From positions 39,629-103,628 of the IMG/VR virus record IMGVR_UViG_3300008267_000040: 64,000 nucleotides of DNA; one strand, 5' to 3'. The stretch's first letter is position 1, and every line of letters starts with the position of its first letter. The notes beneath the pieces are model-generated. The model had not been told where the DNA came from, searched no databases, and was given only the letters and a program-made list of their open reading frames with translations. A program made the translations under genes and the position numbers. Of this stretch, positions 1 through 64,000 are shown one piece after another. The DNA comes from a virus.

Positions 1-3000
1 TGACAACTGCAGAAGATTCTGCAGCACCAATAAATCCGAATATACTTCCAGATCCAGCATAACTCTTACTCTTTCTTTCTTCGGCAGTTCCAACAAAGTC
101 AAATAGTGTTGTTGAAATTGCTGGAGTGAAGGATACTCTTTCTGCACCACCACCAAAACCAAATAATGTTCCAGTAGTAGTCCAGTTTGTATTTCTTTCT
201 GTTTTTGCTGCTCCACCAAACTTGAACAATGTAGTTGAAGTTGGGGGTACAACAGTAGAAGACTCCTGAGCACTGACAAAGATGACTTTGCCATTGATAT
301 CGAGAATTGAATCCCTGGTACGGAATCGAACAAGACCAGAACCAATATAAGATTCTGTATTCTTTTCTGCCGCAGATCCAGTAAACTTGAATAGTGTTGT
401 TTTTGTCTCTGCAGAACTGGTTGTTTCTGTCTTGCTGACAAACGTAAAGAGAGAACCAGTACCAATGTGAGTATAAAGATTGCGTACTATACCAGAACCA
501 GTGATTCTGAATAGAGTCTTGAATTCTGGTAGTTTTCTGCCAATAGACTCTGCACCACCAGTAAATCCAAAGATGCGTCCAGAACCAACATAAGATTCTG
601 TATTCTTCTCGATTGCAGAACCAAATATAGTTGTTTTTCCAGATCCAATATGCTTCAGTCTTGCAATTATATTTGCATTTCCAGAGAGTTTTGTCTCTGT
701 TGAACCAGTATAAGATTCTACATTCTTCTCTACTGCAGATCCAGTAAATCTGAATAGTGTTCCACTTACTGGTGGTCTGCTTGCCGCAACAGTTACTGAA
801 GAATTTAAACCAAAGAGTGAACCAGTTCCGATATATGGTCTTGCTCTTGGTGTTTCAGCACTACCATTAATCGAAAGTTGTCCTTGACCAACGTGAACTG
901 GTTTTGTTTGCGTTCTTGCATTTCCAGAAAGGGTAATGAAACCAGAACCAACTTCTCCGTAGATAAAGAATAGTGTGACAACACCAGTTGCTCTGAATAA
1001 CGCACCATCAGTTTTTGGAACAACTGTGTTCCTTTCAATTCCAGAGATATAACGTTGTTTTTCACGAGCATCAAGACCAGAAACTCTTTGTCTGAGATTG
1101 AATGTTCCTCCTCCAACTTCTGTTAGAGTGAATCCAATTGCGGAAGAACCACCAAATCTGAATAGTGCTCCCTGTGGGAGCAGTGAACCAGAAACAACAG
1201 AAGTTGAACTGTCGAATGTAAAGAGTGAACCAGAACCAACATAAGATTCTGTATTTCTCTCGTCTGCAGATCCAGTAAACTTGAAGAGACCTGTTGAAAC
1301 CTTGGTTGCTGCAGAAGACTCGGTAGAACTGATGAAGGTAAAGAGTGAACCAGTACCAACATAAGATTCTGTATTCTTCTCAATTGCATTTCCTGCAAAC
1401 TTGAAGAGACCTGTTGTTGATGGAGCATTTGATTTGACTTCTGATGCACCAGTGAATGCAAAGATGCGTCCAGTACCAACATAAGATTCTGTATTCTTCT
1501 CAATTGCATTTCCTGCAAACTTGAAGAGTACTGTTGCAACAAGAGAACTTGAGGTAGATTCTGCTGCTCCAGTAAACGCAAAGATACGACCAGAACCAAT
1601 ATGTGGTGCGGGAGTAATTGCTTGCGGAGAAGATCCAAAGAACTTGAAGAGACCTGTTGCTGATGGAGCATTGGACTTGACTTCTGTTTTGGTTCCAAAT
1701 GCGAAGAGTGAACCAGAACCAACATAGGATTCTGTATTCTTGATATTTGTTGCTGCACCAAATAAGGTAATAGTACCAGAACCAATATGTGGTTCTTGAG
1801 TAATAGATTCTTGACCACCAACAATTGCAAAGAGAGATCCAGAACCAACATGAACTAAACCAAAACCTATAGTTGCAGAACTAATTCTGGTTATTTGTAG
1901 GTTTCCACTACCATTATATCCAAATGATCTATATGCAGGTATTGGTGTCGAGAATACTTTTACTCGACCAGTACCAAAGTAGGATTCTGTATTTCTTTCT
2001 GTTGCAGTTCCAAATAATGTAATTCCACCAGAACCAATATGTGGTTCTTGAGTAATAGATTCTTGACCACCAACAATTGCAAACAGTGAACCAGAACCAA
2101 CATGAGATAGAGATGCTTTTAACTGGGAAGAACCAAGGAACTTGAATAGTCCAGTTGTTTCTTGTGCAGATAGTCTTGTCTCTGAAGCACCAGTAAATGC
2201 ATATAATGTTCCAGAACCAACATGAGATAGTGCTGCTTGTACTGATGCCTTATTATCACTAAATCTAAATCTTCCATATGGGAAGATATTTTCATTGTCA
2301 GTAATATAACCATAATTAACTTTTTGTTGACCATAATTAGTTGGTTCACTTATGAATCCATAATCATCTTCAGAAGTATAATTATCAGCAACAAATCCAT
2401 AATCAAGTCCATCAATAGTTACTACAGAAGATTCGTTGTAGTCATAAGTGACTTTTTCTGCATGACCAACAAATCCAAATAGTGAACCAGAACCAATATA
2501 GGATTCTGCATTCTTCTGGACTGCAGAACCAAAGAATTTAAATAGACCTGTTGTTGATTTTACTAGTGCTCTTGCTTCTCCAGAACCAGTAAATGCATAT
2601 AATGTTCCAGAACCAATATGTGGTGCAGGAACGATAGATTGACCAGCAGAACCAGAAATCTTAATATCCGATTTTTTGATTTCTGTTTTTTCTGCAGTTG
2701 CTTTTGATATTGCTGTCCCAACAAATCCAAATAGTGAACCAGAACCAATTTGTGATAAAGATGCTTTTGGTTCTGAGTTTCCAAATATAGTGAATTTTCC
2801 AACACCAATGTGTTTTGGTAAAATGAATAAACGAGCATTTCCAAATATGGAAATTGTTCCAGTGGTAGTTTGATTTGGTGAGAATACAATTCCAGTATCG
2901 GAACTTAATTTTAACTTACCAAATGGTAATCTTGTATCATTATCGGTAATATAACCATAATCAATCTTATTCCATGGTTTTTGTGGACTTGGTTCTTCAC

Positions 3001-3910
3001 TTATTAGTCCAAAGTCATCTTCAGAAGTGTAATTATCGGTAACAAATCCATAATCAAGTCCTTCTGGTCTTATTACTGATGATTCATTATAGTCATAAGT
3101 TACTCTTTCTGCATGTCCAACGAATCCAAATAGGGAACCAGAACCAACATAAGATTCTCCATTCTTTTCTGTAGCAGAACCAGAGAATCTAAAGATATTT
3201 GTTTCTGACTTCGTAATGATAACTCTTGATAGTCCAGCACCAGTAAATGCAGAGAATAGTCCAGTGCTGGAATAATTTCCTCTTGAGAATGCATCAAAAG
3301 CACCACCAAAAACACGAATGCGGAGTTTTGCTTCTGGTGGTGTATTTGTTGTAGATTTTGCTGCTCCATTGAATCCAAACAAAGCACCAGAACCATACTG
3401 ATACGCAGTTCTGGTGCTTTGAGAATATCCAAATGGTCGAATTCTTCCTGAACCAATATGTATTGGTAATACGTAAATTTTTGCCTTTCCACTGACAAGG
3501 AAAGTTAAACCACCAACACTATTCCTTACCAGACTTACATCTGCAAACTCTGTAGAAATAGATAATTTTCCAAATGGTGTCGATGCCGATATAATTGTAA
3601 TTGTACCGTAATCGAAAATTTGAGAACGACTTACTATGGAATCAGTTACGTCACCAAAATCATCATAATATGAAACTAAATCCGAAATTAGACCATAATC
3701 TTCACTCTCAAATGAAACAATGGCAGATTCATTATATGAATATGCTCTTTGTTCTTCTAGTTCTTCTGAATGGGAAGAAATTTTAAAGTCTGGATCTCCT
3801 ATAAAAGTAAAATCCGACAACAAAACTGAGGAGTAGTTGCTAATGATTTCATTAGCATAACGACTAATCCTATGGCTGTCAGATCCAGTTGTATAGGAGA
3901 ATATGGCCAT
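1..3910 (-). CDS. Giant tandem-repeat virion/fibre-like protein (partial, continues past left edge)
   Basis: An open frame starts at ATG 3910 and has no stop before the window edge, so at least 1,303 codons are present and the C-terminus is missing. After an N-terminal part of about 150 residues, the protein is mostly units of about 20 residues in two alternating flavours, roughly YxGSGSLFxFxGxAE and TTGLFKFxGSAxEKN, in dozens of copies. A longer module (YDYNESSV, then DYGFVTDNYTSEDD) occurs twice, near residues 285 and 500. The ATG overlaps the upstream stop as TGATG, suggesting translational coupling to the fibre gene. Position in the late block and the beta-rich Gly/Ser repeats suggest an elongated structural or tail-fibre protein; that is inference. 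No enzymatic motif was seen. Shorter minus-strand frames in this stretch are shadows rich in Leu/Gln. Confidence 0.85.
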   Translation of the reverse strand, partial: MAIFSYTTGSDSHRISRYANEIISNYSSVLLSDFTFIGDPDFKISSHSEELEEQRAYSYNESAIVSFESEDYGLISDLVSYYDDFGDVTDSIVSRSQIFDYGTITIISASTPFGKLSISTEFADVSLVRNSVGGLTFLVSGKAKIYVLPIHIGSGRIRPFGYSQSTRTAYQYGSGALFGFNGAAKSTTNTPPEAKLRIRVFGGAFDAFSRGNYSSTGLFSAFTGAGLSRVIITKSETNIFRFSGSATEKNGESYVGSGSLFGFVGHAERVTYDYNESSVIRPEGLDYGFVTDNYTSEDDFGLISEEPSPQKPWNKIDYGYITDNDTRLPFGKLKLSSDTGIVFSPNQTTTGTISIFGNARLFILPKHIGVGKFTIFGNSEPKASLSQIGSGSLFGFVGTAISKATAEKTEIKKSDIKISGSAGQSIVPAPHIGSGTLYAFTGSGEARALVKSTTGLFKFFGSAVQKNAESYIGSGSLFGFVGHAEKVTYDYNESSVVTIDGLDYGFVADNYTSEDDYGFISEPTNYGQQKVNYGYITDNENIFPYGRFRFSDNKASVQAALSHVGSGTLYAFTGASETRLSAQETTGLFKFLGSSQLKASLSHVGSGSLFAIVGGQESITQEPHIGSGGITLFGTATERNTESYFGTGRVKVFSTPIPAYRSFGYNGSGNLQITRISSATIGFGLVHVGSGSLFAIVGGQESITQEPHIGSGTITLFGAATNIKNTESYVGSGSLFAFGTKTEVKSNAPSATGLFKFFGSSPQAITPAPHIGSGRIFAFTGAAESTSSSLVATVLFKFAGNAIEKNTESYVGTGRIFAFTGASEVKSNAPSTTGLFKFAGNAIEKNTESYVGTGSLFTFISSTESSAATKVSTGLFKFTGSADERNTESYVGSGSLFTFDSSTSVVSGSLLPQGALFRFGGSSAIGFTLTEVGGGTFNLRQRVSGLDAREKQRYISGIERNTVVPKTDGALFRATGVVTLFFIYGEVGSGFITLSGNARTQTKPVHVGQGQLSINGSAETPRARPYIGTGSLFGLNSSVTVAASRPPVSGTLFRFTGSAVEKNVESYTGSTETKLSGNANIIARLKHIGSGKTTIFGSAIEKNTESYVGSGRIFGFTGGAESIGRKLPEFKTLFRITGSGIVRNLYTHIGTGSLFTFVSKTETTSSAETKTTLFKFTGSAAEKNTESYIGSGLVRFRTRDSILDINGKVIFVSAQESSTVVPPTSTTLFKFGGAAKTERNTNWTTTGTLFGFGGGAERVSFTPAISTTLFDFVGTAEERKSKSYAGSGSIFGFIGAAESSAVV
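1350..1528 (-). repeat. 59-bp exact direct repeat within the giant repeat gene
   Basis: Bases 1350-1408 and 1470-1528 are identical and lie exactly 120 bp (40 codons) apart, in frame. They encode the EKNTESYVGTG-type unit and its neighbours. Identity at the DNA level, not just the protein level, points to recent duplication or ongoing recombination between units. Confidence 0.85.
1775..2083 (-). repeat. 57-bp exact direct repeat within the giant repeat gene
   Basis: Bases 1775-1831 and 2027-2083 are identical, 252 bp (84 codons) apart and in frame. They encode an AIVGGQESITQEPHIGSG unit. This is a second DNA-level duplication in the same gene. Confidence 0.8.
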
Positions 3911-4881
3911 CAGTTAATTTTAAACACCTCCATCTTCGTCCATGAACCATCAACAGTTCCTCTAACAGTTTGACTGGTTGGATTTGAAGTATAAACTGTA
4001 AAATCAATATAATCTGTTGTTCCGTTCATTGTGACAATTCCACAGACAGTTTGACTATATGAAAAAGTTGTTATCCCAACTTGATGTAATGCAAATGTAG
4101 TTCCATTTTTTCTTAGTTGAATATTTGATTGATTATTTGTTACAGTTCCTGCTTGCCAGTTCATCATTGCATCAACACGATAAGTTCCTGCAACGGTTGG
4201 TGTGGTACGAGTTGTAATTCCACTGTACCAACCATTACTATCACTTGTTGCAGTAAAAACAATTAAAGTGTCAACACCTGTAGTAACAGTTTGATCTGTT
4301 GTTCTTGCAAGTTTTACATAATAATTTCCAGGTGCATTGAGATTACCAGTGATTGTTGTGGCACCAGAAACACTTAACTGATTTGTAAAAGTAGTTCCAG
4401 TGACTGTTACACCAGTGCCAAGAGTTTCAAACTTTTTAGAGTTATCAAAATAAAGTTCTACAGAACCATTAGTATTAAATTTTGCTTTATTCTCAGTATA
4501 TGAAAGATCGGTGATAATTAAACTATTATCACCAGCAATATAAAGATCACCAGTTCCAGAATCTGCAATAGCACTTATGGATCCATTGTGTCCAATATAC
4601 AAATCACCACTATTACCAAAATATCCAAACACATTGTCTGCAAAGTAAGCAGAAGTCCCAAAACTTACGGACCCAGTGAATGTAGAAAAACCAGTGACTT
4701 GCAGTTGAGTGACTGAACTGATACCACCTATGACACTTGTAGATACTCCAGAGGTTGCTGCATAACCAGCAGTAATAACATAAGTAGGAGTTCCCAACCC
4801 AACAACGTCTAGTGCAAGATTATTAATCTCAACACGTTGCTGTTCGAAGGTATAATTTGGACCGACATAACGTAATGTCAT
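3910..4881 (-). CDS. Tail-fibre-like structural protein with C1q-like C-terminal domain
   Basis: 323 residues. The N-terminus (MTLRYVGPNYTFEQQRVEIN) is followed by a repetitive TAGYAATSGVST stretch (35-60), then a module around residues 92-155 (GDLYIAGDNSLIITDLSY, KFNTNGSVELYFDNSKKFET) of a type often seen in cyanophage fibres. The last ~135 residues (TPTVAGTYRVDAMMNW, NIQLRKNGTTFALH) resemble a C1q/TNF-like jelly roll such as caps many fibre tips. AGGAG at 4888-4892 gives a good ribosome site for ATG 4881. It lies between two other virion genes and its stop overlaps the next ATG. Receptor binding is plausible but inferred. Confidence 0.75.
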   Translation of the reverse strand: MTLRYVGPNYTFEQQRVEINNLALDVVGLGTPTYVITAGYAATSGVSTSVIGGISSVTQLQVTGFSTFTGSVSFGTSAYFADNVFGYFGNSGDLYIGHNGSISAIADSGTGDLYIAGDNSLIITDLSYTENKAKFNTNGSVELYFDNSKKFETLGTGVTVTGTTFTNQLSVSGATTITGNLNAPGNYYVKLARTTDQTVTTGVDTLIVFTATSDSNGWYSGITTRTTPTVAGTYRVDAMMNWQAGTVTNNQSNIQLRKNGTTFALHQVGITTFSYSQTVCGIVTMNGTTDYIDFTVYTSNPTSQTVRGTVDGSWTKMEVFKIN

Positions 4882-4897
4882 ATTAATCTCCTACCTT

Positions 4898-4932
4898 AAA
4901 AAAATAGGAGGGATTACTTTTGCAACCCCTCC
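4898..4932 (-). terminator. Intrinsic terminator between two structural genes
   Basis: On the minus strand GGAGGG pairs with CCCTCC across a 14-nt loop (4927-4932 with 4907-4912), followed by TA and a run of seven T (complement of 4898-4904). It lies between the stop of the 459-residue gene and the AGGAG of the 323-residue gene, so the downstream genes need read-through or their own promoter. Confidence 0.7.
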
Positions 4933-4957
4933 ATAATAAAGATATAATTTTGAAAAA

Positions 4958-6337
4958 TCAGTCGAGGCTGATATTTAGAGTAACCTTAATTTGGTCTCCG
5001 TTGTTCTGAATGTTGTAAGGACCGTTTGTAAATCTTTCAGCAAACATGATGCTACTGTAAAGAGTAGCACTTCCAACACCAGCAAGTGCTGGAGTCGTTC
5101 TGAATACGTCTGTTCCAACAGTCTCAAAGATTGTATATGTTGATGAAGCAGTTGTTGTATTTCCTGTTCCTGCTGCGATATAAATTACATCTCCAGGAAC
5201 TAGTCCGTGACTTGGTGCAGTTACTTGGCTGCAGTTGAAGAATACAGTAGCACCAGTAGCAGCCTGAATGTTATTTACCAGGTTGTTGCTTAGGTAAACA
5301 ATTCTTTCACGTTCATCAAAACCAGTTACTAAAGTTCCTTCTGGGAGTGCATTAACTTCCCCAACAACGTTTCCATGAGTGACTGCCATACCTACAGTGA
5401 TGTTTTCTCCAACATTTTCTGTAAATGTAACGATTCCAGCTACTGTTGTTGTATTTCCTTTATCTAATACAATAGTATTTGTGCCAGCAACACCAACAAC
5501 TCTTGCGTTTGGTGCGATTCCAGTACCAACTACTCTTTGGTTAGTGGTGATTCCAGTTGGAGCATCAACTTCAACTACAAATGAACCAGTTGAACCAACA
5601 CCAGTTGGACTATATTTCTTATCAAATAAGGTAATATAGTTTCTACCAATGGTTCCTGTTGTTTGGGTTTTTGCTACTGCTACAGCAGTTGAAACAGTTG
5701 CAGCATCTTGAACCCCATGAATTTCAACAGGCATATTATTTGCTCTTACCAAGTAGTAACCATACTGGTTATTGGCAGCAGAGCTGAATGTAAATGTTTG
5801 CTCTGGGTATGAAGCAGTAGTTGTTCCTCTACCAAATTCCAATGATTGGTTTAGGAAAGTTCCTGTATTTGGAACAGTAAGAACGATTGTATTTCCATCA
5901 ATAGCAGCAACTGTAGCACGAGTTCCAACACCACCACCAGAAACGTAGTGACCAACTGCAATATTTGTTGTTGATGATACAGTAATTGTGTACTGGTTTA
6001 CAGTTCCAGAACCGTTTGTGGTAACAATTGGAGTGGTGATTGTTCTAACATTCCACAAGTTTCCATTTAGCAGAATGCCAAATTGTTCTGTATAGTCTTG
6101 ATCAAATCTATTATTGATTACTCTTGGATATCCATTGGATGGGTCAGTTCCATAACCAATGTTGCCAGAAGCATCATATGGTTCATAAAACTTATTTTGA
6201 GCAGGAACATCAGATTCCGCTGGGGTTGTGTCACTTGAATATAATTTAAGAATTAAATTCCTTGGAATTTCGTGACTACTATTTACAAGATATCTTAGGG
6301 ATTGAAGTTCGCCACAATCTGGAACTAATAGTGCCAT
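4958..6337 (-). CDS. Virion structural protein (unassigned)
   Basis: 459 residues. The start MALLVPDCGELQSLRYLVNS and the segment around LYSSDTTPAESDVPAQNKFY look like a conserved cyanophage structural family; the rest is Gly/Thr/Val-rich beta-type sequence with short repeats (GTGIAPNARVVGVAGTN and similar). AGGAG lies about 9 nt upstream of ATG 6337 and a T4-type late promoter (TATAAATA, 6379-6386) lies about 40 nt upstream, so it probably begins a late transcript. No enzymatic motif was seen. A role in the tail or fibre apparatus is inferred from neighbours. Confidence 0.7.
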   Translation of the reverse strand: MALLVPDCGELQSLRYLVNSSHEIPRNLILKLYSSDTTPAESDVPAQNKFYEPYDASGNIGYGTDPSNGYPRVINNRFDQDYTEQFGILLNGNLWNVRTITTPIVTTNGSGTVNQYTITVSSTTNIAVGHYVSGGGVGTRATVAAIDGNTIVLTVPNTGTFLNQSLEFGRGTTTASYPEQTFTFSSAANNQYGYYLVRANNMPVEIHGVQDAATVSTAVAVAKTQTTGTIGRNYITLFDKKYSPTGVGSTGSFVVEVDAPTGITTNQRVVGTGIAPNARVVGVAGTNTIVLDKGNTTTVAGIVTFTENVGENITVGMAVTHGNVVGEVNALPEGTLVTGFDERERIVYLSNNLVNNIQAATGATVFFNCSQVTAPSHGLVPGDVIYIAAGTGNTTTASSTYTIFETVGTDVFRTTPALAGVGSATLYSSIMFAERFTNGPYNIQNNGDQIKVTLNISLD

Positions 6338-6378
6338 TGATAATGTCTCCTGACTCGTTATAAATTACTTTATATTCT

Positions 6379-6386
6379 TATTTATA
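6379..6386 (-). promoter_or_regulatory. T4-type late promoter TATAAATA
   Basis: The minus strand reads TATAAATA about 40 nt upstream of the 459-residue structural gene. This is the late consensus of T4-like phages, recognised with the gp55-type sigma factor. An AT-rich 8-bp inverted repeat (CTAAAAAT/ATTTTTAG, 6392-6410) just upstream may weakly terminate the previous transcript. Confidence 0.65.
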
Positions 6387-6398
6387 TATTACTAAAAA

Positions 6399-7106
6399 TC
6401 AAATTTTTAGTTTCAAAAATACGGAACACCTTTGTATTCCGACACAACTCAATACTTCAAATCTTAAAACATCACCAAGTTCTAATGTTTTTGACCATGT
6501 TGTAAGATTATCGTCTTTATTTTTATTTTGATTATTTAGGATGGGGTATTCATTTCCCACAATAGAAGAAAAATTATTCGGAAAATTAGTATAAGATGAT
6601 TTTTCAATGTCAAATGCTATTGTTCCTGTTGTTTCTGATAATATTGTCCATGATTCTAAAGTCCCAGTCACATCTAAAGTTAAATATCCTTTATTTCCTG
6701 GAGCAATGTCCTGAGACCCATTATCAACCATAAAAACAATGGTTCTTGTTAAATCTGCCGTTGTTTGTAGAGCTATTCCAGAAAAATTTGATCCAGATAC
6801 TGGTGGATTTGTAAAATATAAAGTATTTCCAGATACTTGATAATCAACGATTGGTCTTAAAACTATTCCATTAATTGAAATTACTAATTGTTGCTCATTC
6901 GCTGGTGTATATGGTTGACCATTTACTGTCAATAAAAAAGATGTAGTAGACCCATTAAATTGTAATGATATATTATCCAATATCAAATTAGTATATTGAA
7001 TACTTCTTAGAGGTGCCTCATAATTTACACCAATGTTATATTGGTCCTCTTGGACCAAATTGACATTAAAATTAGGAGACGATACTACTACATCGTAGTT
7101 GCTCAT
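6399..7106 (-). CDS. Structural protein with fibre-type C-terminal domain
   Basis: 235 residues. Residues ~55-115 (FLLTVNGQPYTPANEQQLVI, SINGIVLRPIVDYQVSG) match a beta-sandwich module common in cyanophage fibre and baseplate proteins. The C-terminal half (TIVFMVDNGSQDI, GNKGYLTLDVTGTLESWTIL, DIEKSSYTNFPNNFSS, LELGDVLRFEV) matches a widespread phage structural domain usually at the tip of accessory fibres. The start overlaps the end of the upstream gene by 4 nt (ATGA) with GGAG 7 nt before the ATG. Probably a short tail fibre or decoration protein. Confidence 0.75.
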   Translation of the reverse strand: MSNYDVVVSSPNFNVNLVQEDQYNIGVNYEAPLRSIQYTNLILDNISLQFNGSTTSFLLTVNGQPYTPANEQQLVISINGIVLRPIVDYQVSGNTLYFTNPPVSGSNFSGIALQTTADLTRTIVFMVDNGSQDIAPGNKGYLTLDVTGTLESWTILSETTGTIAFDIEKSSYTNFPNNFSSIVGNEYPILNNQNKNKDDNLTTWSKTLELGDVLRFEVLSCVGIQRCSVFLKLKI

Positions 7107-7438
7107 ATACTAACTCCAGGAGTAACTAAAAGACTTCCTTGAACAACTCTTGTATTATAATTTGATGGAGATGTAATTACAACATCATAAACATATCTTC
7201 CACCTTCCATTAGTGAAGTTTCCGTTTTTGCCATTGAAACCATTATTTTTCCCTGTGTTCTATCGGGAAAAGAAATAGTAAATGGATATGTTTTTGATGA
7301 ATAAGGGCTCTTTTTGATATAACTTATTGCAGTATAGTTGAATAAGTTCAATCTTGAACCATTTTCATTATAAATCGTAAAGGTACTTTGAAAATCTGCA
7401 CCTTGCTCTAAAACGAGATTTATAATCTTAGCAGACAT
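7103..7438 (-). CDS. Small virion-associated beta-sandwich protein
   Basis: 111 residues beginning MSAKIINLVLEQGADFQSTF. The opening (INLVLEQGADF) and the spaced aromatic/beta pattern resemble small phage proteins found beside fibre genes, with an Ig-like or BppU-N-like fold. A GATAAATA late promoter (7460-7467) lies about 22 nt upstream. It is coupled to the next gene by a 4-nt overlap. Function unknown; an adaptor or fibre-attachment role is inferred from context only. Confidence 0.65.
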   Translation of the reverse strand: MSAKIINLVLEQGADFQSTFTIYNENGSRLNLFNYTAISYIKKSPYSSKTYPFTISFPDRTQGKIMVSMAKTETSLMEGGRYVYDVVITSPSNYNTRVVQGSLLVTPGVSI

Positions 7439-7454
7439 TGCAAGAAGTTACTTT

Positions 7455-7658
7455 TTAGTTATTTATCCTTTCTACCAATAATTTTAGGCAATCTTTTATT
7501 TCTTGGATATCTGATTTTATGTTATCCAATTCTTCCCGTTCTTGTATTTTTCTATTTTTTATTTTCATATACTCATTGTATTCGTGTTCATTGCAATTCA
7601 AAACTGCATTGGTCTCTTCATCTCTAAAGAGACCATTACTATCTTTTATGGGTATCAT
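7455..7658 (-). CDS. Conserved hypothetical coiled-coil protein
   Basis: 67 residues. The N-terminal part (MIPIKDSNGLFRDEETNAVL, NCNEHEYNEYMKIKNRK) is of a type I recognise from T4-like cyanophage structural clusters. Residues ~33-65 form a charged heptad-like helix ending in KLLVERINN. Its ATG overlaps the stop of the 2,516-residue gene by 4 nt. Possibly a small chaperone or assembly factor for its large neighbours; this is not shown by sequence. Confidence 0.7.
   Translation of the reverse strand: MIPIKDSNGLFRDEETNAVLNCNEHEYNEYMKIKNRKIQEREELDNIKSDIQEIKDCLKLLVERINN
7460..7467 (-). promoter_or_regulatory. Late promoter GATAAATA
   Basis: The minus strand reads GATAAATA, fitting the NATAAATA late consensus of T4-like cyanophages, 22 nt upstream of the 111-residue gene. 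It lies just inside the 3' end of the upstream gene. Confidence 0.55.
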
Positions 7659-10600
7659 AATACTGCGATTGCTCTTAGATCTTTAATTTTTGGTACAACT
7701 GATTGATTTTTTCCTGCCATGATAATTTTTATTTGGAACCCATTGAATAATGGTAGGTCTTTAGCAGTATATTCATAACTTCTATATTCCGATTCGGAAG
7801 AAGAAGGTAAAACATTAATATCTGGAGTACCATCATTATTTTTTGGATCAATCACATTGCCATTTAAATCTACATTTCTGAAACCAGGGAACAATTCAAA
7901 TAGTTGTTGGTCATCTGGAGTGTCAGATCTCAACAATCGATACATTACTATAATTTCATTTGAAACATCTCTATAAGCATCAAAGTAAACTTTGAGACTA
8001 TCTGCACCTTTTTGCAATCTAATTACTTTGGAGATATAAATTGCAGAAGTTGGATCATCATAAAGACTATTAACTCTAGGATCAGTTACATAATTTGCAA
8101 CTGGTCTATCAAGTCTATTCATTGTTGTAATAATATTAACTCTATCCAAGTCTATAATTGGTGAAACTTTAGTATCACTAGTGGAAAGAGTCATTTCCAT
8201 AACAAAGGACTTATATCCAAGATAGCTCTGAAGATTTGCAACTTCGTTGACCCTTGATGCAATAATTCTTGGATTATCAAAGTAATTATTTGAATTCAAT
8301 GATATTGATTCAAATTCTCTGGCACTAAATGGTAGTTCAGTCCCATTTACACTCTTTCCAGTCACTGTTCTAATTTTTGCATCAAGTGATGTTGTTTCTG
8401 GAAGAAGTGATTGAATATTTGGTCTTAAACTATCAAATTGTATATTTTGAGATGCCTTTGGTCCAGAAATAGTATTTGCTCCAGATGAACCAACATTTAA
8501 ATCATATGTTCCACCTGTCTTTGTTTCACTAAAGAATAATTGTGGTGGACCAAATCTTCTATCTTTTCCTTTCTCATCAGTTTTTACTTTAATATGATAA
8601 CTATCTAGAGTGATTGGATATTTATTGGTATCTACATCCGCAAATGAGTGTGTTCGATTTATTCTTCTCAAAGAAATACCATTAAACTCATATTTAAATA
8701 CTGGGGAGCCAGAGAAGTGGTACGGTATAACTGTGACATTAAAAACACCAGGATTGTCGATATCAATTCCTCTAGTTATACCAGTAAGAGTATTTGCATC
8801 AGAGTCATATCCAGTGTATCTGATTATTTCATTATTTACCTTGATATATCCTGGATTGTCCGATGATATCCCAATATTTTCAAAACTAGTAAAGATTCCA
8901 ACAGAAGATACTTGGATACTTCCAGTTGCAGCCTGATTGAAGTCACTTACTAATTTTTGTGGAGGTACATCTGATTCAATTCCATAAAGAGTAACCAGGT
9001 TAGTATCAGAATACATTCCATGATTGTTGTGATTTACTTTGAAATGTAATCCATCAGTTAAAAGTTCAGAGTAATTTACGAGTCCATTTGAAATCGTTGA
9101 TATTCCATTGCTTGGATTTACATAAGAAATCTCATTAGCAACGTTCGATGTATTGATTTCATCTTGAACTTGATCTATAATCAATGAATTGAATGATGAA
9201 ATGATTCCAACTAAATTCGGAATTGTCAATACCAAATTTCTACCAAATCCACCAGTTTGACTGCTTGGAACAGTTAATGTATCACCAATAGCATAACCTG
9301 TTCCACCAATAGATACTGTTGCTGCAATTGCAACTCCAGATTGGATAGTTAAATTAACTTTAGCACCAGAACCTCTACCCGATAATGTGGTTAATGGAAG
9401 ATTATTGTATACTGTATTTTCGGTATATCCAACTCCAGGATTCGTTATGCTGAGGTTTGAGTTAATTCCTACAGCACCTACAATACTTGACAACTTTCCA
9501 GAGAAATTAGGATAGTTGGATTGCAATATTGTTGTTCCAGGTACTAAATTGGTAATATCGTAAGTAGATAATGTTCCCGAAAGACCGACTAGAATTTTCT
9601 TAGAATATGCAACTATTGGATTTGGTCTTAGAGAAGCAATTTGTCTATTTCCTACACCTAAATCGGGGTTGTAGAATCGGAAACTTCCAGTGGTTGAAGT
9701 AAATTCTGCTCTATGTAGAATGAATTTTAGATCTTCCAATTGCGATGGTTCCCATGTAGCACCATTTTGCGATTTAAACAATGAACCAAGAGTTGGTTGT
9801 TGGGAAACGATGATTTTTTCTGCTTCTGGTTTATTGATTGTCGATACATCAACTTCAGTCATTCTTGAAATCCAAACATTATATGAGTTTGAATTGGAAA
9901 TCAATACGATAGCATAATCATTGCCACTTTCTAAGAATACGGGAGCAGGGAAAGTAAATGTTGTTGAGACAGAAGCATCTTCAGAAATTGTAATTTGATC
10001 TGGATTTAAAACAACTTCACCAAATGGAAGAATTTCCTGTGATGGTAAACCAAGATATGATGTTCTTAATTGTAAAGTTATAGGAATATTTGCTTCATCT
10101 TTAGTTCTGAAGAAAATTTCACATTTGGTTATGAATACACCATTGTTATCATTTACTTCAAATGTTTGGGCAAGTGGGTCTACCCATCTTCTCTGAATTA
10201 CTCTAGTTGATATTACTGATCTATTTGTAAGAGTTGTATTTGCAACAAGTCTGTCTTCAGTTTCTGTTAAAGTTCTAGAATCTGTTCTAATATTTCTTTC
10301 AATATCAGCATTTCTTACTCTTAAAGTCAAACTTTCTACATTATCTACTGTTCCACTAGAAGTAAAGTTTGCTTCAGCAATACTATCAACGGAACCACCA
10401 ATAGTGGAATTGGTTGAACTTGTGGTCAATGATAATGTTTTTGTTCCAGATTCAAATGTTGGATTTGATGGAATGGTTGGATCTGGAATGAATAAAGCTC
10501 CAATAAATGTTCCAGAGGAATCGGTAACAAGTCTAATGTCTGTTACTGTTGCAATCGCATTGCTCAATGCTCCAACTAGTTGCATTGAAGGTGCAACAGA

Positions 10601-13600
10601 TCCAAAGAATCTTGAATCTGCTTGGTTTTCCAAACTAGCAGTATCAACATTTAAAATAGTTGTTGTTGATGAATATGAACCAGACAATGAACTTGTTGGA
10701 TTATATGGATTTTCCTTATAGAATTCTGTTGGTTGATTGTAAGGTCCATATTTGTGATTTTGCTTAGCAAGTCTAAATGTAATTGCACGATTTACTCCAG
10801 TGACTGGCATAAATCCAGTTATAGTTTCACCTTCAATAAAGGTTCCGCTAGTCATTCTAACTTCAAGAAGTTTAGGGACCATGAATGTGGTCATGTCCCT
10901 ATTGTCAAAGAATGCGTAGAATCTTGTTGATGGTTTTAATCTTCTTGCTAAAATTTCAATATTTCTAGACCTCATTAAGGTTAGGATTGCTCTAGATACA
11001 ACTCTGTCCCCAAGACTAGTTGTATCAAATCTTTCACTGACTCCAAATTGTATACCCTGCCTAGTTTGTTCTGTTCTTGTTGTTACTGTATTATTTCTAA
11101 ATTGAGTTAAGGAATCTTGGAAAATATCAGTAGTTGTAATTACATCCCCAGAAGATACTGTTGTTGAAGATAATAAAGTTGATGGATTTTGTATCTGTGT
11201 GATTACAGGACCTTCAACGGTTGAAGTTCCTGTCCAGTTTGTTTCCCATGCATTCCAATTAATTGGAGATAGACCAGTATTGGTATCAACTCCAAGCATT
11301 TGAATTGCTGTATTATAATTTCCCTCTACATCCTGAGTTCTTTCAGTTTTTCTTGTTTCTATCCAAGTGTCTGTAGATGGATTCAATTCAATAGTTCCAA
11401 TCCAACTTGGGGTATTAAATGGATTTACATTTTCTGTTCTAGTTGCAAATCTATTTTCTGTATAAACTACATCAGTATAATCTAAACAAACAATATCACC
11501 GATACGTTTTACATTTTTGGAACCAAGATCATTAGCAAATCTTAAATCCACATTTGGATTAGATGTTGTTCCAATACCAATGACTGCCTCAGACCCAAGT
11601 ATTAAATCAACGGAAGTTGTATAATGTTGGGGTCTTAGAACACCGAGTGCTGTGTCTACACTTGCTTTATATGATTGATTTGCAATGTCTCCACCATTAT
11701 ATGATTTAAAATTATCTACAAAAAATCCAGATTTGAATTTATCAAGACCAGTTTGTGGGTCTCTGATAGAAAGATTTTTAGTATCTGTTTCTAGTAGAGA
11801 CAGTGAACTATAATATTCTACGTTTGATAATCTATTTTCAAGTCTTGAGATATCTTTCATTGTATATCTCTTGTGACTGGAAAGAGAAACTCTAACATCT
11901 TTCATATCATAAAGATATGGTGGATAGTAGAAAGTTGCAATCTCTAATGCAGAATCTAAATTGTTTGGTGCCTTTGGGGAATTTGATGGAACACCATTAT
12001 TAATAATAAATGTTCCTTCTTTAGTTAGGAACAGTTTATCTATTCTTGGTAGATAATAATTGTAAGAAAGATTTATTGTCTTATCTTTAGTGAAAATATG
12101 ATTTGATGCATTTGCATTTAATGAGAATCTTCTAGATGAATATTCAAAAGGAGATTTTGTAGCAGTTGAAGCATCAAATTGCGAAACTCTTGGTCTTAAA
12201 TCAATAATATCAGTGTTTCTGTATCCATCGATAATTGGTACGTCTTTACTGTATCTATCTTTATCAAATGAATCTGCAGAAACAAAATCACCAGGGTCAG
12301 AAGAATTAATTGTATAGTTATTAAATATAACTTTTATTTTTTTAGTAGGCGATGAAACTTCTTTTTTTCTAATTATTCTTGAATAATCGTAGTATTCTGG
12401 TCTTTGACCATTATCCAAGATATAATTATCTTTAATATTTTTATCACCAATGGAAACAGCATTAATAGTACCAGAGATATTGGTCTCTGAAGATGTTACT
12501 CTTTCACCTAATGAAAATCTATTTTCATTTAAGTAAACAATCTCAATGCTGTTTACTCCATCATTTCCAACATAAGCAGCAACAGCACCACTGGTACTTC
12601 CAATTATTCTTTCACCTTTTATGAAGTTATTTAAACTTGAATTTAAAGATGTGAAATAGATTCTTGGAAGTGATGGTTCTGATGTTGTTGAAGATTCATA
12701 AATTCCAAGAATGTTAACAACATCTGGAACATTTAAAGATATTGCTTTATCTTGAACTCTAAGACCATATGGTTTTCTGTAAGTAAGACCATCATTTAAT
12801 GTAGTTTTTCCAATTCCAGACGAAATTAACGATGAACCATCAATAATTATGCTTGAGCATCTGTTGAATAGTTTTTTCTTTAGTTTTGTATTTACTTTTT
12901 TATATGTTACGGTTAATATTGCTTGTCCATTTTGACTTAGATTAACTAAGCTAACAGTTCTTCCAGAAACATAGACTTTTTGATTATCCAGAGATTCTAT
13001 ATTTCCATTTGAAACATATGAAAGACTGTAATCTTCTTCGTCAAATGGTTCTAAAGTTAGGTCAACGTTTGTTTCCAGATTACCATTAAATGAATTGCTG
13101 ACTACTGTAATGACATATGATTTTCTTATAGAAATATCTGATGAACTTAAGTCTAAATTGGAAATATTATTATTGCCAAGTTTAGCATACAAGAATGCAT
13201 TAGATGTATTTAAAACATCTAATGTCACTTTTTTGAAGTCATTGGCAGTAATTACAGTAGAAGGTAATGTTCCATCAGAAACACCAGGAACTGTATTGGT
13301 TGGTACTAAAATTAGTTTTTTCTCTGAAGTATCAATACTTACAACTTCATTGTAGGTTGGTACAACATTTCCTTGCTTTGTATAAGAAACAATATCACCA
13401 GTTTTTATACCAACATAAAAATTGTTAGTTGAAGTTGTTACTGTACTGATTCCTGATGCCCCACTAGTGATAGTATATTGAACACCAGATTCTGTTAGGG
13501 ATATTTTTTTGTTTAAAATTGGATCAGCAGTAAAAGAACCAATTCCAGCAGCAGTGTTTATACCAACAATTTGATGAACATCTGTTAGATTATAATCCCT

Positions 13601-15205
13601 AACTCTTGTTATGACTCTTCCATCTTCTATGCCGTCAATTATTAAACCTTCATCTTGCTTGAAAGAACCAGAAACTTGATATAATTTAACTATATTTGAA
13701 TTGATTACATCAGAAACAACATATCCACTAGAAGAGCTATACTTTCCTTCAATAAATGTGGATGCACTTAAAGTTATTGAAGCACTTAATTCTATAACTG
13801 TATATGTTTGAATATCATAAAGTGAACAATCAAATTCACTTAATGTATTTGCATATCCAGCATTTCTTAGTTTTAAATCATAAACTCTTGCTACACCAAT
13901 TTTTTCTCCAGACGCAAGACCAGGAGTTTGTGTTCTTCCAGAATAAAGAGAAATTTGAGATGTAGACCCAAAACCAACAGGAAGAGAACCAAAAACATTA
14001 TTTACTAAAATTTGTCTACCAACACTGAATGGTATGGATTGATTGACTACTTTTTCTGTAGTTCTTGGTTTTTGAAAATCTACAATAGTAGTATCAATAG
14101 TTTCAATGTCGTATCCTCTTACAACTGCCTTTCCTGGTGAAACTAATATACAACCTACAGAATCATTTGGTACATTGCCTTGCTTTGTTTGTTGATTTTC
14201 TACAAACAAACCGTTGTTGCCAATTTGATCATTTAAAGATTCTTTTAGTGAAATATTAAATGGTCTTACATAATAATCACCAGACTCATCATAAGTTCTT
14301 CTTGCCAGTTCATCCTTAATTAAATCATAATTAGTAGTTTTGACAAATTTTTGTAGGACACCTTTTTCTGCACGTAGTAATTCTACAAAATTTTCATCAT
14401 TAAAATCACTTAACTCTTTCTTAATTAAAGTTACATCAAACTTTAATCTATCTGCACCAGGTGCAGAAAAGTTAGAAAATCCTTGAGCATTATCAAACAA
14501 ATCATTATACGAGTTTGATGCTACTGCTAATTCTTCATTAATAAGTAATCCAACTCTATACGAAGGTGAGTTTGAGTATTGGTCTAATATTACAGTTTGT
14601 GGTTCTACAGTCACAAAGAAACCACGAATAAAATATACACCAGATGCTATTTTTGCTGCGGAACCAATAGCAGTTGAATTTGAGATAATTGAAGTAGCAA
14701 AAGAAGAACCACCTCTAATAGCAGAAATTCCATAAGTTATATCATTAACTGCTAGTAAATTTTCACCATCAATAAATGTATTGGTTGAAAAATTAGTGTC
14801 ACTTGAACTTTGGTACTTAATATAAAGAGTATAGTTTTTTCTATCTGAAGTTGAATTTGAAATATAATTTTCTACTTTTGCAGTTACACCACTAGATTCA
14901 CCTTTAATTAATTTTCCAACTAAACTACTAATGTACAAAGATACTGGTATCCCAAGATGAGTTTCGTCAATCTGGACGCAAGTATAATTTGAATCATAAG
15001 AAATTTGTCCAGGAATAACCATTGCACCTTCTTTGAAGAAGTGCTGTCCAAACTTCTCAATTTGATTTTGGAGAATTGTCTGTAGTGTAGTTAATTCTCT
15101 TGCTTGTATTGGAGTTGCTGGTTTAAATAGAACTCTTTGATAATTTTTCTTTGGATCAAAATCATCAAAGTATGGAGATACATTTAAATTAGTATTCTGA
15201 GGCAT
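7655..15205 (-). CDS. Very large baseplate/tail structural protein, DUF4815-type N-terminus
   Basis: 2,516 residues. The N-terminus (MPQNTNLNVSPYFDDFDPKK, YQRVLFKPATPIQARELTTL, QNQIEKFGQHFFKEGAMVIP) matches the DUF4815 family of phage structural proteins. Later parts contain repeated beta modules, a segment FEVNDNNGVFITKCEIFFRT followed by YAIVLISNSNSYNVWISRM, and GVGYTENTVYN-type glycine motifs near residue ~1,925. It lies between gp8 and small fibre genes, where T4 encodes gp9-gp12. Likely peripheral baseplate or long-fibre anchor. No catalytic motif was seen. The frame is intact over 7.5 kb. Exact role uncertain. Confidence 0.8.
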   Translation of the reverse strand: MPQNTNLNVSPYFDDFDPKKNYQRVLFKPATPIQARELTTLQTILQNQIEKFGQHFFKEGAMVIPGQISYDSNYTCVQIDETHLGIPVSLYISSLVGKLIKGESSGVTAKVENYISNSTSDRKNYTLYIKYQSSSDTNFSTNTFIDGENLLAVNDITYGISAIRGGSSFATSIISNSTAIGSAAKIASGVYFIRGFFVTVEPQTVILDQYSNSPSYRVGLLINEELAVASNSYNDLFDNAQGFSNFSAPGADRLKFDVTLIKKELSDFNDENFVELLRAEKGVLQKFVKTTNYDLIKDELARRTYDESGDYYVRPFNISLKESLNDQIGNNGLFVENQQTKQGNVPNDSVGCILVSPGKAVVRGYDIETIDTTIVDFQKPRTTEKVVNQSIPFSVGRQILVNNVFGSLPVGFGSTSQISLYSGRTQTPGLASGEKIGVARVYDLKLRNAGYANTLSEFDCSLYDIQTYTVIELSASITLSASTFIEGKYSSSSGYVVSDVINSNIVKLYQVSGSFKQDEGLIIDGIEDGRVITRVRDYNLTDVHQIVGINTAAGIGSFTADPILNKKISLTESGVQYTITSGASGISTVTTSTNNFYVGIKTGDIVSYTKQGNVVPTYNEVVSIDTSEKKLILVPTNTVPGVSDGTLPSTVITANDFKKVTLDVLNTSNAFLYAKLGNNNISNLDLSSSDISIRKSYVITVVSNSFNGNLETNVDLTLEPFDEEDYSLSYVSNGNIESLDNQKVYVSGRTVSLVNLSQNGQAILTVTYKKVNTKLKKKLFNRCSSIIIDGSSLISSGIGKTTLNDGLTYRKPYGLRVQDKAISLNVPDVVNILGIYESSTTSEPSLPRIYFTSLNSSLNNFIKGERIIGSTSGAVAAYVGNDGVNSIEIVYLNENRFSLGERVTSSETNISGTINAVSIGDKNIKDNYILDNGQRPEYYDYSRIIRKKEVSSPTKKIKVIFNNYTINSSDPGDFVSADSFDKDRYSKDVPIIDGYRNTDIIDLRPRVSQFDASTATKSPFEYSSRRFSLNANASNHIFTKDKTINLSYNYYLPRIDKLFLTKEGTFIINNGVPSNSPKAPNNLDSALEIATFYYPPYLYDMKDVRVSLSSHKRYTMKDISRLENRLSNVEYYSSLSLLETDTKNLSIRDPQTGLDKFKSGFFVDNFKSYNGGDIANQSYKASVDTALGVLRPQHYTTSVDLILGSEAVIGIGTTSNPNVDLRFANDLGSKNVKRIGDIVCLDYTDVVYTENRFATRTENVNPFNTPSWIGTIELNPSTDTWIETRKTERTQDVEGNYNTAIQMLGVDTNTGLSPINWNAWETNWTGTSTVEGPVITQIQNPSTLLSSTTVSSGDVITTTDIFQDSLTQFRNNTVTTRTEQTRQGIQFGVSERFDTTSLGDRVVSRAILTLMRSRNIEILARRLKPSTRFYAFFDNRDMTTFMVPKLLEVRMTSGTFIEGETITGFMPVTGVNRAITFRLAKQNHKYGPYNQPTEFYKENPYNPTSSLSGSYSSTTTILNVDTASLENQADSRFFGSVAPSMQLVGALSNAIATVTDIRLVTDSSGTFIGALFIPDPTIPSNPTFESGTKTLSLTTSSTNSTIGGSVDSIAEANFTSSGTVDNVESLTLRVRNADIERNIRTDSRTLTETEDRLVANTTLTNRSVISTRVIQRRWVDPLAQTFEVNDNNGVFITKCEIFFRTKDEANIPITLQLRTSYLGLPSQEILPFGEVVLNPDQITISEDASVSTTFTFPAPVFLESGNDYAIVLISNSNSYNVWISRMTEVDVSTINKPEAEKIIVSQQPTLGSLFKSQNGATWEPSQLEDLKFILHRAEFTSTTGSFRFYNPDLGVGNRQIASLRPNPIVAYSKKILVGLSGTLSTYDITNLVPGTTILQSNYPNFSGKLSSIVGAVGINSNLSITNPGVGYTENTVYNNLPLTTLSGRGSGAKVNLTIQSGVAIAATVSIGGTGYAIGDTLTVPSSQTGGFGRNLVLTIPNLVGIISSFNSLIIDQVQDEINTSNVANEISYVNPSNGISTISNGLVNYSELLTDGLHFKVNHNNHGMYSDTNLVTLYGIESDVPPQKLVSDFNQAATGSIQVSSVGIFTSFENIGISSDNPGYIKVNNEIIRYTGYDSDANTLTGITRGIDIDNPGVFNVTVIPYHFSGSPVFKYEFNGISLRRINRTHSFADVDTNKYPITLDSYHIKVKTDEKGKDRRFGPPQLFFSETKTGGTYDLNVGSSGANTISGPKASQNIQFDSLRPNIQSLLPETTSLDAKIRTVTGKSVNGTELPFSAREFESISLNSNNYFDNPRIIASRVNEVANLQSYLGYKSFVMEMTLSTSDTKVSPIIDLDRVNIITTMNRLDRPVANYVTDPRVNSLYDDPTSAIYISKVIRLQKGADSLKVYFDAYRDVSNEIIVMYRLLRSDTPDDQQLFELFPGFRNVDLNGNVIDPKNNDGTPDINVLPSSSESEYRSYEYTAKDLPLFNGFQIKIIMAGKNQSVVPKIKDLRAIAVL

Positions 15206-15211
15206 TTTTCT

Positions 15212-16777
15212 TTAGAACTCCAATACGATTTTAATATCTTCTTTTTGGCTTGCTGATCTTGGAATTGCCTTTCTGTTATCGATATAAATTATATCACCAG
15301 ATTTTTTGTTATATTCTGCCGATGATATTCCAGCAACAAAATTGCTTCCCAACTGGTATGTCCTACTATTTATTACTGTACTAATACCCGTAAAGTTTCT
15401 ATCAATTGATAATGCTGGACCAACAATATTAGGACAATTTATTGTATACGAACCACCAGCAATAGCAGATGAGGTAAATCCATAAATTCTGTATCCAACA
15501 CCAACTGTAGCAAGACCAACTGGTTGATAATATTTTAAAACACCAGTTACATTATCCCAAGAAGCAACAAATCCAATTGCTGTCATACCTGTACCAATTG
15601 TTTGCCTAATTACAGAGTCTACTGGATATGTAGTTTGAGTTGTTAATCCAGAAAGTTTTATAGAATTTAAAGCACTTACCTGCCCTAAACTCAATCTTTC
15701 TGTATCACTACCAAAAATTGTTGGATTTTTTATAATTCCGATTCTGGCAAAATCGTTTCCAAGAATAATATCTGGATTTTGTTCATCGGTTAGATATCTG
15801 GAATAAACCAACACTCGATATGCACCAAGTTCTCTGTAAATATTATATCCATGTCCTCCTTTTGGTGGAATAATAACATCAAATGTCGCAATTCTTCCAT
15901 CATTTGACAATTCTGATGGAATTCCAGGAGCACCAGGTTGGAATTTGATAATACCTTTTGTGTAACCAGATCCACCATCTGTAACAAAGACTTCAGACAC
16001 TTTTCCAAAAGAATCTACTGTTATTGTTGCCTTTCCTCCAACTCCATCACCAAGAATTGGAATATTTGTAAATGATTTTGAAATGGGTTGATAATTTATT
16101 CCTCTATCTGTGATAGTAACAATCTCAACTTTACCATTAACTGCATTATTTTTTGTTGCAATAGTCTCACCAACTTCTCCCCAACTTTCTGGGACTGGAA
16201 TGAATTCAATAGAATCAAATTTCACAATTTCAGATGGTTTAATTGTGAATAGATATTTCCAAATATACCCATCACCACTTGTTCCTGCTGGTCTTGCCTC
16301 TAAGTCAATAAATGTTGGTTGGTCAAATGATGGTCTTCCATTTGGGTTTTCTGGATCAGTTCCATTTTGAAGACAAATATAAACTCTAAAATCTTCATTA
16401 ATTACATAAAAATTTGATTCGTATAAACTTGGTTGATTCGTTACTGGAGTTTTCTTATAAATTGAATAATCATGTCTGTACATTTCATAAGTTGTTCCAG
16501 AAGTCCACTGGACTTTTCTAATCATCCTCCTTACATCTTCATTTGTAATTTTTTTCATAGCAATGATGGTTTCTTTGACCTGATTTTCTTCGTCAAATCC
16601 GTCCAATGGAGTCAATCCATCACCCCAAATAGCAGATCCACCTGCCTGTGGATTTAAACTATTTGGTTGACCAATAAAGGTATAATAATTATTTGCAGTA
16701 TTACCAACTGAAACTAGACTTTTTACAAAGGTTTCAGCATTCATCACCCTAAATTGTTCAGTTATGATAGCAGGCAT
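15212..16777 (-). CDS. gp8: Baseplate wedge subunit gp8
   Basis: 521 residues from ATG 16777; a TTG three codons earlier is less likely. The N-terminus (PAIITEQFRVMNAETFVKSL, YYTFIGQPNS) parallels T4 gp8, as do KVQWTSGTTYEMYRHDYSIY, FYVINEDFRVYICLQN and GDGYIWKYLFTIKPSEIVKF followed by IPVPES. T4 gp8 is 334 residues, so this one carries about 190 extra, mainly C-terminal beta-rich sequence. Gp8 joins gp6, gp7, gp10, gp25 and gp53 in the baseplate wedge. An imperfect late-promoter match (ACTAAATA, 16799-16806) lies just upstream. It sits in the expected baseplate cluster. Confidence 0.85.
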   Translation of the reverse strand: MPAIITEQFRVMNAETFVKSLVSVGNTANNYYTFIGQPNSLNPQAGGSAIWGDGLTPLDGFDEENQVKETIIAMKKITNEDVRRMIRKVQWTSGTTYEMYRHDYSIYKKTPVTNQPSLYESNFYVINEDFRVYICLQNGTDPENPNGRPSFDQPTFIDLEARPAGTSGDGYIWKYLFTIKPSEIVKFDSIEFIPVPESWGEVGETIATKNNAVNGKVEIVTITDRGINYQPISKSFTNIPILGDGVGGKATITVDSFGKVSEVFVTDGGSGYTKGIIKFQPGAPGIPSELSNDGRIATFDVIIPPKGGHGYNIYRELGAYRVLVYSRYLTDEQNPDIILGNDFARIGIIKNPTIFGSDTERLSLGQVSALNSIKLSGLTTQTTYPVDSVIRQTIGTGMTAIGFVASWDNVTGVLKYYQPVGLATVGVGYRIYGFTSSAIAGGSYTINCPNIVGPALSIDRNFTGISTVINSRTYQLGSNFVAGISSAEYNKKSGDIIYIDNRKAIPRSASQKEDIKIVLEF

Positions 16778-16807
16778 TTTATACAACCGTTTTTTCTTTA
16801 TTTAGTT

Positions 16808-19800
16808 CTATTTTAGACCACGAGTTCTATATACGTCTGGAGCAGTTGATAATCCAATCAATCCATTATTGGTATTTACGGGGAAATTTCTTGGTTGGAA
16901 TCTTGTTCTATTTTGGAAATCATAAATCTTGCCCCAAGTATATTTTCCATAAATTCCATTTTCATTAGTGTTAGTATCTACTTGGATTGGAATGTTTCCT
17001 GGTCCAGTTGTAAAGTAGCATCTTACTGTAACTATTCCAGAAACAGCAGGTGAAACTGTGCCAACTCTATAAACACCATCAAGATACGAAGTTGCAGTTC
17101 CAACTCTTGATGCTGGATAATTATTCATTCCCCCCATTGAAGTAGTAATTCCAGTTAATGCATGACCAACTGTAGAATTGCTATTGTAAATTACAAAATA
17201 ATCATTTACTTCTAATTGACTATTTGTTACTCCAAATGTATTCAGTGAGGAATAACCAATACCCAAAGTTACATTATCATATTGCTCACTCTTCAGTACA
17301 AAATCAATATGAGTAGCACCAACACCAACATAAGTAATTACACCAAAATCACCTTTAGATTTGATTGAATATATCTTTTCACTAACTGCATCATCACCTT
17401 CAAGAAGAACTGGTGGTGGAGTTGATTGCGAATAACCAAATCCAGGATTTACAACTCGAATTGAAGACACAGCACCATTTGATACTGTGGAAACTCCTGT
17501 TGCTCTGTTGTAAATTGGTTCAGCATACATTGTGGTTCCAGAAGTTCCAACGAGTAAATATCTACCCTCTTCAGCAATAATTGGTCCAATTGGTCTTATT
17601 TCTGGAGGTAATGGAGCAGGTATAAATGCAAGATCTTTTACTACATTGTTCTGGTTTGTTAACCTTTGTGTCCAATATTGTAAATCCAAGGAGAATAGTA
17701 ATTGATTTGTGCCAGTTAAAGCAACATATACACCATACTCGTATTTTATATTAATTAGGTCATCTGATATATTTGGAATTATTCTTTCCCAACCAGTATT
17801 TCCAGTTGTAGAAACAAAAATTGTTGCATTTTGTCCAACAGCAACAAATTGAGTTCCTGTCCATATAACTTTTTCAAAATTTCTGGTTGTTGGTAAAGAA
17901 ACAATTCTGTCCCAAATATTTCCATTAGTAGAATGAATAATTGTTCCACTATCACCAACGACAACAAATCTTGCGTCATTGTTGGCAACACCATTTAAAT
18001 TAGTAAACACTGGTGGATTTTTCTTAAAGAATGCAGTTGTTCCAATTCCTACACCAGTAAATAGACCAATTCCATCACCAACTGCAACAGCAGTCCTTCT
18101 CAATGAGGAATAACTAATATCATTAAATGTATTGTAATAACTACTAAAATTGATGATAGGATCTGGAAGACCAACGACAACCTGCTCTTCAAGTAATTTT
18201 ATTTCTGTCCATGCAGATAAAGTTGTATTAATACCAACTGATGTTGCAATCTTTGCAAATTCACCAACAACATAATAACGATTAGGTTCTGCAACAGATA
18301 CGGAGTTGAAAGATATTGTCTGTCCATAACCTATGGATGATTGGGACCATTCTATTCCATTTGTAGATATTGCAACTATTCCACTTGAACCAACAGAAAC
18401 AATTGGATTTCCTATTACAACTTTATTTAAAGTATAAGAAGAAGATATTCCATTGTTTGACCCTTTCCAGTTATAAATTGGGTCTTTTCTTTGTATGAAT
18501 GCTGAAGATATTGCAACAATTGGATTTGTTAATGTATTATAACCAGTTCCTGCATACGAAATAGATAGACTCGAAATTGTTGACGCAGAAGAAACAATAG
18601 CAGTAGATATTGCTGGTTGAATATCATTTACATCTACAATAATAACATCTCTTAAGTTTTCACTCAGTAAATCAACCTCACTGAAAAGTGGGAATGCATT
18701 ATTAACGTATATCTTTTCATCTTCGGAGAAAACATTTGCAATTAACTTTGTATTTGGGGTTATTCTTGATTTTAAGTCTGGTCTGGATTTGGAATATAAG
18801 ACACCATTGATAATTCTATCTACAGTTTGCTTTGCCCATCTCAATGGCCTTTCTTTTGTTACATCGGTGTTTATGCCAATGCTATCATATGTAAATGTAT
18901 CTAAAGCATCAGAGGATACAATCTTTTTGACAATTCTTTCAAATTGTGGTCTATCTCCAGGGTCTAAAATATTTTCTCCAATTTGTATGGTATCACCTTC
19001 TTTTATTGTTTTTGGTGGGTCAATTTGTTCAACATCTAAGTCAGATCCTCTAAAGAATAGTATGGTGCATTTTGAATTTTCTTTTGGTGCTTCAGTAAAA
19101 GTAAGTCTAGATCCGTTAAATGTGTATGATTTTATTGGTTCCTGCAATACATCATTTATAAACACAAATAGATTATTTTCAATCTGAACATCTGTGCTAG
19201 GGTCAGATTTTAGACTCAATACTTCTGTTGTTCCTCCTTGAGATATGGTCAGTGTGAATTTTTTCTTTGAACCAGTAAAGTATTTTGCTATGTCATCAAA
19301 TTGTATAAATTGACCTGGATAGAAACCACTAAACTTATCTGTCAGTGTTTCCTCTACTGTAATTCTAAACTCACTAAATCCAATTCCAATTGATGGATTT
19401 GTTGTTACACCAACTACTTTTAATACATCACCTACCTTATAATATAATCCTGGTTCTTCAATATCAAATCCAATTACATTTCCTTGATTTCCTACAATAA
19501 CTGAAGCCTTTGCACCAAATCCATTTCCTGTGGACCCAGAAATATACTCTAAAGGCAAATCACTATAACTTGATGGAATTCCAATTAATACTCTTGGAAC
19601 TGGTGATGTTGTATATCCAGTTCCTGGATTGACAATGGAAATTGATGTAATAGTTCCTCCAGTTCCTATTATTGCAACTAAAGAAGCACCAGTACCGACA
19701 TTTGATAAAATTTCAATTTTTGGTGGAGTCCTATACCCACTACCGAAACCTTTTATAGTTACTGCTGATATTGTTCCTGCAGCAGAAACTGTTACTGTTG

Positions 19801-21649
19801 CACCAGCACCAACTAATGGTTGATAACCATATCCAGTAGTAATCCCAGTTCTAACAATTTTACCTGCGCCTGGTGTTCCAGTTAAGAATTTAATTCTATT
19901 TTTTGCTGGATTGTCAATAACAAAATCAGTATTTGATATCTGTGGAATATTATTAATTAGTACAATTGGATTATTATTAACATCAATTGAACTTGTTAAA
20001 ACTGTGTTGGTATTTGTATAAATTCCTACAATATCTTGATCATAATTCTGGAGGAAAAATTCTGTTGAAGAAGCACCAACAAATTTTGTCGATATGTCAT
20101 CGAAAATCACATTTTTATCATTTGGAGTTCCTGGGTCAAACTTTCTTGTGAATGCTCTTCCAGAAAAACTAGACGTTATTTTAAGTCCTTCATATCCAGA
20201 TGGTCCATATGGTGGTGTAGTGAAATGAATTTCATCTTTAGATATATTAAAATCACCTCTAAGGATAGTAACAGCAGCACCAACTGTATGATAACCAACC
20301 CTAGAACCCAAGTACCCTCTTGTTACATTGAAGGCATTTGTAGAACCTATTCCGATGGTATTAATTTTTAAATACTCAGAATCAATTTGGATTGTATCTA
20401 ATGATGTGATTGATGAGATTCCCGAAAGATAGATTATGTCTGTGGTGACACCAACTATTGAAACTAAAGATACAGATAAATCTCTCTTATATAAAGGACT
20501 TTGAATAATATTATCTACTGATATAATTGCACTAGCATTTGGATTATTAAATGTAAATGACTGATATCCTGTCCCATAAGAAATGATATCCAATTCATTT
20601 GATGTAGATAGTCCAGATACTTTATAATTATCATTGTCTATCTTAGAGACATACAATGTTGATGGTAATTTATCTGTTCCTAAAACCTTCGGAGTTAAAT
20701 ATAAATCATCAGCAGGAGTTACACCACCAACTGAAGAACCTAAAATTTTGATTTTATCTGTTAATGCATATCCAACACCACCATTTGCCACAGTGATGGA
20801 AGACACATCACCAAAAGAATTTCTAGATACATTAAATCTAGCACCAGAACCAAATCCAATTATTGTTGAACTTGGGAGATTTGAATATGAACTTCCTGCT
20901 TGACCAACAATCCTAGTGTTAGCAACAGAGGAAACAGTAAATGATAAATCATTTGTCGGACTTGTTCCATTCATAAAGGTTCCAGAAATTGAAACCGTAT
21001 CACCAACTGCATATCCTCTTCCACCTTCTCTCAAAACTAAAGATGTAGAAATAGGATATCCAGTAGATGAGTTGTAAACAATGAAGACATTGAACTTTGC
21101 TCCAGTTCCAACCCCACTTGTTGAGTATGCTGGGAATGGGTCAAAAAATCCGTAGAATCTATTTTGATTGAGGGAAAAATCTGGAGTTATTGAAGCAGAT
21201 GTTCCAACAATAGCAGTTGAGATAGCAACATTGTATCCATTCTCAAAAATTGAAGTCCCATTTCCACCTTCAACCTGCATGATGATTGAAGATTCCGTAG
21301 ATGCTACAGACAAATATGGAGCAGTATCTGGTCCTTTTCTGACTATCAATGAACTTTCAACATATGATGTAGTCGCAATTCCAACTTGTGTCCCCAAATC
21401 TTCAGTTGTTGGAAAATATCCAGATCCAGAATTTAAAATAGCAACTCTTCTAATTGAACCATCAACAATTACTGGATAAAATAAACCTTCAACAAGAGGC
21501 ACTTTTGTTCCAGATATTTCTATTTTTGGTGGGTCAGTTGATGCATAACCAGCACCACCATTTAAAACATCTATAGATGAAACACCATACTCTGAATTAA
21601 AGTTAGGTCTTAAAACAGCACCTGAACCTGGAACTTCTCTTGTTGACAT
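16808..21649 (-). CDS. Large structural protein with glycine-turn repeats and an inserted BNR/propeller-like region
   Basis: 1,613 residues. It starts MSTREVPGSGAVLRPNFNSE and then carries many copies of a beta unit of the form SIxVxNGGxGYxxxPxIxI (for example VSSIDVLNGGAGYASTDPPK). Two FLQN/FTLT-type fibre modules lie around residues 520-620 and 780-850. From about 1,060 to 1,360, segments such as VAISTNGIEWSQSSIG, GDSGTIIHSTNGNIWDRIVS and VAVGQNATIFVSTTGNTGWE form BNR/Ycf48-like blades. The C-terminus (NENGIYGKYTWGKIYDFQNR) is of a cyanophage structural type. It may replace gp10 in the baseplate periphery; that is inferred from gene order. Confidence 0.75.
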   Translation of the reverse strand: MSTREVPGSGAVLRPNFNSEYGVSSIDVLNGGAGYASTDPPKIEISGTKVPLVEGLFYPVIVDGSIRRVAILNSGSGYFPTTEDLGTQVGIATTSYVESSLIVRKGPDTAPYLSVASTESSIIMQVEGGNGTSIFENGYNVAISTAIVGTSASITPDFSLNQNRFYGFFDPFPAYSTSGVGTGAKFNVFIVYNSSTGYPISTSLVLREGGRGYAVGDTVSISGTFMNGTSPTNDLSFTVSSVANTRIVGQAGSSYSNLPSSTIIGFGSGARFNVSRNSFGDVSSITVANGGVGYALTDKIKILGSSVGGVTPADDLYLTPKVLGTDKLPSTLYVSKIDNDNYKVSGLSTSNELDIISYGTGYQSFTFNNPNASAIISVDNIIQSPLYKRDLSVSLVSIVGVTTDIIYLSGISSITSLDTIQIDSEYLKINTIGIGSTNAFNVTRGYLGSRVGYHTVGAAVTILRGDFNISKDEIHFTTPPYGPSGYEGLKITSSFSGRAFTRKFDPGTPNDKNVIFDDISTKFVGASSTEFFLQNYDQDIVGIYTNTNTVLTSSIDVNNNPIVLINNIPQISNTDFVIDNPAKNRIKFLTGTPGAGKIVRTGITTGYGYQPLVGAGATVTVSAAGTISAVTIKGFGSGYRTPPKIEILSNVGTGASLVAIIGTGGTITSISIVNPGTGYTTSPVPRVLIGIPSSYSDLPLEYISGSTGNGFGAKASVIVGNQGNVIGFDIEEPGLYYKVGDVLKVVGVTTNPSIGIGFSEFRITVEETLTDKFSGFYPGQFIQFDDIAKYFTGSKKKFTLTISQGGTTEVLSLKSDPSTDVQIENNLFVFINDVLQEPIKSYTFNGSRLTFTEAPKENSKCTILFFRGSDLDVEQIDPPKTIKEGDTIQIGENILDPGDRPQFERIVKKIVSSDALDTFTYDSIGINTDVTKERPLRWAKQTVDRIINGVLYSKSRPDLKSRITPNTKLIANVFSEDEKIYVNNAFPLFSEVDLLSENLRDVIIVDVNDIQPAISTAIVSSASTISSLSISYAGTGYNTLTNPIVAISSAFIQRKDPIYNWKGSNNGISSSYTLNKVVIGNPIVSVGSSGIVAISTNGIEWSQSSIGYGQTISFNSVSVAEPNRYYVVGEFAKIATSVGINTTLSAWTEIKLLEEQVVVGLPDPIINFSSYYNTFNDISYSSLRRTAVAVGDGIGLFTGVGIGTTAFFKKNPPVFTNLNGVANNDARFVVVGDSGTIIHSTNGNIWDRIVSLPTTRNFEKVIWTGTQFVAVGQNATIFVSTTGNTGWERIIPNISDDLINIKYEYGVYVALTGTNQLLFSLDLQYWTQRLTNQNNVVKDLAFIPAPLPPEIRPIGPIIAEEGRYLLVGTSGTTMYAEPIYNRATGVSTVSNGAVSSIRVVNPGFGYSQSTPPPVLLEGDDAVSEKIYSIKSKGDFGVITYVGVGATHIDFVLKSEQYDNVTLGIGYSSLNTFGVTNSQLEVNDYFVIYNSNSTVGHALTGITTSMGGMNNYPASRVGTATSYLDGVYRVGTVSPAVSGIVTVRCYFTTGPGNIPIQVDTNTNENGIYGKYTWGKIYDFQNRTRFQPRNFPVNTNNGLIGLSTAPDVYRTRGLK

Positions 21650-21654
21650 ATTTT

Positions 21655-21885
21655 TTACTTATTATAAACACCACGGGGGAATAATTGTCCTTTTGCTGGT
21701 CTTCTTCCTGTAAGATAACCAGGGGTAGATATGTCCTCATCTCTCAATGGAAGATTACCAATAGAAATTGTTCCATTTGTCTCTGGAATTACAAATGGAG
21801 TTGTTGCCGAATCAAATGTATATTCAACATTTGCATCTGTTCCAGAAACTTGAGGATCTAGTGAAATGAAAGTGAATTCAGGCAT
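21655..21885 (-). CDS. Small conserved structural-cluster protein
   Basis: 76 residues, MPEFTFISLDPQVSGTDANV, with a conserved-looking end TGRRPAKGQLFPRGVYNK. It lies between two structural genes; its ATG abuts or overlaps the upstream stop by one base. The short basic C-terminus and strict clustering suggest an assembly or connector role. Function not recognised. Confidence 0.65.
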   Translation of the reverse strand: MPEFTFISLDPQVSGTDANVEYTFDSATTPFVIPETNGTISIGNLPLRDEDISTPGYLTGRRPAKGQLFPRGVYNK

Positions 21886-23768
21886 CAGACTACCCTCGCA
21901 CAGAATAAAATACCAGTTGTCCTTACTGTCTGAATATAAGAACCATTAATTACCTTATAAACTTCAGATGGACTTACTGTAACAGTATCATTTTGTTGAA
22001 TATTTACACCTGGTAAGTTGTAAGAAAATTCAATTAAAACAAAATCATCAGGGATATAATATGGAACTGGAACTAATTGTCCATTTATTGGTATTCCTTT
22101 AATTACAGCATTAAAATCTGCATTAGATGCTATTTGTCTGTTGCCATTATACCCACCAGCACCTCTTTCTGGTGATTGAGATGCACTTCTATAATAGATT
22201 CTTTTACTTGAATTATTCGTAGAATAATAATATTCATTAGGATTATATGCAGCAGTAGAAACATACACATCCTCAGTATAAATGTTTGCATAATTAGAAG
22301 ATGAATTTAGTGTGCTATATCCAAATTCTGCTGCTCTCTTTGACTGCCCACTGGCATAGTCTGTGTCTATATTTCCTGCAGTCCAAGTTCTAAAGGTTAT
22401 ACTTGGTCTAAAATTTCCTGACCCAGATGGACCTGGAAGAACTTGAGTAAAACCACTTATGAATAACTCATCCAAGTCCCATAAGTTTGGATTTTCAAAA
22501 TTATGTAAAATAAAAGTCCCGTAAGTATTATCTGAAATTTTTTGACTAGAAAGAGTTGGTGCTTTATAAGATAATACTGAGAATGATGGGTCAAGACCTG
22601 AACGATAAATGTTTAAATCTAATTTATACCCAGTATTTGAACCAGTAATTATTTTATTTCCACTATTTCCATTTTGAGATGAATATCTTCTCAAGTTATT
22701 AAGATTTTCAAAAGTACTATAGAAATCTGTTGGTCTTGTTTGGTTATCAAGTTTTTCTGATCCAACCCATCTTCTAGAATATGACATTCCACCAAAAGTC
22801 AAAGATCCAGCAGCATATGGATGGAATCCACTTCCTGCACCTAAAATTAAATTATAATCATCATAAATTAAAAACATCCTATATGTTGTTCCATATTTTT
22901 TATTTGGATTTATTGGTTGTTTTAATATAGCACCACTATTGTATCCACTTGATGAAAGTTGCTTATAGTAAAATGAACTTGTTGTTCCATATCCAATTGG
23001 ATTTACATCTCCAGTATTTGCTGGGAGAACAACAATGGTGCCTCCATTTATACCAGAACTAGTATTATCTTCAATATAATACGTTCCTGCCTGACCAGGA
23101 AGAGGTGACCAAGTTAAACTAAAACCATTATTAATATTATATGGTGCATTAAACGCAAGAGAATGTATAGCATAAGCATAACCAGGAGTAGTTGTTTTTG
23201 CAATTCCTAGAGTATAACCATAACTATTAGTAAGTGTTAAAGTATCTCCTTCTCTAATGGTTATGGTTGTATTGGCACCACCAACCGTACCATTTCTATC
23301 TTGTCCATTTATAATAAAATTATTACTAGAAATATTGGAAAATGTACATGCATATGATACGTTTCCAGTTACAGTTGCTGCTATTGCTACTTTAACTTGG
23401 AAATTAACAGCTCCATTTGCTGCACCACCAATATCTGCTGCAGGTACTGTTACTATTTCTCCCCCAGTATATCCATATCCTGGTCTATTTACATTGATAT
23501 TGATAATTATTCCAGAACTTCTATAAACATCTAATGTGAGACCAGTTCCTATTCCAGATTCCGATGTTGTGGGAACATCAAAGTAATCATCATTGGTTGT
23601 ACCAACAGTTCCACCAATACCAGCAGTAAATGTTGTAACTCCAACAACAAGACCACTATCAGTCCCGCCATGAAGATCCAACCAATCAAAAGCACTTTCT
23701 AGTTGATCGATTAAACTACTGGATGCCCATCCAGGATTTACAGAAATTGTTGTAGTTGTAATTGCCAT
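21885..23768 (-). CDS. Structural protein with a cupredoxin-like fibre module lacking copper ligands
   Basis: 627 residues. After an N-terminal segment (NPGWASSSLIDQLESAFDWL), residues ~139-250 match a phage module normally written DRNGxVxG...VxVGDTLTF...GTVSWTP..AGTYYYxCGNHxGM: here NGQDRNGTVGGANTTITIRE, GDTLTLTNSYGYTL and AGTYYIEDNTSSGING. The Cys/His/Met copper ligands of a true plastocyanin are absent. The C-terminal half (YNLILGAGSGFHPYAAGSLT, TFRTWTAGNIDTDYASGQS) is unassigned. Likely a tail-fibre or baseplate accessory protein. Confidence 0.7.
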   Translation of the reverse strand: MAITTTTISVNPGWASSSLIDQLESAFDWLDLHGGTDSGLVVGVTTFTAGIGGTVGTTNDDYFDVPTTSESGIGTGLTLDVYRSSGIIININVNRPGYGYTGGEIVTVPAADIGGAANGAVNFQVKVAIAATVTGNVSYACTFSNISSNNFIINGQDRNGTVGGANTTITIREGDTLTLTNSYGYTLGIAKTTTPGYAYAIHSLAFNAPYNINNGFSLTWSPLPGQAGTYYIEDNTSSGINGGTIVVLPANTGDVNPIGYGTTSSFYYKQLSSSGYNSGAILKQPINPNKKYGTTYRMFLIYDDYNLILGAGSGFHPYAAGSLTFGGMSYSRRWVGSEKLDNQTRPTDFYSTFENLNNLRRYSSQNGNSGNKIITGSNTGYKLDLNIYRSGLDPSFSVLSYKAPTLSSQKISDNTYGTFILHNFENPNLWDLDELFISGFTQVLPGPSGSGNFRPSITFRTWTAGNIDTDYASGQSKRAAEFGYSTLNSSSNYANIYTEDVYVSTAAYNPNEYYYSTNNSSKRIYYRSASQSPERGAGGYNGNRQIASNADFNAVIKGIPINGQLVPVPYYIPDDFVLIEFSYNLPGVNIQQNDTVTVSPSEVYKVINGSYIQTVRTTGILFCARVV

Positions 23769-23774
23769 TTAAAC

Positions 23775-26213
23775 TTATGCCTCCAGTTGAAGAATGGTTA
23801 AATCTGCTGTAATGGATTGGGTAGTTCCCGATAAATTTTTAATTGATGCGTAAATTAGACCGACTTTCATCAAAGCATATGATTTGAATCCAGCAATATT
23901 TGTATTGCCAATACCGTTATTAGCAATTGATGTTGTTACACCAGTAACTACAACTCTTGATTGTAATGAACCACCAGATGAGGTTACAGTAACAACTCCA
24001 GCAGAAACTGGTGAGACATCTAATCCTGAACCAAAATTAATTGTTCCTGCAGTACCTACTATTGCATTATCATCTTTAATTTCAATACCAGTTCCAGATG
24101 CTATAACACCAAACAATGCACTTCCATCAAGAGCAGGAAGTGCTCCCACCAAAGATCCCGAATTAAGATTGGTTAGATTTGCTCCAGAACCAGAGAATGA
24201 TGCTGCTGTAATAAAACCAACAGTGTTAATATTAATTGTTGTTGAAACTGCACTAGATATTCCAGCAGTAGTTGCATATCCAGCAGTTCCTGATGCCGTA
24301 GATACTCCAGCAGTTATTGCATAATTAGAAGTTACAGATACTGTCGATATTCCAGCAGTTGCTGAATAAGTTGCAACACCAGCAACATTTGCATATGTTG
24401 CAAGTCCACTTCCAGATACTGTAGCAATACCAGAAGCAAATGAAACACTTAGATTAGAACCAAAGTTAATTGTTCCTGCAGTTCCAACTGGAGTTGCATC
24501 GTCTTCAATAATAACTCCACTACCACTACCAACAACTCCAATCAGTGCAGAACCGTCAATTGCAGGTAATGTTCCAGTTAGTTGTCCAGCATTCAGTGTT
24601 CCATAGAAACTTGTAGCAGATACGATACCAGCAACTGTGAGTGCTTCTGTAACTACTGTAGTCTTAATACCAACGTTTCCAGATGAATTGGCATAGAGTT
24701 TAATATTGCCTTCACCATCGGAAAGAACAACATTATTTGAAGATGTTCTGATATCTAAACTAGTATTATTTCCATCATAAGAACCTAAGATTACATTATA
24801 ATTTCCAGTTGTTATTTCTTTTCCTGCTCTATCACCAATAGCAACATTATATTGACCACTAGTTGTGTCATATAAAGTAAATTCCCCAATGGCAATATTA
24901 TGACCCAAACCAGAACTCAAAGTGAATAATGATTGGTCCCCAATTGAGATGTTTCTAGTTGAACCAGAACCCATACTCAAGTTACCAATCCTGATATTAT
25001 CAGTACCAGCAAATTGAATTCTTCCAGAACTTATTGTAGTTACACCAGAGATTGTTACACCATTATTGATTAATATATTTCCATTAAAATCCGCATTACC
25101 AAATAAAGATAATGTTGATGTTGGATTAGTAGTTCCCAATCCAAGTTTTGCAAAAGTATGTATTCCCGCACTATTTGTTACCCAAGAAGAATCTGAATTA
25201 ACATCAATTCTAACTGCACCAGATGAGGTTGAAATGCTAACATTAGAACCAGCAATAAGTGATGTTACAATATTTGTTAGATTACTTCCAGATCCACTAA
25301 AACTTGTTGCTGTAACAATACCACTTACTCTTAAATTATTTGCTGTTACAATTCCAGAAACTCCAAGGTCACCAGTTACATTGACTCCATTAGCAAGAGT
25401 TTGTAGTTTTCTACTACCATTATAGTATAAAAGGGCACCTTCACCAGCAACAGCAGCAAAAACGTTGTTGACTCCATCACCAATTCTAATTGATGAGGAT
25501 GTATCAATTCTCAAATCAACTGCATCATAATAAATTGAAGCATCAATTTGACCACCAGAACCCATTAAAAGTCTTCTTCCATCGTTCATCTGTATTCCAC
25601 CAGATGAACCAGTAATACTTAATATTCCATTATTTAAATGTAATGCTGATATTGGTGCATTTGTGTTTATACCAACTCTTGATGATGTTACAATACCACT
25701 AGCAACTGTTGTCCACTGAGTTGAAACAGCACTTTGAGCAGTTGAATTTATTGTTACTGTTCCCCCAGTTCTTGCTACAGAGACATTAGAACCAGCAAGA
25801 ATACTTGTAATAACTCCAGTTAGATTAACTCCAGATCCATTATAAGAATTTGCTGTTACAACACCAACTGTAATATCTGGGATTGATGAAAAATTTCCAG
25901 CAAAAAGAGCAACGGTTGCAATCCCAGCATTTGTTGCGTAAGAAGATAATGAAGAAAGACCAGAAATGACAGAATAAGATGAGATTCCTGCAGTTACTGC
26001 AAAAGTTGCAATCCCAGCAGTAGATGCATAACCAGATAATGTAGATATACCAGCAGTTCTTGCAAAACCAATAGAATTGGTTATTGTAGTTCCATTTCCA
26101 ATGGCATTATAAATTTCATTAAAATTACTATTAATTTTAATGGCACCCTGTAATATGGAATCTCCAGTACCATCATTTGGAGCGGAACCTGTATTTATTC
26201 CTAATTTCGCCAT
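23775..26213 (-). CDS. Long tail-fibre-like protein with TAGIS repeats and YadA-like head repeats
   Basis: 812 residues. The opening MAKLGINTGSAPNDGTGDSI followed by AIKINSNFNEIYNAIGNGT is characteristic of cyanophage fibre proteins. Many copies of a 7-8 residue ATxAGIS(T)-type unit follow (for example ASTAGIATFAVTAGISSYSV). Around residues 415-490, NISIGDQSLFTLSSGLGHNI and NVAIGDRAGKEITTGNYNVI fit the NxAIG head repeats of YadA-like trimeric adhesins. Trimeric fibre structure and host recognition are inferred. A late promoter (26235-26242) lies 22 nt upstream. Confidence 0.75.
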   Translation of the reverse strand: MAKLGINTGSAPNDGTGDSILQGAIKINSNFNEIYNAIGNGTTITNSIGFARTAGISTLSGYASTAGIATFAVTAGISSYSVISGLSSLSSYATNAGIATVALFAGNFSSIPDITVGVVTANSYNGSGVNLTGVITSILAGSNVSVARTGGTVTINSTAQSAVSTQWTTVASGIVTSSRVGINTNAPISALHLNNGILSITGSSGGIQMNDGRRLLMGSGGQIDASIYYDAVDLRIDTSSSIRIGDGVNNVFAAVAGEGALLYYNGSRKLQTLANGVNVTGDLGVSGIVTANNLRVSGIVTATSFSGSGSNLTNIVTSLIAGSNVSISTSSGAVRIDVNSDSSWVTNSAGIHTFAKLGLGTTNPTSTLSLFGNADFNGNILINNGVTISGVTTISSGRIQFAGTDNIRIGNLSMGSGSTRNISIGDQSLFTLSSGLGHNIAIGEFTLYDTTSGQYNVAIGDRAGKEITTGNYNVILGSYDGNNTSLDIRTSSNNVVLSDGEGNIKLYANSSGNVGIKTTVVTEALTVAGIVSATSFYGTLNAGQLTGTLPAIDGSALIGVVGSGSGVIIEDDATPVGTAGTINFGSNLSVSFASGIATVSGSGLATYANVAGVATYSATAGISTVSVTSNYAITAGVSTASGTAGYATTAGISSAVSTTININTVGFITAASFSGSGANLTNLNSGSLVGALPALDGSALFGVIASGTGIEIKDDNAIVGTAGTINFGSGLDVSPVSAGVVTVTSSGGSLQSRVVVTGVTTSIANNGIGNTNIAGFKSYALMKVGLIYASIKNLSGTTQSITADLTILQLEA

Positions 26214-26234
26214 TATACACTAGATGTTTATTTT

Positions 26235-26242
26235 TATTTATC
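26235..26242 (-). promoter_or_regulatory. Late promoter GATAAATA
   Basis: The minus strand reads GATAAATA 22 nt upstream of ATG 26213, fitting the NATAAATA late consensus. It sits in the short gap between the 2,616-residue gene and the fibre gene. Confidence 0.6.
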
Positions 26243-26244
26243 GT

Positions 26245-29200
26245 TTAATTGGAAGACATCTTTATGGTGCTTGAATCAAAACTAACAATAGGACTATCAA
26301 AATATGATGAAATACCAGGATAACTAAATCCAGCATCAAAAATTGTATTTACTCCAACGTTGGCAGTACCATCTGCCTTAACAACACTGTAGAAAAGTTT
26401 TTGTCCAGATTGGAAATTATTATTTCTTAACTTAAATTTATTGTTGGATAAATCAATTATAGAAGAATCATTTCCTTGGAATTCTCTATAGAATAGTGGT
26501 GTACCTCTATTTTTTAATTTAAAAGTTGTCAATCCAACTATTTGTCCACCAGTTGTAGTTGTAAAACCAGTAAATTGTCCACTAATATCATCAATAGGGA
26601 CAACTTTATTTGTTTTACTCAAAATATATGATTTTAAACTTACCCCTGTTGGGAAAAAGACTCTTTCTATAGACCCATCTGGAAGAAGTTCATCTTCAGT
26701 CACCATACTAAAATTATAACGATTATACATCGATTCAACACTATCAACATTGATTAAAACGTTTAGTGATGAATCACCAACTCCAACTTTCATATTGTTG
26801 GATGCTTTTCCTATAATGTCTAAATCGGAGAACTCCTTAAATCCTGCAGGGTGAACTAATGACCTAATAGGTTCTTTCCAATCTGTGTATGGAATTTGTG
26901 ATTTAATCGAATAAGAGAATTTTTGATAGTAATCATTGTCTGAAATTCTCTGTTGAAAATCATTCAGATAACCAATTTTATCTGTAAAATCATTAATTTT
27001 ATCTCTAGTTACATTAAGAGATGAAATTAAATTAAATTGATTTACATTTTCGACTATTCCATTTAGCAATGACCTAGTTCCAAGTAATCTATTCCCTACT
27101 TCTAATTCACCTTTTGAATCAATAAGTCTTAATTGATTTATGTCATTATCCCATCCACTTTCCATGACAACTGCAGAAAATACTGCAATACCATTAGAAT
27201 CATATCCAACAACGTTTTCTCCAGAATAGTAACCCAAATCATCAATCAATTTCATTTCAAATTTTGCCATAACATTTTCGTTTATGACATAACCATAATT
27301 ATTATCTGTAGTATATTCACCGAGATTATTTGATATCCCGTTCATACTATAGGTTATGGTAAAGTTTGTAGTGCTTATACCAGTAATAGTAAAGAATTTA
27401 TAACTATGATTTGCAGAATTATAGTTATTCTTTTGATTTCCATCTGTTATTCTGCAGTTTTCTACAAAAATCTTATCTCCGACTTTGAATGGGAATACTG
27501 TTTCTTGATTTCCATATTGATTTGCAATTAATGGGTATAATTGATTATCACTATTGACAAGTTCTAATGTAACTTCATTAGTTGATGGATTGTAAACAAT
27601 ATCATCAATATCATAACCATTAGAGTTTCTAGTTGGGATGACGGATAGAGGGGCACTCATATTGGTGACATTCTCTAAAATATCCACAGAAGTGACTGTA
27701 CCACCCTGTATATTTGCTTTTAATTTAATGTTGTCATTACCTACTACTTTAAGTACTGGAGCAGTGTTATATCCCTTTCCTCCAGTAGTAATGCCAATAT
27801 AATCGACTCTTGATATATTTTTTATTTGACATACTGTTGGAACACTCAATACGGGTTTTAAAGTTGGATCGGTAGGATAATCAAATCCATCTTTAATTCT
27901 TTCAATATAATCAATTTTTCCAATGGAATTAGAGAATGCCTTTAGAATTGCATCCTTTCCTGATACTGAAGTTATTGAAGAAATTCTAGGAACTTTTTTG
28001 TATCCTTTTCCTCCAAAATTTAATTTTATATTTGATATTGGACCACTTGTATTTTTAGAATCTGTATCATAGAATATAGTGGTTATGCCAGAATTTGCAT
28101 TGTATGAAAAGTATTCTGGTTTTTGATTTAAAATAAATTTAAATGAAGTGCTTCCAGTAGAAACTACAGAATAACTTTGATTATAGATACTTGGATTTAA
28201 TGATATTTTATTGTAACCAATTACTTCTTTATCAATTGAGATTTGATACTTTTCAAGAACACTAGGTGATAGTGGTATTAAATTATAAAATAGAGTATTT
28301 GTGATACTCTTATCTGTTGTATCTATTCTCAACTTAGCACCAGAAACTCCAGCATCAATTGCATTTCTAGTGTATTTGTATGATTCAACCTCAATTAAGA
28401 TATTGCCATCTTTGTATAATTTAAGATCCATTCCACTTAAAGAAGAATCGGATAAATCAAATTCAATAATATTACCTTTTGTTGATGCTAATGGTGGATT
28501 TACAAGAGCAATTGATTGTACTCCACTTCCTTGAGATGTTAATGATATGCTCACTCCAGATTTTGAACTATCATAGTAATTTGATAATTTGATATAATCT
28601 GGTTTTTGCTTAATTATGTAATATGTCTCATTAGTCTGCAATCCACCAATTGTTGTATTCCCATCATTATAATATACAATTTTATCTCCAGTAACATAAT
28701 TATTTCCTGGCAAATATATTTCAGAAGTTTCTGTGCTAATTGCTACAGAAGTATTGAAAGACTTAACTTCTGTTGTAATTTTCCTGATATTTGTATCATA
28801 TCTAAGTTTAAATGTGTCAACCAATCTTGGTAGAAGGTTAAACGTAATTTCATCAGAATTTCCTAGTCCATGAGTTTCTGTTGTTTCTACATTCAAACTG
28901 AAATTTTCTACCTTTCCAATGACTTTTTCATATGTTGTTGTCAACGAATGTGCAAGTCCAGTTACAGAAATATCGTCAAAGAAATATAATGAACTTAATG
29001 ATGATCCAATTCCAGTTGAAGTGGTATAACCAACAGTAGATAAACCAATATAATCTTGACCTCTATTTACAATGTAAATATTCTGATTATCTTGTAAAGT
29101 AAATGCATCTGCCTGAGTGATTGTATTTGAAACAATCATTCCAGTTCCAGCAAATCCAACATTATACTTTACTAATTGTCCAGTATAAAAATTGTGATTT

Positions 29201-32200
29201 TTGATATAAATTGATCTATCAGGAACATTTAGATTTGTTTGGTCTGATAAAGTATAATTTTCTCCTGTCGAACCAAATCCAACAAAAGTTTTTGGACTAA
29301 AATATACAACATCGTTTTTCTTTATTGGATATTTTTGGTCAGCAACAGAGAATGTAAACTTTCTTGGTAGTAATTTTACCGAATCAATGCCTACTGTATG
29401 GACACCAGCATTTTGTAATCTATTTACAGTCAGTTCTGATTTCTCTACTGAAATATTAGTTATCTTCAATATTTCAGATCCAATAGAAACAAAGTCATCA
29501 ACTTCAAATCCCGAAACATCATTGACTATAATGGAAGTAGTTTCTCCACTGACAACTAAGATTGGAATATTAGTAGACAAACCAACTGTTTTTTGAGAAA
29601 CAAAAATATCTTTTATTCCTTCAAAATATGAATAATTTGAATTTGAAATTGCAGATATTGTAATTTTATCTCCAGTTATTAGTTGATGTGGTTCTTGTGT
29701 AACACCAACAACATTATTTCCGTAAGTATAAAAACTCACATCTAAGGAAGTTTTTATACCAACAACTATGCTTTTTATTGGTTTTCCTTTGATTCTAGAT
29801 ACAGCAGCAGATGCTCCAGATCCACTAGTATTACGATTGTCAAATACTACGTTATCACCAACCTTATATCCACTTCCATCAGAGTATATCTGAACTCCAT
29901 CTATAGATGAGGAAAGTGTTTTTGTTACAGTAAATTCTTGTTTGTATTTTTTATCTGTATTGCTAATTAAATCATAGTTAGAATTTCCAGAATTGATATA
30001 ATATGGTCCAATGTTTCTGATTAGATTTAAACTTTCCAAATCAATATCTTGATTGAATATTGAAGCATAATTTTCAGGAATTACATAATCTCTGAAATAA
30101 TTTCCAATCATGTATGGAAATTCTGGTATTGAAATAGCACTATTATCAATGGTTGCAAAATATGCATAAATTCCATCTGGATAATCTGGAGTTTTGCAGA
30201 ATCTTCCATTATGTTCATCCAAATCACCAATTGCCCTGTCATAATAAAAATCTTGAGTAAAGAAACCATCAGGTAGGTTTGGTCTGATATTTTTATCTGG
30301 TTCTACTCTTTTTGTATAACTAGACCTTATTTTTCTGATTTCGGAACCAACTTGTCCGTATGGTCCATAAATTGGATTTCCATCATATGCCCATCCAATG
30401 ATTGGTGAATGGATATTGTTTGGTGTTTCCCTATTAGAACTATCGAGATGGTCTTTAATGGACTTTCTAAGAAGTCTTGGTGGATAGAAATTTACTACTT
30501 GCAATCCAAGGTCTTTGTTTTTACTTGGAACAATAAATGCCTGATCCTGTATTTCGAGTAACTTCTTATTTTTTTCTACCTGGTTTATTTTCCACTCAAA
30601 TACATCACCAATGAATTTGGCATCAGAACCTCTTCTTTTGATTGTAATTGATGTGGTATCTTTGTCATATCCAATACCACCATTTGCAATATTTACTGCA
30701 ACAAGTCTGCCATTTTCTATGACAGGTCTTATATCTGCAAAACTTCCTTTTCCATTCACAATAATATCAATTCCTTTATCATAACCAGAACCATAACTCA
30801 AGAATTGAATGTCAACTATAGTTCCATTCAAAACTATTGGTTTTAAAAGTGCTTCTGATATAATTGGTTTTACTCTAATATCTGGTCTTCTATGGAAGTT
30901 TACTATATTGGAAACTCCATATCCGACACCACTATCCTCTATGAAAATGCTATCAATTGAACCCAAAACAATAGGTTCAAATTGTGGTTCAATTATACTT
31001 GTTGCTCCTATTCCAGATAAAGTCTCAACAACAAGTCTAATTGGTGGATAAGAAAATGTATGAGTGCCAGTTCCTAAAGAATTGAACCTTATATATCTTT
31101 TATTTTCATAATTAACATCATAAAATTGTGTGCCAACACCAATAGTAGACAACTTAAATTTATTATTGTCAACTACTGTCACTACATATTCTGAAGATGT
31201 CGATAAACCACTTATAGATGTTCCTGTTGTTGAATATCTTAGAATATCTTTATCTTTAAGACCATGATTTTTAGCAAATACATAGTGATCAAATGTATTC
31301 ACACCATTTGCTTTTTCATCAAATGCCAATATTGATGGAATCTTAATGATTCTGTTTGAATAACCAGATCCAGAATTTTTTACACGAATTTCGGTAATAG
31401 TATTTTTTGATTTTAATGTTATGAAAGAGTGGAATCCAGAACTAATACCAACTAAATTTACCTCATTAGTTTTTCTATATGCATCTTCCAACCTTTCATA
31501 TAATCTAATCTGGGTAGGACTTATTACTCCAGCATAATAATTTGAATTTGTTTTTAATGGGAAAATTTCAGCATTAAAGTTGGCATTATATGAGATTTCC
31601 TCTCCATCATCAAAATTATGATTTTGGGAAAAGATAATAGTATTTGTTGTTGGATTTACTCCAGAACCATCACCCTTGAAACCTGCATTAATTTTGGATT
31701 TTACTAGATTTGGTTCTACTACTGCTCCAGAACCATTTCCACCAACTAAAGTGATTTTTGGTTTTATTTGGTAACCTACACCTGGAGTTACAATTTTTAC
31801 TTCAGAAAGACCACCAACAATATTAGCATATCCTTTAGCATTTCTTCCAGAAACATCAGTTATTTCTATTTCTGGGGGATTGATTATATCGTAACCTTTA
31901 CCTGGATTAGTTACTGTTATGCCGTCTAATTTACCATAGTAAATATTCTCATCAAATAGAGTTGGTGAATAAATTTCAACACCGTTGATTAAAATACCTA
32001 CTTGTCTGTTATTTGTTGTTCTATCTGCAACCTGCTTTAGTGTACTATCACCTTTTACATAATTAAATTTTTTGAATAATTTTTGATTTTCTACTACTTT
32101 ATTTTCGTAATCTAATTTTACAAAAGAATCAGATACTATATTTCTGTCAAATTTGATATAAACACTCGAATATAAATCACTTTTACTTAAGGATAGTTTA

Positions 32201-34095
32201 ATTTTTTTACTATCTTTGTTGTCACCTATTGTTGTAACATGATAAATTCCAGTTTTTATGCCAGAATCGCTTTGTGGAAAATAATAAATTTTTTCTCCAG
32301 TATAAAAATTGTGAACAATGTCAGTTTCTAGAATATCTGTCTTTCCAACACCAGAAGTTGTTGATGTTTTTACAGTTTGATTTTTTGCATAAAGTGGATA
32401 ATTAGATATGCCAGATGCTGCAACATAAAATGATTTGTATGAATCATCAATATAAGTATTTTGTACTGCAACTGGAAAAGAATTTACTGATGGTGTGTGA
32501 TTTACATCACTAGAACCAAGTAAAATTACTTCTTTTAATAATGTCTTTTTAGTTGCATCTAGATTAGATGACAATTCAATTGTATTTTCAGAAATTATAT
32601 TTACTATTTCTGCATCTATTTCTGGATCGTTAGATATATCAAGATTTACTAATTTAACTTTTTGTCCAATATAAAGTCTGACATTATCATAAAATGAAAC
32701 AGTATAGACTTTTCCACTAGTGTCCCCAGATTTAATTATGGATTTAATTTTGTGATTTGTAGATACATTATACAACCAACTATAAAATTCTGGTTTATCA
32801 CTTAGTTCTGCGCCAAATGAAGACAAAGATATCTTATCATTTACCAATAGATTAGAAGTACTTTGGTAATTTACTTCTCCTATTACATTAATTAATCTAA
32901 ATTCTATTTTTTGATTATCTTTATCGTAAGTATAAACAAAATTAGTTTCAAAAACTTCATCACTATACTCTAAACCAACAATTAACCCAGTAACTCCCAA
33001 AAACTGAGTATTTGTTTTACTTGTATATGTAAGTCTAACAGTAGTATTAGCAGTATTTTTTCCTTTTACTAGAATAGTTCCTGATTTTGGAAATCCTACT
33101 GTGGAATCAACATAAATCGTGCTTGAAAATGCATCAACTTTCTTTGTAATATTTGTTTTTTTAGTACTGACAAAATTAGAAATAAAAGAAGTACTATCTA
33201 AATAAATCTCATAAAGATTTTTTTCATCTACAGGTCTAAATTCAATTGAGTAAATTGAAGCACTTGAAGAACCAACTTCTCCATTATCTTGGAATAATGA
33301 TGCTCTATCTGGACCACTAATTAGGAGTGGATCTGAACCACTTACTTTTTCAACAAGAATATTTTTTGTTACAAAGAAATTATCATCAGATGGCCTTAAA
33401 ATATAATCTTGTGGTTTGATTACACTGATATCAGCATTAAAAAGAATTTTAAAAAGTATTTTATATGAAGTATCTGTTCCTTTTGTTGTATAGAAATCAA
33501 TAGCTCTTGATAAAATATTTTTTATCTTTACTTGAGGAATAAAATTTCTGTTCTCAAATCCTGGCAAAAATTGTGCTTTGAATTTTGTAAATAATTCTTG
33601 ATAGAATAAAAGGTTTAAATTACTAACTACACTACCACTAGCATGTTCTTCTGACTGAGTTGTAGTAAAATTAAGAGAATTTGAACTGCTTAATGTGTTT
33701 AATTGATCAATTCCAGAAAATCCACGAGAGCATCCAGTAAATGATGTGGCAGTTTTCCCAGTATATGTAATTATTTCATTATTGATTTTTAACAGACCGT
33801 ATGATTTTGGAAATCCTACAGTATGATTGACTGTAATTGTATCATCAAAAGTTAAAAGACTTTCAGTTAATTGGCATGGAACAAATAAAGTAAAGAATAA
33901 TTCGTTATTATATGTTCTTATATCTTTATATCTGTCAAGATTTGCTGCAATATCTGTTATCCCTGTTGGATATTCTTGTGAGATATAGTACTGATTTAAA
34001 AATTCTTTGAACAAAGGAGAATCTTCGTTCAAAAAAGAAGGAACTTGTGACTCAATAATATCTTGAATCCTTACTCTATCGTTAATATCTGCCAT
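26245..34095 (-). CDS. Very large baseplate wedge protein (gp7-position) with a YHYH domain
   Basis: 2,616 residues, directly after gp6 where T4 has gp7. The N-terminus (MADINDRVRIQDIIESQVPS, FLNEDSPLFKEFLNQYYISQ) and the region FYTTKGTDTSYKILFKILFN near residue 205 are typical of cyanophage gp7-like proteins. Residues ~1,225-1,320 contain a YHYH domain: GWAYDGNPIYGPYG, then LDEHNGRFCKTPDYPDGIYA. Many glycine-turn units (NPGKGYDIINPPEIEI, GGIGYDKDTTSITIK) occur elsewhere. Its stop and the next start leave a gap of only 31 nt. T4 gp7 is 1,032 residues, so this version is more than twice as long. Confidence 0.8.
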   Translation of the reverse strand: MADINDRVRIQDIIESQVPSFLNEDSPLFKEFLNQYYISQEYPTGITDIAANLDRYKDIRTYNNELFFTLFVPCQLTESLLTFDDTITVNHTVGFPKSYGLLKINNEIITYTGKTATSFTGCSRGFSGIDQLNTLSSSNSLNFTTTQSEEHASGSVVSNLNLLFYQELFTKFKAQFLPGFENRNFIPQVKIKNILSRAIDFYTTKGTDTSYKILFKILFNADISVIKPQDYILRPSDDNFFVTKNILVEKVSGSDPLLISGPDRASLFQDNGEVGSSSASIYSIEFRPVDEKNLYEIYLDSTSFISNFVSTKKTNITKKVDAFSSTIYVDSTVGFPKSGTILVKGKNTANTTVRLTYTSKTNTQFLGVTGLIVGLEYSDEVFETNFVYTYDKDNQKIEFRLINVIGEVNYQSTSNLLVNDKISLSSFGAELSDKPEFYSWLYNVSTNHKIKSIIKSGDTSGKVYTVSFYDNVRLYIGQKVKLVNLDISNDPEIDAEIVNIISENTIELSSNLDATKKTLLKEVILLGSSDVNHTPSVNSFPVAVQNTYIDDSYKSFYVAASGISNYPLYAKNQTVKTSTTSGVGKTDILETDIVHNFYTGEKIYYFPQSDSGIKTGIYHVTTIGDNKDSKKIKLSLSKSDLYSSVYIKFDRNIVSDSFVKLDYENKVVENQKLFKKFNYVKGDSTLKQVADRTTNNRQVGILINGVEIYSPTLFDENIYYGKLDGITVTNPGKGYDIINPPEIEITDVSGRNAKGYANIVGGLSEVKIVTPGVGYQIKPKITLVGGNGSGAVVEPNLVKSKINAGFKGDGSGVNPTTNTIIFSQNHNFDDGEEISYNANFNAEIFPLKTNSNYYAGVISPTQIRLYERLEDAYRKTNEVNLVGISSGFHSFITLKSKNTITEIRVKNSGSGYSNRIIKIPSILAFDEKANGVNTFDHYVFAKNHGLKDKDILRYSTTGTSISGLSTSSEYVVTVVDNNKFKLSTIGVGTQFYDVNYENKRYIRFNSLGTGTHTFSYPPIRLVVETLSGIGATSIIEPQFEPIVLGSIDSIFIEDSGVGYGVSNIVNFHRRPDIRVKPIISEALLKPIVLNGTIVDIQFLSYGSGYDKGIDIIVNGKGSFADIRPVIENGRLVAVNIANGGIGYDKDTTSITIKRRGSDAKFIGDVFEWKINQVEKNKKLLEIQDQAFIVPSKNKDLGLQVVNFYPPRLLRKSIKDHLDSSNRETPNNIHSPIIGWAYDGNPIYGPYGQVGSEIRKIRSSYTKRVEPDKNIRPNLPDGFFTQDFYYDRAIGDLDEHNGRFCKTPDYPDGIYAYFATIDNSAISIPEFPYMIGNYFRDYVIPENYASIFNQDIDLESLNLIRNIGPYYINSGNSNYDLISNTDKKYKQEFTVTKTLSSSIDGVQIYSDGSGYKVGDNVVFDNRNTSGSGASAAVSRIKGKPIKSIVVGIKTSLDVSFYTYGNNVVGVTQEPHQLITGDKITISAISNSNYSYFEGIKDIFVSQKTVGLSTNIPILVVSGETTSIIVNDVSGFEVDDFVSIGSEILKITNISVEKSELTVNRLQNAGVHTVGIDSVKLLPRKFTFSVADQKYPIKKNDVVYFSPKTFVGFGSTGENYTLSDQTNLNVPDRSIYIKNHNFYTGQLVKYNVGFAGTGMIVSNTITQADAFTLQDNQNIYIVNRGQDYIGLSTVGYTTSTGIGSSLSSLYFFDDISVTGLAHSLTTTYEKVIGKVENFSLNVETTETHGLGNSDEITFNLLPRLVDTFKLRYDTNIRKITTEVKSFNTSVAISTETSEIYLPGNNYVTGDKIVYYNDGNTTIGGLQTNETYYIIKQKPDYIKLSNYYDSSKSGVSISLTSQGSGVQSIALVNPPLASTKGNIIEFDLSDSSLSGMDLKLYKDGNILIEVESYKYTRNAIDAGVSGAKLRIDTTDKSITNTLFYNLIPLSPSVLEKYQISIDKEVIGYNKISLNPSIYNQSYSVVSTGSTSFKFILNQKPEYFSYNANSGITTIFYDTDSKNTSGPISNIKLNFGGKGYKKVPRISSITSVSGKDAILKAFSNSIGKIDYIERIKDGFDYPTDPTLKPVLSVPTVCQIKNISRVDYIGITTGGKGYNTAPVLKVVGNDNIKLKANIQGGTVTSVDILENVTNMSAPLSVIPTRNSNGYDIDDIVYNPSTNEVTLELVNSDNQLYPLIANQYGNQETVFPFKVGDKIFVENCRITDGNQKNNYNSANHSYKFFTITGISTTNFTITYSMNGISNNLGEYTTDNNYGYVINENVMAKFEMKLIDDLGYYSGENVVGYDSNGIAVFSAVVMESGWDNDINQLRLIDSKGELEVGNRLLGTRSLLNGIVENVNQFNLISSLNVTRDKINDFTDKIGYLNDFQQRISDNDYYQKFSYSIKSQIPYTDWKEPIRSLVHPAGFKEFSDLDIIGKASNNMKVGVGDSSLNVLINVDSVESMYNRYNFSMVTEDELLPDGSIERVFFPTGVSLKSYILSKTNKVVPIDDISGQFTGFTTTTGGQIVGLTTFKLKNRGTPLFYREFQGNDSSIIDLSNNKFKLRNNNFQSGQKLFYSVVKADGTANVGVNTIFDAGFSYPGISSYFDSPIVSFDSSTIKMSSN

Positions 34096-34096
34096 T

Positions 34097-35983
34097 TTAT
34101 CTAGTATATGCTCCGTTTGAATAACTTGAAGTTACAATATATTCAGTTGCAGAAGTATTTTCTCCTGAACTAATTCTATCTTCAATCATATTGACTACAA
34201 GATTATCAATGCTTAATTCTAAGTATATATCTTGCAATGCAATCACATCATTTGATTCTGGTATTGCTTGGACTTCAATACCATTTGGTTTCAAGGAACT
34301 AGTAATATTAACTGTATCTAAGTATACTTCACCTTTCTTATAATAAACAACTCCTGCATTATTTTTTACAATAAAGGGGATATTATCTTTTAGTGTAAAA
34401 TAGAAAATAGTTCCACTTGTTTCATCAATTGGAACATCACTCATGTATACAGTTCCTTCCACATCTTTAATTGTGAAACCAGAAGATTTTATATTATATC
34501 CTCTATTGTCTAAAGGATTATTTTTCTTAATATGAAAAGCATTACCAAAACAAAGTTCATAAGTAGCAAATTGATTAAATGCTGGCTGCAAATCTCTTCG
34601 CATTTTAACTTTTGTGATGTTAGAAGTAATTGAAGAACTTATATCATCAATCAATGCATTTACTTTACTGTATTTAAATCTCCCACCAAAATTATTTAAA
34701 TCATAAGATTTACCGTAAGCAGTAAGAGTTTCAATAACTTTATTTCTAAGTATTGAGGTATCTGCAACTGAACTCTTGTCATAATATACACTTGTATTAA
34801 GTTCTACATACAAATATTTCAAGTCAACTAATTCTGGTTTGATACCAGCAATTGAATATTGCTTTAATTGCTTCTTAATTTCTTCTTTTGAGATTCTTGA
34901 TAAGAATTTTCCTTGTCTTGGTTTTACTGATATAAAAACTTTTCCGTATTGTGGTGGATCCAATTCATCACCACCATAAGCAGTTACAGATTCAACATTG
35001 GGGAATATAAAAGGAATTAATCCTTTGTAATCATTTGCAGTAACTGCTCTATACTGAGATGAATAGACTCTTGGTGCAAGATATTTAATCGAGTCAATTT
35101 TTTCAATATCATCACCGTTTTCAGATGGTAATGTTGTAGTGAGTGGTGATATTCCTGATGTAATTCTATTTTGATTATTATCTTCTAAAATTCCAGAGAA
35201 GTTAAAGTTAGCACATCCGTTTCCTGCTTTTCCATTTGTCAGAATATAACTTACAAAAATAGAACTTCCAGATGCTGGTCTTTTGCCGAATACATTATCT
35301 CCAAATAATAATTCGTATTTTTCATCTTCAACCTCTTGAACTAAAAATATTTTAGAATTAGCATCAATGTTTAGGATATTTGAGTATTGATTATATTCTT
35401 CATTTGCTAAGTCAGTTACAAATACACGAATACTTGTAGTGTCAACAGATGGATTTGGAATAACAAATTTTTGATCTGGCTGTGAACTATCTACAATAAA
35501 ACTTTTTGTTAAAAATGTTCCTTCCCATAATTCAATATCTGTAAAGTATGCGTACCCTGCTGCATCTACTGTTACAGTAATGTCTTCTGGGATTGAAAAT
35601 ACATAATTTCCACTTTCAATCGCACCTAAACCAATTACTCCTGCTTTGAGTGTAACTGATTTTACATCTAAAAATCCAGAGGTATTTACAGAAAAACTAA
35701 CTCTTGCTTTTGATGCTCTTCTTGACCTTGGAACATATCCAATATTACGTGCCAAAGAAACAACATTCTCACGTAAAGTCGCACTATCAAGAAACGACTC
35801 ATTCACCGTCATATTCGTATTGAATGACGTAATATAAGAATTATATGCTAAGACATCAATCAATACAGAAAAATTAGAACCCTCGAAGTCAAAATCTGTA
35901 AAATTACTATTTGCTCTTAGATAATCTTTGATTTGTGTTCTTAGATCCTGAAAATCTAAGTTTGTGAATTGATTGAATGACAT
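34097..35983 (-). CDS. gp6: Baseplate wedge subunit gp6
   Basis: 628 residues (T4 gp6: 660). The start MSFNQFTNLDFQDLRTQIKD, DFEGSNFSVLIDVLAYNSYI, NESFLDSATLRENVVSLARN and IGYVPRSRRASKARVSF is the classic gp6/Baseplate_J N-terminal signature. The middle has the YKGLIPFIFPNVESVTAYGG core. Gp6 dimers form the ring that holds the baseplate wedges together. The start overlaps the gp25 stop by one base (TAATG), and the next gene starts within 2 nt. Confidence 0.93.
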   Translation of the reverse strand: MSFNQFTNLDFQDLRTQIKDYLRANSNFTDFDFEGSNFSVLIDVLAYNSYITSFNTNMTVNESFLDSATLRENVVSLARNIGYVPRSRRASKARVSFSVNTSGFLDVKSVTLKAGVIGLGAIESGNYVFSIPEDITVTVDAAGYAYFTDIELWEGTFLTKSFIVDSSQPDQKFVIPNPSVDTTSIRVFVTDLANEEYNQYSNILNIDANSKIFLVQEVEDEKYELLFGDNVFGKRPASGSSIFVSYILTNGKAGNGCANFNFSGILEDNNQNRITSGISPLTTTLPSENGDDIEKIDSIKYLAPRVYSSQYRAVTANDYKGLIPFIFPNVESVTAYGGDELDPPQYGKVFISVKPRQGKFLSRISKEEIKKQLKQYSIAGIKPELVDLKYLYVELNTSVYYDKSSVADTSILRNKVIETLTAYGKSYDLNNFGGRFKYSKVNALIDDISSSITSNITKVKMRRDLQPAFNQFATYELCFGNAFHIKKNNPLDNRGYNIKSSGFTIKDVEGTVYMSDVPIDETSGTIFYFTLKDNIPFIVKNNAGVVYYKKGEVYLDTVNITSSLKPNGIEVQAIPESNDVIALQDIYLELSIDNLVVNMIEDRISSGENTSATEYIVTSSYSNGAYTR

Positions 35984-36384
35984 TATATTCTAGTTGGTAG
36001 TAAAAGAAACTCTATGTTTTGCTTGGGAAATCCTAGACCAACAATATCATATTCAACTTCAACATTTATTTGATTATCATCTGGTAGAGGTATTACTTTG
36101 ATATCTCTTAATACAATTCTTGGTTCAAAGTTTTTTAACACACTCATGATTTCTTCCCTCATAATGATTGCGATTTCTTCGTCAACCATCTCAAATAAAT
36201 TTCTTGTTACGGAAGTTCCGAGTAAAGGGTTAAAATACCTCTCACCAAGAATTGTTCTAACCAAGTTTGTAACAGATTTCTTGATAGCATCTTCATTTTT
36301 GATGACTAAAATATCATTAGTTACAGGATGCTTAGCAAAAGATAAACTAATATCTTTAAATGCTCTAGAAATCCTTGTGGCCAT
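35983..36384 (-). CDS. gp25: Baseplate wedge subunit gp25 (lysozyme-like fold)
   Basis: 133 residues (T4 gp25: 132). MATRISRAFKDISLSFAKHP, RTILGERYFNPLLGTSV and the EPR motif at residues 87-89 (FEPRIVLRDIKV) identify the gp25/TssE family, which links the baseplate wedge to the sheath. It is translationally coupled to gp6 as in other T4-like phages. Confidence 0.95.
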   Translation of the reverse strand: MATRISRAFKDISLSFAKHPVTNDILVIKNEDAIKKSVTNLVRTILGERYFNPLLGTSVTRNLFEMVDEEIAIIMREEIMSVLKNFEPRIVLRDIKVIPLPDDNQINVEVEYDIVGLGFPKQNIEFLLLPTRI

Positions 36385-36420
36385 TAAGATTAAAGTGTAT
36401 TTAATATATCTATAACACTT

Positions 36421-36663
36421 TTAGATCACTTTTTTACCATATGAAGGTTCAGTTCCATATTCCCAATCATCATAATCTTCGTCATTTCTAATCTTTTCAT
36501 GCAATTCAGTTTGCTTCTTTAAATCATGCTTCATCATATCATCATGCATGATTTCTGAAATGACTCTTGGTTGCACTGATTCTTGGTAATCTGTAACTAA
36601 ATGTGTAGTGCCCCACATTTGATACATGTAGTTTTTGTCTCTATCAACTGGTAAGTTAGACAT
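36421..36663 (-). CDS. Conserved cyanophage hypothetical protein
   Basis: 80 residues, MSNLPVDRDKNYMYQMWGTT, with a charged helical middle (MHDDMMKHDLKKQTELHEKI) and acidic-aromatic end (DEDYDDWEYGTEPSYGKKVI). A clear CAGGAG lies 7 nt before ATG 36663. It lies between speD and gp25. I recognise it only as a common neighbour of gp25 in T4-like cyanophages; no function is evident. Confidence 0.7.
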   Translation of the reverse strand: MSNLPVDRDKNYMYQMWGTTHLVTDYQESVQPRVISEIMHDDMMKHDLKKQTELHEKIRNDEDYDDWEYGTEPSYGKKVI

Positions 36664-36732
36664 GTTAGCTCCTGTTTTTTAATAAAAACAGAACTTTTTT
36701 TTGTAGGAGGTTGCTATCTCCTCTAAAACTAT

Positions 36733-37074
36733 TTAACGCAGTACATGTCTTAGGGTATAATTTTCTGAATTTAGATATTTCAACATCTCTAATGCGATTA
36801 ATTTTGGATTTCCTGGTCCACAAGTATAAACATCAACGGCAATACAACCTTCTTCTGGCCATGTATGGCAAGAAACATGACTTTCTGACAGTGCCATTAC
36901 GATTGTAACACCTTGAGGTACAAAACAATGCTGATAAATGTTTAGAATCGTCATTCCAGCACGTTTAACCCCACTTTCCATTGCTTCCTGAATGGATATT
37001 CCATCGTTAAGTAAGTCAAACTTAACGTCGTAGACCTCCAACAGGAGGTGATTCCCCATCGAAAACTTCTCCAA
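36733..37074 (-). CDS. speD: S-adenosylmethionine decarboxylase proenzyme
   Basis: 113 residues. The prokaryotic class-1B AdoMetDC core is intact: ALSESHVSCHTWPEEGCIAV then DVYTCGPG. By alignment to the Thermotoga enzyme, self-cleavage would be between Glu64 and Ser65, Ser65 becoming the pyruvoyl group; His70 and Cys85 match the other catalytic residues. The product, decarboxylated AdoMet, feeds spermidine synthesis, so it is an auxiliary metabolic gene; marine cyanomyoviruses commonly carry it. A late-type AATAAATA (37107-37114) lies upstream. No spermidine synthase is visible here. Confidence 0.92.
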   Translation of the reverse strand: MEKFSMGNHLLLEVYDVKFDLLNDGISIQEAMESGVKRAGMTILNIYQHCFVPQGVTIVMALSESHVSCHTWPEEGCIAVDVYTCGPGNPKLIALEMLKYLNSENYTLRHVLR

Positions 37075-37106
37075 CTCGCATAAACCTCCAATTTTCCCCG
37101 AAGAAC

Positions 37107-37114
37107 TATTTATT
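37107..37114 (-). promoter_or_regulatory. Late promoter AATAAATA upstream of speD
   Basis: The minus strand reads AATAAATA 33 nt before the speD ATG, fitting the NATAAATA late consensus. It overlaps the stop region of the upstream gene, so speD may be transcribed late as well as by read-through. Confidence 0.45.
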
Positions 37115-37709
37115 TGACGTAAATGCCACGTCTTCCATACGTATTATACTCAGAATCCTTGATAAAACTAGGATTTTCACAAAAATTATCATCCCAAATT
37201 GGAATTGCGACCTCATTTTCATACCTAAAATCAGGATTTTGTCTTACATGCACTTCAATTAGGTTACCATCAATGAATTCACAGTTAATCCAGTCATAAT
37301 TTCCCTTTAAATTCTCTAAAACTGAAGGGAAACTCACTTCTCTATCGATTTTTTCCCATTTTTGCCACTTGTAAAGAGGGTCATTGTCATCTTTGGTGCC
37401 TCTTACAACCAATTTTGCCTCTTGATAGTGAAAATCGACACTTAAGTGCTCTCCTTTAAACACCTCACACCAAAAATTAGACGGATAGAAGTGATCTGTA
37501 GAGTCTTCTATCCATATAATCTCAGCAAATCGACCCATTCCAAGGAAATTGATGGATGGTCGAACAATATAAAAGTCGGATTTAGGTACTTTTGCTCCAA
37601 CTGGACCACAGTTGTACCCTAAAATCCGACTTAATTGTAATTTATTGTATATCCACAGATCGTCATGATGAATTGCATTCCACTCATCATTAACGTCTAG
37701 GTGATACAT
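37110..37709 (-). CDS. Conserved hypothetical protein, possible ATP-grasp relative
   Basis: 199 residues. KVPKSDFYIVRPSINFLGMG near the N-terminus and INCEFIDGNLIEVHVRQNPD near residue 145-165 recall the lysine-bearing strand and the final metal-binding strand (E-x-N/H-x-R) of ATP-grasp enzymes, but other motifs are not clear. Its ATG overlaps the stop of the upstream 48-residue gene by one base. ATP-grasp assignment is tentative. Confidence 0.6.
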   Translation of the reverse strand: MYHLDVNDEWNAIHHDDLWIYNKLQLSRILGYNCGPVGAKVPKSDFYIVRPSINFLGMGRFAEIIWIEDSTDHFYPSNFWCEVFKGEHLSVDFHYQEAKLVVRGTKDDNDPLYKWQKWEKIDREVSFPSVLENLKGNYDWINCEFIDGNLIEVHVRQNPDFRYENEVAIPIWDDNFCENPSFIKDSEYNTYGRRGIYVK

Positions 37710-37855
37710 TACCCTTTTCCTTGTCCACGATACTTTTTACGTGCCTTATTACGACTCGTAGCACTATATTTAGTATTGCGACCTGCACCTTGAAGAGTTA
37801 GCTTGGGTTTTGATTCGACTTTAGCACCACCTTTTGCACTTTTCTTCACTGCCAT
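37709..37855 (-). CDS. Small very basic protein
   Basis: 48 residues starting MAVKKSAKGGAKVESKPKLT and ending NKARKKYRGQGKG; about a third Lys/Arg. An AGGAG lies 7-11 nt upstream of ATG 37855, and the stop overlaps the next ATG (TAATG). The composition suggests nucleic-acid or ribosome binding, or a capsid/DNA-condensing role, but no family is recognised. Confidence 0.7.
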   Translation of the reverse strand: MAVKKSAKGGAKVESKPKLTLQGAGRNTKYSATSRNKARKKYRGQGKG

Positions 37856-37914
37856 TGTAAAAATCTCCTAGTTGGTTTTCGTTTACGGTTTTTTTAACGG
37901 GTTTTTTAAGACTT

Positions 37915-37957
37915 AAAAATGCCCTTGAAGGACTCCTAAAAATCTTTCAAGGGCATT
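37915..37957 (-). terminator. Intrinsic terminator after the glycosyltransferase-like gene
   Basis: A perfect 12-bp inverted repeat (AATGCCCTTGAA with TTCAAGGGCATT, 37918-37929 and 37946-37957) with a 16-nt loop, followed on the minus strand by a T run. It lies about 50 nt after the stop at 38008 and before the basic 48-residue gene. Confidence 0.8.
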
Positions 37958-38007
37958 CTATCAAAAGTTTCTTAGAACGTCAAGAAGACACTCTCAGAAG
38001 GGGTACA

Positions 38008-38760
38008 TCAGATGATTCGAGTCTTCTCGTGACCAACACGAATCAGAGGATTACACCAAATCTCAAATCCTGCTTCCTTCGCATCAAGACAGAAGGAAAC
38101 ATCCTCTCCACACATATCTTGAACTTCTCCAGATTCAAACTGTTGCATCTTAGGTGCAAACCAAGGATACTCAAGAGATTCAAAGACACCTTTCTTAATC
38201 AACACCCAACCAAATCCAGTGTAATCAACTGTAAATGGTTTACGACGATTCTGCATCGTCTCTCCAGTTTCATGATTCATGACTCCACCATTGGTACGGA
38301 AATCTTCTTCTTCCAACCAATGTGCAACAGACGTGGTGTGTCCATCTTCAGTCATATACCAACCAGCAGCAATATCTTTATCCATTGCTACAAGACGATA
38401 GAACTTCTCAGTGTCAAACACAATGTCGTTATCAATCCAGAGTTGATAATCATATTCAAGTTTACCATCCCAAGGTTGCTGCCTAGGTCCTCTGAGAACA
38501 TTTGCTCCAAGTACTTTGCATCGTGCAAAGTTTACCATTGAACTATAGTCCTGTGAAATCTGAATACTCGCACCTGCTTGTACCAAATCAAAACACAATT
38601 GAACAAATGCCTTCAGAAAAATATATGAACAACCTCTACCTGGTAGACAAAAGACAATGGATTTTCCTTTTACCATTTCTTTTGCTTCTTCTAAATTAAA
38701 TTCATCAACAACTTTCTTAGTCGTCGGTGCGCTTGCTTTAATCGTAAATCCTTTTGCCAT
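38008..38760 (-). CDS. Glycosyltransferase-like protein (GT-A fold)
   Basis: 250 residues. GKSIVFCLPGRGCSYIFLKA is followed by a DxD-type motif in LWIDNDIVF (Asp110-Asn111-Asp112), as in GT-A glycosyltransferases that bind nucleotide-sugar through a metal ion; the C-terminus has GEDVSFCLDAKEAGFEIW and RVGHEKTRII, like GT2-family ends. A sigma70-like promoter (38784-38812) lies just upstream and a terminator just downstream, so it may be its own transcript. Substrate unknown; modification of virion or DNA sugars is possible. Confidence 0.75.
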   Translation of the reverse strand: MAKGFTIKASAPTTKKVVDEFNLEEAKEMVKGKSIVFCLPGRGCSYIFLKAFVQLCFDLVQAGASIQISQDYSSMVNFARCKVLGANVLRGPRQQPWDGKLEYDYQLWIDNDIVFDTEKFYRLVAMDKDIAAGWYMTEDGHTTSVAHWLEEEDFRTNGGVMNHETGETMQNRRKPFTVDYTGFGWVLIKKGVFESLEYPWFAPKMQQFESGEVQDMCGEDVSFCLDAKEAGFEIWCNPLIRVGHEKTRII

Positions 38761-38783
38761 AAAAAAATAATTTCGACGTTTAC

Positions 38784-38812
38784 ATTATACCACTACAAAT
38801 CAATCATTGCAA
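38784..38812 (-). promoter_or_regulatory. Sigma70-type promoter for the glycosyltransferase-like gene
   Basis: The minus strand has TTGCAA (38807-38812), a 17-nt spacer, and TATAAT (38784-38789), about 25 nt before the ATG at 38760. The -35 half lies in the end of the upstream small gene. Confidence 0.65.
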
Positions 38813-38971
38813 TGGGTCTTCCCTATTATTTAGAATTACTTTGATATCCTCATTATTTCCACCAGAAGTCCATACAAGTCCTCTGACTTGATTCAAAGTC
38901 ACCTCTAAATCTTCTGGATTTACTTTTTCTACAATCGTAACTCCATTTACTTCAATATTATACGTAGTCAT
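38804..38971 (-). CDS. Small hypothetical protein
   Basis: 55 residues, MTTYNIEVNGVTIVEKVNPE, then DLEVTLNQVRGLVWTSGGNN. It overlaps the upstream 50-residue gene by 14 nt. Short alternating beta/helix pattern; no family recognised. Confidence 0.6.
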   Translation of the reverse strand: MTTYNIEVNGVTIVEKVNPEDLEVTLNQVRGLVWTSGGNNEDIKVILNNREDPLQ

Positions 38972-39110
38972 CAGTTTCTTCTACTTTGAAGAGCAACTCT
39001 TCAAGTTCTTCCCTGAGAATTTCATTTGAATTTGCTGTCTTGTCCGTTTCGAGTCGGAATTGTATGCATTCAATCAACAACTCTCTCTCATAGTCTGTAA
39101 CTTCTAACAT
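38958..39110 (-). CDS. Small acidic helical protein
   Basis: 50 residues, MLEVTDYERELLIECIQFRL, ending LEELLFKVEETDDYV. AGAGG lies 2 nt before ATG 39110, and TATAAATG (39134-39141), one base off a late promoter, is 24 nt upstream. No family recognised. Confidence 0.6.
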   Translation of the reverse strand: MLEVTDYERELLIECIQFRLETDKTANSNEILREELEELLFKVEETDDYV

Positions 39111-39412
39111 ATCCTCTCATGTTATTCTTTTTCCATTTATATATCAACCTTTTGAGAATTTTTGCCACCCCGAAAATTTTTTCTAAGATTTTTGATTACA
39201 ATTCTCATAAGTTCTCCGAGGGTCACTCCGAGGTATTCTAACTCTTCCCTATGGGTGGTTCTCGTACTTAGAGAATTTTTTTTTCTCAAAGACAAACTCA
39301 ATGGCAAAATCATACTTTTATAGATTAGGGTAGTTATGCGTTTTTCTTTTTGGGGCATCGGTTCTTAATACTTTACACCATCAATCGCAACATACTGTCC
39401 ATAAGAATCAAA

Positions 39413-39655
39413 CAACACTGTTTAATTAGAATAGACGAAGCACCACGAATAAGAACAAAACAGTGCTGTTTAATTATAATAAAATAGTATTACCCAGGTA
39501 TAGGATAAACGAAACCTCCGATTATTCTGTAAGAACAGTGCTGTTTAATTAGAATTAATAACTATACCCCAGGTATCATAATACTCGAAGACCACCGAGT
39601 TGTCAATGCATAAGGACTAAACATAAAGGACGAAACAGTGCTGTTTAATTCTTAT
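39413..39655 (+). repeat. Four copies of a 22-bp repeat, AACAGTGCTGTTTAATTAGAAT type
   Basis: Copies lie at 39413-39432 (CAACACTG variant), 39459-39480, 39534-39555 and 39634-39655; copies 3 and 4 are exactly 100 bp apart. Each starts with an AACAG-N2-CTGTT dyad followed by an AT-rich arm. Spaced copies in a gene-free stretch suggest binding sites (iterons or operators). Confidence 0.85.
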
Positions 39656-39685
39656 AATTAAACTGTATGGGAGGTATATAATACC

Positions 39686-39747
39686 TGTGGAAAACTCTTA
39701 TACTTTTTCCACAACCCTGTGGAAAACTATGTGGAAACTGTGGAAAA
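39686..39747. other. Cluster of DnaA-box-like sequences (candidate origin, left cluster)
   Basis: TTTTCCACA or its complement TGTGGAAAA occurs at 39686-39694, 39705-39713, 39718-39726 and 39739-39747, with a one-mismatch copy at 39730-39738: five boxes in 62 bp. TTTTCCACA is the DnaA-box consensus I recall for cyanobacterial oriC. Clustering at this density is not expected by chance. Use as a phage origin is inferred. Confidence 0.65.
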
Positions 39748-39845
39748 CTTTATATCGAACCCCTGTGTAATACTTATAAACATCTAGGAGATATAACGAA
39801 TTCCCTCTCCTCCCGCCCTATAAATCTAGCACGAACTGCATAAGA

Positions 39846-39990
39846 CTCATAAGACGAATGGACAGTGCTCAAAGTGTCCTTGGACGAATAAATCTCATAA
39901 GTCTTCCGAGTCTCATGGACGAACAAATAAAAATCCTCCGAGTCTCATAAGACGTATGAGTTCTCAGAGTCTTATAAGGTATTATAATAC
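39846..39990. repeat. CTCATAAG/GAGTCT repeat cluster and 12-bp palindrome
   Basis: CTCATAAG occurs at 39846-39853, 39894-39901 and 39944-39951, mixed with CCGAGTCTCAT and CAGAGTCTTATAAG variants, and a perfect palindrome GTATTATAATAC lies at 39979-39990. The stretch has no convincing gene. It adds to the repeat character of the putative origin region. Confidence 0.6.
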
Positions 39991-40064
39991 ACGAACCCCT
40001 TGACATCACTGTAAAGTTGTGCTGGGAATTATCGTGTGCCAGTTCTCAGAGTGGATTTTTGCCC

Positions 40065-40093
40065 TTGACTTTTCTAGGGTTTTATGATACAAT
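40065..40093 (+). promoter_or_regulatory. Plus-strand sigma70-like promoter in the gene-free region
   Basis: TTGACT (40065-40070), a 17-nt spacer and TACAAT (40088-40093) on the plus strand. No plus-strand gene follows, so if active it would make a non-coding or antisense RNA, possibly a replication primer. Confidence 0.45.
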
Positions 40094-40114
40094 GCACGCT
40101 TAGACGGCAATAAG

Positions 40115-40164
40115 ATCACATAATAACTCACATTTATCAGAGTATTAAATCACATAATAACTCA
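40115..40164 (+). repeat. 16-bp direct repeat ATCACATAATAACTCA
   Basis: Identical copies at 40115-40130 and 40149-40164, 34 bp apart, between the plus-strand promoter candidate and the right-hand DnaA-box hairpin. Iteron-like spacing; function unknown. Confidence 0.75.
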
Positions 40165-40186
40165 GATTAAATCAGAGAAGAAAGGG

Positions 40187-40194
40187 TATTTATA
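40187..40194 (-). promoter_or_regulatory. T4-type late promoter TATAAATA pointing into the gene-free region
   Basis: The minus strand reads TATAAATA right after the DnaA-box hairpin. The first accepted gene in its direction starts at 39110, more than 1 kb away, so the transcript would be mostly non-coding. Confidence 0.45.
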
Positions 40195-40198
40195 TAAG

Positions 40199-40220
40199 TT
40201 TTCCACACCCTTGTGGAAAA
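40199..40220. other. Paired DnaA-box-like hairpin (candidate origin, right cluster)
   Basis: TTTTCCACA (40199-40207) and TGTGGAAAA (40212-40220) form a perfect 9-bp inverted repeat with a 4-nt loop. An AT-rich tract (40241-40320) follows that could unwind. On the minus strand it could also act as a terminator for the gene ending at 40425. Confidence 0.6.
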
Positions 40221-40424
40221 AGAACAACACACAAACATATGTTTTTTAATACATTTTTTTTAATTATCTTTTATTACACAATTACATAAAAATACATTAT
40301 TTAACTTTATTCATCATGTTTTCTACTGTATAACTCATACCAATCAACATATAAGACATACACATTGATAAGGTAATAGAGTTAAAAATGTTTGGTAGAA
40401 TAGGTATTGATTGCTTCATAGGTA

Positions 40425-40721
40425 TTAGTAAGAAGCAGGTTCAAGAGTAATGTTTTCTTTTCTTGAGAGTTTATCTACTTGATAAGAGATTTCATCATTC
40501 ATACACTTATACACAGTCTCATAGATTACATCATAACAATCTAGATTAGAAAGAACTTGTTCTGCTAGTTCATCATTATATGGATAAACAATTTGATTTG
40601 TAACTGGATCATAATGTTCTAATTCTTTTACATCATCCTTTGTATAAAGAAGATAAAAGACTTGTTCATTCGGATCACGTTTTTCTAATGAGTGAATAAC
40701 GTCTTTAACTGTTTGTTTCAT
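40425..40721 (-). CDS. Hypothetical protein, paralogue of the 93-residue gene at 53922
   Basis: 98 residues, MKQTVKDVIHSLEKRDPNEQ. VFYLLYTKDDVKELEHYD and CYDVIYETVYKCMNDEI align with AAFVYTQEDVFEFDANDN and SSYIYEQVGEMIDDYI of the protein at 53922-54203, so the two are paralogues. Last gene before the repeat-rich gap; 4-nt overlap with the gene upstream. Function unknown. Confidence 0.7.
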   Translation of the reverse strand: MKQTVKDVIHSLEKRDPNEQVFYLLYTKDDVKELEHYDPVTNQIVYPYNDELAEQVLSNLDCYDVIYETVYKCMNDEISYQVDKLSRKENITLEPASY

Positions 40722-40912
40722 TTGATTAGGGCAATCAGTTCTTTTTGAATGTTTTGAATTTCTACTTCATCATCTACATCTTGCAAATCAACAGGTGCAA
40801 ATTCAGAAAGATTTACAGTGTTATCATTGTAGATAGGAGCATAATACAACTCTTTCGAATCTTCGTCAAGAGTGTAAAGTGCTGCGTGGTCTTGCTTTTG
40901 AAGAATAATCAT
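40718..40912 (-). CDS. Small hypothetical acidic protein
   Basis: 64 residues, MIILQKQDHAALYTLDEDSK, ending IQNIQKELIALIK. Coupled by 4-nt overlaps to genes on both sides. No family recognised. Confidence 0.65.
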   Translation of the reverse strand: MIILQKQDHAALYTLDEDSKELYYAPIYNDNTVNLSEFAPVDLQDVDDEVEIQNIQKELIALIK

Positions 40913-40992
40913 TTGAGGGAATTAAGAATAATGAGAAGTTCGTTTCCTGTTTGTGCTTTGGACAGGAGATTGATCTTTTCTTTGCGTTTCAT
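40909..40992 (-). CDS. 27-residue peptide of the TG-x-ELL family
   Basis: 27 residues: KRKEKINLLSKAQTGNELLI then ILNSLK. The TGNELLxxL core matches TGTQLLNIL (44611 gene), TGAELLEAL (56506 gene) and TGSELLEAL (56215 gene). The ATGA overlap with the next gene supports translation despite its size. Confidence 0.5.
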   Translation of the reverse strand: MKRKEKINLLSKAQTGNELLIILNSLK

Positions 40993-40993
40993 A

Positions 40994-41137
40994 TCAGTTA
41001 CTCATTACCTTATTGAACAGTGAATCATAATCATCTTGATTGATGTGGTCAGGAATACCTACATCATAGAAGAATTGAATCATAGATTGAAGAACTTCTA
41101 ATTCTTCAGGAGTGAATCGGAAAATCATTTCTTCCAT
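40994..41137 (-). CDS. Small hypothetical protein
   Basis: 47 residues, MEEMIFRFTPEELEVLQSMI, then QFFYDVGIPDHINQDDYDSL. The FTPEELEVLQ...DSLFNKV pattern is helical. It starts inside the end of the upstream gene. Function not recognised. Confidence 0.6.
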   Translation of the reverse strand: MEEMIFRFTPEELEVLQSMIQFFYDVGIPDHINQDDYDSLFNKVMSN

Positions 41138-41244
41138 TTGATTTCTTGTGCTTTGAGGTACTTGTATTCTCGAATAAAAACTTTAATTGCCCAGATTGCA
41201 GTTGCGGTTTTACCAATCAACAGAATCCAACCTAATGTCATCAT
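41125..41244 (-). CDS. Small single-pass membrane protein
   Basis: 39 residues; LGWILLIGKTATAIWAIKVF forms one hydrophobic segment followed by a basic tail (REYKYLKAQEIKWKK), so the C-terminus should face the cytoplasm. Overlapping starts and stops on both sides place it in the operon. Function unknown. Confidence 0.6.
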   Translation of the reverse strand: MMTLGWILLIGKTATAIWAIKVFIREYKYLKAQEIKWKK

Positions 41245-41405
41245 TGCTCTTTTTGCTCTACAAGTTTAGCAGGTGAACCACAAGACCGATAGAAATCAAC
41301 CATTGCTTGTGCTTCTCTTACATTCGGGAATGATTGAAACCTCCACTCACAATCGTTGTAAGGCACTTGATAAGTAATCTTCACTTGATTATACATTTCA
41401 ATCAT
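41241..41405 (-). CDS. Small hypothetical protein
   Basis: 54 residues, MIEMYNQVKITYQVPYNDCE, then WRFQSFPNVREAQAMVDFYR and a Cys in SCGSPAKLVEQKEQ. Beta-beta-alpha pattern. Tightly packed in the operon; no family recognised. Confidence 0.6.
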   Translation of the reverse strand: MIEMYNQVKITYQVPYNDCEWRFQSFPNVREAQAMVDFYRSCGSPAKLVEQKEQ

Positions 41406-41512
41406 TCCTCAATGAAACAAATTTGACTTTGTTCTGCTGCTAACTCTTGCTCCTCATTCACAGTTGCAAATGCAGGAGAAGTTAAAAGAAAGAAAAGAAG
41501 AATATATTTCAT
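41402..41512 (-). CDS. Tiny exported peptide with a signal sequence
   Basis: 36 residues: MKYILLFFLLTSPAFA is a textbook Sec signal peptide with an AFA cleavage site, leaving a ~20-residue acidic peptide (TVNEEQELAAEQSQICFIEE) with one Cys. Stop overlaps the next ATG. An envelope-directed phage effector is possible; nothing else indicates function. Confidence 0.6.
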   Translation of the reverse strand: MKYILLFFLLTSPAFATVNEEQELAAEQSQICFIEE

Positions 41513-41515
41513 CAA

Positions 41516-41677
41516 TCAACCATTGATGAGTTGTTGGACTTGATTGAAATCCTTACATTGTGCTGCTTTAATTGCATTTGTGATGCTATAAGTCACAAAA
41601 CCACAACGGTGTTCTGCATTACACACAGCATAACCAATTTGTTTGGTCTGAATGTCAAAAACAGTTTTAATCAGCAT
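41516..41677 (-). CDS. Small Cys-containing hypothetical protein
   Basis: 53 residues, MLIKTVFDIQTKQIGYAVCN, then AEHRCGFVTYSITNAIKAAQ. Three Cys (CNAEHRC and QCKD) might bind metal but spacing fits no family I know. Confidence 0.6.
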   Translation of the reverse strand: MLIKTVFDIQTKQIGYAVCNAEHRCGFVTYSITNAIKAAQCKDFNQVQQLING

Positions 41678-41716
41678 TGCTTGTTTGTGTTTATGTGGGA
41701 CAGATAGAATTAAGAA

Positions 41717-41881
41717 TCAGTCTGCGTATTGTGCATAAACAATCGCAATCTCGGCATTTTCTTCATCATTGAAAGAAATGCCACACATATCAAGCATCCA
41801 ATCATAAACCATTTCCCAATCTGCTTCCATCTCAGAAATGAAAGAAGGCAGAGATTGAATTGCTTCGGAAAAAGTCATCAT
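41717..41881 (-). CDS. Small acidic hypothetical protein
   Basis: 54 residues, MMTFSEAIQSLPSFISEMEA, then DWEMVYDWMLDMCGISFNDE. Mostly helical and strongly acidic, a composition shared with several peptides in this region. Function unknown. Confidence 0.6.
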   Translation of the reverse strand: MMTFSEAIQSLPSFISEMEADWEMVYDWMLDMCGISFNDEENAEIAIVYAQYAD

Positions 41882-41919
41882 TGATTGTTTTGTTTGTTTG
41901 TTGAAAAGAGAATTAAGAT

Positions 41920-42093
41920 TCAGATGCGGGCAAGAGCATCTTTCTTTTGCTTCGGATTGGAAACTTGCTTACACCAAGAAGACTTGCGATAAGAACCAAC
42001 TTGAGAAGGAAGTTTTTGCTTACCCTGAACTTCATTCACAAGAGTAATGAAGTTCATGAAGAATTGCTTTTCCATCCGTTGAGCAGCAGTCAT
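41920..42093 (-). CDS. Small basic hypothetical protein
   Basis: 57 residues, MTAAQRMEKQFFMNFITLVN, then EVQGKQKLPSQVGSYRKSSW and a Lys-rich tail. First gene of the operon led by the cassette at 42156-42247, whose 5' leader carries the recurrent GTCCCACC...GTCCAATTCTTT sequence. Function unknown. Confidence 0.65.
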   Translation of the reverse strand: MTAAQRMEKQFFMNFITLVNEVQGKQKLPSQVGSYRKSSWCKQVSNPKQKKDALARI

Positions 42094-42155
42094 CTGAATT
42101 CAAATAAAGAATTGGACTTAGGTGGGACAGGCACCCCTGCTCCCTCCACCCTCTT

Positions 42156-42247
42156 AATATAGCACCTTTTGGGGTCTGTGCTCTTTTAGTGTGCCAGTGC
42201 TACAGGTGGCACAGGGTATCATTGGACTCAGATGAGTTGATGATACC
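42156..42247 (-). promoter_or_regulatory. Early promoter/stem-loop cassette A
   Basis: Reading leftward: GGTATCAT/ATGATACC inverted repeat (42215-42247), TGTGCCA/TGGCACA stem-loop (42190-42213), AGCAC/GTGCT hairpin, then extended -10 TGCTATATT (box 42156-42161). The same order recurs at 44104, 44872 and elsewhere. It separates two operons and probably drives the genes from 42093 to 40425. Confidence 0.65.
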
Positions 42248-42258
42248 TTAGAGGTCAG

Positions 42259-42486
42259 TCATTTCGCATTACTGAAACCTTGAGCAATTCCAGTTACAAA
42301 TGCAGCACCAATACTCATCCAAAAATCAGGACTTTGCACACACTCAGAAACTGCTTGTGCCCAATCTTGAGGAGTAGAGTTCATCAGCATTTTCTTCTGT
42401 TCAGGAGTCAGATTAGAAACAGTTTCACTCCAGGCAGTTTCAATCTCTTGCTCAAACACTTGACTGAAAGAAGACAAATCACTCAT
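42259..42486 (-). CDS. Small protein with a C-terminal hydrophobic segment
   Basis: 75 residues, MSDLSSFSQVFEQEIETAWS, ending WMSIGAAFVTGIAQGFSNAK, which could be a weak membrane helix. GGAG lies 7 nt before ATG 42486 and a consensus sigma70 promoter just upstream. It is a single-gene unit between two cassettes. Function unknown. Confidence 0.7.
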   Translation of the reverse strand: MSDLSSFSQVFEQEIETAWSETVSNLTPEQKKMLMNSTPQDWAQAVSECVQSPDFWMSIGAAFVTGIAQGFSNAK

Positions 42487-42501
42487 CTCTGAACTCCGTT
42501 C

Positions 42502-42530
42502 ATCATAGCACCAATCCCGATGCTTGTCAA
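42502..42530 (-). promoter_or_regulatory. Consensus sigma70 promoter
   Basis: Minus strand TTGACA (42525-42530), 17-nt spacer, TATGAT (42502-42507) with TGC just before the -10 (extended). A CAGCATCCC/GGG-ATGCTG stem-loop (42555-42577) lies immediately upstream, replacing the usual GTGCCAC hairpin. Confidence 0.8.
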
Positions 42531-42589
42531 GGGGTCTACGGTTCTTCTACCTATCAGCATCCCTGATGGGTATGCTGGGGAAAACAAGA

Positions 42590-42745
42590 CTACATCTCAT
42601 TCACCATAAAATCAATTTGATTCTGATAGTAATTGATGTCTTCAGTAATAGATTCAATCACCTGAACTTGATGTTTAGGTACATTGTCCCTTTCTTTCTG
42701 AAGTTCTTGAATCCGTTGCATCAACAGTTTAACTTGGTCTTCCAT
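42590..42745 (-). CDS. Small coiled-coil protein
   Basis: 51 residues, MEDQVKLLMQRIQELQKERD, then VPKHQVQVIESITEDINYYQ. Heptad-like over most of its length, so probably oligomeric. Last gene of the 44052-42590 transcript. Function unknown. Confidence 0.65.
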   Translation of the reverse strand: MEDQVKLLMQRIQELQKERDNVPKHQVQVIESITEDINYYQNQIDFMVNEM

Positions 42746-42750
42746 TGTTA

Positions 42751-43029
42751 TTACAGTTGCACAAGGACTTTCATCATTGCAGAAACTTCTGCTTTAGTAT
42801 TCCATCCAATCACATCTTCAGTCATATTTCCATTCGGTCGGAAGATTGCAACCTCATAAGTATTGTCAGTCACATTACCATACAATCCACTTCCAGGAAG
42901 TCCAGCAACAACAGAAATACTCCAATCATTTCTGAACTTATACCTTCCCTGAATTGCACCAGGAATAGAATGTGCTTCAAACTCAAGTTGCTCAAACATT
43001 GTATCAAACAAATTGTTGGGACAGTGCAT
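42751..43029 (-). CDS. Conserved hypothetical protein
   Basis: 92 residues from ATG 43029; a start at 42999 (MFEQLEFEAHSIPGAIQGRY) is equally possible. WSISVVAGLPGSGLYGNVTD and TYEVAIFRPNGNMTEDVIGW belong to a small conserved family I recognise from cyanophages, function unknown. It overlaps the upstream gene by 26 nt if the longer form is right. Confidence 0.7.
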   Translation of the reverse strand: MHCPNNLFDTMFEQLEFEAHSIPGAIQGRYKFRNDWSISVVAGLPGSGLYGNVTDNTYEVAIFRPNGNMTEDVIGWNTKAEVSAMMKVLVQL

Positions 43030-43336
43030 ACTTAACAATCTCTGTGCGATTGTCTTTGTACTCTAGAAGAAGGTCAATGATGGGTTTAGTGTCCTCTGGA
43101 TTTTGAAGTTCAGGGTCACACTCATCATTGGCAAGTGCAGTAAAAATACTTGCAATCTCAAAGTCTGATTCAAACAGAAGTTCCCGATGCTCGTCAATTT
43201 GTAGATAATCATCTACAGCATTACCAGTCAATTTCAATGGAACATCAGGACCAATCAAACCCAAAGTGGCAAGTCGTTCCAATGCACCAACAACCCACAT
43301 AATTTTGCACTCACCAATCGACAGTTCTGTGTTCAT
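43004..43336 (-). CDS. Hypothetical protein
   Basis: 110 residues, MNTELSIGECKIMWVVGALE, then RLATLGLIGPDVPLKLTGNA; mostly helical with an acidic middle (ANDECDPELQNPEDTKPI). Second in the operon after the DUF2786-like gene. No family recognised. Confidence 0.65.
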   Translation of the reverse strand: MNTELSIGECKIMWVVGALERLATLGLIGPDVPLKLTGNAVDDYLQIDEHRELLFESDFEIASIFTALANDECDPELQNPEDTKPIIDLLLEYKDNRTEIVKYALSQQFV

Positions 43337-43377
43337 TGTATTAAGAATAAAGGGAAGAAAGGGAAAGGGTGTTTAAC

Positions 43378-44052
43378 TCACACCCCACAGAGTTGCTTAG
43401 TCACAGAACCAGATGCTTGACGGTTCAGAGAAACACCAGCACCAACGTTAGAACCAGCATAAGCACCAGCACCGTTAGCACCATTCATCTTCTTGGCACG
43501 TCCGAATCGCATCGTGGAGAGTTTGCTCTTCACTGCATCAGCATCATCATGCACTCGGTTCTCTGCTACTTTCATTTCACGCAGACGTTCTGCAACCTTA
43601 TCAGCAAATGCTTTACGGAAGTTCAACTTGAAACTGCGAGAAACAGTTTTACCAGTAATGTCTGCCATAACCTTCTCTGCTTTATGTGCAACATCTGCCT
43701 CTTTCTCCATCACCTGAACCAGGTAATCATAATAGAGACGCACTTGGATTTGTTGTGCTTCACTACCAATCACCTGCAGAGATTTGGTATCTCCATTCTT
43801 CAGGTATGCCATTGCATCATAGAACTTTGCAATCGCATTAGCAATCGTAGTCAGAGCAACATTGGTTTTCTTGAAAGAGATAAAAGACTCATCAAGAACT
43901 TGAGTTTCAGTTGCCTCACTGATGGTTACACCATACTGCTTGCACAGTTTGTCAATCATCTTAGCAGCAGCATCTGCCTCACCCTCAAAAGAAGTTCCAT
44001 TCTGAAGTTTCAGGATGGATTGAATCTTTGCGATGACTTGAGTGCGGTCCAT
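43378..44052 (-). CDS. DUF2786-like protein
   Basis: 224 residues from ATG 44052; an in-frame GTG at 44097 would add a stretch overlapping the leader. The N-terminal helix pair (IAKIQSILKLQNGTSFEGEA, DAAAKMIDKLCKQYGVTI) fits DUF2786, a small domain of unknown function common in phages and bacteria. The long helical middle and the Gly/Ala-rich C-terminus (NGANGAGAYAGSNVGAGVSL) follow. A 314-codon open frame on the opposite strand is its shadow. Confidence 0.75.
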   Translation of the reverse strand: MDRTQVIAKIQSILKLQNGTSFEGEADAAAKMIDKLCKQYGVTISEATETQVLDESFISFKKTNVALTTIANAIAKFYDAMAYLKNGDTKSLQVIGSEAQQIQVRLYYDYLVQVMEKEADVAHKAEKVMADITGKTVSRSFKLNFRKAFADKVAERLREMKVAENRVHDDADAVKSKLSTMRFGRAKKMNGANGAGAYAGSNVGAGVSLNRQASGSVTKQLCGV

Positions 44053-44103
44053 TGTAAAGAATTGAGATTGGGACTCGGGTGGGACTGCTCCCTCCACCCT
44101 CTT

Positions 44104-44161
44104 AATCTACCAGAAAAAAGTGCCAGTGCCCGTTTAGTGTGCCACCAGTACAAGTGGCACA
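44104..44161 (-). promoter_or_regulatory. Early promoter/stem-loop cassette B
   Basis: TGTGCCAC/GTGGCACA stem-loop (44138-44161, 8-bp stem, loop CAGTACAA), then CTAAACGGGCAC, then -10-like TAGATT (44104-44109). Sequence around it (GAGTCCAGTGATACCC before, GTCCCACC...GAGTCCCAAT after) is shared with cassettes A and C. Confidence 0.55.
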
Positions 44162-44175
44162 GGGTATCACTGGAC

Positions 44176-44328
44176 TCACCGAGTTGTGCTGATAATGTCA
44201 GCAACAGTGTAAAGTGTGTTTGCAGTCAGATTCCTCACACCAGGAGAGAAAATAAATGCAACCGCAAAGATAAGAATTATAGTTCGCATCTTATCTGGTG
44301 CTTTGAAAGTTAATGTCTTAGTTCGCAT
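44176..44328 (-). CDS. Small membrane protein
   Basis: 50 residues from ATG 44328, overlapping the upstream stop (ATGA); a second ATG at 44289 would give 37 residues. RTIILIFAVAFIFSPGVRNL is a single membrane segment, followed by TANTLYTVADIISTTR, a tail I recall from small cyanobacterial/cyanophage membrane peptides. Function unknown. Confidence 0.65.
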   Translation of the reverse strand: MRTKTLTFKAPDKMRTIILIFAVAFIFSPGVRNLTANTLYTVADIISTTR

Positions 44329-44516
44329 CAGGCACAGATGGAATAGAGTTTGTTGAACTCATATTCTCCATCTTCACCCTCAACTGCCTGATAAACAAAT
44401 ACAGTTTCACCAGACAGTTCAACACTCCAATCAAGAGCATCTTCTTTGGCATTGTCTACATCTTGATACCACTCGGCATCAATAAGGTCAAAAGAGACAG
44501 GGCAAGAAAGAAACAT
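44328..44516 (-). CDS. Small acidic hypothetical protein
   Basis: 62 residues from ATG 44516; a TTG at 44531 is an alternative. MFLSCPVSFDLIDAEWYQDV, then VFVYQAVEGEDGEYEFNKLY. Coupled to the membrane-protein gene. Function unknown. Confidence 0.6.
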   Translation of the reverse strand: MFLSCPVSFDLIDAEWYQDVDNAKEDALDWSVELSGETVFVYQAVEGEDGEYEFNKLYSICA

Positions 44517-44610
44517 TGGAGTCAAAAACAAATGAATTAAGTTGATGGTGCAAGTGTGATATGCCTCATCAGGACATAACAGGGACTTGCACTCTATCGT
44601 TTCTATTTAA

Positions 44611-44808
44611 TCAGACTGCAGCAAGGTAAGCAGCAATCTCATCATCATTCTCGGGACAATCAGCAATGCCCAGTTGATCACAAACTTGCTCACGAGTGAG
44701 TTCAGTTTGGTCAGGAACAATCACATCAAGAATGTTCAGAAGTTGAGTTCCAGTAGCACCCTTGCGGAGCATACCGAGCATCACATCTTTGGAGAAAGAA
44801 ACAGTCAT
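44611..44808 (-). CDS. Small protein of the TG-x-ELL family
   Basis: 65 residues from ATG 44808. MTVSFSKDVMLGMLRKGATG then TQLLNILDVIVPDQTELT is the longest-conserved version of a motif repeated in three other small genes here. Earlier in-frame codons overlap the cassette and are unlikely. The helix-turn-helix-like LLRKGATGxxLLxILD pattern might bind DNA or a partner protein; not shown. Confidence 0.65.
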   Translation of the reverse strand: MTVSFSKDVMLGMLRKGATGTQLLNILDVIVPDQTELTREQVCDQLGIADCPENDDEIAAYLAAV

Positions 44809-45194
44809 TTGAGTTGGAGTTAGTTTGACGTTTGTGGGGTGGGTTGGTTGCCCTTCCCTCACCACCCCTATACAATACCACATTTTGGGCACTGTGCTCA
44901 TTTACTGTGCCACCAGTACAAGTGGCACATCGCATAATTGGACTCGGTGGGACTGGATTTTGCTAGGAAGCACCAACCCCCCTGAGTCCTATGCGGGACA
45001 CATAATGAGACCGAGAAGAGTTTTTGTTTCTTCTCTGATTCCACCTGCAACCCAGGCACCCCCCACCGCAGGATGCAGTCCCATTGCAGTCTCGTGTGAA
45101 ACTGTTGATTTGGGATTTTTCTGCAATCTGGGGTCAAGGTGCCCTAGGTCATGGACCACAATCTCATCGACGGTCCATCTGAAACTGTTGAGAA
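44809..45194. other. 386-bp gap: cassette C plus a gene remnant-like stretch
   Basis: 44872-44929 is a promoter/stem-loop cassette. The rest (44930-45194) is more GC-rich than its surroundings and has no convincing gene. It begins, reading leftward to the cassette, with a leader-like GTCCCACCGAGTCCAATT that elsewhere precedes genes, and carries a 12-bp direct repeat TGAAACTGTTGA (45097-45108, 45180-45191) and a TGGACC/GGTCCA inverted repeat (45153-45177 region). It may mark a lost gene. Confidence 0.5.
44872..44929 (-). promoter_or_regulatory. Early promoter/stem-loop cassette C
   Basis: TGTGCCAC/GTGGCACA (44906-44929) with the same CAGTACAA loop as cassette B, then GTAAATGAGCAC and -10-like TATTGT (44872-44877). 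It precedes the 65-residue TG-x-ELL gene. Confidence 0.55.
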
Positions 45195-45371
45195 TCAGGC
45201 AGATTCCAGCAGTTCAGGATAATAGTCTTTAACTTCTGTAATCAATTCTTCCTCAGTATAATCAGTAAGATTTTCTACGAGAGTATCATAAACAAAACGT
45301 TCCATTGTTTTGTAGTCCATGCTATCCAGCATTTGCTGAGCATAAGCATCAATCAGGTCTTCTTTATTCAT
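45195..45371 (-). CDS. Conserved small acidic protein
   Basis: 58 residues, MNKEDLIDAYAQQMLDSMDY, then KTMERFVYDTLVENLTDYTE and EEELITEVKDYYPELLESA. I recognise this FVYDTL...ELITEV.DYYPELL pattern as a family recurrent in cyanophages. All-helical; function unknown. Confidence 0.75.
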   Translation of the reverse strand: MNKEDLIDAYAQQMLDSMDYKTMERFVYDTLVENLTDYTEEELITEVKDYYPELLESA

Positions 45372-45378
45372 GATAAGT

Positions 45379-45585
45379 TCAGTGAGATTCAGAAATTACA
45401 AGGTAATCAAGTGAATTGACACACCAACCAGTTTGGTCGGAAATCAAATCAGAAAGTTCATCTTCATTATCAACCTCGAAGACTTCACCAATCACAGATT
45501 TAGCAACTGCGACTTGCTCATCATAAGGAAGTTCCCCAGATGAATCTTCAAAGTCAAACTCAATGTCAGTTAGTTTCAGAAGCAT
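45379..45585 (-). CDS. Conserved small acidic protein
   Basis: 68 residues from ATG 45585; a TTG two codons earlier is less likely. MLLKLTDIEFDFEDSSGELP, ending TGWCVNSLDYLVISESH. The IEFDF...TGWC.xSxDY pattern recurs in cyanophage small proteins. Function unknown. Confidence 0.7.
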   Translation of the reverse strand: MLLKLTDIEFDFEDSSGELPYDEQVAVAKSVIGEVFEVDNEDELSDLISDQTGWCVNSLDYLVISESH

Positions 45586-45587
45586 TG

Positions 45588-45836
45588 TCAAACCTCAGCA
45601 AAAGGATTAGCAAGTTGCGGAATCGTATTGAAATCTACAACTTCATAAGGAATGGTGTGATTAAGATACTCTTCAATCTCAAGATTCATCTCAATTCGAT
45701 TGAGAAACTTCTTGGATTGACTTTGACCCATAAAAGTCAAAGTTTTTAGAAACCACTCTTCGGATACATTGCCCATCGGAGTTTTGATGGGGTAGAAATC
45801 CACCACCATGTTGCCATCTTTAGATTGGAGTTTCAT
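45588..45836 (-). CDS. Hypothetical protein
   Basis: 82 residues, MKLQSKDGNMVVDFYPIKTP, then EEWFLKTLTFMGQSQSKKFL. Lies between the ArdA-like gene and the 68-residue gene; no recognised domain. Confidence 0.6.
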   Translation of the reverse strand: MKLQSKDGNMVVDFYPIKTPMGNVSEEWFLKTLTFMGQSQSKKFLNRIEMNLEIEEYLNHTIPYEVVDFNTIPQLANPFAEV

Positions 45837-45880
45837 TGAGTGATTAGAATGAAGTGAATTGGAGTTAAGAAACTAACGTG

Positions 45881-46276
45881 TCAGAATTGTGTATCGAACA
45901 CAAACCCATCTTCATAAACGCAATCAAGATTATCGAAACTTGATTCCCAATCAATTTCCAGAAAACCAGGCATTTCCGTAGTATAACAGTCATTCACAAA
46001 GTTCTCTACATATTCACCTTTAGAACTCCAAGCACCACGGTAAGAATCTTGGAAACCAGGAAGTTGGTCGAGACCAAAATACTCAACAAAAGCATCTACT
46101 GCTTCATAATTGTATTCTTCTCCAAGTTGACAATAATCTTCGTAAAACTTTACGAGATTATCTTCACCGTGCTCTCCAATGAACTCATAAATGTCCTCAT
46201 CGGAAAAGTTATTATCAACCAGTTCTTTGATAAACTCAACAGTCGATTCTTTGAGATTCACTTCGATTGCAGGCAT
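45881..46276 (-). CDS. ArdA-like antirestriction candidate 1
   Basis: 131 residues from ATG 46276; TTG 46288 is an alternative. Strongly acidic, with residues ~63-97 (FVEYFGLDQLPGFQDSYRGA, WSSKGEYVENFVNDC) and the end (YEDGFVFDTQF) resembling the third domain of ArdA, a DNA mimic that blocks Type I restriction enzymes. First gene of its operon, behind promoter cassette D, which suits an early anti-defence role. Only part of ArdA is represented (full ArdA is ~165 residues), so assignment is probable, not certain. Confidence 0.6.
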   Translation of the reverse strand: MPAIEVNLKESTVEFIKELVDNNFSDEDIYEFIGEHGEDNLVKFYEDYCQLGEEYNYEAVDAFVEYFGLDQLPGFQDSYRGAWSSKGEYVENFVNDCYTTEMPGFLEIDWESSFDNLDCVYEDGFVFDTQF

Positions 46277-46304
46277 TGGGTTTCTCAACCTCGATTACTT
46301 TGTA

Positions 46305-46364
46305 ATCATAGCACCCCCAGCAGGGGTTTGGACGGTGTAATGTGCCACCTCTACAAGTGGCACA
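46305..46364 (-). promoter_or_regulatory. Early promoter/stem-loop cassette D
   Basis: TGTGCCAC/GTGGCACA (46341-46364, loop CTCTACAA), then a CCCC/GGGG mini-hairpin (46315-46326), then extended -10 TGCTATGAT (box 46305-46310). Drives the ArdA-like operon. Confidence 0.7.
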
Positions 46365-46378
46365 GTCTCACTCAAGAC

Positions 46379-46543
46379 TCACTCATCATACCAGTATTCA
46401 TAATCTTTCACAATGTCATCAGGATGATGATACTTTTCAGTCATACGGTCAATGAAATCTTGGACCTCACCATCATCTAAATCAGCATTGAAATAAATCG
46501 TGAGGTTGACAGATTTATATTGAGTCACAGTCGTTTGTTCCAT
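46379..46543 (-). CDS. Small hypothetical protein
   Basis: 54 residues, MEQTTVTQYKSVNLTIYFNA, then DDGEVQDFIDRMTEKYHHPD. Last gene of the operon before cassette D; TGATG overlap with the gene upstream. Function unknown. Confidence 0.65.
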   Translation of the reverse strand: MEQTTVTQYKSVNLTIYFNADLDDGEVQDFIDRMTEKYHHPDDIVKDYEYWYDE

Positions 46544-46935
46544 CAAAGTTGTTCTTGAATCAGTTTAGAAAGTTCATTGAAAGTATAACCTGAATCGTTC
46601 AGGTCCGCAAGTCCTTCGTGATAGAACCAACTATCTTCATCATCTTCTTCAACATCAATTTTTACCACAGGACAATTTTCAGTGAATCCTGCCCAATCCA
46701 TTACAGATTCGGGCACAAACTCACTTTGGTCTTCAAAATACCAATAGTCTTTAGGTTGAAGATTAGTTTCTTCAATGCCCCTAAACTCCCATTCAGTATT
46801 GTGTTCTTGTGCATAAAGGTCACACAGAACACCAAGACAACAATAACCACTCACAGTGCGGAGTTTTTCACTGCCCTGCTCGTATTTACCAGAACGCAGA
46901 GCATCAATCCACTTTTGCTTAACTTCAGGATTCAT
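46543..46935 (-). CDS. Conserved phage hypothetical protein
   Basis: 130 residues from ATG 46935; two ATGs 4-5 codons earlier are possible. NPEVKQKWIDALRSGKYEQG, then SGYCCLGVLCDLYAQEHN, and VMDWAGF...LADLNDSGYTFNELSKLI match a family widespread in phages of many hosts; function unknown. The paired Cys in YCCLGVLCDLY are typical. Confidence 0.8.
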   Translation of the reverse strand: MNPEVKQKWIDALRSGKYEQGSEKLRTVSGYCCLGVLCDLYAQEHNTEWEFRGIEETNLQPKDYWYFEDQSEFVPESVMDWAGFTENCPVVKIDVEEDDEDSWFYHEGLADLNDSGYTFNELSKLIQEQL

Positions 46936-47107
46936 TGCCGTTGACATCATCAAACCAAGTGTCGAGTGAGTTAAAAATTTCAGTTACAATAGTATCAGTA
47001 ATAGAATCAATGTGTGGTTCAGGATTGTGCTTAAACGCACGGTTGTATCCGAACCTAACACCTTCCTCTATTGCCATTTCCAATACATTACGGAATCTAG
47101 GTTTCAT
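46925..47107 (-). CDS. Conserved small phage protein
   Basis: 60 residues from ATG 47107, preceded by GGGAGGTGTT. MKPRFRNVLEMAIEEGVRFG, then YNRAFKHNPEPHIDSITDTI. The IEEGVRxGYxRAFKH...I..EI...LDxWFD pattern is common in small phage proteins of unknown function. Confidence 0.75.
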   Translation of the reverse strand: MKPRFRNVLEMAIEEGVRFGYNRAFKHNPEPHIDSITDTIVTEIFNSLDTWFDDVNGNES

Positions 47108-47307
47108 AACACCTCCCAATCACATTCCCAAGAGTCATTGACATTTACCCAAAAGAAGTATTTTTGATTCTCTGATGCGAGAAACAACATACCATCACCC
47201 TTGTCTTGCTCTACAATACAAGTTGGGTTGTTATCCATAAAATTGCAAAGTCTATTCTTTGCTTTCTTGGATTTAGGTCTAACAATTACTTTGCGTGGAT
47301 GTGACAT
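47104..47307 (-). CDS. Small hypothetical protein
   Basis: 67 residues, MSHPRKVIVRPKSKKAKNRL, basic N-terminus and aromatic-rich C-terminus (FWVNVNDSWECDWEVL). 4-nt overlap with the next gene. Function unknown. Confidence 0.65.
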   Translation of the reverse strand: MSHPRKVIVRPKSKKAKNRLCNFMDNNPTCIVEQDKGDGMLFLASENQKYFFWVNVNDSWECDWEVL

Positions 47308-47513
47308 TAGTTCACAGTAAGAACAAGTTTAGCAACACGTTTCTCTCCAGCAACTTCCTGCAACTTATCATAAACTTTTTGGAACTGAACTCCCAAGTTC
47401 ATATAATAAGCAGAAAGTTGATAATTCTCTGCAAGATAAAGAGCATTTTCTTTCTCTTCAAGTGCAGAGATAATGTCTAGCAACTCACCAGAAGTAAATG
47501 AAATTGAAGTCAT
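47307..47513 (-). CDS. Small helical protein
   Basis: 68 residues from ATG 47513. MTSISFTSGELLDIISALEE, then KENALYLAENYQLSAYYMNL. Probably a helical hairpin. The in-frame TTG at 47534 lies in the upstream gene and is less likely. Function unknown. Confidence 0.65.
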   Translation of the reverse strand: MTSISFTSGELLDIISALEEKENALYLAENYQLSAYYMNLGVQFQKVYDKLQEVAGEKRVAKLVLTVN

Positions 47514-47746
47514 TTTGCAGAGTTCGGAAAACAAATACCATCAACATTAGTGGAAATAGTTGTCTCTAAGACAACATCAAAATCTTCAGTCATTTTGACA
47601 TAATTCCAGAGAGTGTCAGTCTCATCTTCCACATTTTCCTGATAACAGTGAATGAAACCTTCCGAGTCTTGTTTTACATAACAACCATCATAGTCTTCAT
47701 TATCAAAGACATAACCAGATGCAATTAGTGCTTCAATGAAAGTCAT
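47510..47746 (-). CDS. Small hypothetical protein
   Basis: 78 residues, MTFIEALIASGYVFDNEDYD, then GCYVKQDSEGFIHCYQENVE; acidic, beta-type. 4-nt overlaps on both sides. Function unknown. Confidence 0.65.
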   Translation of the reverse strand: MTFIEALIASGYVFDNEDYDGCYVKQDSEGFIHCYQENVEDETDTLWNYVKMTEDFDVVLETTISTNVDGICFPNSAK

Positions 47747-47943
47747 TTGATGTCGAAGATGTCGAATAGTTCTCGTTGAGTTTTAGTGAAGAGTGTATCT
47801 TCAGGGGGATACTCATAGAGTTCCAACTCAAACTCTTTGTAGAAATACATAATGTCCCGAAGAGCAGTAAGTTGCTTCTCGGTCAAGATTTCTTCAATAG
47901 TCAGCACAGTGTCAAGCATAGTTTCAGTAATCAGTTCCGTCAT
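47743..47943 (-). CDS. Small hypothetical protein
   Basis: 66 residues from ATG 47943 (MTELITETMLDTVLTIEEIL); ATG 47970 would add nine residues but lies within the previous gene. TEKQLTALRDIMYFYKEFEL suggests helices. Function unknown. Confidence 0.6.
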   Translation of the reverse strand: MTELITETMLDTVLTIEEILTEKQLTALRDIMYFYKEFELELYEYPPEDTLFTKTQRELFDIFDIK

Positions 47944-48088
47944 TTTCACACTCTTGAATCCAATAAGCATAGCACGGAAAGTTCAGAGGATGGTCTACAT
48001 TCCGTTTGTACCAATCGTATGCAAGACGCAAACGATTTTCAGGCACCTGCAAATAAGGAATGTTTGTCAGATGCGGGGTGTAAGTCAT
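47924..48088 (-). CDS. Small hypothetical protein
   Basis: 54 residues, MTYTPHLTNIPYLQVPENRL, then RLAYDWYKRNVDHPLNFPCY. First gene behind cassette E. Overlaps the next gene by 20 nt. Function unknown. Confidence 0.65.
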   Translation of the reverse strand: MTYTPHLTNIPYLQVPENRLRLAYDWYKRNVDHPLNFPCYAYWIQECENDGTDY

Positions 48089-48111
48089 TGGACTTCCTCA
48101 ACCATGAATCC

Positions 48112-48171
48112 ATAATACCCCAGAATCCCCCGTACCGCAACCGCATCTGTGCCACCCCTACAAGTGGCACA
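48112..48171 (-). promoter_or_regulatory. Early promoter/stem-loop cassette E
   Basis: TGTGCCAC/GTGGCACA (48148-48171, loop CCCTACAA), TTGCGG (48135-48140), 17-nt spacer, TATTAT (48112-48117). It lies directly after the Dam stop. Confidence 0.65.
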
Positions 48172-48177
48172 CCAGCA

Positions 48178-48996
48178 TCAATAAATGGCAATCAGTTCTT
48201 TAACTTTTCCCCTTGATTCGGAACTAGCACCAACACTCCTATTCACATCAACTTCAATTATCTTTCTTGCATCACAGTAAAGTTCTCTTGCTCTCTCTAC
48301 ATCATGATTGCTGATGATTACTTTTGCTCCTTGACTTTTGAGATACTTTGCAAGTTCAACCAATCGTATTTGGTCTGAATCAGTAAATCCCTCGGTATGA
48401 TAATCTGTAAAATTAGATGTTTCACTCAATGGAATGTAAGGTGGGTCAAAATAAACAACAGTTTTCTCATTGATGTTTTGATACAACTTCATTTCAGAGA
48501 AATCAAGAGAGTGCATGTATAATTGATTCTTCTCTCTCATTGTGTTGGTGAAGTTAATCATTTCAGTTCTTGGGAAAGTCACACTCTTATACTTTCCAAA
48601 GGGAACATTATACTTACCTTGTTTGTTGTATCGAGTCAATCCATTGAAACTATGTTTGTTGAGATAGACAAATAATGCAGACTTTTCTCTGCTATCTGCA
48701 GTTTCATTGAACAGTTCTCGATTTCTATAGAAAACTACTTCATCATTTCCATCAATAAAGTAAGATTCACAATAGTCAATGAAGTCATTGCCTTCTGAAA
48801 TCAAATACTGATAAGTCCGAATCAAATCATTGTTTGCGTCATTGATAACAATGACTGGGCAATCCACAATGTTCAGTGATACACTTGCTGCACCACTGAA
48901 CGGTTCAATAAATTGAGTTGGATACCCAATAATAGGAATAAGTTGGGGCAGGAGTCTAAACTTACCACCTGCCCACTTTAGAAAAGGTTTATTCAT
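48178..48996 (-). CDS. dam: DNA adenine methyltransferase (D12/Dam class)
   Basis: 272 residues (T4 Dam: 259). Class-alpha N6-adenine methyltransferase motifs are complete: KPFLKWAGGK at 3-12, FIEPFSGAASVSLN at 29-42 (AdoMet binding) and DPPY at 184-187 (catalysis); the target-recognition region RYNKQGKYNVPFGKY (122-136) is of the GATC-Dam type. It would methylate adenine, most likely in GATC. Its ATG comes 2 nt after the stop of a MutH/Sau3AI-family nuclease gene, so the two are co-transcribed from the 49667-49695 promoter. GATC sites occur in the window, consistent with self-protection. Confidence 0.93.
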   Translation of the reverse strand: MNKPFLKWAGGKFRLLPQLIPIIGYPTQFIEPFSGAASVSLNIVDCPVIVINDANNDLIRTYQYLISEGNDFIDYCESYFIDGNDEVVFYRNRELFNETADSREKSALFVYLNKHSFNGLTRYNKQGKYNVPFGKYKSVTFPRTEMINFTNTMREKNQLYMHSLDFSEMKLYQNINEKTVVYFDPPYIPLSETSNFTDYHTEGFTDSDQIRLVELAKYLKSQGAKVIISNHDVERARELYCDARKIIEVDVNRSVGASSESRGKVKELIAIY

Positions 48997-48998
48997 TT

Positions 48999-49646
48999 TT
49001 ATCCAGAGATACTTCTACCAAAATCAGCACGCAAATAAAATGCCATACCCTTATCATTAAGGGTTACACCTGTAAAATCACAAGGAGTATAACCACCTTT
49101 TTTCCGTTGAGATGCTTTTGTACGAATTTGCATCAACATGTTGGGTCCATTTATAGTGTGAGTTGGTTTACCTTTATTTGGACCCTTCTCATTTACAAAC
49201 CCAAGTTCATCCAATTCCACACCACGTTCGTATGCAAGTCTGATATTATCGCAAATAAAATTATAATCCTCACGAAGTTTATGATAATGCTCTGGGTCAA
49301 CTTCTTCATTGAGAAGTGTAGTCCCCAAATACTCATTTTCCTTCGAAAATGAAATGTAAATAACTTGCTTCAGTTTTTCTCCAACTTTACTTTCTTCAAA
49401 AGAAACTTTATCTTCGATGATTTCAGAAAGACAATGTTTCATTTGAGTTATAGCAATCGTTTCACCAACAGTAAAAGTTTTTAGTTCACCGTCAATCATA
49501 TCAGTGAGTTCGGAATTGTTTTCCATTCCCAACGCATTTTGGATAATTTGACCACGAGAACCTTTATTCTTTGTTGGTTTGCCAAACCCCTTAAAGTCAG
49601 TGACTTTTAGTTTAGCAACAACTTGAACAGTGGAGAGTTTTTGCAT
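48999..49646 (-). CDS. MutH/Sau3AI-family endonuclease
   Basis: 215 residues from ATG 49646; a longer frame from 49688 would overlap the promoter. It aligns by eye along the whole of E. coli MutH: KGSRGQIIQNALG (28-40), the catalytic stretch TDMIDGELKTFTV with Glu54-x-Lys56 and Asp49, SKVGEKLKQVIYISF, HKLREDYNFICDNI, MQIRTKAS and GMAFYLRADFGRS. MutH nicks, and Sau3AI cuts, at unmethylated or hemimethylated GATC. The adjacent dam gene makes this a likely Type II-like restriction-modification pair or a methyl-directed nuclease. The spacing Asp49-Glu54 is shorter than in MutH, so the Asp assignment is tentative. Confidence 0.82.
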   Translation of the reverse strand: MQKLSTVQVVAKLKVTDFKGFGKPTKNKGSRGQIIQNALGMENNSELTDMIDGELKTFTVGETIAITQMKHCLSEIIEDKVSFEESKVGEKLKQVIYISFSKENEYLGTTLLNEEVDPEHYHKLREDYNFICDNIRLAYERGVELDELGFVNEKGPNKGKPTHTINGPNMLMQIRTKASQRKKGGYTPCDFTGVTLNDKGMAFYLRADFGRSISG

Positions 49647-49666
49647 GTCTCTTTGTGTATGAATAC

Positions 49667-49725
49667 ACTGTAACCGATTCCCAGGCAAAAGTCAAGGGGG
49701 TTGTGCCACCAGTTCAACTGGCACA
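49667..49725 (-). promoter_or_regulatory. Early promoter/stem-loop cassette F (MutH-dam operon)
   Basis: TGTGCCA/TGGCACA stem-loop (49702-49725), then TTGACT (49690-49695), 17-nt spacer, TACAGT (49667-49672), 20 nt before the MutH-like ATG. Best -35/-10 pair among the GTGCCAC cassettes. Confidence 0.8.
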
Positions 49726-49739
49726 TGGACTCCCAAGAC

Positions 49740-49904
49740 TCAACTGAGATTGCTTATGTATTTCTTCAGAAGATGTTTACCCTTATCAACATCAAATCTA
49801 CGTTCAAACAGTTCCATAAGTTCTAACACTAGGTCAGCATATACAACTGGAACTCGAATATGTTTAGTTTCACCTGATTTGGGAAACTTTTTACTAAAAG
49901 GCAT
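49740..49904 (-). CDS. Small basic protein
   Basis: 54 residues, MPFSKKFPKSGETKHIRVPV, then VYADLVLELMELFERRFDVD. The KHIRVPVVYADLVLELM start recalls short ribbon-helix-helix or plasmid-type DNA-binding proteins, but this is a weak impression. Lies just before cassette F. Confidence 0.65.
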   Translation of the reverse strand: MPFSKKFPKSGETKHIRVPVVYADLVLELMELFERRFDVDKGKHLLKKYISNLS

Positions 49905-49936
49905 TACAATCTATGCGTGACACATAGAGATTTATA

Positions 49937-50224
49937 TTACTTCTTGTCTTTAATTCCGTATTCTTGCTTGATTTCTTGTCTAATATCATTTCTCAATCTA
50001 TCAACATGCTTCACATACTCTTTATGTTCATCTTCTTCACGTTTTTGCTCTGCATCATGCTCTTTCTTTTCTTGTTCTTGCTCCCTCTGCTTCATAAATC
50101 TTTTCTTTCTGTTTTCAATATCATCAGACTGCCTTTGTCTTGCTGCTGCAACTTTTGAAGCATAAACCTTTCTGTATGATTTTGCTTCTTCTAGTTGTTG
50201 GAGAAATTGGGCAAAGGTTTTCAT
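49937..50224 (-). CDS. Highly charged coiled-coil protein with MKTFxxFL leader
   Basis: 95 residues. It begins MKTFAQFLQQLEEAKSYRK, an N-terminal leader of a form seen on many cyanophage proteins and possibly a capsid-targeting or processing signal; the rest is a Glu/Lys/Arg/Gln coiled coil (RKKRFMKQREQEQEKKEHDA). Packaging into the virion is a hypothesis. Confidence 0.65.
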   Translation of the reverse strand: MKTFAQFLQQLEEAKSYRKVYASKVAAARQRQSDDIENRKKRFMKQREQEQEKKEHDAEQKREEDEHKEYVKHVDRLRNDIRQEIKQEYGIKDKK

Positions 50225-50253
50225 TGAAAAAAAAAAAGAAAATCTATGGGTAT

Positions 50254-51489
50254 TTAGGCAGCAACAACCTCACCTTTCACAAATACAGTGTCAATGACAC
50301 TCTGAAGTTGCCGAGCAATCCTATCTCCATAGTTGTTATTCACAGGAATAGTGATAGTACCAAAGGGTTTCTTGTAGAAAGCAAACTCACCTGCTTTCAT
50401 CTTACCCTCTGCGATTGCTTGACGGTCATCACGGTGCATACGGATAACCCTTCCGATTGTTTGGCACATTTCAATCATAGGAAGATTACGCAGCATAATG
50501 CAATGAGTCAAACCTTGAACGTTGATACCTTCAGACAGAATGCTGTAGTGAAATACAATGAACTTCTTGTCTGGGTCAGCACCAAAATCACTCATCTTCT
50601 CAAAGAATACTTCACGAGACACTTTGGTTTTGTCGATGTAAGCACCATGCTTGGAAGTGATATGCATAATCGTGTAACCCATATCATTGAGTTGTTGAAG
50701 CAAATCACTTTCAGTGAACATTGCCCAAATTACTTTGGTGCTCGGTGCAGCAACAAGAACTTTAGGTGCATCACAATCAGAAATACCAGACAGGATACCT
50801 ACAATGTTCTCTGCATCTACAAAAGGTGCATTTTCCTTTGTGCGAATCGTTTGTGCTTCATAAGGCACAACCCGAGGAGGAATAATACTGCCTGCTTCAA
50901 TCAATTCTTTAGCAGGAATACTGATGATATTATTACCATAAACATCAGTATTGTTCATAGACTCCATACTGTTATTGAACTTCGGAGTTGCAGTGAAGAA
51001 ATAAGCATTATCTGCAACTGCTGAAGTGTGAGCAATGCCCACAAAGTTAGATGGTTTCACACAGTGGTGTGCTTCATCAAAATACACCACATCAATGTTA
51101 ATTTCTGCTTCATTCACCCGACCAATGGAATTGTAAGTGGTGAAAATGAATTGATGCTTGCCACTTCCGATTGCTGTGTCATTGTATTCTGCAATGACTG
51201 CTGGACGTGTAGAGGATTGATGATGAGTTTCACCACTGTGAACGTGCATATAAGCAATGTTTTGCTCTTTGAGATATTGTTCAAACTCCGAACAGAGTTG
51301 ATTTGCAAGCAGGATTCGAGGTGCAACAACAACAAACGTCATCGGTTCTTTTGCGTTAAGAACACGTTGACGGGCATCTTCCATCATCACAACAGTCTTC
51401 CCACCACCAGTAGGAATATACACTGAACCCCTGATTGCTTTCTGCACAGCATCAAGAGCACGTTGTTGATAAGGAAGAAGAGTCAGCAT
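50254..51489 (-). CDS. SF2 DEAH-box helicase
   Basis: 411 residues from ATG 51489; a TTG codon just before is less likely. Helicase motifs in order: LLPYQQRALDAV (Q-like), IPTGGGKT at 25-32 (Walker A), VVYFDEAHH with DEAH at 138-141, FTATP at 165-169, and QTIGRVIR at 343-350 (motif VI). It has the ResIII/RAD25 arrangement of short phage helicases and resembles UvsW in class rather than closely in sequence. Likely ATP-dependent DNA translocation or branch migration in replication/recombination. Own promoter at 51515. Confidence 0.88.
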   Translation of the reverse strand: MLTLLPYQQRALDAVQKAIRGSVYIPTGGGKTVVMMEDARQRVLNAKEPMTFVVVAPRILLANQLCSEFEQYLKEQNIAYMHVHSGETHHQSSTRPAVIAEYNDTAIGSGKHQFIFTTYNSIGRVNEAEINIDVVYFDEAHHCVKPSNFVGIAHTSAVADNAYFFTATPKFNNSMESMNNTDVYGNNIISIPAKELIEAGSIIPPRVVPYEAQTIRTKENAPFVDAENIVGILSGISDCDAPKVLVAAPSTKVIWAMFTESDLLQQLNDMGYTIMHITSKHGAYIDKTKVSREVFFEKMSDFGADPDKKFIVFHYSILSEGINVQGLTHCIMLRNLPMIEMCQTIGRVIRMHRDDRQAIAEGKMKAGEFAFYKKPFGTITIPVNNNYGDRIARQLQSVIDTVFVKGEVVAA

Positions 51490-51514
51490 CAATCAATCAC
51501 GTTTGTATTCATAC

Positions 51515-51588
51515 AGTATAGCACCCCTCCCGTGGAATCGGGAAGAGTGCTGGACAGTTCCACAAGTGGCATGAGTCTACTAAGACTC
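51515..51588 (-). promoter_or_regulatory. Early promoter/stem-loop cassette G
   Basis: GAGTCT/AGACTC hairpin (51573-51588), degenerate CCACAAGTGG remnant (51560-51569), CCCG/CGGG hairpin, extended -10 TGCTATACT (box 51515-51520). Degenerate member of the cassette family; drives the helicase gene. Confidence 0.55.
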
Positions 51589-51921
51589 CAACCATTCATA
51601 AAACTCAGAAATAGTCGGGAGTTCTTCCCCCTTCTCCATTGCAATTTGACACATTAAATCATACATCTCAATCTCTGCTTCATCAAGTTGTTGATAAAAC
51701 TCTTCATTATCTTGTTCTGGTTCATGATAATGATGAACTTCTACAACTTGAGATTCTTGTCGAGAAATTGGTACTTGATTATAGGTGGCAACTCTTTTGC
51801 CACCTGTCATACTCAATGCTGCAGTTTGAGCATCAACATAGTTGAAACTCCCAGGAACTTTAACAGTCTCATAAATTCCAGTTTGAGTAACAATCTGTAT
51901 CTCCCATTCCCAATCTGACAT
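51580..51921 (-). CDS. Hypothetical protein
   Basis: 113 residues from ATG 51921. SDWEWEIQIVTQTGIYETVK, then YVDAQTAALSMTGGKRV and a His/acid-rich middle (VVEVHHYHEPEQDNEEFY). The C-terminus is helical. The GAGTCT/AGACTC hairpin lies in its end. Function unknown. Confidence 0.65.
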   Translation of the reverse strand: MSDWEWEIQIVTQTGIYETVKVPGSFNYVDAQTAALSMTGGKRVATYNQVPISRQESQVVEVHHYHEPEQDNEEFYQQLDEAEIEMYDLMCQIAMEKGEELPTISEFYEWLES

Positions 51922-52055
51922 CAAATAAACTCCGCAAGGTAATAATCAACAGTTACTTCGAGTTCTGCTGCTTTCCTTTCAATTTCCATTGCATACTCAT
52001 CTGCAAACTCATCGGAGTTATCATTACAAAAGAGGTCAAGAGTAGATTCATGCAT
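51921..52055 (-). CDS. Small acidic protein
   Basis: 44 residues from ATG 52055, preceded by GGAAG at good distance. HESTLDLFCNDNSDEFADEY, ending LEVTVDYYLAEFI, a tail shared by several cyanophage small proteins. Longer frame from a TTG is unlikely. Confidence 0.6.
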   Translation of the reverse strand: MHESTLDLFCNDNSDEFADEYAMEIERKAAELEVTVDYYLAEFI

Positions 52056-52145
52056 CGTGTTTATCTTCCGAATTAAGTGAATGAAGGCAATAATTAAATC
52101 CAAGGGATAACCCCAACAAAACCAAGTAGACTAAAAAATAAGTCA

Positions 52146-52526
52146 TCAGAACTCAATGGGTTCCAGTGTCGGTTTGGCAAATCCTAACTCACTTGGACAA
52201 ACCTTTACAAACTCATCAGTTCCAGGAACTTGCTTATAGCAGTTCAAAGAACCCTCAAGTTTCTTATTGAGTTCAGGATTGACTTTATCAACGTCCACAG
52301 ACTCATTATATTCATCTGCAGGAGTGCTGTCAACACTCTCAAAGATAATCAGGTTGATACAAGCATCCTTTGCATCTTTGAGAGTCTTAGAAACGTGCTG
52401 GGGAGTGTCTACAACATCAGCAACAATCCACTTCGATGCAGATGCTTTACGAATGAATCCAACTGTATTAGAATCCTTCTGAACTTCGTAGATACCAGCA
52501 GACAGACGGGGAAAGGTGATGGTCAT
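52146..52526 (-). CDS. Hypothetical protein
   Basis: 126 residues, MTITFPRLSAGIYEVQKDSN, then SKWIVADVVDTPQHVSKTLK. A beta-rich N-terminal half and an acidic linker precede a C-terminal part ending ELGFAKPTLEPIEF. Function unknown. Confidence 0.65.
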   Translation of the reverse strand: MTITFPRLSAGIYEVQKDSNTVGFIRKASASKWIVADVVDTPQHVSKTLKDAKDACINLIIFESVDSTPADEYNESVDVDKVNPELNKKLEGSLNCYKQVPGTDEFVKVCPSELGFAKPTLEPIEF

Positions 52527-52558
52527 AATGAAGTATGATTGATTAAGTTAAGTGTGAA

Positions 52559-52807
52559 TCAGTAGCAGTATTCAGGAAGAATACAGAAAGAAGCACAGAA
52601 CTTACGAACCCAGTTCAAGGTATCAGCATAGCAACGGGGTTCAGATACTATTGTGCTCACATTCTTACGAGGATTGTAAGCAACAGCAACATACTTATAG
52701 CAATCAGGAGATTCCTCAATCTCTTGAATCCACATCTGATTCACATTACCATCGTGCCAATCCCAACGAGATGTGGTGTAGTTAAAGACGGTATTGAGGT
52801 CTACCAA
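52559..52807 (-). CDS. Hypothetical protein with a TTG start
   Basis: 82 residues. There is no ATG near the start; TTG 52807 is preceded at 5 nt by AAGGAG (52813-52818), which decides the start. VDLNTVFNYTTSRWDWHDGN, then WVRKFCASFCILPEYCY with clustered Cys. Directly behind cassette H. Function unknown. Confidence 0.65.
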   Translation of the reverse strand: MVDLNTVFNYTTSRWDWHDGNVNQMWIQEIEESPDCYKYVAVAYNPRKNVSTIVSEPRCYADTLNWVRKFCASFCILPEYCY

Positions 52808-52833
52808 GTGGTCTCCTTTGCTTGTGTCCCTGT

Positions 52834-52891
52834 ATTATAGGGCATCGGGGGGTGCCACGGGACTTTACAGTGCCACCTCTACAAGTGGCAC
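52834..52891 (-). promoter_or_regulatory. Early promoter/stem-loop cassette H
   Basis: GTGCCAC/GTGGCAC (52870-52891, loop CTCTACAA), TGCC/GGCA hairpin, then CCTATAAT (-10 box 52834-52839). The stem-loop lies inside the last codons of the upstream gene. Confidence 0.65.
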
Positions 52892-53122
52892 ATCAGTATC
52901 ATAAACCGATTCCCTTGATGTCACATATTCCAGTTGATTCCACTGATTGTGATAGCACAGAACAAGAAGGTGGTCTTTCTTATGGAATGAACCTCTATTG
53001 CAGACCTTATCTTTAACTGCAATTTCTATAGAAATATATTCCTCATCTTTGAAATATACCCATCCTTCCATATGTTTCCATTTTACATAATCATTAACTT
53101 TGGGATTGTAATGAAATGGCAT
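52865..53122 (-). CDS. Conserved cyanophage hypothetical protein
   Basis: 85 residues, MPFHYNPKVNDYVKWKHMEG, then WVYFKDEEYISIEIAVKDK and HKKDHLLVLCYHNQWNQLEY. This WKHxEGWVYF...YIxIE...CY..QW pattern is one I recognise from cyanophages; function unknown. Its last ten codons are formed by the cassette H hairpin (DVPLVEVAL). Confidence 0.75.
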   Translation of the reverse strand: MPFHYNPKVNDYVKWKHMEGWVYFKDEEYISIEIAVKDKVCNRGSFHKKDHLLVLCYHNQWNQLEYVTSRESVYDTDVPLVEVAL

Positions 53123-53156
53123 TTGGCAATTAAGTAATCTCTTTTAATTTATACAG

Positions 53157-53363
53157 TCATTTGACATTACAATCTGGATGCCAACCTGCTTGACGTTCGC
53201 ACCAAGTTTCAAGAGAATTGCTCGGAGGATGCTTTAGTCTTTCAATTCCTGCTTTTTTATCGTAAGCATCAAACATCTTTTGGTCACGTTTAATTAGAAA
53301 TGCATTCCAACCAAGAATAGCAATGAAAGCAAGAAAGATGTAAGTGGTAGTTTTAGAGTTCAT
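53157..53363 (-). CDS. Small membrane-anchored protein
   Basis: 68 residues; TTYIFLAFIAILGWNAFLIK is an N-terminal membrane segment, then a soluble domain with two Cys (TWCERQAGWHPDCNVK). The stop lies before a short gap and the start overlaps the next gene by 4 nt. Function unknown. Confidence 0.65.
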   Translation of the reverse strand: MNSKTTTYIFLAFIAILGWNAFLIKRDQKMFDAYDKKAGIERLKHPPSNSLETWCERQAGWHPDCNVK

Positions 53364-53764
53364 TTGTAGAGATAACCTCCTGCCCAGTCGGCACGTTGAT
53401 ACATTTCTTGACGAGACTTCTCATCAACAAGATTAAACCTTACACCGTTCTTTGCAGGTGTTTTCCAAGATGCAGACTTATACACATCACCAGTGTTCAA
53501 GTCAACAAATGCGTGAGCACTACGTTGAGGAGTATGCATCACAATTCTTGCATACTTTCTTCCTTTCTCATAAGTGAAAGTATAGATTCCTTCACCTTCA
53601 CAGAGTTTATCGATTTGCTCTTGATGCCACTCTTTAGTTTCTGGGTCATCAAGAAACTTTCGGTGACTTTCAATCGCATAATTTTGATAATTAGTGCGAA
53701 GAACATCGCAGTATTGTTGAATCAAATCAAGGATTTGTTCTTGCACTAGAGTTGTGTTGTTCAT
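53360..53764 (-). CDS. Conserved phage hypothetical protein
   Basis: 134 residues. KYARIVMHTPQRSAHAFVDL, NTGDVYKSASWKTPAKNGVR and RADWAGGYLYK match a family found in many unrelated phages, function unknown. N-terminal half is helical. Confidence 0.8.
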   Translation of the reverse strand: MNNTTLVQEQILDLIQQYCDVLRTNYQNYAIESHRKFLDDPETKEWHQEQIDKLCEGEGIYTFTYEKGRKYARIVMHTPQRSAHAFVDLNTGDVYKSASWKTPAKNGVRFNLVDEKSRQEMYQRADWAGGYLYK

Positions 53765-53922
53765 CCGTTGTTTAACTCGTTTGTAATGACTTCAATTCTT
53801 TTGATTTTATCAGTGAGTGATTTGATTTTAGCAACTACAAAATCATAATCATCTTGTGTCTTGCCCATCAATGCCTCATCAATTCTTTCAAAGGCAGCAG
53901 CAGTTTGAATTGTTAGTTTCAT
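53761..53922 (-). CDS. Small coiled-coil protein
   Basis: 53 residues, MKLTIQTAAAFERIDEALMG, then VVAKIKSLTDKIKRIEVITN. Coupled by ATGA/TGATG overlaps on both sides. Function unknown. Confidence 0.65.
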   Translation of the reverse strand: MKLTIQTAAAFERIDEALMGKTQDDYDFVVAKIKSLTDKIKRIEVITNELNNG

Positions 53923-54203
53923 CAATCAGTAAGTCCCACTTCTTCGTAAATTGACATACCTTTACGCATACGAATGTAGTCATCAATCATCTCACCGACT
54001 TGTTCGTAAATGTAGGAAGAACCACCTACATCACACAGCACATCTTCACTGAGAACTTTAGAGAAACGCACTTCATTATCGTTAGCATCAAACTCAAAAA
54101 CATCCTCTTGAGTATATACAAACGCAGCACAACCTGCGTCTTCACCTTGTTGTTCAATCAGTAGGTTGATTGAATCACGGAGTTGGGAAAGGGTGCGATA
54201 CAT
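53922..54203 (-). CDS. Hypothetical protein, paralogue of the 98-residue gene at 40425
   Basis: 93 residues, MYRTLSQLRDSINLLIEQQG, then AAFVYTQEDVFEFDANDNEV. Shares the YTxEDV...Y.YE.V...ID/ND-I layout with the protein at 40425-40721. Function unknown. Confidence 0.7.
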   Translation of the reverse strand: MYRTLSQLRDSINLLIEQQGEDAGCAAFVYTQEDVFEFDANDNEVRFSKVLSEDVLCDVGGSSYIYEQVGEMIDDYIRMRKGMSIYEEVGLTD

Positions 54204-54205
54204 AA

Positions 54206-54379
54206 TCAGAAAGAAATGTAAGGGTGCTCTGGGTCAAGAACTTGAGTAGTTTCATTGGAGAAATGAAAACCATTCATCGGACAAAACTCATCATTGCCAA
54301 TATCATAGATTGCCACATCCATCTTCAACTGCTCCAGAGTTAGAGTCTGAAGAATCTCCAGAAGATTTTGATAAGTCAT
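54206..54379 (-). CDS. Conserved small protein
   Basis: 57 residues, MTYQNLLEILQTLTLEQLKM, then DVAIYDIGNDEFCPM and VLDPEHPYISF. The LxxLTxEQLxxDVxxYD...VLDPxHPY pattern is widespread in phages and cyanobacteria; function unknown. Confidence 0.75.
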   Translation of the reverse strand: MTYQNLLEILQTLTLEQLKMDVAIYDIGNDEFCPMNGFHFSNETTQVLDPEHPYISF

Positions 54380-54501
54380 CAGATTACTTTAAGTTTGCGT
54401 TTGATGTGTTGAAGTGCTTGTTTTCTTGCTTTAAGTTTGCCTTTGCAAGAACCTTTGGTGTTTTTACGTTTTCCTGAATTGTGTTGCCAATTCGGTGTCA
54501 T
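54379..54501 (-). CDS. Small very basic protein
   Basis: 40 residues from ATG 54501 with a strong AGGGGAGGA upstream; a longer frame from 54582 would overlap the promoter. TPNWQHNSGKRKNTKGSCKG, then KLKARKQALQHIKRKLKVI: about 40% Lys/Arg. Likely nucleic-acid binding. Confidence 0.65.
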   Translation of the reverse strand: MTPNWQHNSGKRKNTKGSCKGKLKARKQALQHIKRKLKVI

Positions 54502-54524
54502 TCCTCCCCTTTGCTTGTCTCCAT

Positions 54525-54586
54525 AGTATAACACCCCTCCAGGGGTTTGGAGAGGTGTTAGGGACAGTGCTACAAGTGGCACACTG
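54525..54586 (-). promoter_or_regulatory. Early promoter/stem-loop cassette I
   Basis: A 12-bp hairpin (54530-54541 with 54548-54559) whose single imperfect pair is G-U on the minus-strand RNA but A-C on the plus, indicating selection on the leftward transcript. -10 TATACT (54525-54530) follows directly; a reduced GTGC...GCAC element (54567-54582) precedes. Confidence 0.65.
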
Positions 54587-54587
54587 A

Positions 54588-54752
54588 CTATTTTTTGAGA
54601 GTCTTTGTTTCTAATCCTTTGACAACCATTCCTTTCTTAATCATTTTCATCATTGCTTCTTGTGCCGATTCAAGTTGAAAATAACAAGCAAACTTGGTCT
54701 CACCCATAAACTCATACTCTACAGTATAGAATTCATTATCAAGTTTAGGCAT
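54588..54752 (-). CDS. Small hypothetical protein
   Basis: 54 residues, MPKLDNEFYTVEYEFMGETK, then FACYFQLESAQEAMMKMIKK. Overlaps the HNH gene end by 8 nt. Function unknown. Confidence 0.65.
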   Translation of the reverse strand: MPKLDNEFYTVEYEFMGETKFACYFQLESAQEAMMKMIKKGMVVKGLETKTLKK

Positions 54753-55221
54753 AGCAATACTCTTTCCATTCTGGAACGTTTGCTCTATCCAATGAGAAAA
54801 GCATCTTATTGAATGGTTTTCTTGGAACAGATTGAAGAACTAAATTAGTATCTTCTAGAAGTTTATCACTCTTTCTAGTGTTGCAAGGCATACAAGCAAC
54901 AACGAGATTTTCCCAAGTATCTTGACCACCACGAGAACGTGGAATGATGTGGTCAATGGTTAGTTCCTTTGTTGAACCACAATACTGACATTTATGACCA
55001 TCACGTTTATAAATCATTGTTCTTGATGGTTTATTTTGGGAGAGTTTCTCGTATGGCAACTTAATATAATTAACCAAACGGATGACTCTTTTACCGAGTG
55101 CCTGTGCTTTATTTTTCATAAGCAGCACAATTGCTCTCTTCCAATTAGTGAAGTTAATTGGTTCATAAGATGCGTTTAGAACAAGTATTGTTTGATTTGG
55201 TTCAATTTTTAAGTAGTCCAT
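54745..55221 (-). CDS. HNH endonuclease (McrA-like, cyanobacterial type)
   Basis: 158 residues. The N-terminal ILVLNASYEPINFTNWKRAI is characteristic of a bacterial HNH family common in cyanobacteria. The zinc/HNH core is complete: CQYCG (78-82), TIDHIIPRSRGGQDTWENLV (88-107) with the catalytic His91 and Asn105, and CMPCNTRK (110-117). Such free-standing nucleases cut DNA or serve as homing/host-DNA-degrading enzymes; no intron is visible nearby. Confidence 0.88.
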   Translation of the reverse strand: MDYLKIEPNQTILVLNASYEPINFTNWKRAIVLLMKNKAQALGKRVIRLVNYIKLPYEKLSQNKPSRTMIYKRDGHKCQYCGSTKELTIDHIIPRSRGGQDTWENLVVACMPCNTRKSDKLLEDTNLVLQSVPRKPFNKMLFSLDRANVPEWKEYCYA

Positions 55222-55270
55222 CGACCGTTTTGTGAGTTTGTAATTGGGGAGATTCTACCTCCCTTTATAT

Positions 55271-56041
55271 CTAGATGTCAAAGAATAAATCTGGATTGCA
55301 TCCAGTGTTTTGACCAGGATAACCACCAGGATTACAAATCACTCGGCAACCTTCAATCATATAATCAAAAGCATTGTGAGTATGACCGTGAACCCAGTAT
55401 TTGATTTGTGGATGATTTAGAATAAGAGTATCAAGATTACTACAATAAGCACCATTTGCATTCTTTTTGTATTCCTGCGGAATAGATTGATAACTCGGTG
55501 CGTGGTGACTGATGACAAATACGTTTTCATTCAGTGTTTGTAGTTGATTCAACAGATACTTCTTACTATCCTTGTGAAAGTTGAGAGTATCAGTTGGATT
55601 CAGTTTCCGATACTTCGGAGTGATACGAATAACTTTATAGTCATTCATACACTGTGCTGCTTCCATCATCTCTAGAGCATTTTCATCTCTAAAGTCTGTC
55701 CACAGAGTGAAACCTATAAAGTTCCAGTCTTCAATTTTAACTGTATCATTGTCAAGGATTTGGAAATTATGAGGAAGATGCTCTTTTATCTTTCTCTTTG
55801 CACCTTCATAGTTGTATCCATAGTATTCATGATTTCCAAATACATAAAGAACTTTATCATAGTTCTTACTGCAATCATTCAGGAATCTGTCATAGACTGC
55901 GTGGATATAACCATCAGTCTTGAAATGCTTGGCATTGAGAATGTCTCCAGCAAGAACTAGAACATCACCTTCACCAACAGGATATACCTGACAGGCAGTA
56001 AAATGCTCCAGGTGCAAATCACTTAAAACTTTGAGTTTCAT
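55271..56041 (-). CDS. Calcineurin-like metallophosphoesterase
   Basis: 256 residues. All five metal-site motifs are present: SDLHLEH (7-13), LAGDI (30-34), FGNHEYYG (68-75), ISHHAPS (177-183) and HGHTHN (218-223). The family cleaves phosphomono- or diesters, including nucleotides and cyclic nucleotides; substrate cannot be read from sequence. An anti-defence role against cyclic-nucleotide signalling is speculative. It starts 16 nt after the tRNA 3' end. Confidence 0.88.
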   Translation of the reverse strand: MKLKVLSDLHLEHFTACQVYPVGEGDVLVLAGDILNAKHFKTDGYIHAVYDRFLNDCSKNYDKVLYVFGNHEYYGYNYEGAKRKIKEHLPHNFQILDNDTVKIEDWNFIGFTLWTDFRDENALEMMEAAQCMNDYKVIRITPKYRKLNPTDTLNFHKDSKKYLLNQLQTLNENVFVISHHAPSYQSIPQEYKKNANGAYCSNLDTLILNHPQIKYWVHGHTHNAFDYMIEGCRVICNPGGYPGQNTGCNPDLFFDI

Positions 56042-56056
56042 AATGAGTAGGAATAA

Positions 56057-56130
56057 CGTTTCAGGAGGGACTCGAACCCCCGACCAACTGCTTAGAAGGC
56101 AGATGCTCTATCCAACTGAGCTACTGAAAC
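56057..56130 (-). tRNA. trnR(ucu): tRNA-Arg (anticodon UCU)
   Basis: 74 nt fold as a cloverleaf: acceptor GTTTCAG/CTGAAAC, D arm GCTC..GAGC, anticodon loop CTTCTAA with UCU, T arm GGGGG-TTCGAGT-CCCTC, discriminator G. CCA is not encoded. The 27-43 pair at the base of the anticodon stem is U-U, mildly unusual. UCU reads AGA/AGG, codons favoured in AT-rich phage DNA. Confidence 0.9.
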
Positions 56131-56214
56131 AAATGCCCTCCTGTTTGTGCATTATTAAGAGGCATGGAGGGGGTGGGACTTATTCAAAGTTTGGACCTTT
56201 GATGCCCGTAAGAA

Positions 56215-56466
56215 TTAACCGTTGAGGACTTGAGATTCAGAATCCTCTGGGTCAAGTTTATTTAGCACAAACTGAATCGGGTTCAATTTCTTTTGGATTT
56301 CACTTTCAATTTCACGGAAAGTGCCAACCAGTGCCTCAAGAAGTTCAGAACCAGTCAAATCTTCATAGTCGCAGTCATCAAAGACGTTTTCTTGAAAATA
56401 CTCAACAAGTTGGTCTTGAAGATTTTCAACCATTTGACGAGATGCAGACTTGTTGCGACGTGCCAT
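56215..56466 (-). CDS. Small TG-x-ELL family protein
   Basis: 83 residues, MARRNKSASRQMVENLQDQL, then DCDYEDLTGSELLEALVGTF. The LTGSELLEAL core matches the other family members at 40909, 44611 and 56506. Acidic, helical. Function unknown. Confidence 0.65.
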   Translation of the reverse strand: MARRNKSASRQMVENLQDQLVEYFQENVFDDCDYEDLTGSELLEALVGTFREIESEIQKKLNPIQFVLNKLDPEDSESQVLNG

Positions 56467-56505
56467 AATAAAAGTTAGTTGGTTAAGAAATTAACGAATC
56501 AAAAA

Positions 56506-56730
56506 TCAGACGTAAGTTACAGTACCATCAGCATCAGTGAGGGAAACATAACCATCATCTTCAGAATCCACAGGTTCAGAATAGTTCTCAAGCACAGTGG
56601 AATCATAATTATCCAGTGCTTCAAGAAGTTCAGCACCAGTTTCTGCTTTAGTCAGATTGGCAATCAGTTGAGCACCAGCAGGGTTGGTATCAACGATTTC
56701 AGAAGCAAGTGCAATCAGTTTAGCAGACAT
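56506..56730 (-). CDS. Small TG-x-ELL family protein
   Basis: 74 residues, MSAKLIALASEIVDTNPAGA, QLIANLTKAETGAELLEALD and an acidic beta tail (GYVSLTDADGTVTYV). Adjacent member of the same family. Function unknown. Confidence 0.65.
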   Translation of the reverse strand: MSAKLIALASEIVDTNPAGAQLIANLTKAETGAELLEALDNYDSTVLENYSEPVDSEDDGYVSLTDADGTVTYV

Positions 56731-56790
56731 TTAATAAAAAGTCAAGTGAACAAAAAGTGAGTAACTTTAGGGCAAACTCATTCCCCAAAG

Positions 56791-56934
56791 TCAAGCACCT
56801 ACAGGATGCTCAACCTCGATTTCATCTTCGTCACCGAGACCAAGTTGAAGATTTACATAATCTTCATAATCAACATGGAGAAACTTTTTAGCAAAGTCCT
56901 CGTAATCATCGTGAAGAATACAAGTGTCAATCAT
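56791..56934 (-). CDS. Small acidic protein
   Basis: 47 residues, MIDTCILHDDYEDFAKKFLH, then VDYEDYVNLQLGLGDEDEIE. Ideal AAGGAGGT 6 nt before the ATG, and a good sigma70 promoter upstream, so it may be strongly expressed. Function unknown. Confidence 0.7.
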   Translation of the reverse strand: MIDTCILHDDYEDFAKKFLHVDYEDYVNLQLGLGDEDEIEVEHPVGA

Positions 56935-56962
56935 CTTGAAACCTCCTTGACTTGATGAATAC

Positions 56963-57021
56963 ATCATAGCAGATGCAGGGTCGTTTGTAAAGTGTTATGT
57001 GCCAGAAGGATTAGTGGCACA
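56963..57021 (-). promoter_or_regulatory. Early promoter/stem-loop cassette J
   Basis: TGTGCCA/TGGCACA (56998-57021), then TTTACA (56986-56991), 17-nt spacer, extended TGCTATGAT (-10 56963-56968). A GGTAT/ATACC hairpin (57025-57042) lies upstream, as in cassette A. Confidence 0.8.
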
Positions 57022-57028
57022 AGTGGTA

Positions 57029-57202
57029 TCAAACATCATACCATTTCATTTCATTGAAGTGTTCTTGATAGAAGAACTCATCAATTTTGTTATCAACAAT
57101 ACTCAAGAGTTGATTGTAATGTTTCATCCCTTGAGTGCAAACAAGTTCAAGAACATCAAAGTTCTTTTGACAATAACCGTAGGTGTCAAGTTTAAGCATC
57201 AT
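57029..57202 (-). CDS. Small hypothetical protein
   Basis: 57 residues, MMLKLDTYGYCQKNFDVLEL, then VCTQGMKHYNQLLSIVDNKI. Overlaps the next gene by TGATG. Function unknown. Confidence 0.65.
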   Translation of the reverse strand: MMLKLDTYGYCQKNFDVLELVCTQGMKHYNQLLSIVDNKIDEFFYQEHFNEMKWYDV

Positions 57203-57432
57203 CAATAAGACTCGATTTCGGCAAGTTTCTTTTGTTGACGCAGTTCTTTTACAATCATTTGGAGTTCAGAAATGTCTTCATTCAGAATAGTAAGGTCATC
57301 ATACATCATTTCTGCTTGATAAGCACTCCTGCACTTTTTGTATTGCTTGGAAAGTTTATCGAACTTTTTCTTTGCTTCCTTGAGGTCTTTTTCATACTCG
57401 GGAAGTGTTTTTTCGAATTGTTGATAATTCAT
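57202..57432 (-). CDS. Coiled-coil protein
   Basis: 76 residues, almost entirely a charged coiled coil: EYEKDLKEAKKKFDKLSKQY, then DISELQMIVKELRQQKKLAE. Function unknown. Confidence 0.65.
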   Translation of the reverse strand: MNYQQFEKTLPEYEKDLKEAKKKFDKLSKQYKKCRSAYQAEMMYDDLTILNEDISELQMIVKELRQQKKLAEIESY

Positions 57433-57554
57433 TTGAGATAAGGACTAGACCAGTAAGAACGAAAAACGGAATAAACGATAACAACAGTGCTGATAACACC
57501 AACCAAACCGATAAAGGTAATGGCATCACTTGTAACTGCGTAAGTTTCGGGCAT
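57429..57554 (-). CDS. Small single-pass membrane protein
   Basis: 41 residues, MPETYAVTSDAITFIGLVGV, then ISTVVIVYSVFRSYWSSPYL. One membrane segment; GAGGTT lies just upstream and promoter 57578-57606 drives it. A longer frame in another register here is a shadow. Confidence 0.65.
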   Translation of the reverse strand: MPETYAVTSDAITFIGLVGVISTVVIVYSVFRSYWSSPYLK

Positions 57555-57577
57555 AACCTCGACTTGTTTACCTTGTA

Positions 57578-57606
57578 ATCATAGCACCTTTGAGGTGCGG
57601 AATCAA
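57578..57606 (-). promoter_or_regulatory. Sigma70 promoter with a spacer hairpin
   Basis: TTGATT (57601-57606), 17-nt spacer, extended TGCTATGAT (-10 57578-57583). The spacer itself is a perfect GCACCT-TTG-AGGTGC hairpin. Confidence 0.75.
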
Positions 57607-57656
57607 GTGAAAATGGACAGTCCAAAAACCGTCCATCGTTATACATATGTATTCAA

Positions 57657-57947
57657 TCAACCAACCACTTTTTGGTAGGTAATCCGAATATCTTGTGCGA
57701 AATCATCTCGTTTCTGTTGCGTAGTAAGGTTTGCAACTACGAATCGAATAGTTGCATAAACACCCACAACTTGCATCAGGGAATTGAAAACAGGGATGCT
57801 ATCAACAATCTCTACAAGTCCATGAAGAAGAACTTGAGAGACAATAACTACAGCAAAGATGCCAGCAGTCAGTCCAACTTTCTTTAGCACATCATCAGTC
57901 ACATTTTCAGTGTAGAAGTCTTTAACAGTGGAAAAATCAAATTGCAT
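57657..57947 (-). CDS. CAAD/CURT1-like membrane protein
   Basis: 96 residues from ATG 57947. Two hydrophobic helices (26-45 and 58-73) flank LVEIVDSIPVFNSLMQVVGV, matching the DSIP-LLP-x-LEL-VG signature of the CAAD/CURT1 family, which shapes thylakoid membranes and anchors some cyanobacterial tRNA synthetases; the tail ANLTTQQKRDDFAQDIRITY is an amphipathic helix. In a phage it could act on host thylakoids; that is inference. Confidence 0.65.
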   Translation of the reverse strand: MQFDFSTVKDFYTENVTDDVLKKVGLTAGIFAVVIVSQVLLHGLVEIVDSIPVFNSLMQVVGVYATIRFVVANLTTQQKRDDFAQDIRITYQKVVG

Positions 57948-57963
57948 TGTTTTGGAAAATAAA

Positions 57964-58131
57964 TTACTTGTCAAAAATTTCTAGGAACTTATCAATCTCT
58001 TCAATCTTTGCAGTATAGTCTGCAACTAGGTCTGCGTGGGGATAATTATAGTATTCTGGTCGTTTCATGCAATCGAGCAAATGTTGCTTAACTGCCTTTC
58101 TGATTTCACATTCAATTTGTATTCCAGACAT
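57964..58131 (-). CDS. Small helical protein
   Basis: 55 residues, MSGIQIECEIRKAVKQHLLD, then CMKRPEYYNYPHADLVADYT. Tightly spaced between the membrane proteins. Function unknown. Confidence 0.65.
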   Translation of the reverse strand: MSGIQIECEIRKAVKQHLLDCMKRPEYYNYPHADLVADYTAKIEEIDKFLEIFDK

Positions 58132-58437
58132 TTATTCTTCAGTAGGTACTGGTGGAGGAGGAGGTACTGGGGCAATAGGTTTTTGAACAACTACTGGTTT
58201 TTGTTCAATCTGAGTAGGTGCTACCTGATTGTTGGGAACTACAATTTCCGAAGTTTCAGCAGGAGCAGGGATTGATGTTTGTTCAATTTTCTGTTCAAGT
58301 TGCTCAATCTTTTGGTCCAGAACACTTGGAGGAACTTCCGAATTTGATTGTGCTAATTTCCAACCAGCAGTCGCAGCACCAAAAATACTAGCAAGTGCTG
58401 CAACTACAGAAATAGTAGATTGAAACTTACTCACCAT
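58132..58437 (-). CDS. Membrane-anchored proline-rich protein
   Basis: 101 residues. An N-terminal hydrophobic segment (FQSTISVVAALASIFGAATA) is followed by a coiled coil (VLDQKIEQLEQKIEQ) and a Pro/Val-rich tail (KPIAPVPPPPPVPTEE), resembling a TonB-like spacer that spans the periplasm. A lysis (spanin-like) or envelope role is possible but unproven. Confidence 0.65.
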   Translation of the reverse strand: MVSKFQSTISVVAALASIFGAATAGWKLAQSNSEVPPSVLDQKIEQLEQKIEQTSIPAPAETSEIVVPNNQVAPTQIEQKPVVVQKPIAPVPPPPPVPTEE

Positions 58438-58694
58438 TCACCTCGTTGAATCAGAATCTTTTTGATTTCGTTAAAAATAAACTTCTTAAGTTTTGCATCA
58501 TCAGTTGCTACATAAGCACTATGTAAACGATGCAGGTACTCCTCTTGAGTGCTGAGTTTGACTACCTTTACATTAGTCACACCAAGGTCACGCATCGGAG
58601 AACCTGCTTTTACTTTAGCACGTCCGAAGTTTCCAGATACAACACCTTGAGTGCGGAGTTTGGGTTTGATTTTGGAGAGATTTGAGTCCGTCAT
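58431..58694 (-). CDS. Basic hypothetical protein
   Basis: 87 residues, MTDSNLSKIKPKLRTQGVVS, then YLHRLHSAYVATDDAKLKKF. Basic N-terminal third and helical C-terminus. Behind the 58717 promoter. Function unknown. Confidence 0.65.
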   Translation of the reverse strand: MTDSNLSKIKPKLRTQGVVSGNFGRAKVKAGSPMRDLGVTNVKVVKLSTQEEYLHRLHSAYVATDDAKLKKFIFNEIKKILIQRGEW

Positions 58695-58716
58695 TACCCT
58701 TTTTGAGGATGCTCTT

Positions 58717-58775
58717 ATTATAGGGCAAAACCGACCCCGTGGGAGGGGTGCTGTGCCAGTTCCATAAGTGTCAGT
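58717..58775 (-). promoter_or_regulatory. Early promoter/stem-loop cassette K
   Basis: A degenerate GTGCCA..TGTCA element (58753-58773), CCCC/GGGG hairpin, then CCTATAAT (-10 58717-58722). Confidence 0.55.
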
Positions 58776-58938
58776 CGGTGGTCAAATGACGGTACTGTAA
58801 TTTATCCATATAATGATAAATTGTATTATCATTATAAAACTCATAGAACCTTTGTGGGTTCCTTTCTCTCATCTTTGTCAACATATTCACCCATTGATAA
58901 TCACAATCAATTTCATATCCAATGTGTCTCTCATTCAT
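58771..58938 (-). CDS. Small hypothetical protein
   Basis: 55 residues, MNERHIGYEIDCDYQWVNML, then TKMRERNPQRFYEFYNDNTI; aromatic-rich. Function unknown. Confidence 0.65.
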   Translation of the reverse strand: MNERHIGYEIDCDYQWVNMLTKMRERNPQRFYEFYNDNTIYHYMDKLQYRHLTTD

Positions 58939-59032
58939 TTTTATTTCTCTCGTCTAGATAATCAAATAATGGTGAATACAGAACAAAAAAGAACCAAGCA
59001 AAAGAAGCAGAGATGATTAGAAGGTAAATCAT
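58931..59032 (-). CDS. 33-residue membrane peptide
   Basis: IYLLIISASFAWFFFVLYSP is one membrane segment, followed by LFDYLDERNKNE. Overlaps both neighbours by a few bases. Function unknown. Confidence 0.55.
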   Translation of the reverse strand: MIYLLIISASFAWFFFVLYSPLFDYLDERNKNE

Positions 59033-59211
59033 CACCAAGGACCAACGTTTTTATAATACTCTGGATTTTCTGCTTTCATCATCTTCAGCAGGACACGATT
59101 TAGAAAAGGATAATGTGGTTCCCAAACTGAGAGTGAACCTGCATCTGCACAAGACCGAATTGCCTTATATGCGGAATCATATTCTTCTTGAGTCAGTTCA
59201 ATGCTAATCAT
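59032..59211 (-). CDS. Small hypothetical protein
   Basis: 59 residues, MISIELTQEEYDSAYKAIRS, then PHYPFLNRVLLKMMKAENPE. Helical; function unknown. Confidence 0.65.
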   Translation of the reverse strand: MISIELTQEEYDSAYKAIRSCADAGSLSVWEPHYPFLNRVLLKMMKAENPEYYKNVGPW

Positions 59212-59360
59212 CGTTTCAACAAAGCAAGTTGACGTTCAAACTCAAACTTCATTGGAAGAAGATGAGATACAAAAAAATGCTCGTATTCATTTCCTTCAAC
59301 AATCTTTGATAGATTGTTAATCTGAATAAGAGCAAGATTGAACTTAATTTGTTTATCCAT
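59208..59360 (-). CDS. Small hypothetical protein
   Basis: 50 residues, MDKQIKFNLALIQINNLSKI, then VSHLLPMKFEFERQLALLKR. First gene after the -10 box at 59383. Function unknown. Confidence 0.6.
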   Translation of the reverse strand: MDKQIKFNLALIQINNLSKIVEGNEYEHFFVSHLLPMKFEFERQLALLKR

Positions 59361-59382
59361 TAGTGAGTTGTTTCATACCCCT

Positions 59383-59388
59383 ATTATA
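59383..59388 (-). promoter_or_regulatory. Promoter -10 box CCTATAAT overlapping a stop codon
   Basis: GATGCCCTATAATAGGG on the minus strand; the TAA stop of the upstream gene is part of the -10. The same GATGCC-TATAAT string occurs at 52834 and, with one change, at 61160. Confidence 0.6.
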
Positions 59389-59590
59389 GGGCATCCAAGT
59401 CCCCACCGTGCCTATCAGTGGACAGTTCAAATGCTGGTTCAACATACCCAATCTTTACATCTGCAAAGAAATTGTTTAGGATTTCATCGCAGAGTTGGTA
59501 TTTCCTACTACTCAATGAAACAGAGTTCATCTGATATTGACGCACTGCATCATAGATTACTTTTTTGTGTTCTTTAGAGAGTTCATTCAT
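59384..59590 (-). CDS. Small protein, MNxLSKE family
   Basis: 68 residues, MNELSKEHKKVIYDAVRQYQ, ending DRHGGDLDAL. Paralogous to the next gene upstream (MNNLSKEQLEIVVAAVRKYQ). Its stop is inside a promoter -10 box. Function unknown. Confidence 0.65.
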   Translation of the reverse strand: MNELSKEHKKVIYDAVRQYQMNSVSLSSRKYQLCDEILNNFFADVKIGYVEPAFELSTDRHGGDLDAL

Positions 59591-59748
59591 CGCACTTGCT
59601 CTTTTCGTTGTGTATAAGTCAAATCAAACAAAGTAGTCAGAATATCAACACAATCATTATATAATTGTATGTCTTGAATGTTATTATGTTGATATTTGCG
59701 AACAGCAGCAACAACTATTTCCAATTGTTCTTTACTGAGATTGTTCAT
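59587..59748 (-). CDS. Small protein, MNxLSKE family
   Basis: 53 residues, MNNLSKEQLEIVVAAVRKYQ, then YNDCVDILTTLFDLTYTQRK. Tandem paralogue of the 59384 gene, overlapping it by ATGA. Confidence 0.65.
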   Translation of the reverse strand: MNNLSKEQLEIVVAAVRKYQHNNIQDIQLYNDCVDILTTLFDLTYTQRKEQVR

Positions 59749-59887
59749 TTTTCAGTTTATCAAGATGGTCGGTAATTGCTTTAGTAAAATCTTCTTCAGT
59801 CCAATCATTTAAGATACTTTCAGTTGGGTCATTCTCATCCCAACTGATTGTAAATGTTCCATCATCTTCTTCTTTACATTCAATCAT
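59732..59887 (-). CDS. Conserved small acidic protein
   Basis: 51 residues, MIECKEEDDGTFTISWDEND, then PTESILNDWTEEDFTKAITD. The DDGTxxxSWDxNDPxES...TEEDFxxxI pattern recurs in T4-like cyanophages. Function unknown. Confidence 0.7.
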   Translation of the reverse strand: MIECKEEDDGTFTISWDENDPTESILNDWTEEDFTKAITDHLDKLKNEQSQ

Positions 59888-60098
59888 TTTCTGTCTCCCA
59901 AGGTGCTTTACGATTCATAATCTCTCTAAATCTTTCTACTGCTTTTGGGTCTGGTGGTTTATTGATTGCTTCTACAAGAGCATCATATGCTTCTTTGCTT
60001 ACATACATCTTTTGTGGTTTCATACCAAGATGCTTGAGACACTTTCGTTCGTATCTCCACTCTTTATACCTATACCACAATGACCATAGAAAATTCAT
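59880..60098 (-). CDS. Small protein with a DUF1778-type C-terminus
   Basis: 72 residues. A basic N-terminal part (WYRYKEWRYERKCLKHLG) precedes MYVSKEAYDALVEAINKPPD and MNRKAPWE, which match the toxin-binding tail of DUF1778 antitoxins. No toxin gene is adjacent. It may neutralise a host toxin or simply share the motif. Confidence 0.6.
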   Translation of the reverse strand: MNFLWSLWYRYKEWRYERKCLKHLGMKPQKMYVSKEAYDALVEAINKPPDPKAVERFREIMNRKAPWETEND

Positions 60099-60310
60099 CT
60101 TTTAAGTACCTCAGAATAATATGGGTCTCTTCCTGATAGATTATATGGGTCAAAACCTGGTTGAGACATTATATATTCATCTGTCATTTGCATAAATCCA
60201 CTTGATAGTTCTTCAAAAAACATAAGTCTATCAATATTATCATCCAAATTCAAACGAGCGTCAATACAATTCTTCCAAGACCAATAGATATCATCAATCC
60301 ACTGTTTCAT
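60095..60310 (-). CDS. Small hypothetical protein
   Basis: 71 residues from ATG 60310 (MKQWIDDIYWSWKNCIDARL); ATG 60325 is also possible. Aromatic and acidic; ends DPYNLSGRDPYYSEVLKR. Function unknown. Confidence 0.6.
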   Translation of the reverse strand: MKQWIDDIYWSWKNCIDARLNLDDNIDRLMFFEELSSGFMQMTDEYIMSQPGFDPYNLSGRDPYYSEVLKR

Positions 60311-60479
60311 CTGAGTAATTAACATAGAGATTGTCACCACCAATGTTTAGATGAAAAATTTGCCCGTTGTTGAGATAGATTCCCAACCATACCGCACGAC
60401 CTTCTTCCATTGTTTCATAATGGACCATCTTCACATCTTCCAGAACAATCTCATCTGGATTCTTTACAAAACGACTCAT
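60294..60479 (-). CDS. Small beta-type hypothetical protein
   Basis: 61 residues, MSRFVKNPDEIVLEDVKMVH, then GRAVWLGIYLNNGQIFHLNI. Alternating beta strands. Function unknown. Confidence 0.65.
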   Translation of the reverse strand: MSRFVKNPDEIVLEDVKMVHYETMEEGRAVWLGIYLNNGQIFHLNIGGDNLYVNYSDETVD

Positions 60480-60772
60480 CGCATTACCTCTGTTGCACTT
60501 GCATCACCGTAGTTCAGATAACCAAAACGTTCCATAACATAACCCTCAAAGTCAGTAGCATCAGATTCGGCAACATAATGCCCACCATTGTTATCACTCT
60601 CAGTATAGTTTCCAAGATAGTCATTGAAAACCATAAAGATTGCTGCTGCCTTTGCCCTTTCAGCATCGGTAGTAATCACGAGAGGATAAGTAATAATCTT
60701 TGTGATACACTCAAACAGTTCTTCACGAGTGTAAGAAAATGCTTTTGCTTCTGGATTAAGGTCGTAAGTCAT
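60476..60772 (-). CDS. Hypothetical protein
   Basis: 98 residues from ATG 60772. TYDLNPEAKAFSYTREELFE, then AERAKAAAIFMVFNDYLGNY. Earlier in-frame codons lie in the upstream membrane gene. Function unknown. Confidence 0.65.
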   Translation of the reverse strand: MTYDLNPEAKAFSYTREELFECITKIITYPLVITTDAERAKAAAIFMVFNDYLGNYTESDNNGGHYVAESDATDFEGYVMERFGYLNYGDASATEVMR

Positions 60773-60897
60773 CAGGATACAAGAACGAGGATTAGAACAA
60801 TAACAAAACCCCAAGGAATATTCAAACTAATGACTTCTCCCTTGTCGTTTCTGTCGGCATATGGAACAAAAAACTTGATAATATCAAGTGTGTTCAT
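60772..60897 (-). CDS. Small membrane protein
   Basis: 41 residues, MNTLDIIKFFVPYADRNDKG, then IPWGFVIVLILVLVS: C-terminal membrane anchor. TGATG overlaps at both ends. Function unknown. Confidence 0.65.
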   Translation of the reverse strand: MNTLDIIKFFVPYADRNDKGEVISLNIPWGFVIVLILVLVS

Positions 60898-61136
60898 CAA
60901 CCAACTCCATATGCTTCAAGAATCCCACGAGCAAGAGCAATTGCCAAATCCTTCTGTGCGATACTCATATCTTCACGAGCACCACCAGAACAAGAAGTAA
61001 TGAAAATACCAGCATTATCTACCGTGAGTTCTACTCGTTCAGTTTCATTCTCATCAGCAGGATTAGTCCAAGTAAAGACATCAATCTTACTGCGGAGCAC
61101 ATCAGTTCCAGGCAGTAAAGTGTAGAAGTTAGACAT
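60897..61136 (-). CDS. Hypothetical protein
   Basis: 79 residues, MSNFYTLLPGTDVLRSKIDV, then REDMSIAQKDLAIALARGIL. First gene behind the 61160 -10 box. Function unknown. Confidence 0.65.
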   Translation of the reverse strand: MSNFYTLLPGTDVLRSKIDVFTWTNPADENETERVELTVDNAGIFITSCSGGAREDMSIAQKDLAIALARGILEAYGVG

Positions 61137-61159
61137 TAGAGTTCTGTGTGTATGAGTGT

Positions 61160-61165
61160 ATTATA
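61160..61165 (-). promoter_or_regulatory. Promoter -10 box TATAAT overlapping a stop codon
   Basis: GATGCCTTATAATACAC on the minus strand. As at 59383, the TAA stop of the upstream gene (ending DLDAL) is built into the -10. Confidence 0.55.
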
Positions 61166-61517
61166 AGGCATCAAGGTCGGTTCTGGTGTGTCCTTGTGAC
61201 GGTTGTTCAGGTGTCACAAGACTTCTCAACACCTTACGAAGAAACTGAATAGAACCATAAAACTCTTGACCATCTTGCCCACCAATCACAATCCAATCAA
61301 CCTCTTCTAATGCAAGTCGGATTTTCTCATTTGTGGTGAGTTCCTCAAATGATTTCTTTGCAAGTTCCTCTCTTTCTTTCCATTCAATAGCAGCAAGTTG
61401 TTGTAGAGCATCACCATTTTCATCCATCAGTTTTTCTACTGCTTCCCATGCTTTGTTTTCTGCTTCTCTTTGAGCAGCAATCTCAAGCATTTCTTCGTGT
61501 GTAGGATGGTCAGTCAT
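61161..61517 (-). CDS. Helical hypothetical protein
   Basis: 118 residues from ATG 61517. TDHPTHEEMLEIAAQREAEN, then EWKEREELAKKSFEELTTNE, ending RTDLDAL. Mostly charged helix. Function unknown. Confidence 0.65.
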   Translation of the reverse strand: MTDHPTHEEMLEIAAQREAENKAWEAVEKLMDENGDALQQLAAIEWKEREELAKKSFEELTTNEKIRLALEEVDWIVIGGQDGQEFYGSIQFLRKVLRSLVTPEQPSQGHTRTDLDAL

Positions 61518-61698
61518 TTTGTTCTGCCTCGTATGATTGTTGAAATTCAAGTTGTCGTTCAAGTGCTTCAATACGATTTGTAAGGTCAGTCAATACAGAA
61601 ATCAGAGAACGATAATCAATCGTTTCAGTATCATTTCCATACTCCATATCTGTGTAATTGGAATAAAGGAGTTGGTTTGCCATATCGTTGCTATTCAT
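61510..61698 (-). CDS. Small hypothetical protein
   Basis: 62 residues from ATG 61698 (MNSNDMANQLLYSNYTDMEY); C-terminal coiled coil TDLTNRIEALERQLEFQQSY. Earlier in-frame codons overlap the ArdA-like gene. Function unknown. Confidence 0.6.
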   Translation of the reverse strand: MNSNDMANQLLYSNYTDMEYGNDTETIDYRSLISVLTDLTNRIEALERQLEFQQSYEAEQND

Positions 61699-61954
61699 TA
61701 TAAAATACGAATCCAGTTGCTGTCTGTTCATCGTAGTAATAATACTCTTGAAAGACTCCATTTGTAAAGTCTTCAAGTGTTTCTAATTCATCACTACCTG
61801 TTGAGTGATAGCAGTCTTCTACAAAGTTTTCAAATGACCCAACAGGACCACAGAACCTATCGGGAAACTTTTCTATGCTTTTATCAGGGAACAGTTCATA
61901 GTATGTGTCTAATACTTCCTGCCCGTATTCTTCTAGGATTTCTTCAAGAGTCAT
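61691..61954 (-). CDS. ArdA-like antirestriction candidate 2
   Basis: 87 residues from ATG 61954. FCGPVGSFENFVEDCYHSTG, then DFTNGVFQEYYYYDEQTATG and FVFYNE resemble the C-terminal domain of ArdA, as does the protein at 45881, and it is very acidic. Shorter than full ArdA, so DNA mimicry is a hypothesis. Confidence 0.5.
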   Translation of the reverse strand: MTLEEILEEYGQEVLDTYYELFPDKSIEKFPDRFCGPVGSFENFVEDCYHSTGSDELETLEDFTNGVFQEYYYYDEQTATGFVFYNE

Positions 61955-62145
61955 ACATTCCACTCTCTTGCTTCCCAATCCATCAGACACATATTAGTTT
62001 GTTGCTTGTCTGTGTAGTTATCATAAGCATATTGTCGGCACTCTTCTTCTGTGCCCTCAAATAGCATTTCATAAAGTTTATGGTCTCCATCATAGGTAAA
62101 CTTATAAAGTCCCCACTCATCATAGCAGTCAGGAAAGAAAGGCAT
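61951..62145 (-). CDS. Small acidic hypothetical protein
   Basis: 64 residues, MPFFPDCYDEWGLYKFTYDG, then LFEGTEEECRQYAYDNYTDK. Acidic and aromatic; 4-nt overlap with the ArdA-like gene. Function unknown. Confidence 0.65.
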   Translation of the reverse strand: MPFFPDCYDEWGLYKFTYDGDHKLYEMLFEGTEEECRQYAYDNYTDKQQTNMCLMDWEAREWNV

Positions 62146-62390
62146 TAGAGTTCCTCCACCTCCAATTCAACAGCAAGGTTCAGTATAGCATCCTTTACCC
62201 AGTTCTGTCCTTTGATGAAATAATGTTTTTCCATACTCAACTCTCGCTCAGGGTCTGGTTCAATATTGAGACCTTCTACTGCTTCACGAAGAGCAGCAGC
62301 AACGGCAGAATTATCATAATAATATGGACCTGGACCCAACTTACTATAATACTCATTCATTACTTGTTGTGCTCTGGTTTTTCTACTCAT
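62145..62390 (-). CDS. Small protein, paralogue of the gene at 63238
   Basis: 81 residues. QQVMNEYYSKLG, NSAVAAALREAVEGL and DAILNLAVELEVEEL align with AVMNEFYSTF, NDAVANVLRELVFEL and ARAILDVCDELENL of the 63238 protein. Function unknown. Confidence 0.65.
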   Translation of the reverse strand: MSRKTRAQQVMNEYYSKLGPGPYYYDNSAVAAALREAVEGLNIEPDPERELSMEKHYFIKGQNWVKDAILNLAVELEVEEL

Positions 62391-63238
62391 CGTAGTTTCT
62401 CCCTAATCATTCGGATACACTGATTCCATTTATAACTGTTAGTGTCGTGTTCTGTTGGCAACCACAAACTAATTTCATCTACCAAAGTCTCAATAGAAGT
62501 TTCCATATCCCAATCACTATGAGTTGTGAATACATCTTCCCACCAATCATAAATCAAATCAGTAAGATTTTGTGGTTTATTTTTTTCTCTCCATTCTTTG
62601 ATAAGGTCAAGAGAGTTCTTGAAGTTCTTATCATTATCTTCCTCATCAATCAGTTTTTGAGTTTCTTTCCAGTTTTCTGTTTGTTGTGCTTTTATAAATG
62701 CCTCCCTCATTCCTTTTTCGGTTTCTTCAGGTGTTTGTGGTTTCAACCAATCTAATGGGTCTGTATCTGGATGTTCTTCACACCACTTCACACTCTCCTT
62801 CACAACTCTTTCTACATCCTTATGAAGTCGTTCTCCCCGTTCTTGTGCGGTTTCTTGATACTCTCCTACCTTATAATCTTTCTGTGCGGACTTATATCCA
62901 TTCGCAAAGTGCATCCAAGTTGAACTTTTACGAATAGGGTCAGTATCTGGATAATAGGTATAAAGTCTCTTGAATGCTTCTTCTACTGGTGATTTTGTTT
63001 TTTCCAGTTCCTCCAAGAATGAGAGTTTGGATTGAAGCACTTTGATTTGTGCTTTTACTTCTTCAATTTCAGTCATAGGAGTTTCGTATTGTACGGGTTC
63101 GTCAGTCATTTTAACTTCCTTTACAGCATTATCTACAAGTTGTTGTGCTATTCTAGCACATTCTTCTTGTTCTTTCTTTCCAAGAGGTCCATAAACTTGT
63201 TCCATTAGTTGTTGAAAATCCTTTTCAATACCAAACAT
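62387..63238 (-). CDS. Hypothetical protein with coiled coil
   Basis: 283 residues, the longest gene at the right end. A coiled coil (EIEEVKAQIKVLQSKLSFLE, ~57-80) is followed by TYYPDTDPIRKSSTWMHFAN and a C-terminal module (LTDLIYDWWEDVFTTHSDWD, VDEISLWLP). Two ATGA junctions tie it to its paralogous small neighbours. Function unknown. Confidence 0.7.
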   Translation of the reverse strand: MFGIEKDFQQLMEQVYGPLGKKEQEECARIAQQLVDNAVKEVKMTDEPVQYETPMTEIEEVKAQIKVLQSKLSFLEELEKTKSPVEEAFKRLYTYYPDTDPIRKSSTWMHFANGYKSAQKDYKVGEYQETAQERGERLHKDVERVVKESVKWCEEHPDTDPLDWLKPQTPEETEKGMREAFIKAQQTENWKETQKLIDEEDNDKNFKNSLDLIKEWREKNKPQNLTDLIYDWWEDVFTTHSDWDMETSIETLVDEISLWLPTEHDTNSYKWNQCIRMIREKLR

Positions 63239-63465
63239 TACAGGTTCTCCAATTCATCACATACATCAAGTATAGCACGAGCATCAAGCAGGAAATCCTC
63301 ACCTTCAAGGCAGTTATAGTATTGGAGTTCAAATACTAACTCACGAAGAACATTAGCAACCGCATCATTATTGAGTTTTTGGATGATAAAATCCCGTCTT
63401 TCATTTGCGAAAGTAGAATAAAATTCATTCATAACTGCTTGTGCTACTTCTTTTTTGTCAGTCAT
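63238..63465 (-). CDS. Small protein, paralogue of the gene at 62145
   Basis: 75 residues, MTDKKEVAQAVMNEFYSTFA, ending ILDVCDELENL. Same layout as the 62145 protein; the next gene also ends DELENL. Function unknown. Confidence 0.65.
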   Translation of the reverse strand: MTDKKEVAQAVMNEFYSTFANERRDFIIQKLNNDAVANVLRELVFELQYYNCLEGEDFLLDARAILDVCDELENL

Positions 63466-63686
63466 AAGTTCTCCAATTCATCGTGCCAAGGGTAATAATA
63501 ATCTACCTCAATACATTCTAAAAGTGTGCGGGCAAACATAATCTCACCATAATCAGAACCATCTTCAAAAATATCCCAGTTATGGTGTGGATATTCATAA
63601 TCTGGATTTAGATTATAACAAGTTGGTTGTTCTGCGTAATTTTTGAGAACTTTGATGAGATGTGCGAATTTTTCGGTGTCAGTCAT
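63462..63686 (-). CDS. Small hypothetical protein ending DELENL
   Basis: 74 residues from ATG 63686 (MTDTEKFAHLIKVLKNYAEQ), ending EVDYYYPWHDELENL, with ARTLLECI matching ARAILDVC of the 63238 protein. Probably a third diverged paralogue. Confidence 0.6.
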   Translation of the reverse strand: MTDTEKFAHLIKVLKNYAEQPTCYNLNPDYEYPHHNWDIFEDGSDYGEIMFARTLLECIEVDYYYPWHDELENL

Positions 63687-63864
63687 AATCAACCTCCTCA
63701 AATCCACCAATACCAATATCTACAAAGGTAGAACCATCAACATCCTCAAAGAGTTGGAAATCAAAATCACCTTCATAGAAGTGATATTTGTGTCCATCAG
63801 TAATCCTTACTTCTTGGTCAAGTGGAAACTCTTTGAGTTTTTCAATAAATTCAGCAACAGTCAT
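63679..63864 (-). CDS. Conserved small phage protein
   Basis: 61 residues, MTVAEFIEKLKEFPLDQEVR, then ITDGHKYHFYEGDFDFQLFE. The MTVxExIEKLKEFPxDxEV opening is common in phage and bacterial small proteins. Function unknown. Confidence 0.7.
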   Translation of the reverse strand: MTVAEFIEKLKEFPLDQEVRITDGHKYHFYEGDFDFQLFEDVDGSTFVDIGIGGFEEVDYD

Positions 63865-64000
63865 AATCTTACTTCTTTGAGTTTGTTAATCAATTCAGGC
63901 AACCAAAATTTATCAATAGAGAGAATGTAATCACTTTCAGCATCATTAGGTTCTCCTAACCACACTTCAACAAAGTGCTCTTTACTAACAATATGAAATG
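63861..64000 (-). CDS. Hypothetical protein (partial, N-terminus beyond right edge)
   Basis: The C-terminal 46 codons are in the window: FHIVSKEHFVEVWLGEPNDA, then KFWLPELINKLKEVRL, stop TGA overlapping the next ATG. The start lies outside. Function unknown. Confidence 0.6.
   Translation of the reverse strand, partial: FHIVSKEHFVEVWLGEPNDAESDYILSIDKFWLPELINKLKEVRL

Follow-up and report, generated by a model that had tools for sequence, protein, structure and literature searches.

In restriction–modification systems of the Sau3AI/DpnII type, a GATC-type adenine methylase adjoins a MutH-like or PD-(D/E)XK nuclease; Sau3AI itself is about 489 aa long and has two MutH-like domains. Phage T4 marks its own DNA by cytosine modification, and in its denA/denB pathway the modified phage DNA is spared and the host DNA is destroyed. 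Viral pairs of a GATC methylase and a nuclease are already known from eukaryotic viruses, namely the chlorovirus CviAI system and the marseilleviruses (melbournevirus), for which recycling of host DNA or exclusion of rivals has been proposed; in marseilleviruses the host DNA is not degraded, and rival exclusion is favored (PMC7253447). Cyanomyoviruses lack denA, ndd, and denB (PMC2984593).

We analyzed a mutH-dam gene pair in a 64,000-nucleotide stretch of DNA (the window) that covers positions 39629–103628 of a 103,628-base IMG/VR virus record. Judged from its sequence, the window phage is T4-like, with a baseplate protein that shares 63% identity with the counterpart in Synechococcus phage S-SCSM2R. 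A sequence-only reading had described the pair as a MutH-like nuclease and a Dam methyltransferase behind one promoter, arranged as in a GATC restriction–modification system, with guided repair as an alternative. Our results make it probable that the pair is a viral GATC-directed, restriction–modification-like module with an exchangeable nuclease; its activity and specificity and the methylation of virion DNA are inferred. By analogy, the chlorovirus and marseillevirus systems are its closest functional parallels, although they belong to eukaryotic viruses, whereas here T4-like phages carry a nuclease of the MutH fold. To our knowledge, the nuclease family of those systems differs from that fold.

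Gene Structure and Neighbors

The mutH gene precedes dam with an intergenic gap of 2 nt, and the D12-class methyltransferase is complete, as the sequence-only reading had stated (Table 1). The single sigma70 promoter that it proposed fared less well. A candidate site is present upstream of mutH, but the region contained 10 promoter-like sites against 7.3 ± 2.9 in shuffled sequences, no excess over chance, and a single promoter for the two genes is therefore plausible but not shown. The inverted repeat downstream of dam is a possible boundary of the transcription unit. The same hairpin recurs intergenically, with an imperfect last copy recognized by eye, and is possibly a terminator or boundary element. 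An Rfam search of the region gave no match. In many other cyanophages, a homolog of the neighboring helicase lies next to dam and its nuclease gene.

Table 1. Positions of features in the window and, where a contig label (L) is given, at related loci
Feature	Position	Strand	Remarks
MutH-fold endonuclease gene	48999..49646	-	215 aa, ATG start, intact ORF, phrog_15364
Dam-family (D12, type alpha) N6-adenine methyltransferase gene	48178..48996	-	272 aa, intact ORF
Candidate sigma70-type promoter TTGACT-N17-TACAGT	49667..49695	-	9/12 matches, just upstream of mutH
Inverted repeat TGTGCCAC-N8-GTGGCACA	48148..48171		Just downstream of dam
Imperfect hairpin TGTGCCACCAGTTCAACTGGCACA	49702..49725		Resembles the 48148–48171 repeat; just upstream of candidate promoter
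Further intergenic copies of the hairpin	44138..44161, 44906..44929, 46341..46364		
SF2 (ResIII/DEAD) helicase gene	50254..51492	-	412 aa
HNH endonuclease	54745..55221	-	phrog_16726, E 9e-59
Dam-MutH fusion, S-8S29 (OQ504979.1)	L006:3110-4588		492-aa ORF
PDDEXK_11 gene beside dam	L010:3897-4331, L009:3888-4322		phrog_6124
Uncharacterized family upstream of dam	L196:9376-9975, L242:2537-3154, L254:3443-4039		198–205 aa
PDF...ECK protein and second methylase downstream of dam	L256:10935-12414		PF01555 (N6/N4)
Dam neighbor in Barba5S	L190:2291-3760		489 aa

The Nuclease Resembles MutH in Fold and Active Site

The 215-aa protein belongs to a family of "unknown function" (phrog_15364, E 7e-69), and its relationship to MutH was detectable only by NCBIfam, hhalign, and structure. 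Of the two Pfam families by which the sequence-only reading proposed to check the pair, only that of the methyltransferase was matched: for the nuclease, Pfam gave no match, PF02976 (MutH) included, and neither did searches of PDB sequences with the single protein (phmmer) or with a profile. The NCBIfam MutH model NF003458 matched with E 1.5e-7 and 30.8 bits, below its equivalog cut-off of 243, and hhalign aligned the protein with E. coli MutH over 162 columns (E 6e-7), to which its identity is about 20%. From 43 family members an AlphaFold2 model was built (pLDDT 77, pTM 0.79) and compared with the PDB using Foldseek. The five best matches, 2aoq and four further entries, were all E. coli MutH (E 3.3e-6 to 4.9e-4, probability 1.00) and no other protein matched below E 0.1, the next standing at E 0.2. 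We regard it as confirmed that the likeness to MutH (PDB 2aoq, 2azo, 1azo) exceeds chance. The resemblance to Sau3AI that had been suggested alongside was not recovered in structure, with no Sau3AI entry among the significant matches, and unlike Sau3AI the phage protein has a single domain.

According to the hhalign mapping, the catalytic D70/E77/K79 of E. coli MutH correspond to D49/E54/K56 of the window protein, so that the active-site loss that would have refuted the sequence-only reading is not seen. These residues, together with R175-T176-K177 (R184-P185-K186 in E. coli) and Y204 (Tyr212), are invariant in 50 of 50 aligned rows; K91 (K116) is invariant in a 43-row alignment, and K48-G49 is matched by K28-G29. 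Among these positions, R184, K186, K116, and Tyr212 of E. coli MutH are GATC-contact residues, and all four are conserved in the window protein. The change from Pro185 to Thr is common to the whole family. A further difference from E. coli MutH, overlooked in the sequence-only reading, is Gln36 in place of the expected Glu56. Glu occupies this position in 48 of the 50 rows, including the sister phages L192 and L193, the exceptions being the window protein and an identical copy on a second contig, L001; the divergent L195, found after this tabulation, also has Gln here, along with D-x-K. Around positions 146–162 the window protein has in addition some 17 inserted residues and, given both features, this copy could be impaired. 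For a sister pair with 95.5% identical MutH proteins, dN was 0.024 and dS 0.21, which indicates purifying selection on MutH.

A Dam of Probable GATC Type and Its Association with the Nuclease

The window Dam passes PF02086 (185 bits, E 2.5e-54) and TIGR00571 "dam" (239 bits, cut-off 115). Its nearest solved structures are the GATC enzymes E. coli Dam (2g1p) and DpnM (2dpm), with phmmer E values of 2.7e-55 and 1.4e-42. A DPPY motif lies at residues 184–187, and the region through which E. coli Dam contacts GATC (K9, N120, L122, R124, P134, and Y138) is conserved. In the absence of methylation data, GATC methylation by the window Dam is inferred from this likeness and from the depletion of GATC described below.

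Relatives of the MutH-like protein were found with tblastn in 25 isolate records, all of Synechococcus phages (49–55% identical), and with a profile scan at least 117 were found in IMG/VR. All 25 isolate records also contain this Dam, and it was likewise present on the first five MutH-bearing contigs of more than 200 kb examined; counts of isolates are inflated by near-identical ones. The MutH profile matched none of 19 other phage records, 17 without an E. coli-like Dam and two with Dam and another nuclease, while the positive control S-IOM18 was matched. A scan of genome contigs gave one match only, in a Rhodobacteraceae MAG, on a contig of 8.5 kb that probably stems from a phage and was mis-binned.

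In most isolate carriers the two genes lie side by side or are fused. Neptunevirus and Tefnutvirus isolates have the order dam, mutH, helicase, and the window has helicase, mutH, dam; in S-CAM7 dam adjoins the helicase with mutH about 32 kb off, and on some other contigs dam and mutH are tens of kilobases apart. In S-8S29 the intervening stop codon has been lost and the two genes form one reading frame. The annotation of that frame mentions DNA adenine methylase only.

The Nuclease beside Dam Is Exchangeable

MutH proved to be only one of several nuclease types associated with this Dam, a point absent from the sequence-only reading. In S-RIM50 and ACG-2014b, the gene right after dam encodes a 144-aa PDDEXK_11 protein (E 2.7e-11), and the same family replaces MutH beside dam in 39 isolate records. 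This Dam is present in 64 cyanophage records (48 named Synechococcus and 16 named Cyanophage), of which 25 have MutH and 39 have PDDEXK_11, without an overlapping accession; the last four records were inferred from counts and are not among the matches listed. Even S-RIM8 and S-RIM50, which belong to one genus, differ in the nuclease encoded between dam and the helicase.

Among 80 Dam loci from IMG/VR, 33 hold MutH, 13 PDDEXK_11, five a third type, and two a fourth, and none holds two kinds. The remaining 27 have no nuclease in the stretch covered; some of these are fragments, and several have MutH elsewhere on the contig. The third type shows the motif GEAIV...PDG...E-x-K, and its model matches the R2 retrotransposon endonuclease (E 6e-4) and PD-(D/E)XK enzymes, among them Can2, Bax1, and HindIII (E 0.004 to 0.03), with a weak PADLOC match to REase_II. 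The fourth, with PDF...ECK, was assigned by motif only, and both types are putative nucleases.

The contrast between the two genes is also seen among close relatives. Compared with the window, L192 and L193 have a 95% identical Dam and a 59–60% identical MutH, with dN of 0.03 and 0.35–0.36, respectively; the nuclease gene has therefore been exchanged or is evolving much faster than dam.

An uncharacterized family whose motifs and model are PD-(D/E)XK-like lies directly upstream of dam on three contigs, and on another a PDF...ECK protein and a second methylase lie downstream (Table 1). The Dam neighbor in the Rheinheimera phage Barba5S suggested a Sau3AI-like enzyme by its length, but this was rejected, as its sequence reads as a phosphoesterase with an intein-like insertion.

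GATC Is Depleted in Carriers

The count of GATC proposed in the sequence-only reading was made against a maximal-order Markov expectation, usually on 40 kb sampled per genome. The observed-to-expected ratio was 0.15–0.77 (median 0.51) in 21 carriers and 0.71–1.02 (median 0.87) in 17 noncarriers, with the groups almost fully separated (Mann–Whitney p 2e-7); the p value is optimistic because the genomes are related. Other 4-bp palindromes separated the groups far less, the next being CATG (p 1.9e-4). Freshwater S-CRM01, without the module, had a ratio of 0.87, and the PDDEXK_11 carrier G025, at 0.90, was not depleted. The whole 103-kb record of the window phage strongly avoids palindromes beyond GATC, with no CCGG (48 expected), no CGCG (seven expected), and AGCT at 0.19 of expectation.

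As proof of self-restriction the depletion is weakened by phages that have Dam alone and are GATC-poor too, pEa_SNUABM_9 (0.27) and Barba5S (0.36). The hosts of both are gammaproteobacteria that may possess MutH, and this host enzyme may already exert selection against unmethylated GATC (PMC4687349). The same controls lend some weight to a reading in which Dam is armor against host GATC enzymes and the linked nuclease has another job, such as recombination, packaging, or host takeover, so that their pairing is incidental. Orphan phage Dams are indeed common, and carriers avoid further palindromes such as CCGG. Incidental pairing, however, fits poorly with one of two nucleases being present in every one of the 64 Dam-bearing cyanophage records, with the mutual exclusion of the nuclease types, and with the existence of a Dam-MutH fusion, and we consider the armor reading unlikely.

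Restriction–Modification or Repair

For strong activity, E. coli MutH depends on MutL (PMC3848065), and by analogy the phage protein may be weak on its own. None of 12 carriers tested encodes MutS or MutL. This weakens the case for self-contained repair but does not exclude the use of host proteins, and a portable methyl-directed mismatch repair remains conceivable in which Dam would mark old strands and the MutH-like protein, working with MutS and MutL of the host, would nick new strands where GATC is hemimethylated. The closest structures are those of the repair MutH, down to the equivalents of Tyr212 and Lys116, and cyanobacteria have MutS and mostly MutL, although mutL is missing in some Prochlorococcus (PMC5101192). 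But the place of MutH is also taken by unrelated PD-(D/E)XK proteins, which are not expected to couple to MutL, and repair would predict that GATC is kept, where we see depletion. We therefore rank repair, which the sequence-only reading had left as an alternative, as improbable, and favor the restriction–modification-like reading because Dam co-occurs in all nuclease-bearing isolates, the nuclease slot is exchangeable, one fusion exists, GATC is depleted, and the carriers tested have no MutS or MutL. That the window nuclease is a weakened or altered copy that mainly binds GATC or regulates is highly doubtful: Gln36 in the window lineage and L195 speaks for it, but all other checked residues save the family-wide Thr are kept, the reading frame is intact, and L001 encodes the identical protein.

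Under the restriction–modification-like reading, the phage would, after entry, produce its MutH-fold nuclease, by which unmethylated GATC would be nicked or cut, and Dam would methylate GATC in the phage's own replicating DNA. The methylated phage DNA would be spared, and unmethylated DNA would be attacked, be it that of competing phages or a host chromosome without GATC methylation. A host with such methylation would be immune, leaving only rivals affected. The nuclease would be the swappable part, the same Dam being paired with a MutH-like, a PDDEXK_11, or another PD-(D/E)XK-like protein.

Discussion

The GATC methylase of other cyanobacteria is mostly missing from picocyanobacteria (PMC4390886), and mutH was found in none of the cyanobacteria examined (PMC5101192); with both largely or wholly absent, the chromosome of a picocyanobacterial host should be exposed. 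The proposed outcome resembles that of the T4 denA/denB pathway, with the phage DNA marked differently. More tentatively, T4-like cyanophages without denA, ndd, and denB could use Dam and an interchangeable nuclease to recognize and destroy unmethylated DNA of picocyanobacteria or rivals, and exchange of the nuclease at a fixed Dam could be a modular viral arms race; we hold this as a possibility rather than our expectation.

Our literature search found no paper describing a Dam-MutH pair in cyanophages, and in one database entry (PQ638372, WH25-B) the gene already bears the name MutH. Three points appear to be new within the literature searched: the occurrence of a MutH-fold member in T4-like phages, the exchangeability of the nuclease, and the proposed connection with the absence of denA, ndd, and denB.

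With these results, a likely fold and function can be assigned to phrog_15364 and to the nuclease slot that many cyanophages have next to dam. In the subset of cyanophages carrying the module, an untested route of destroying host or rival DNA becomes directly testable, and S-RIM8, S-RIM50, S-IOM18, S-CAM7, and S-8S29 are isolates suited to such tests.
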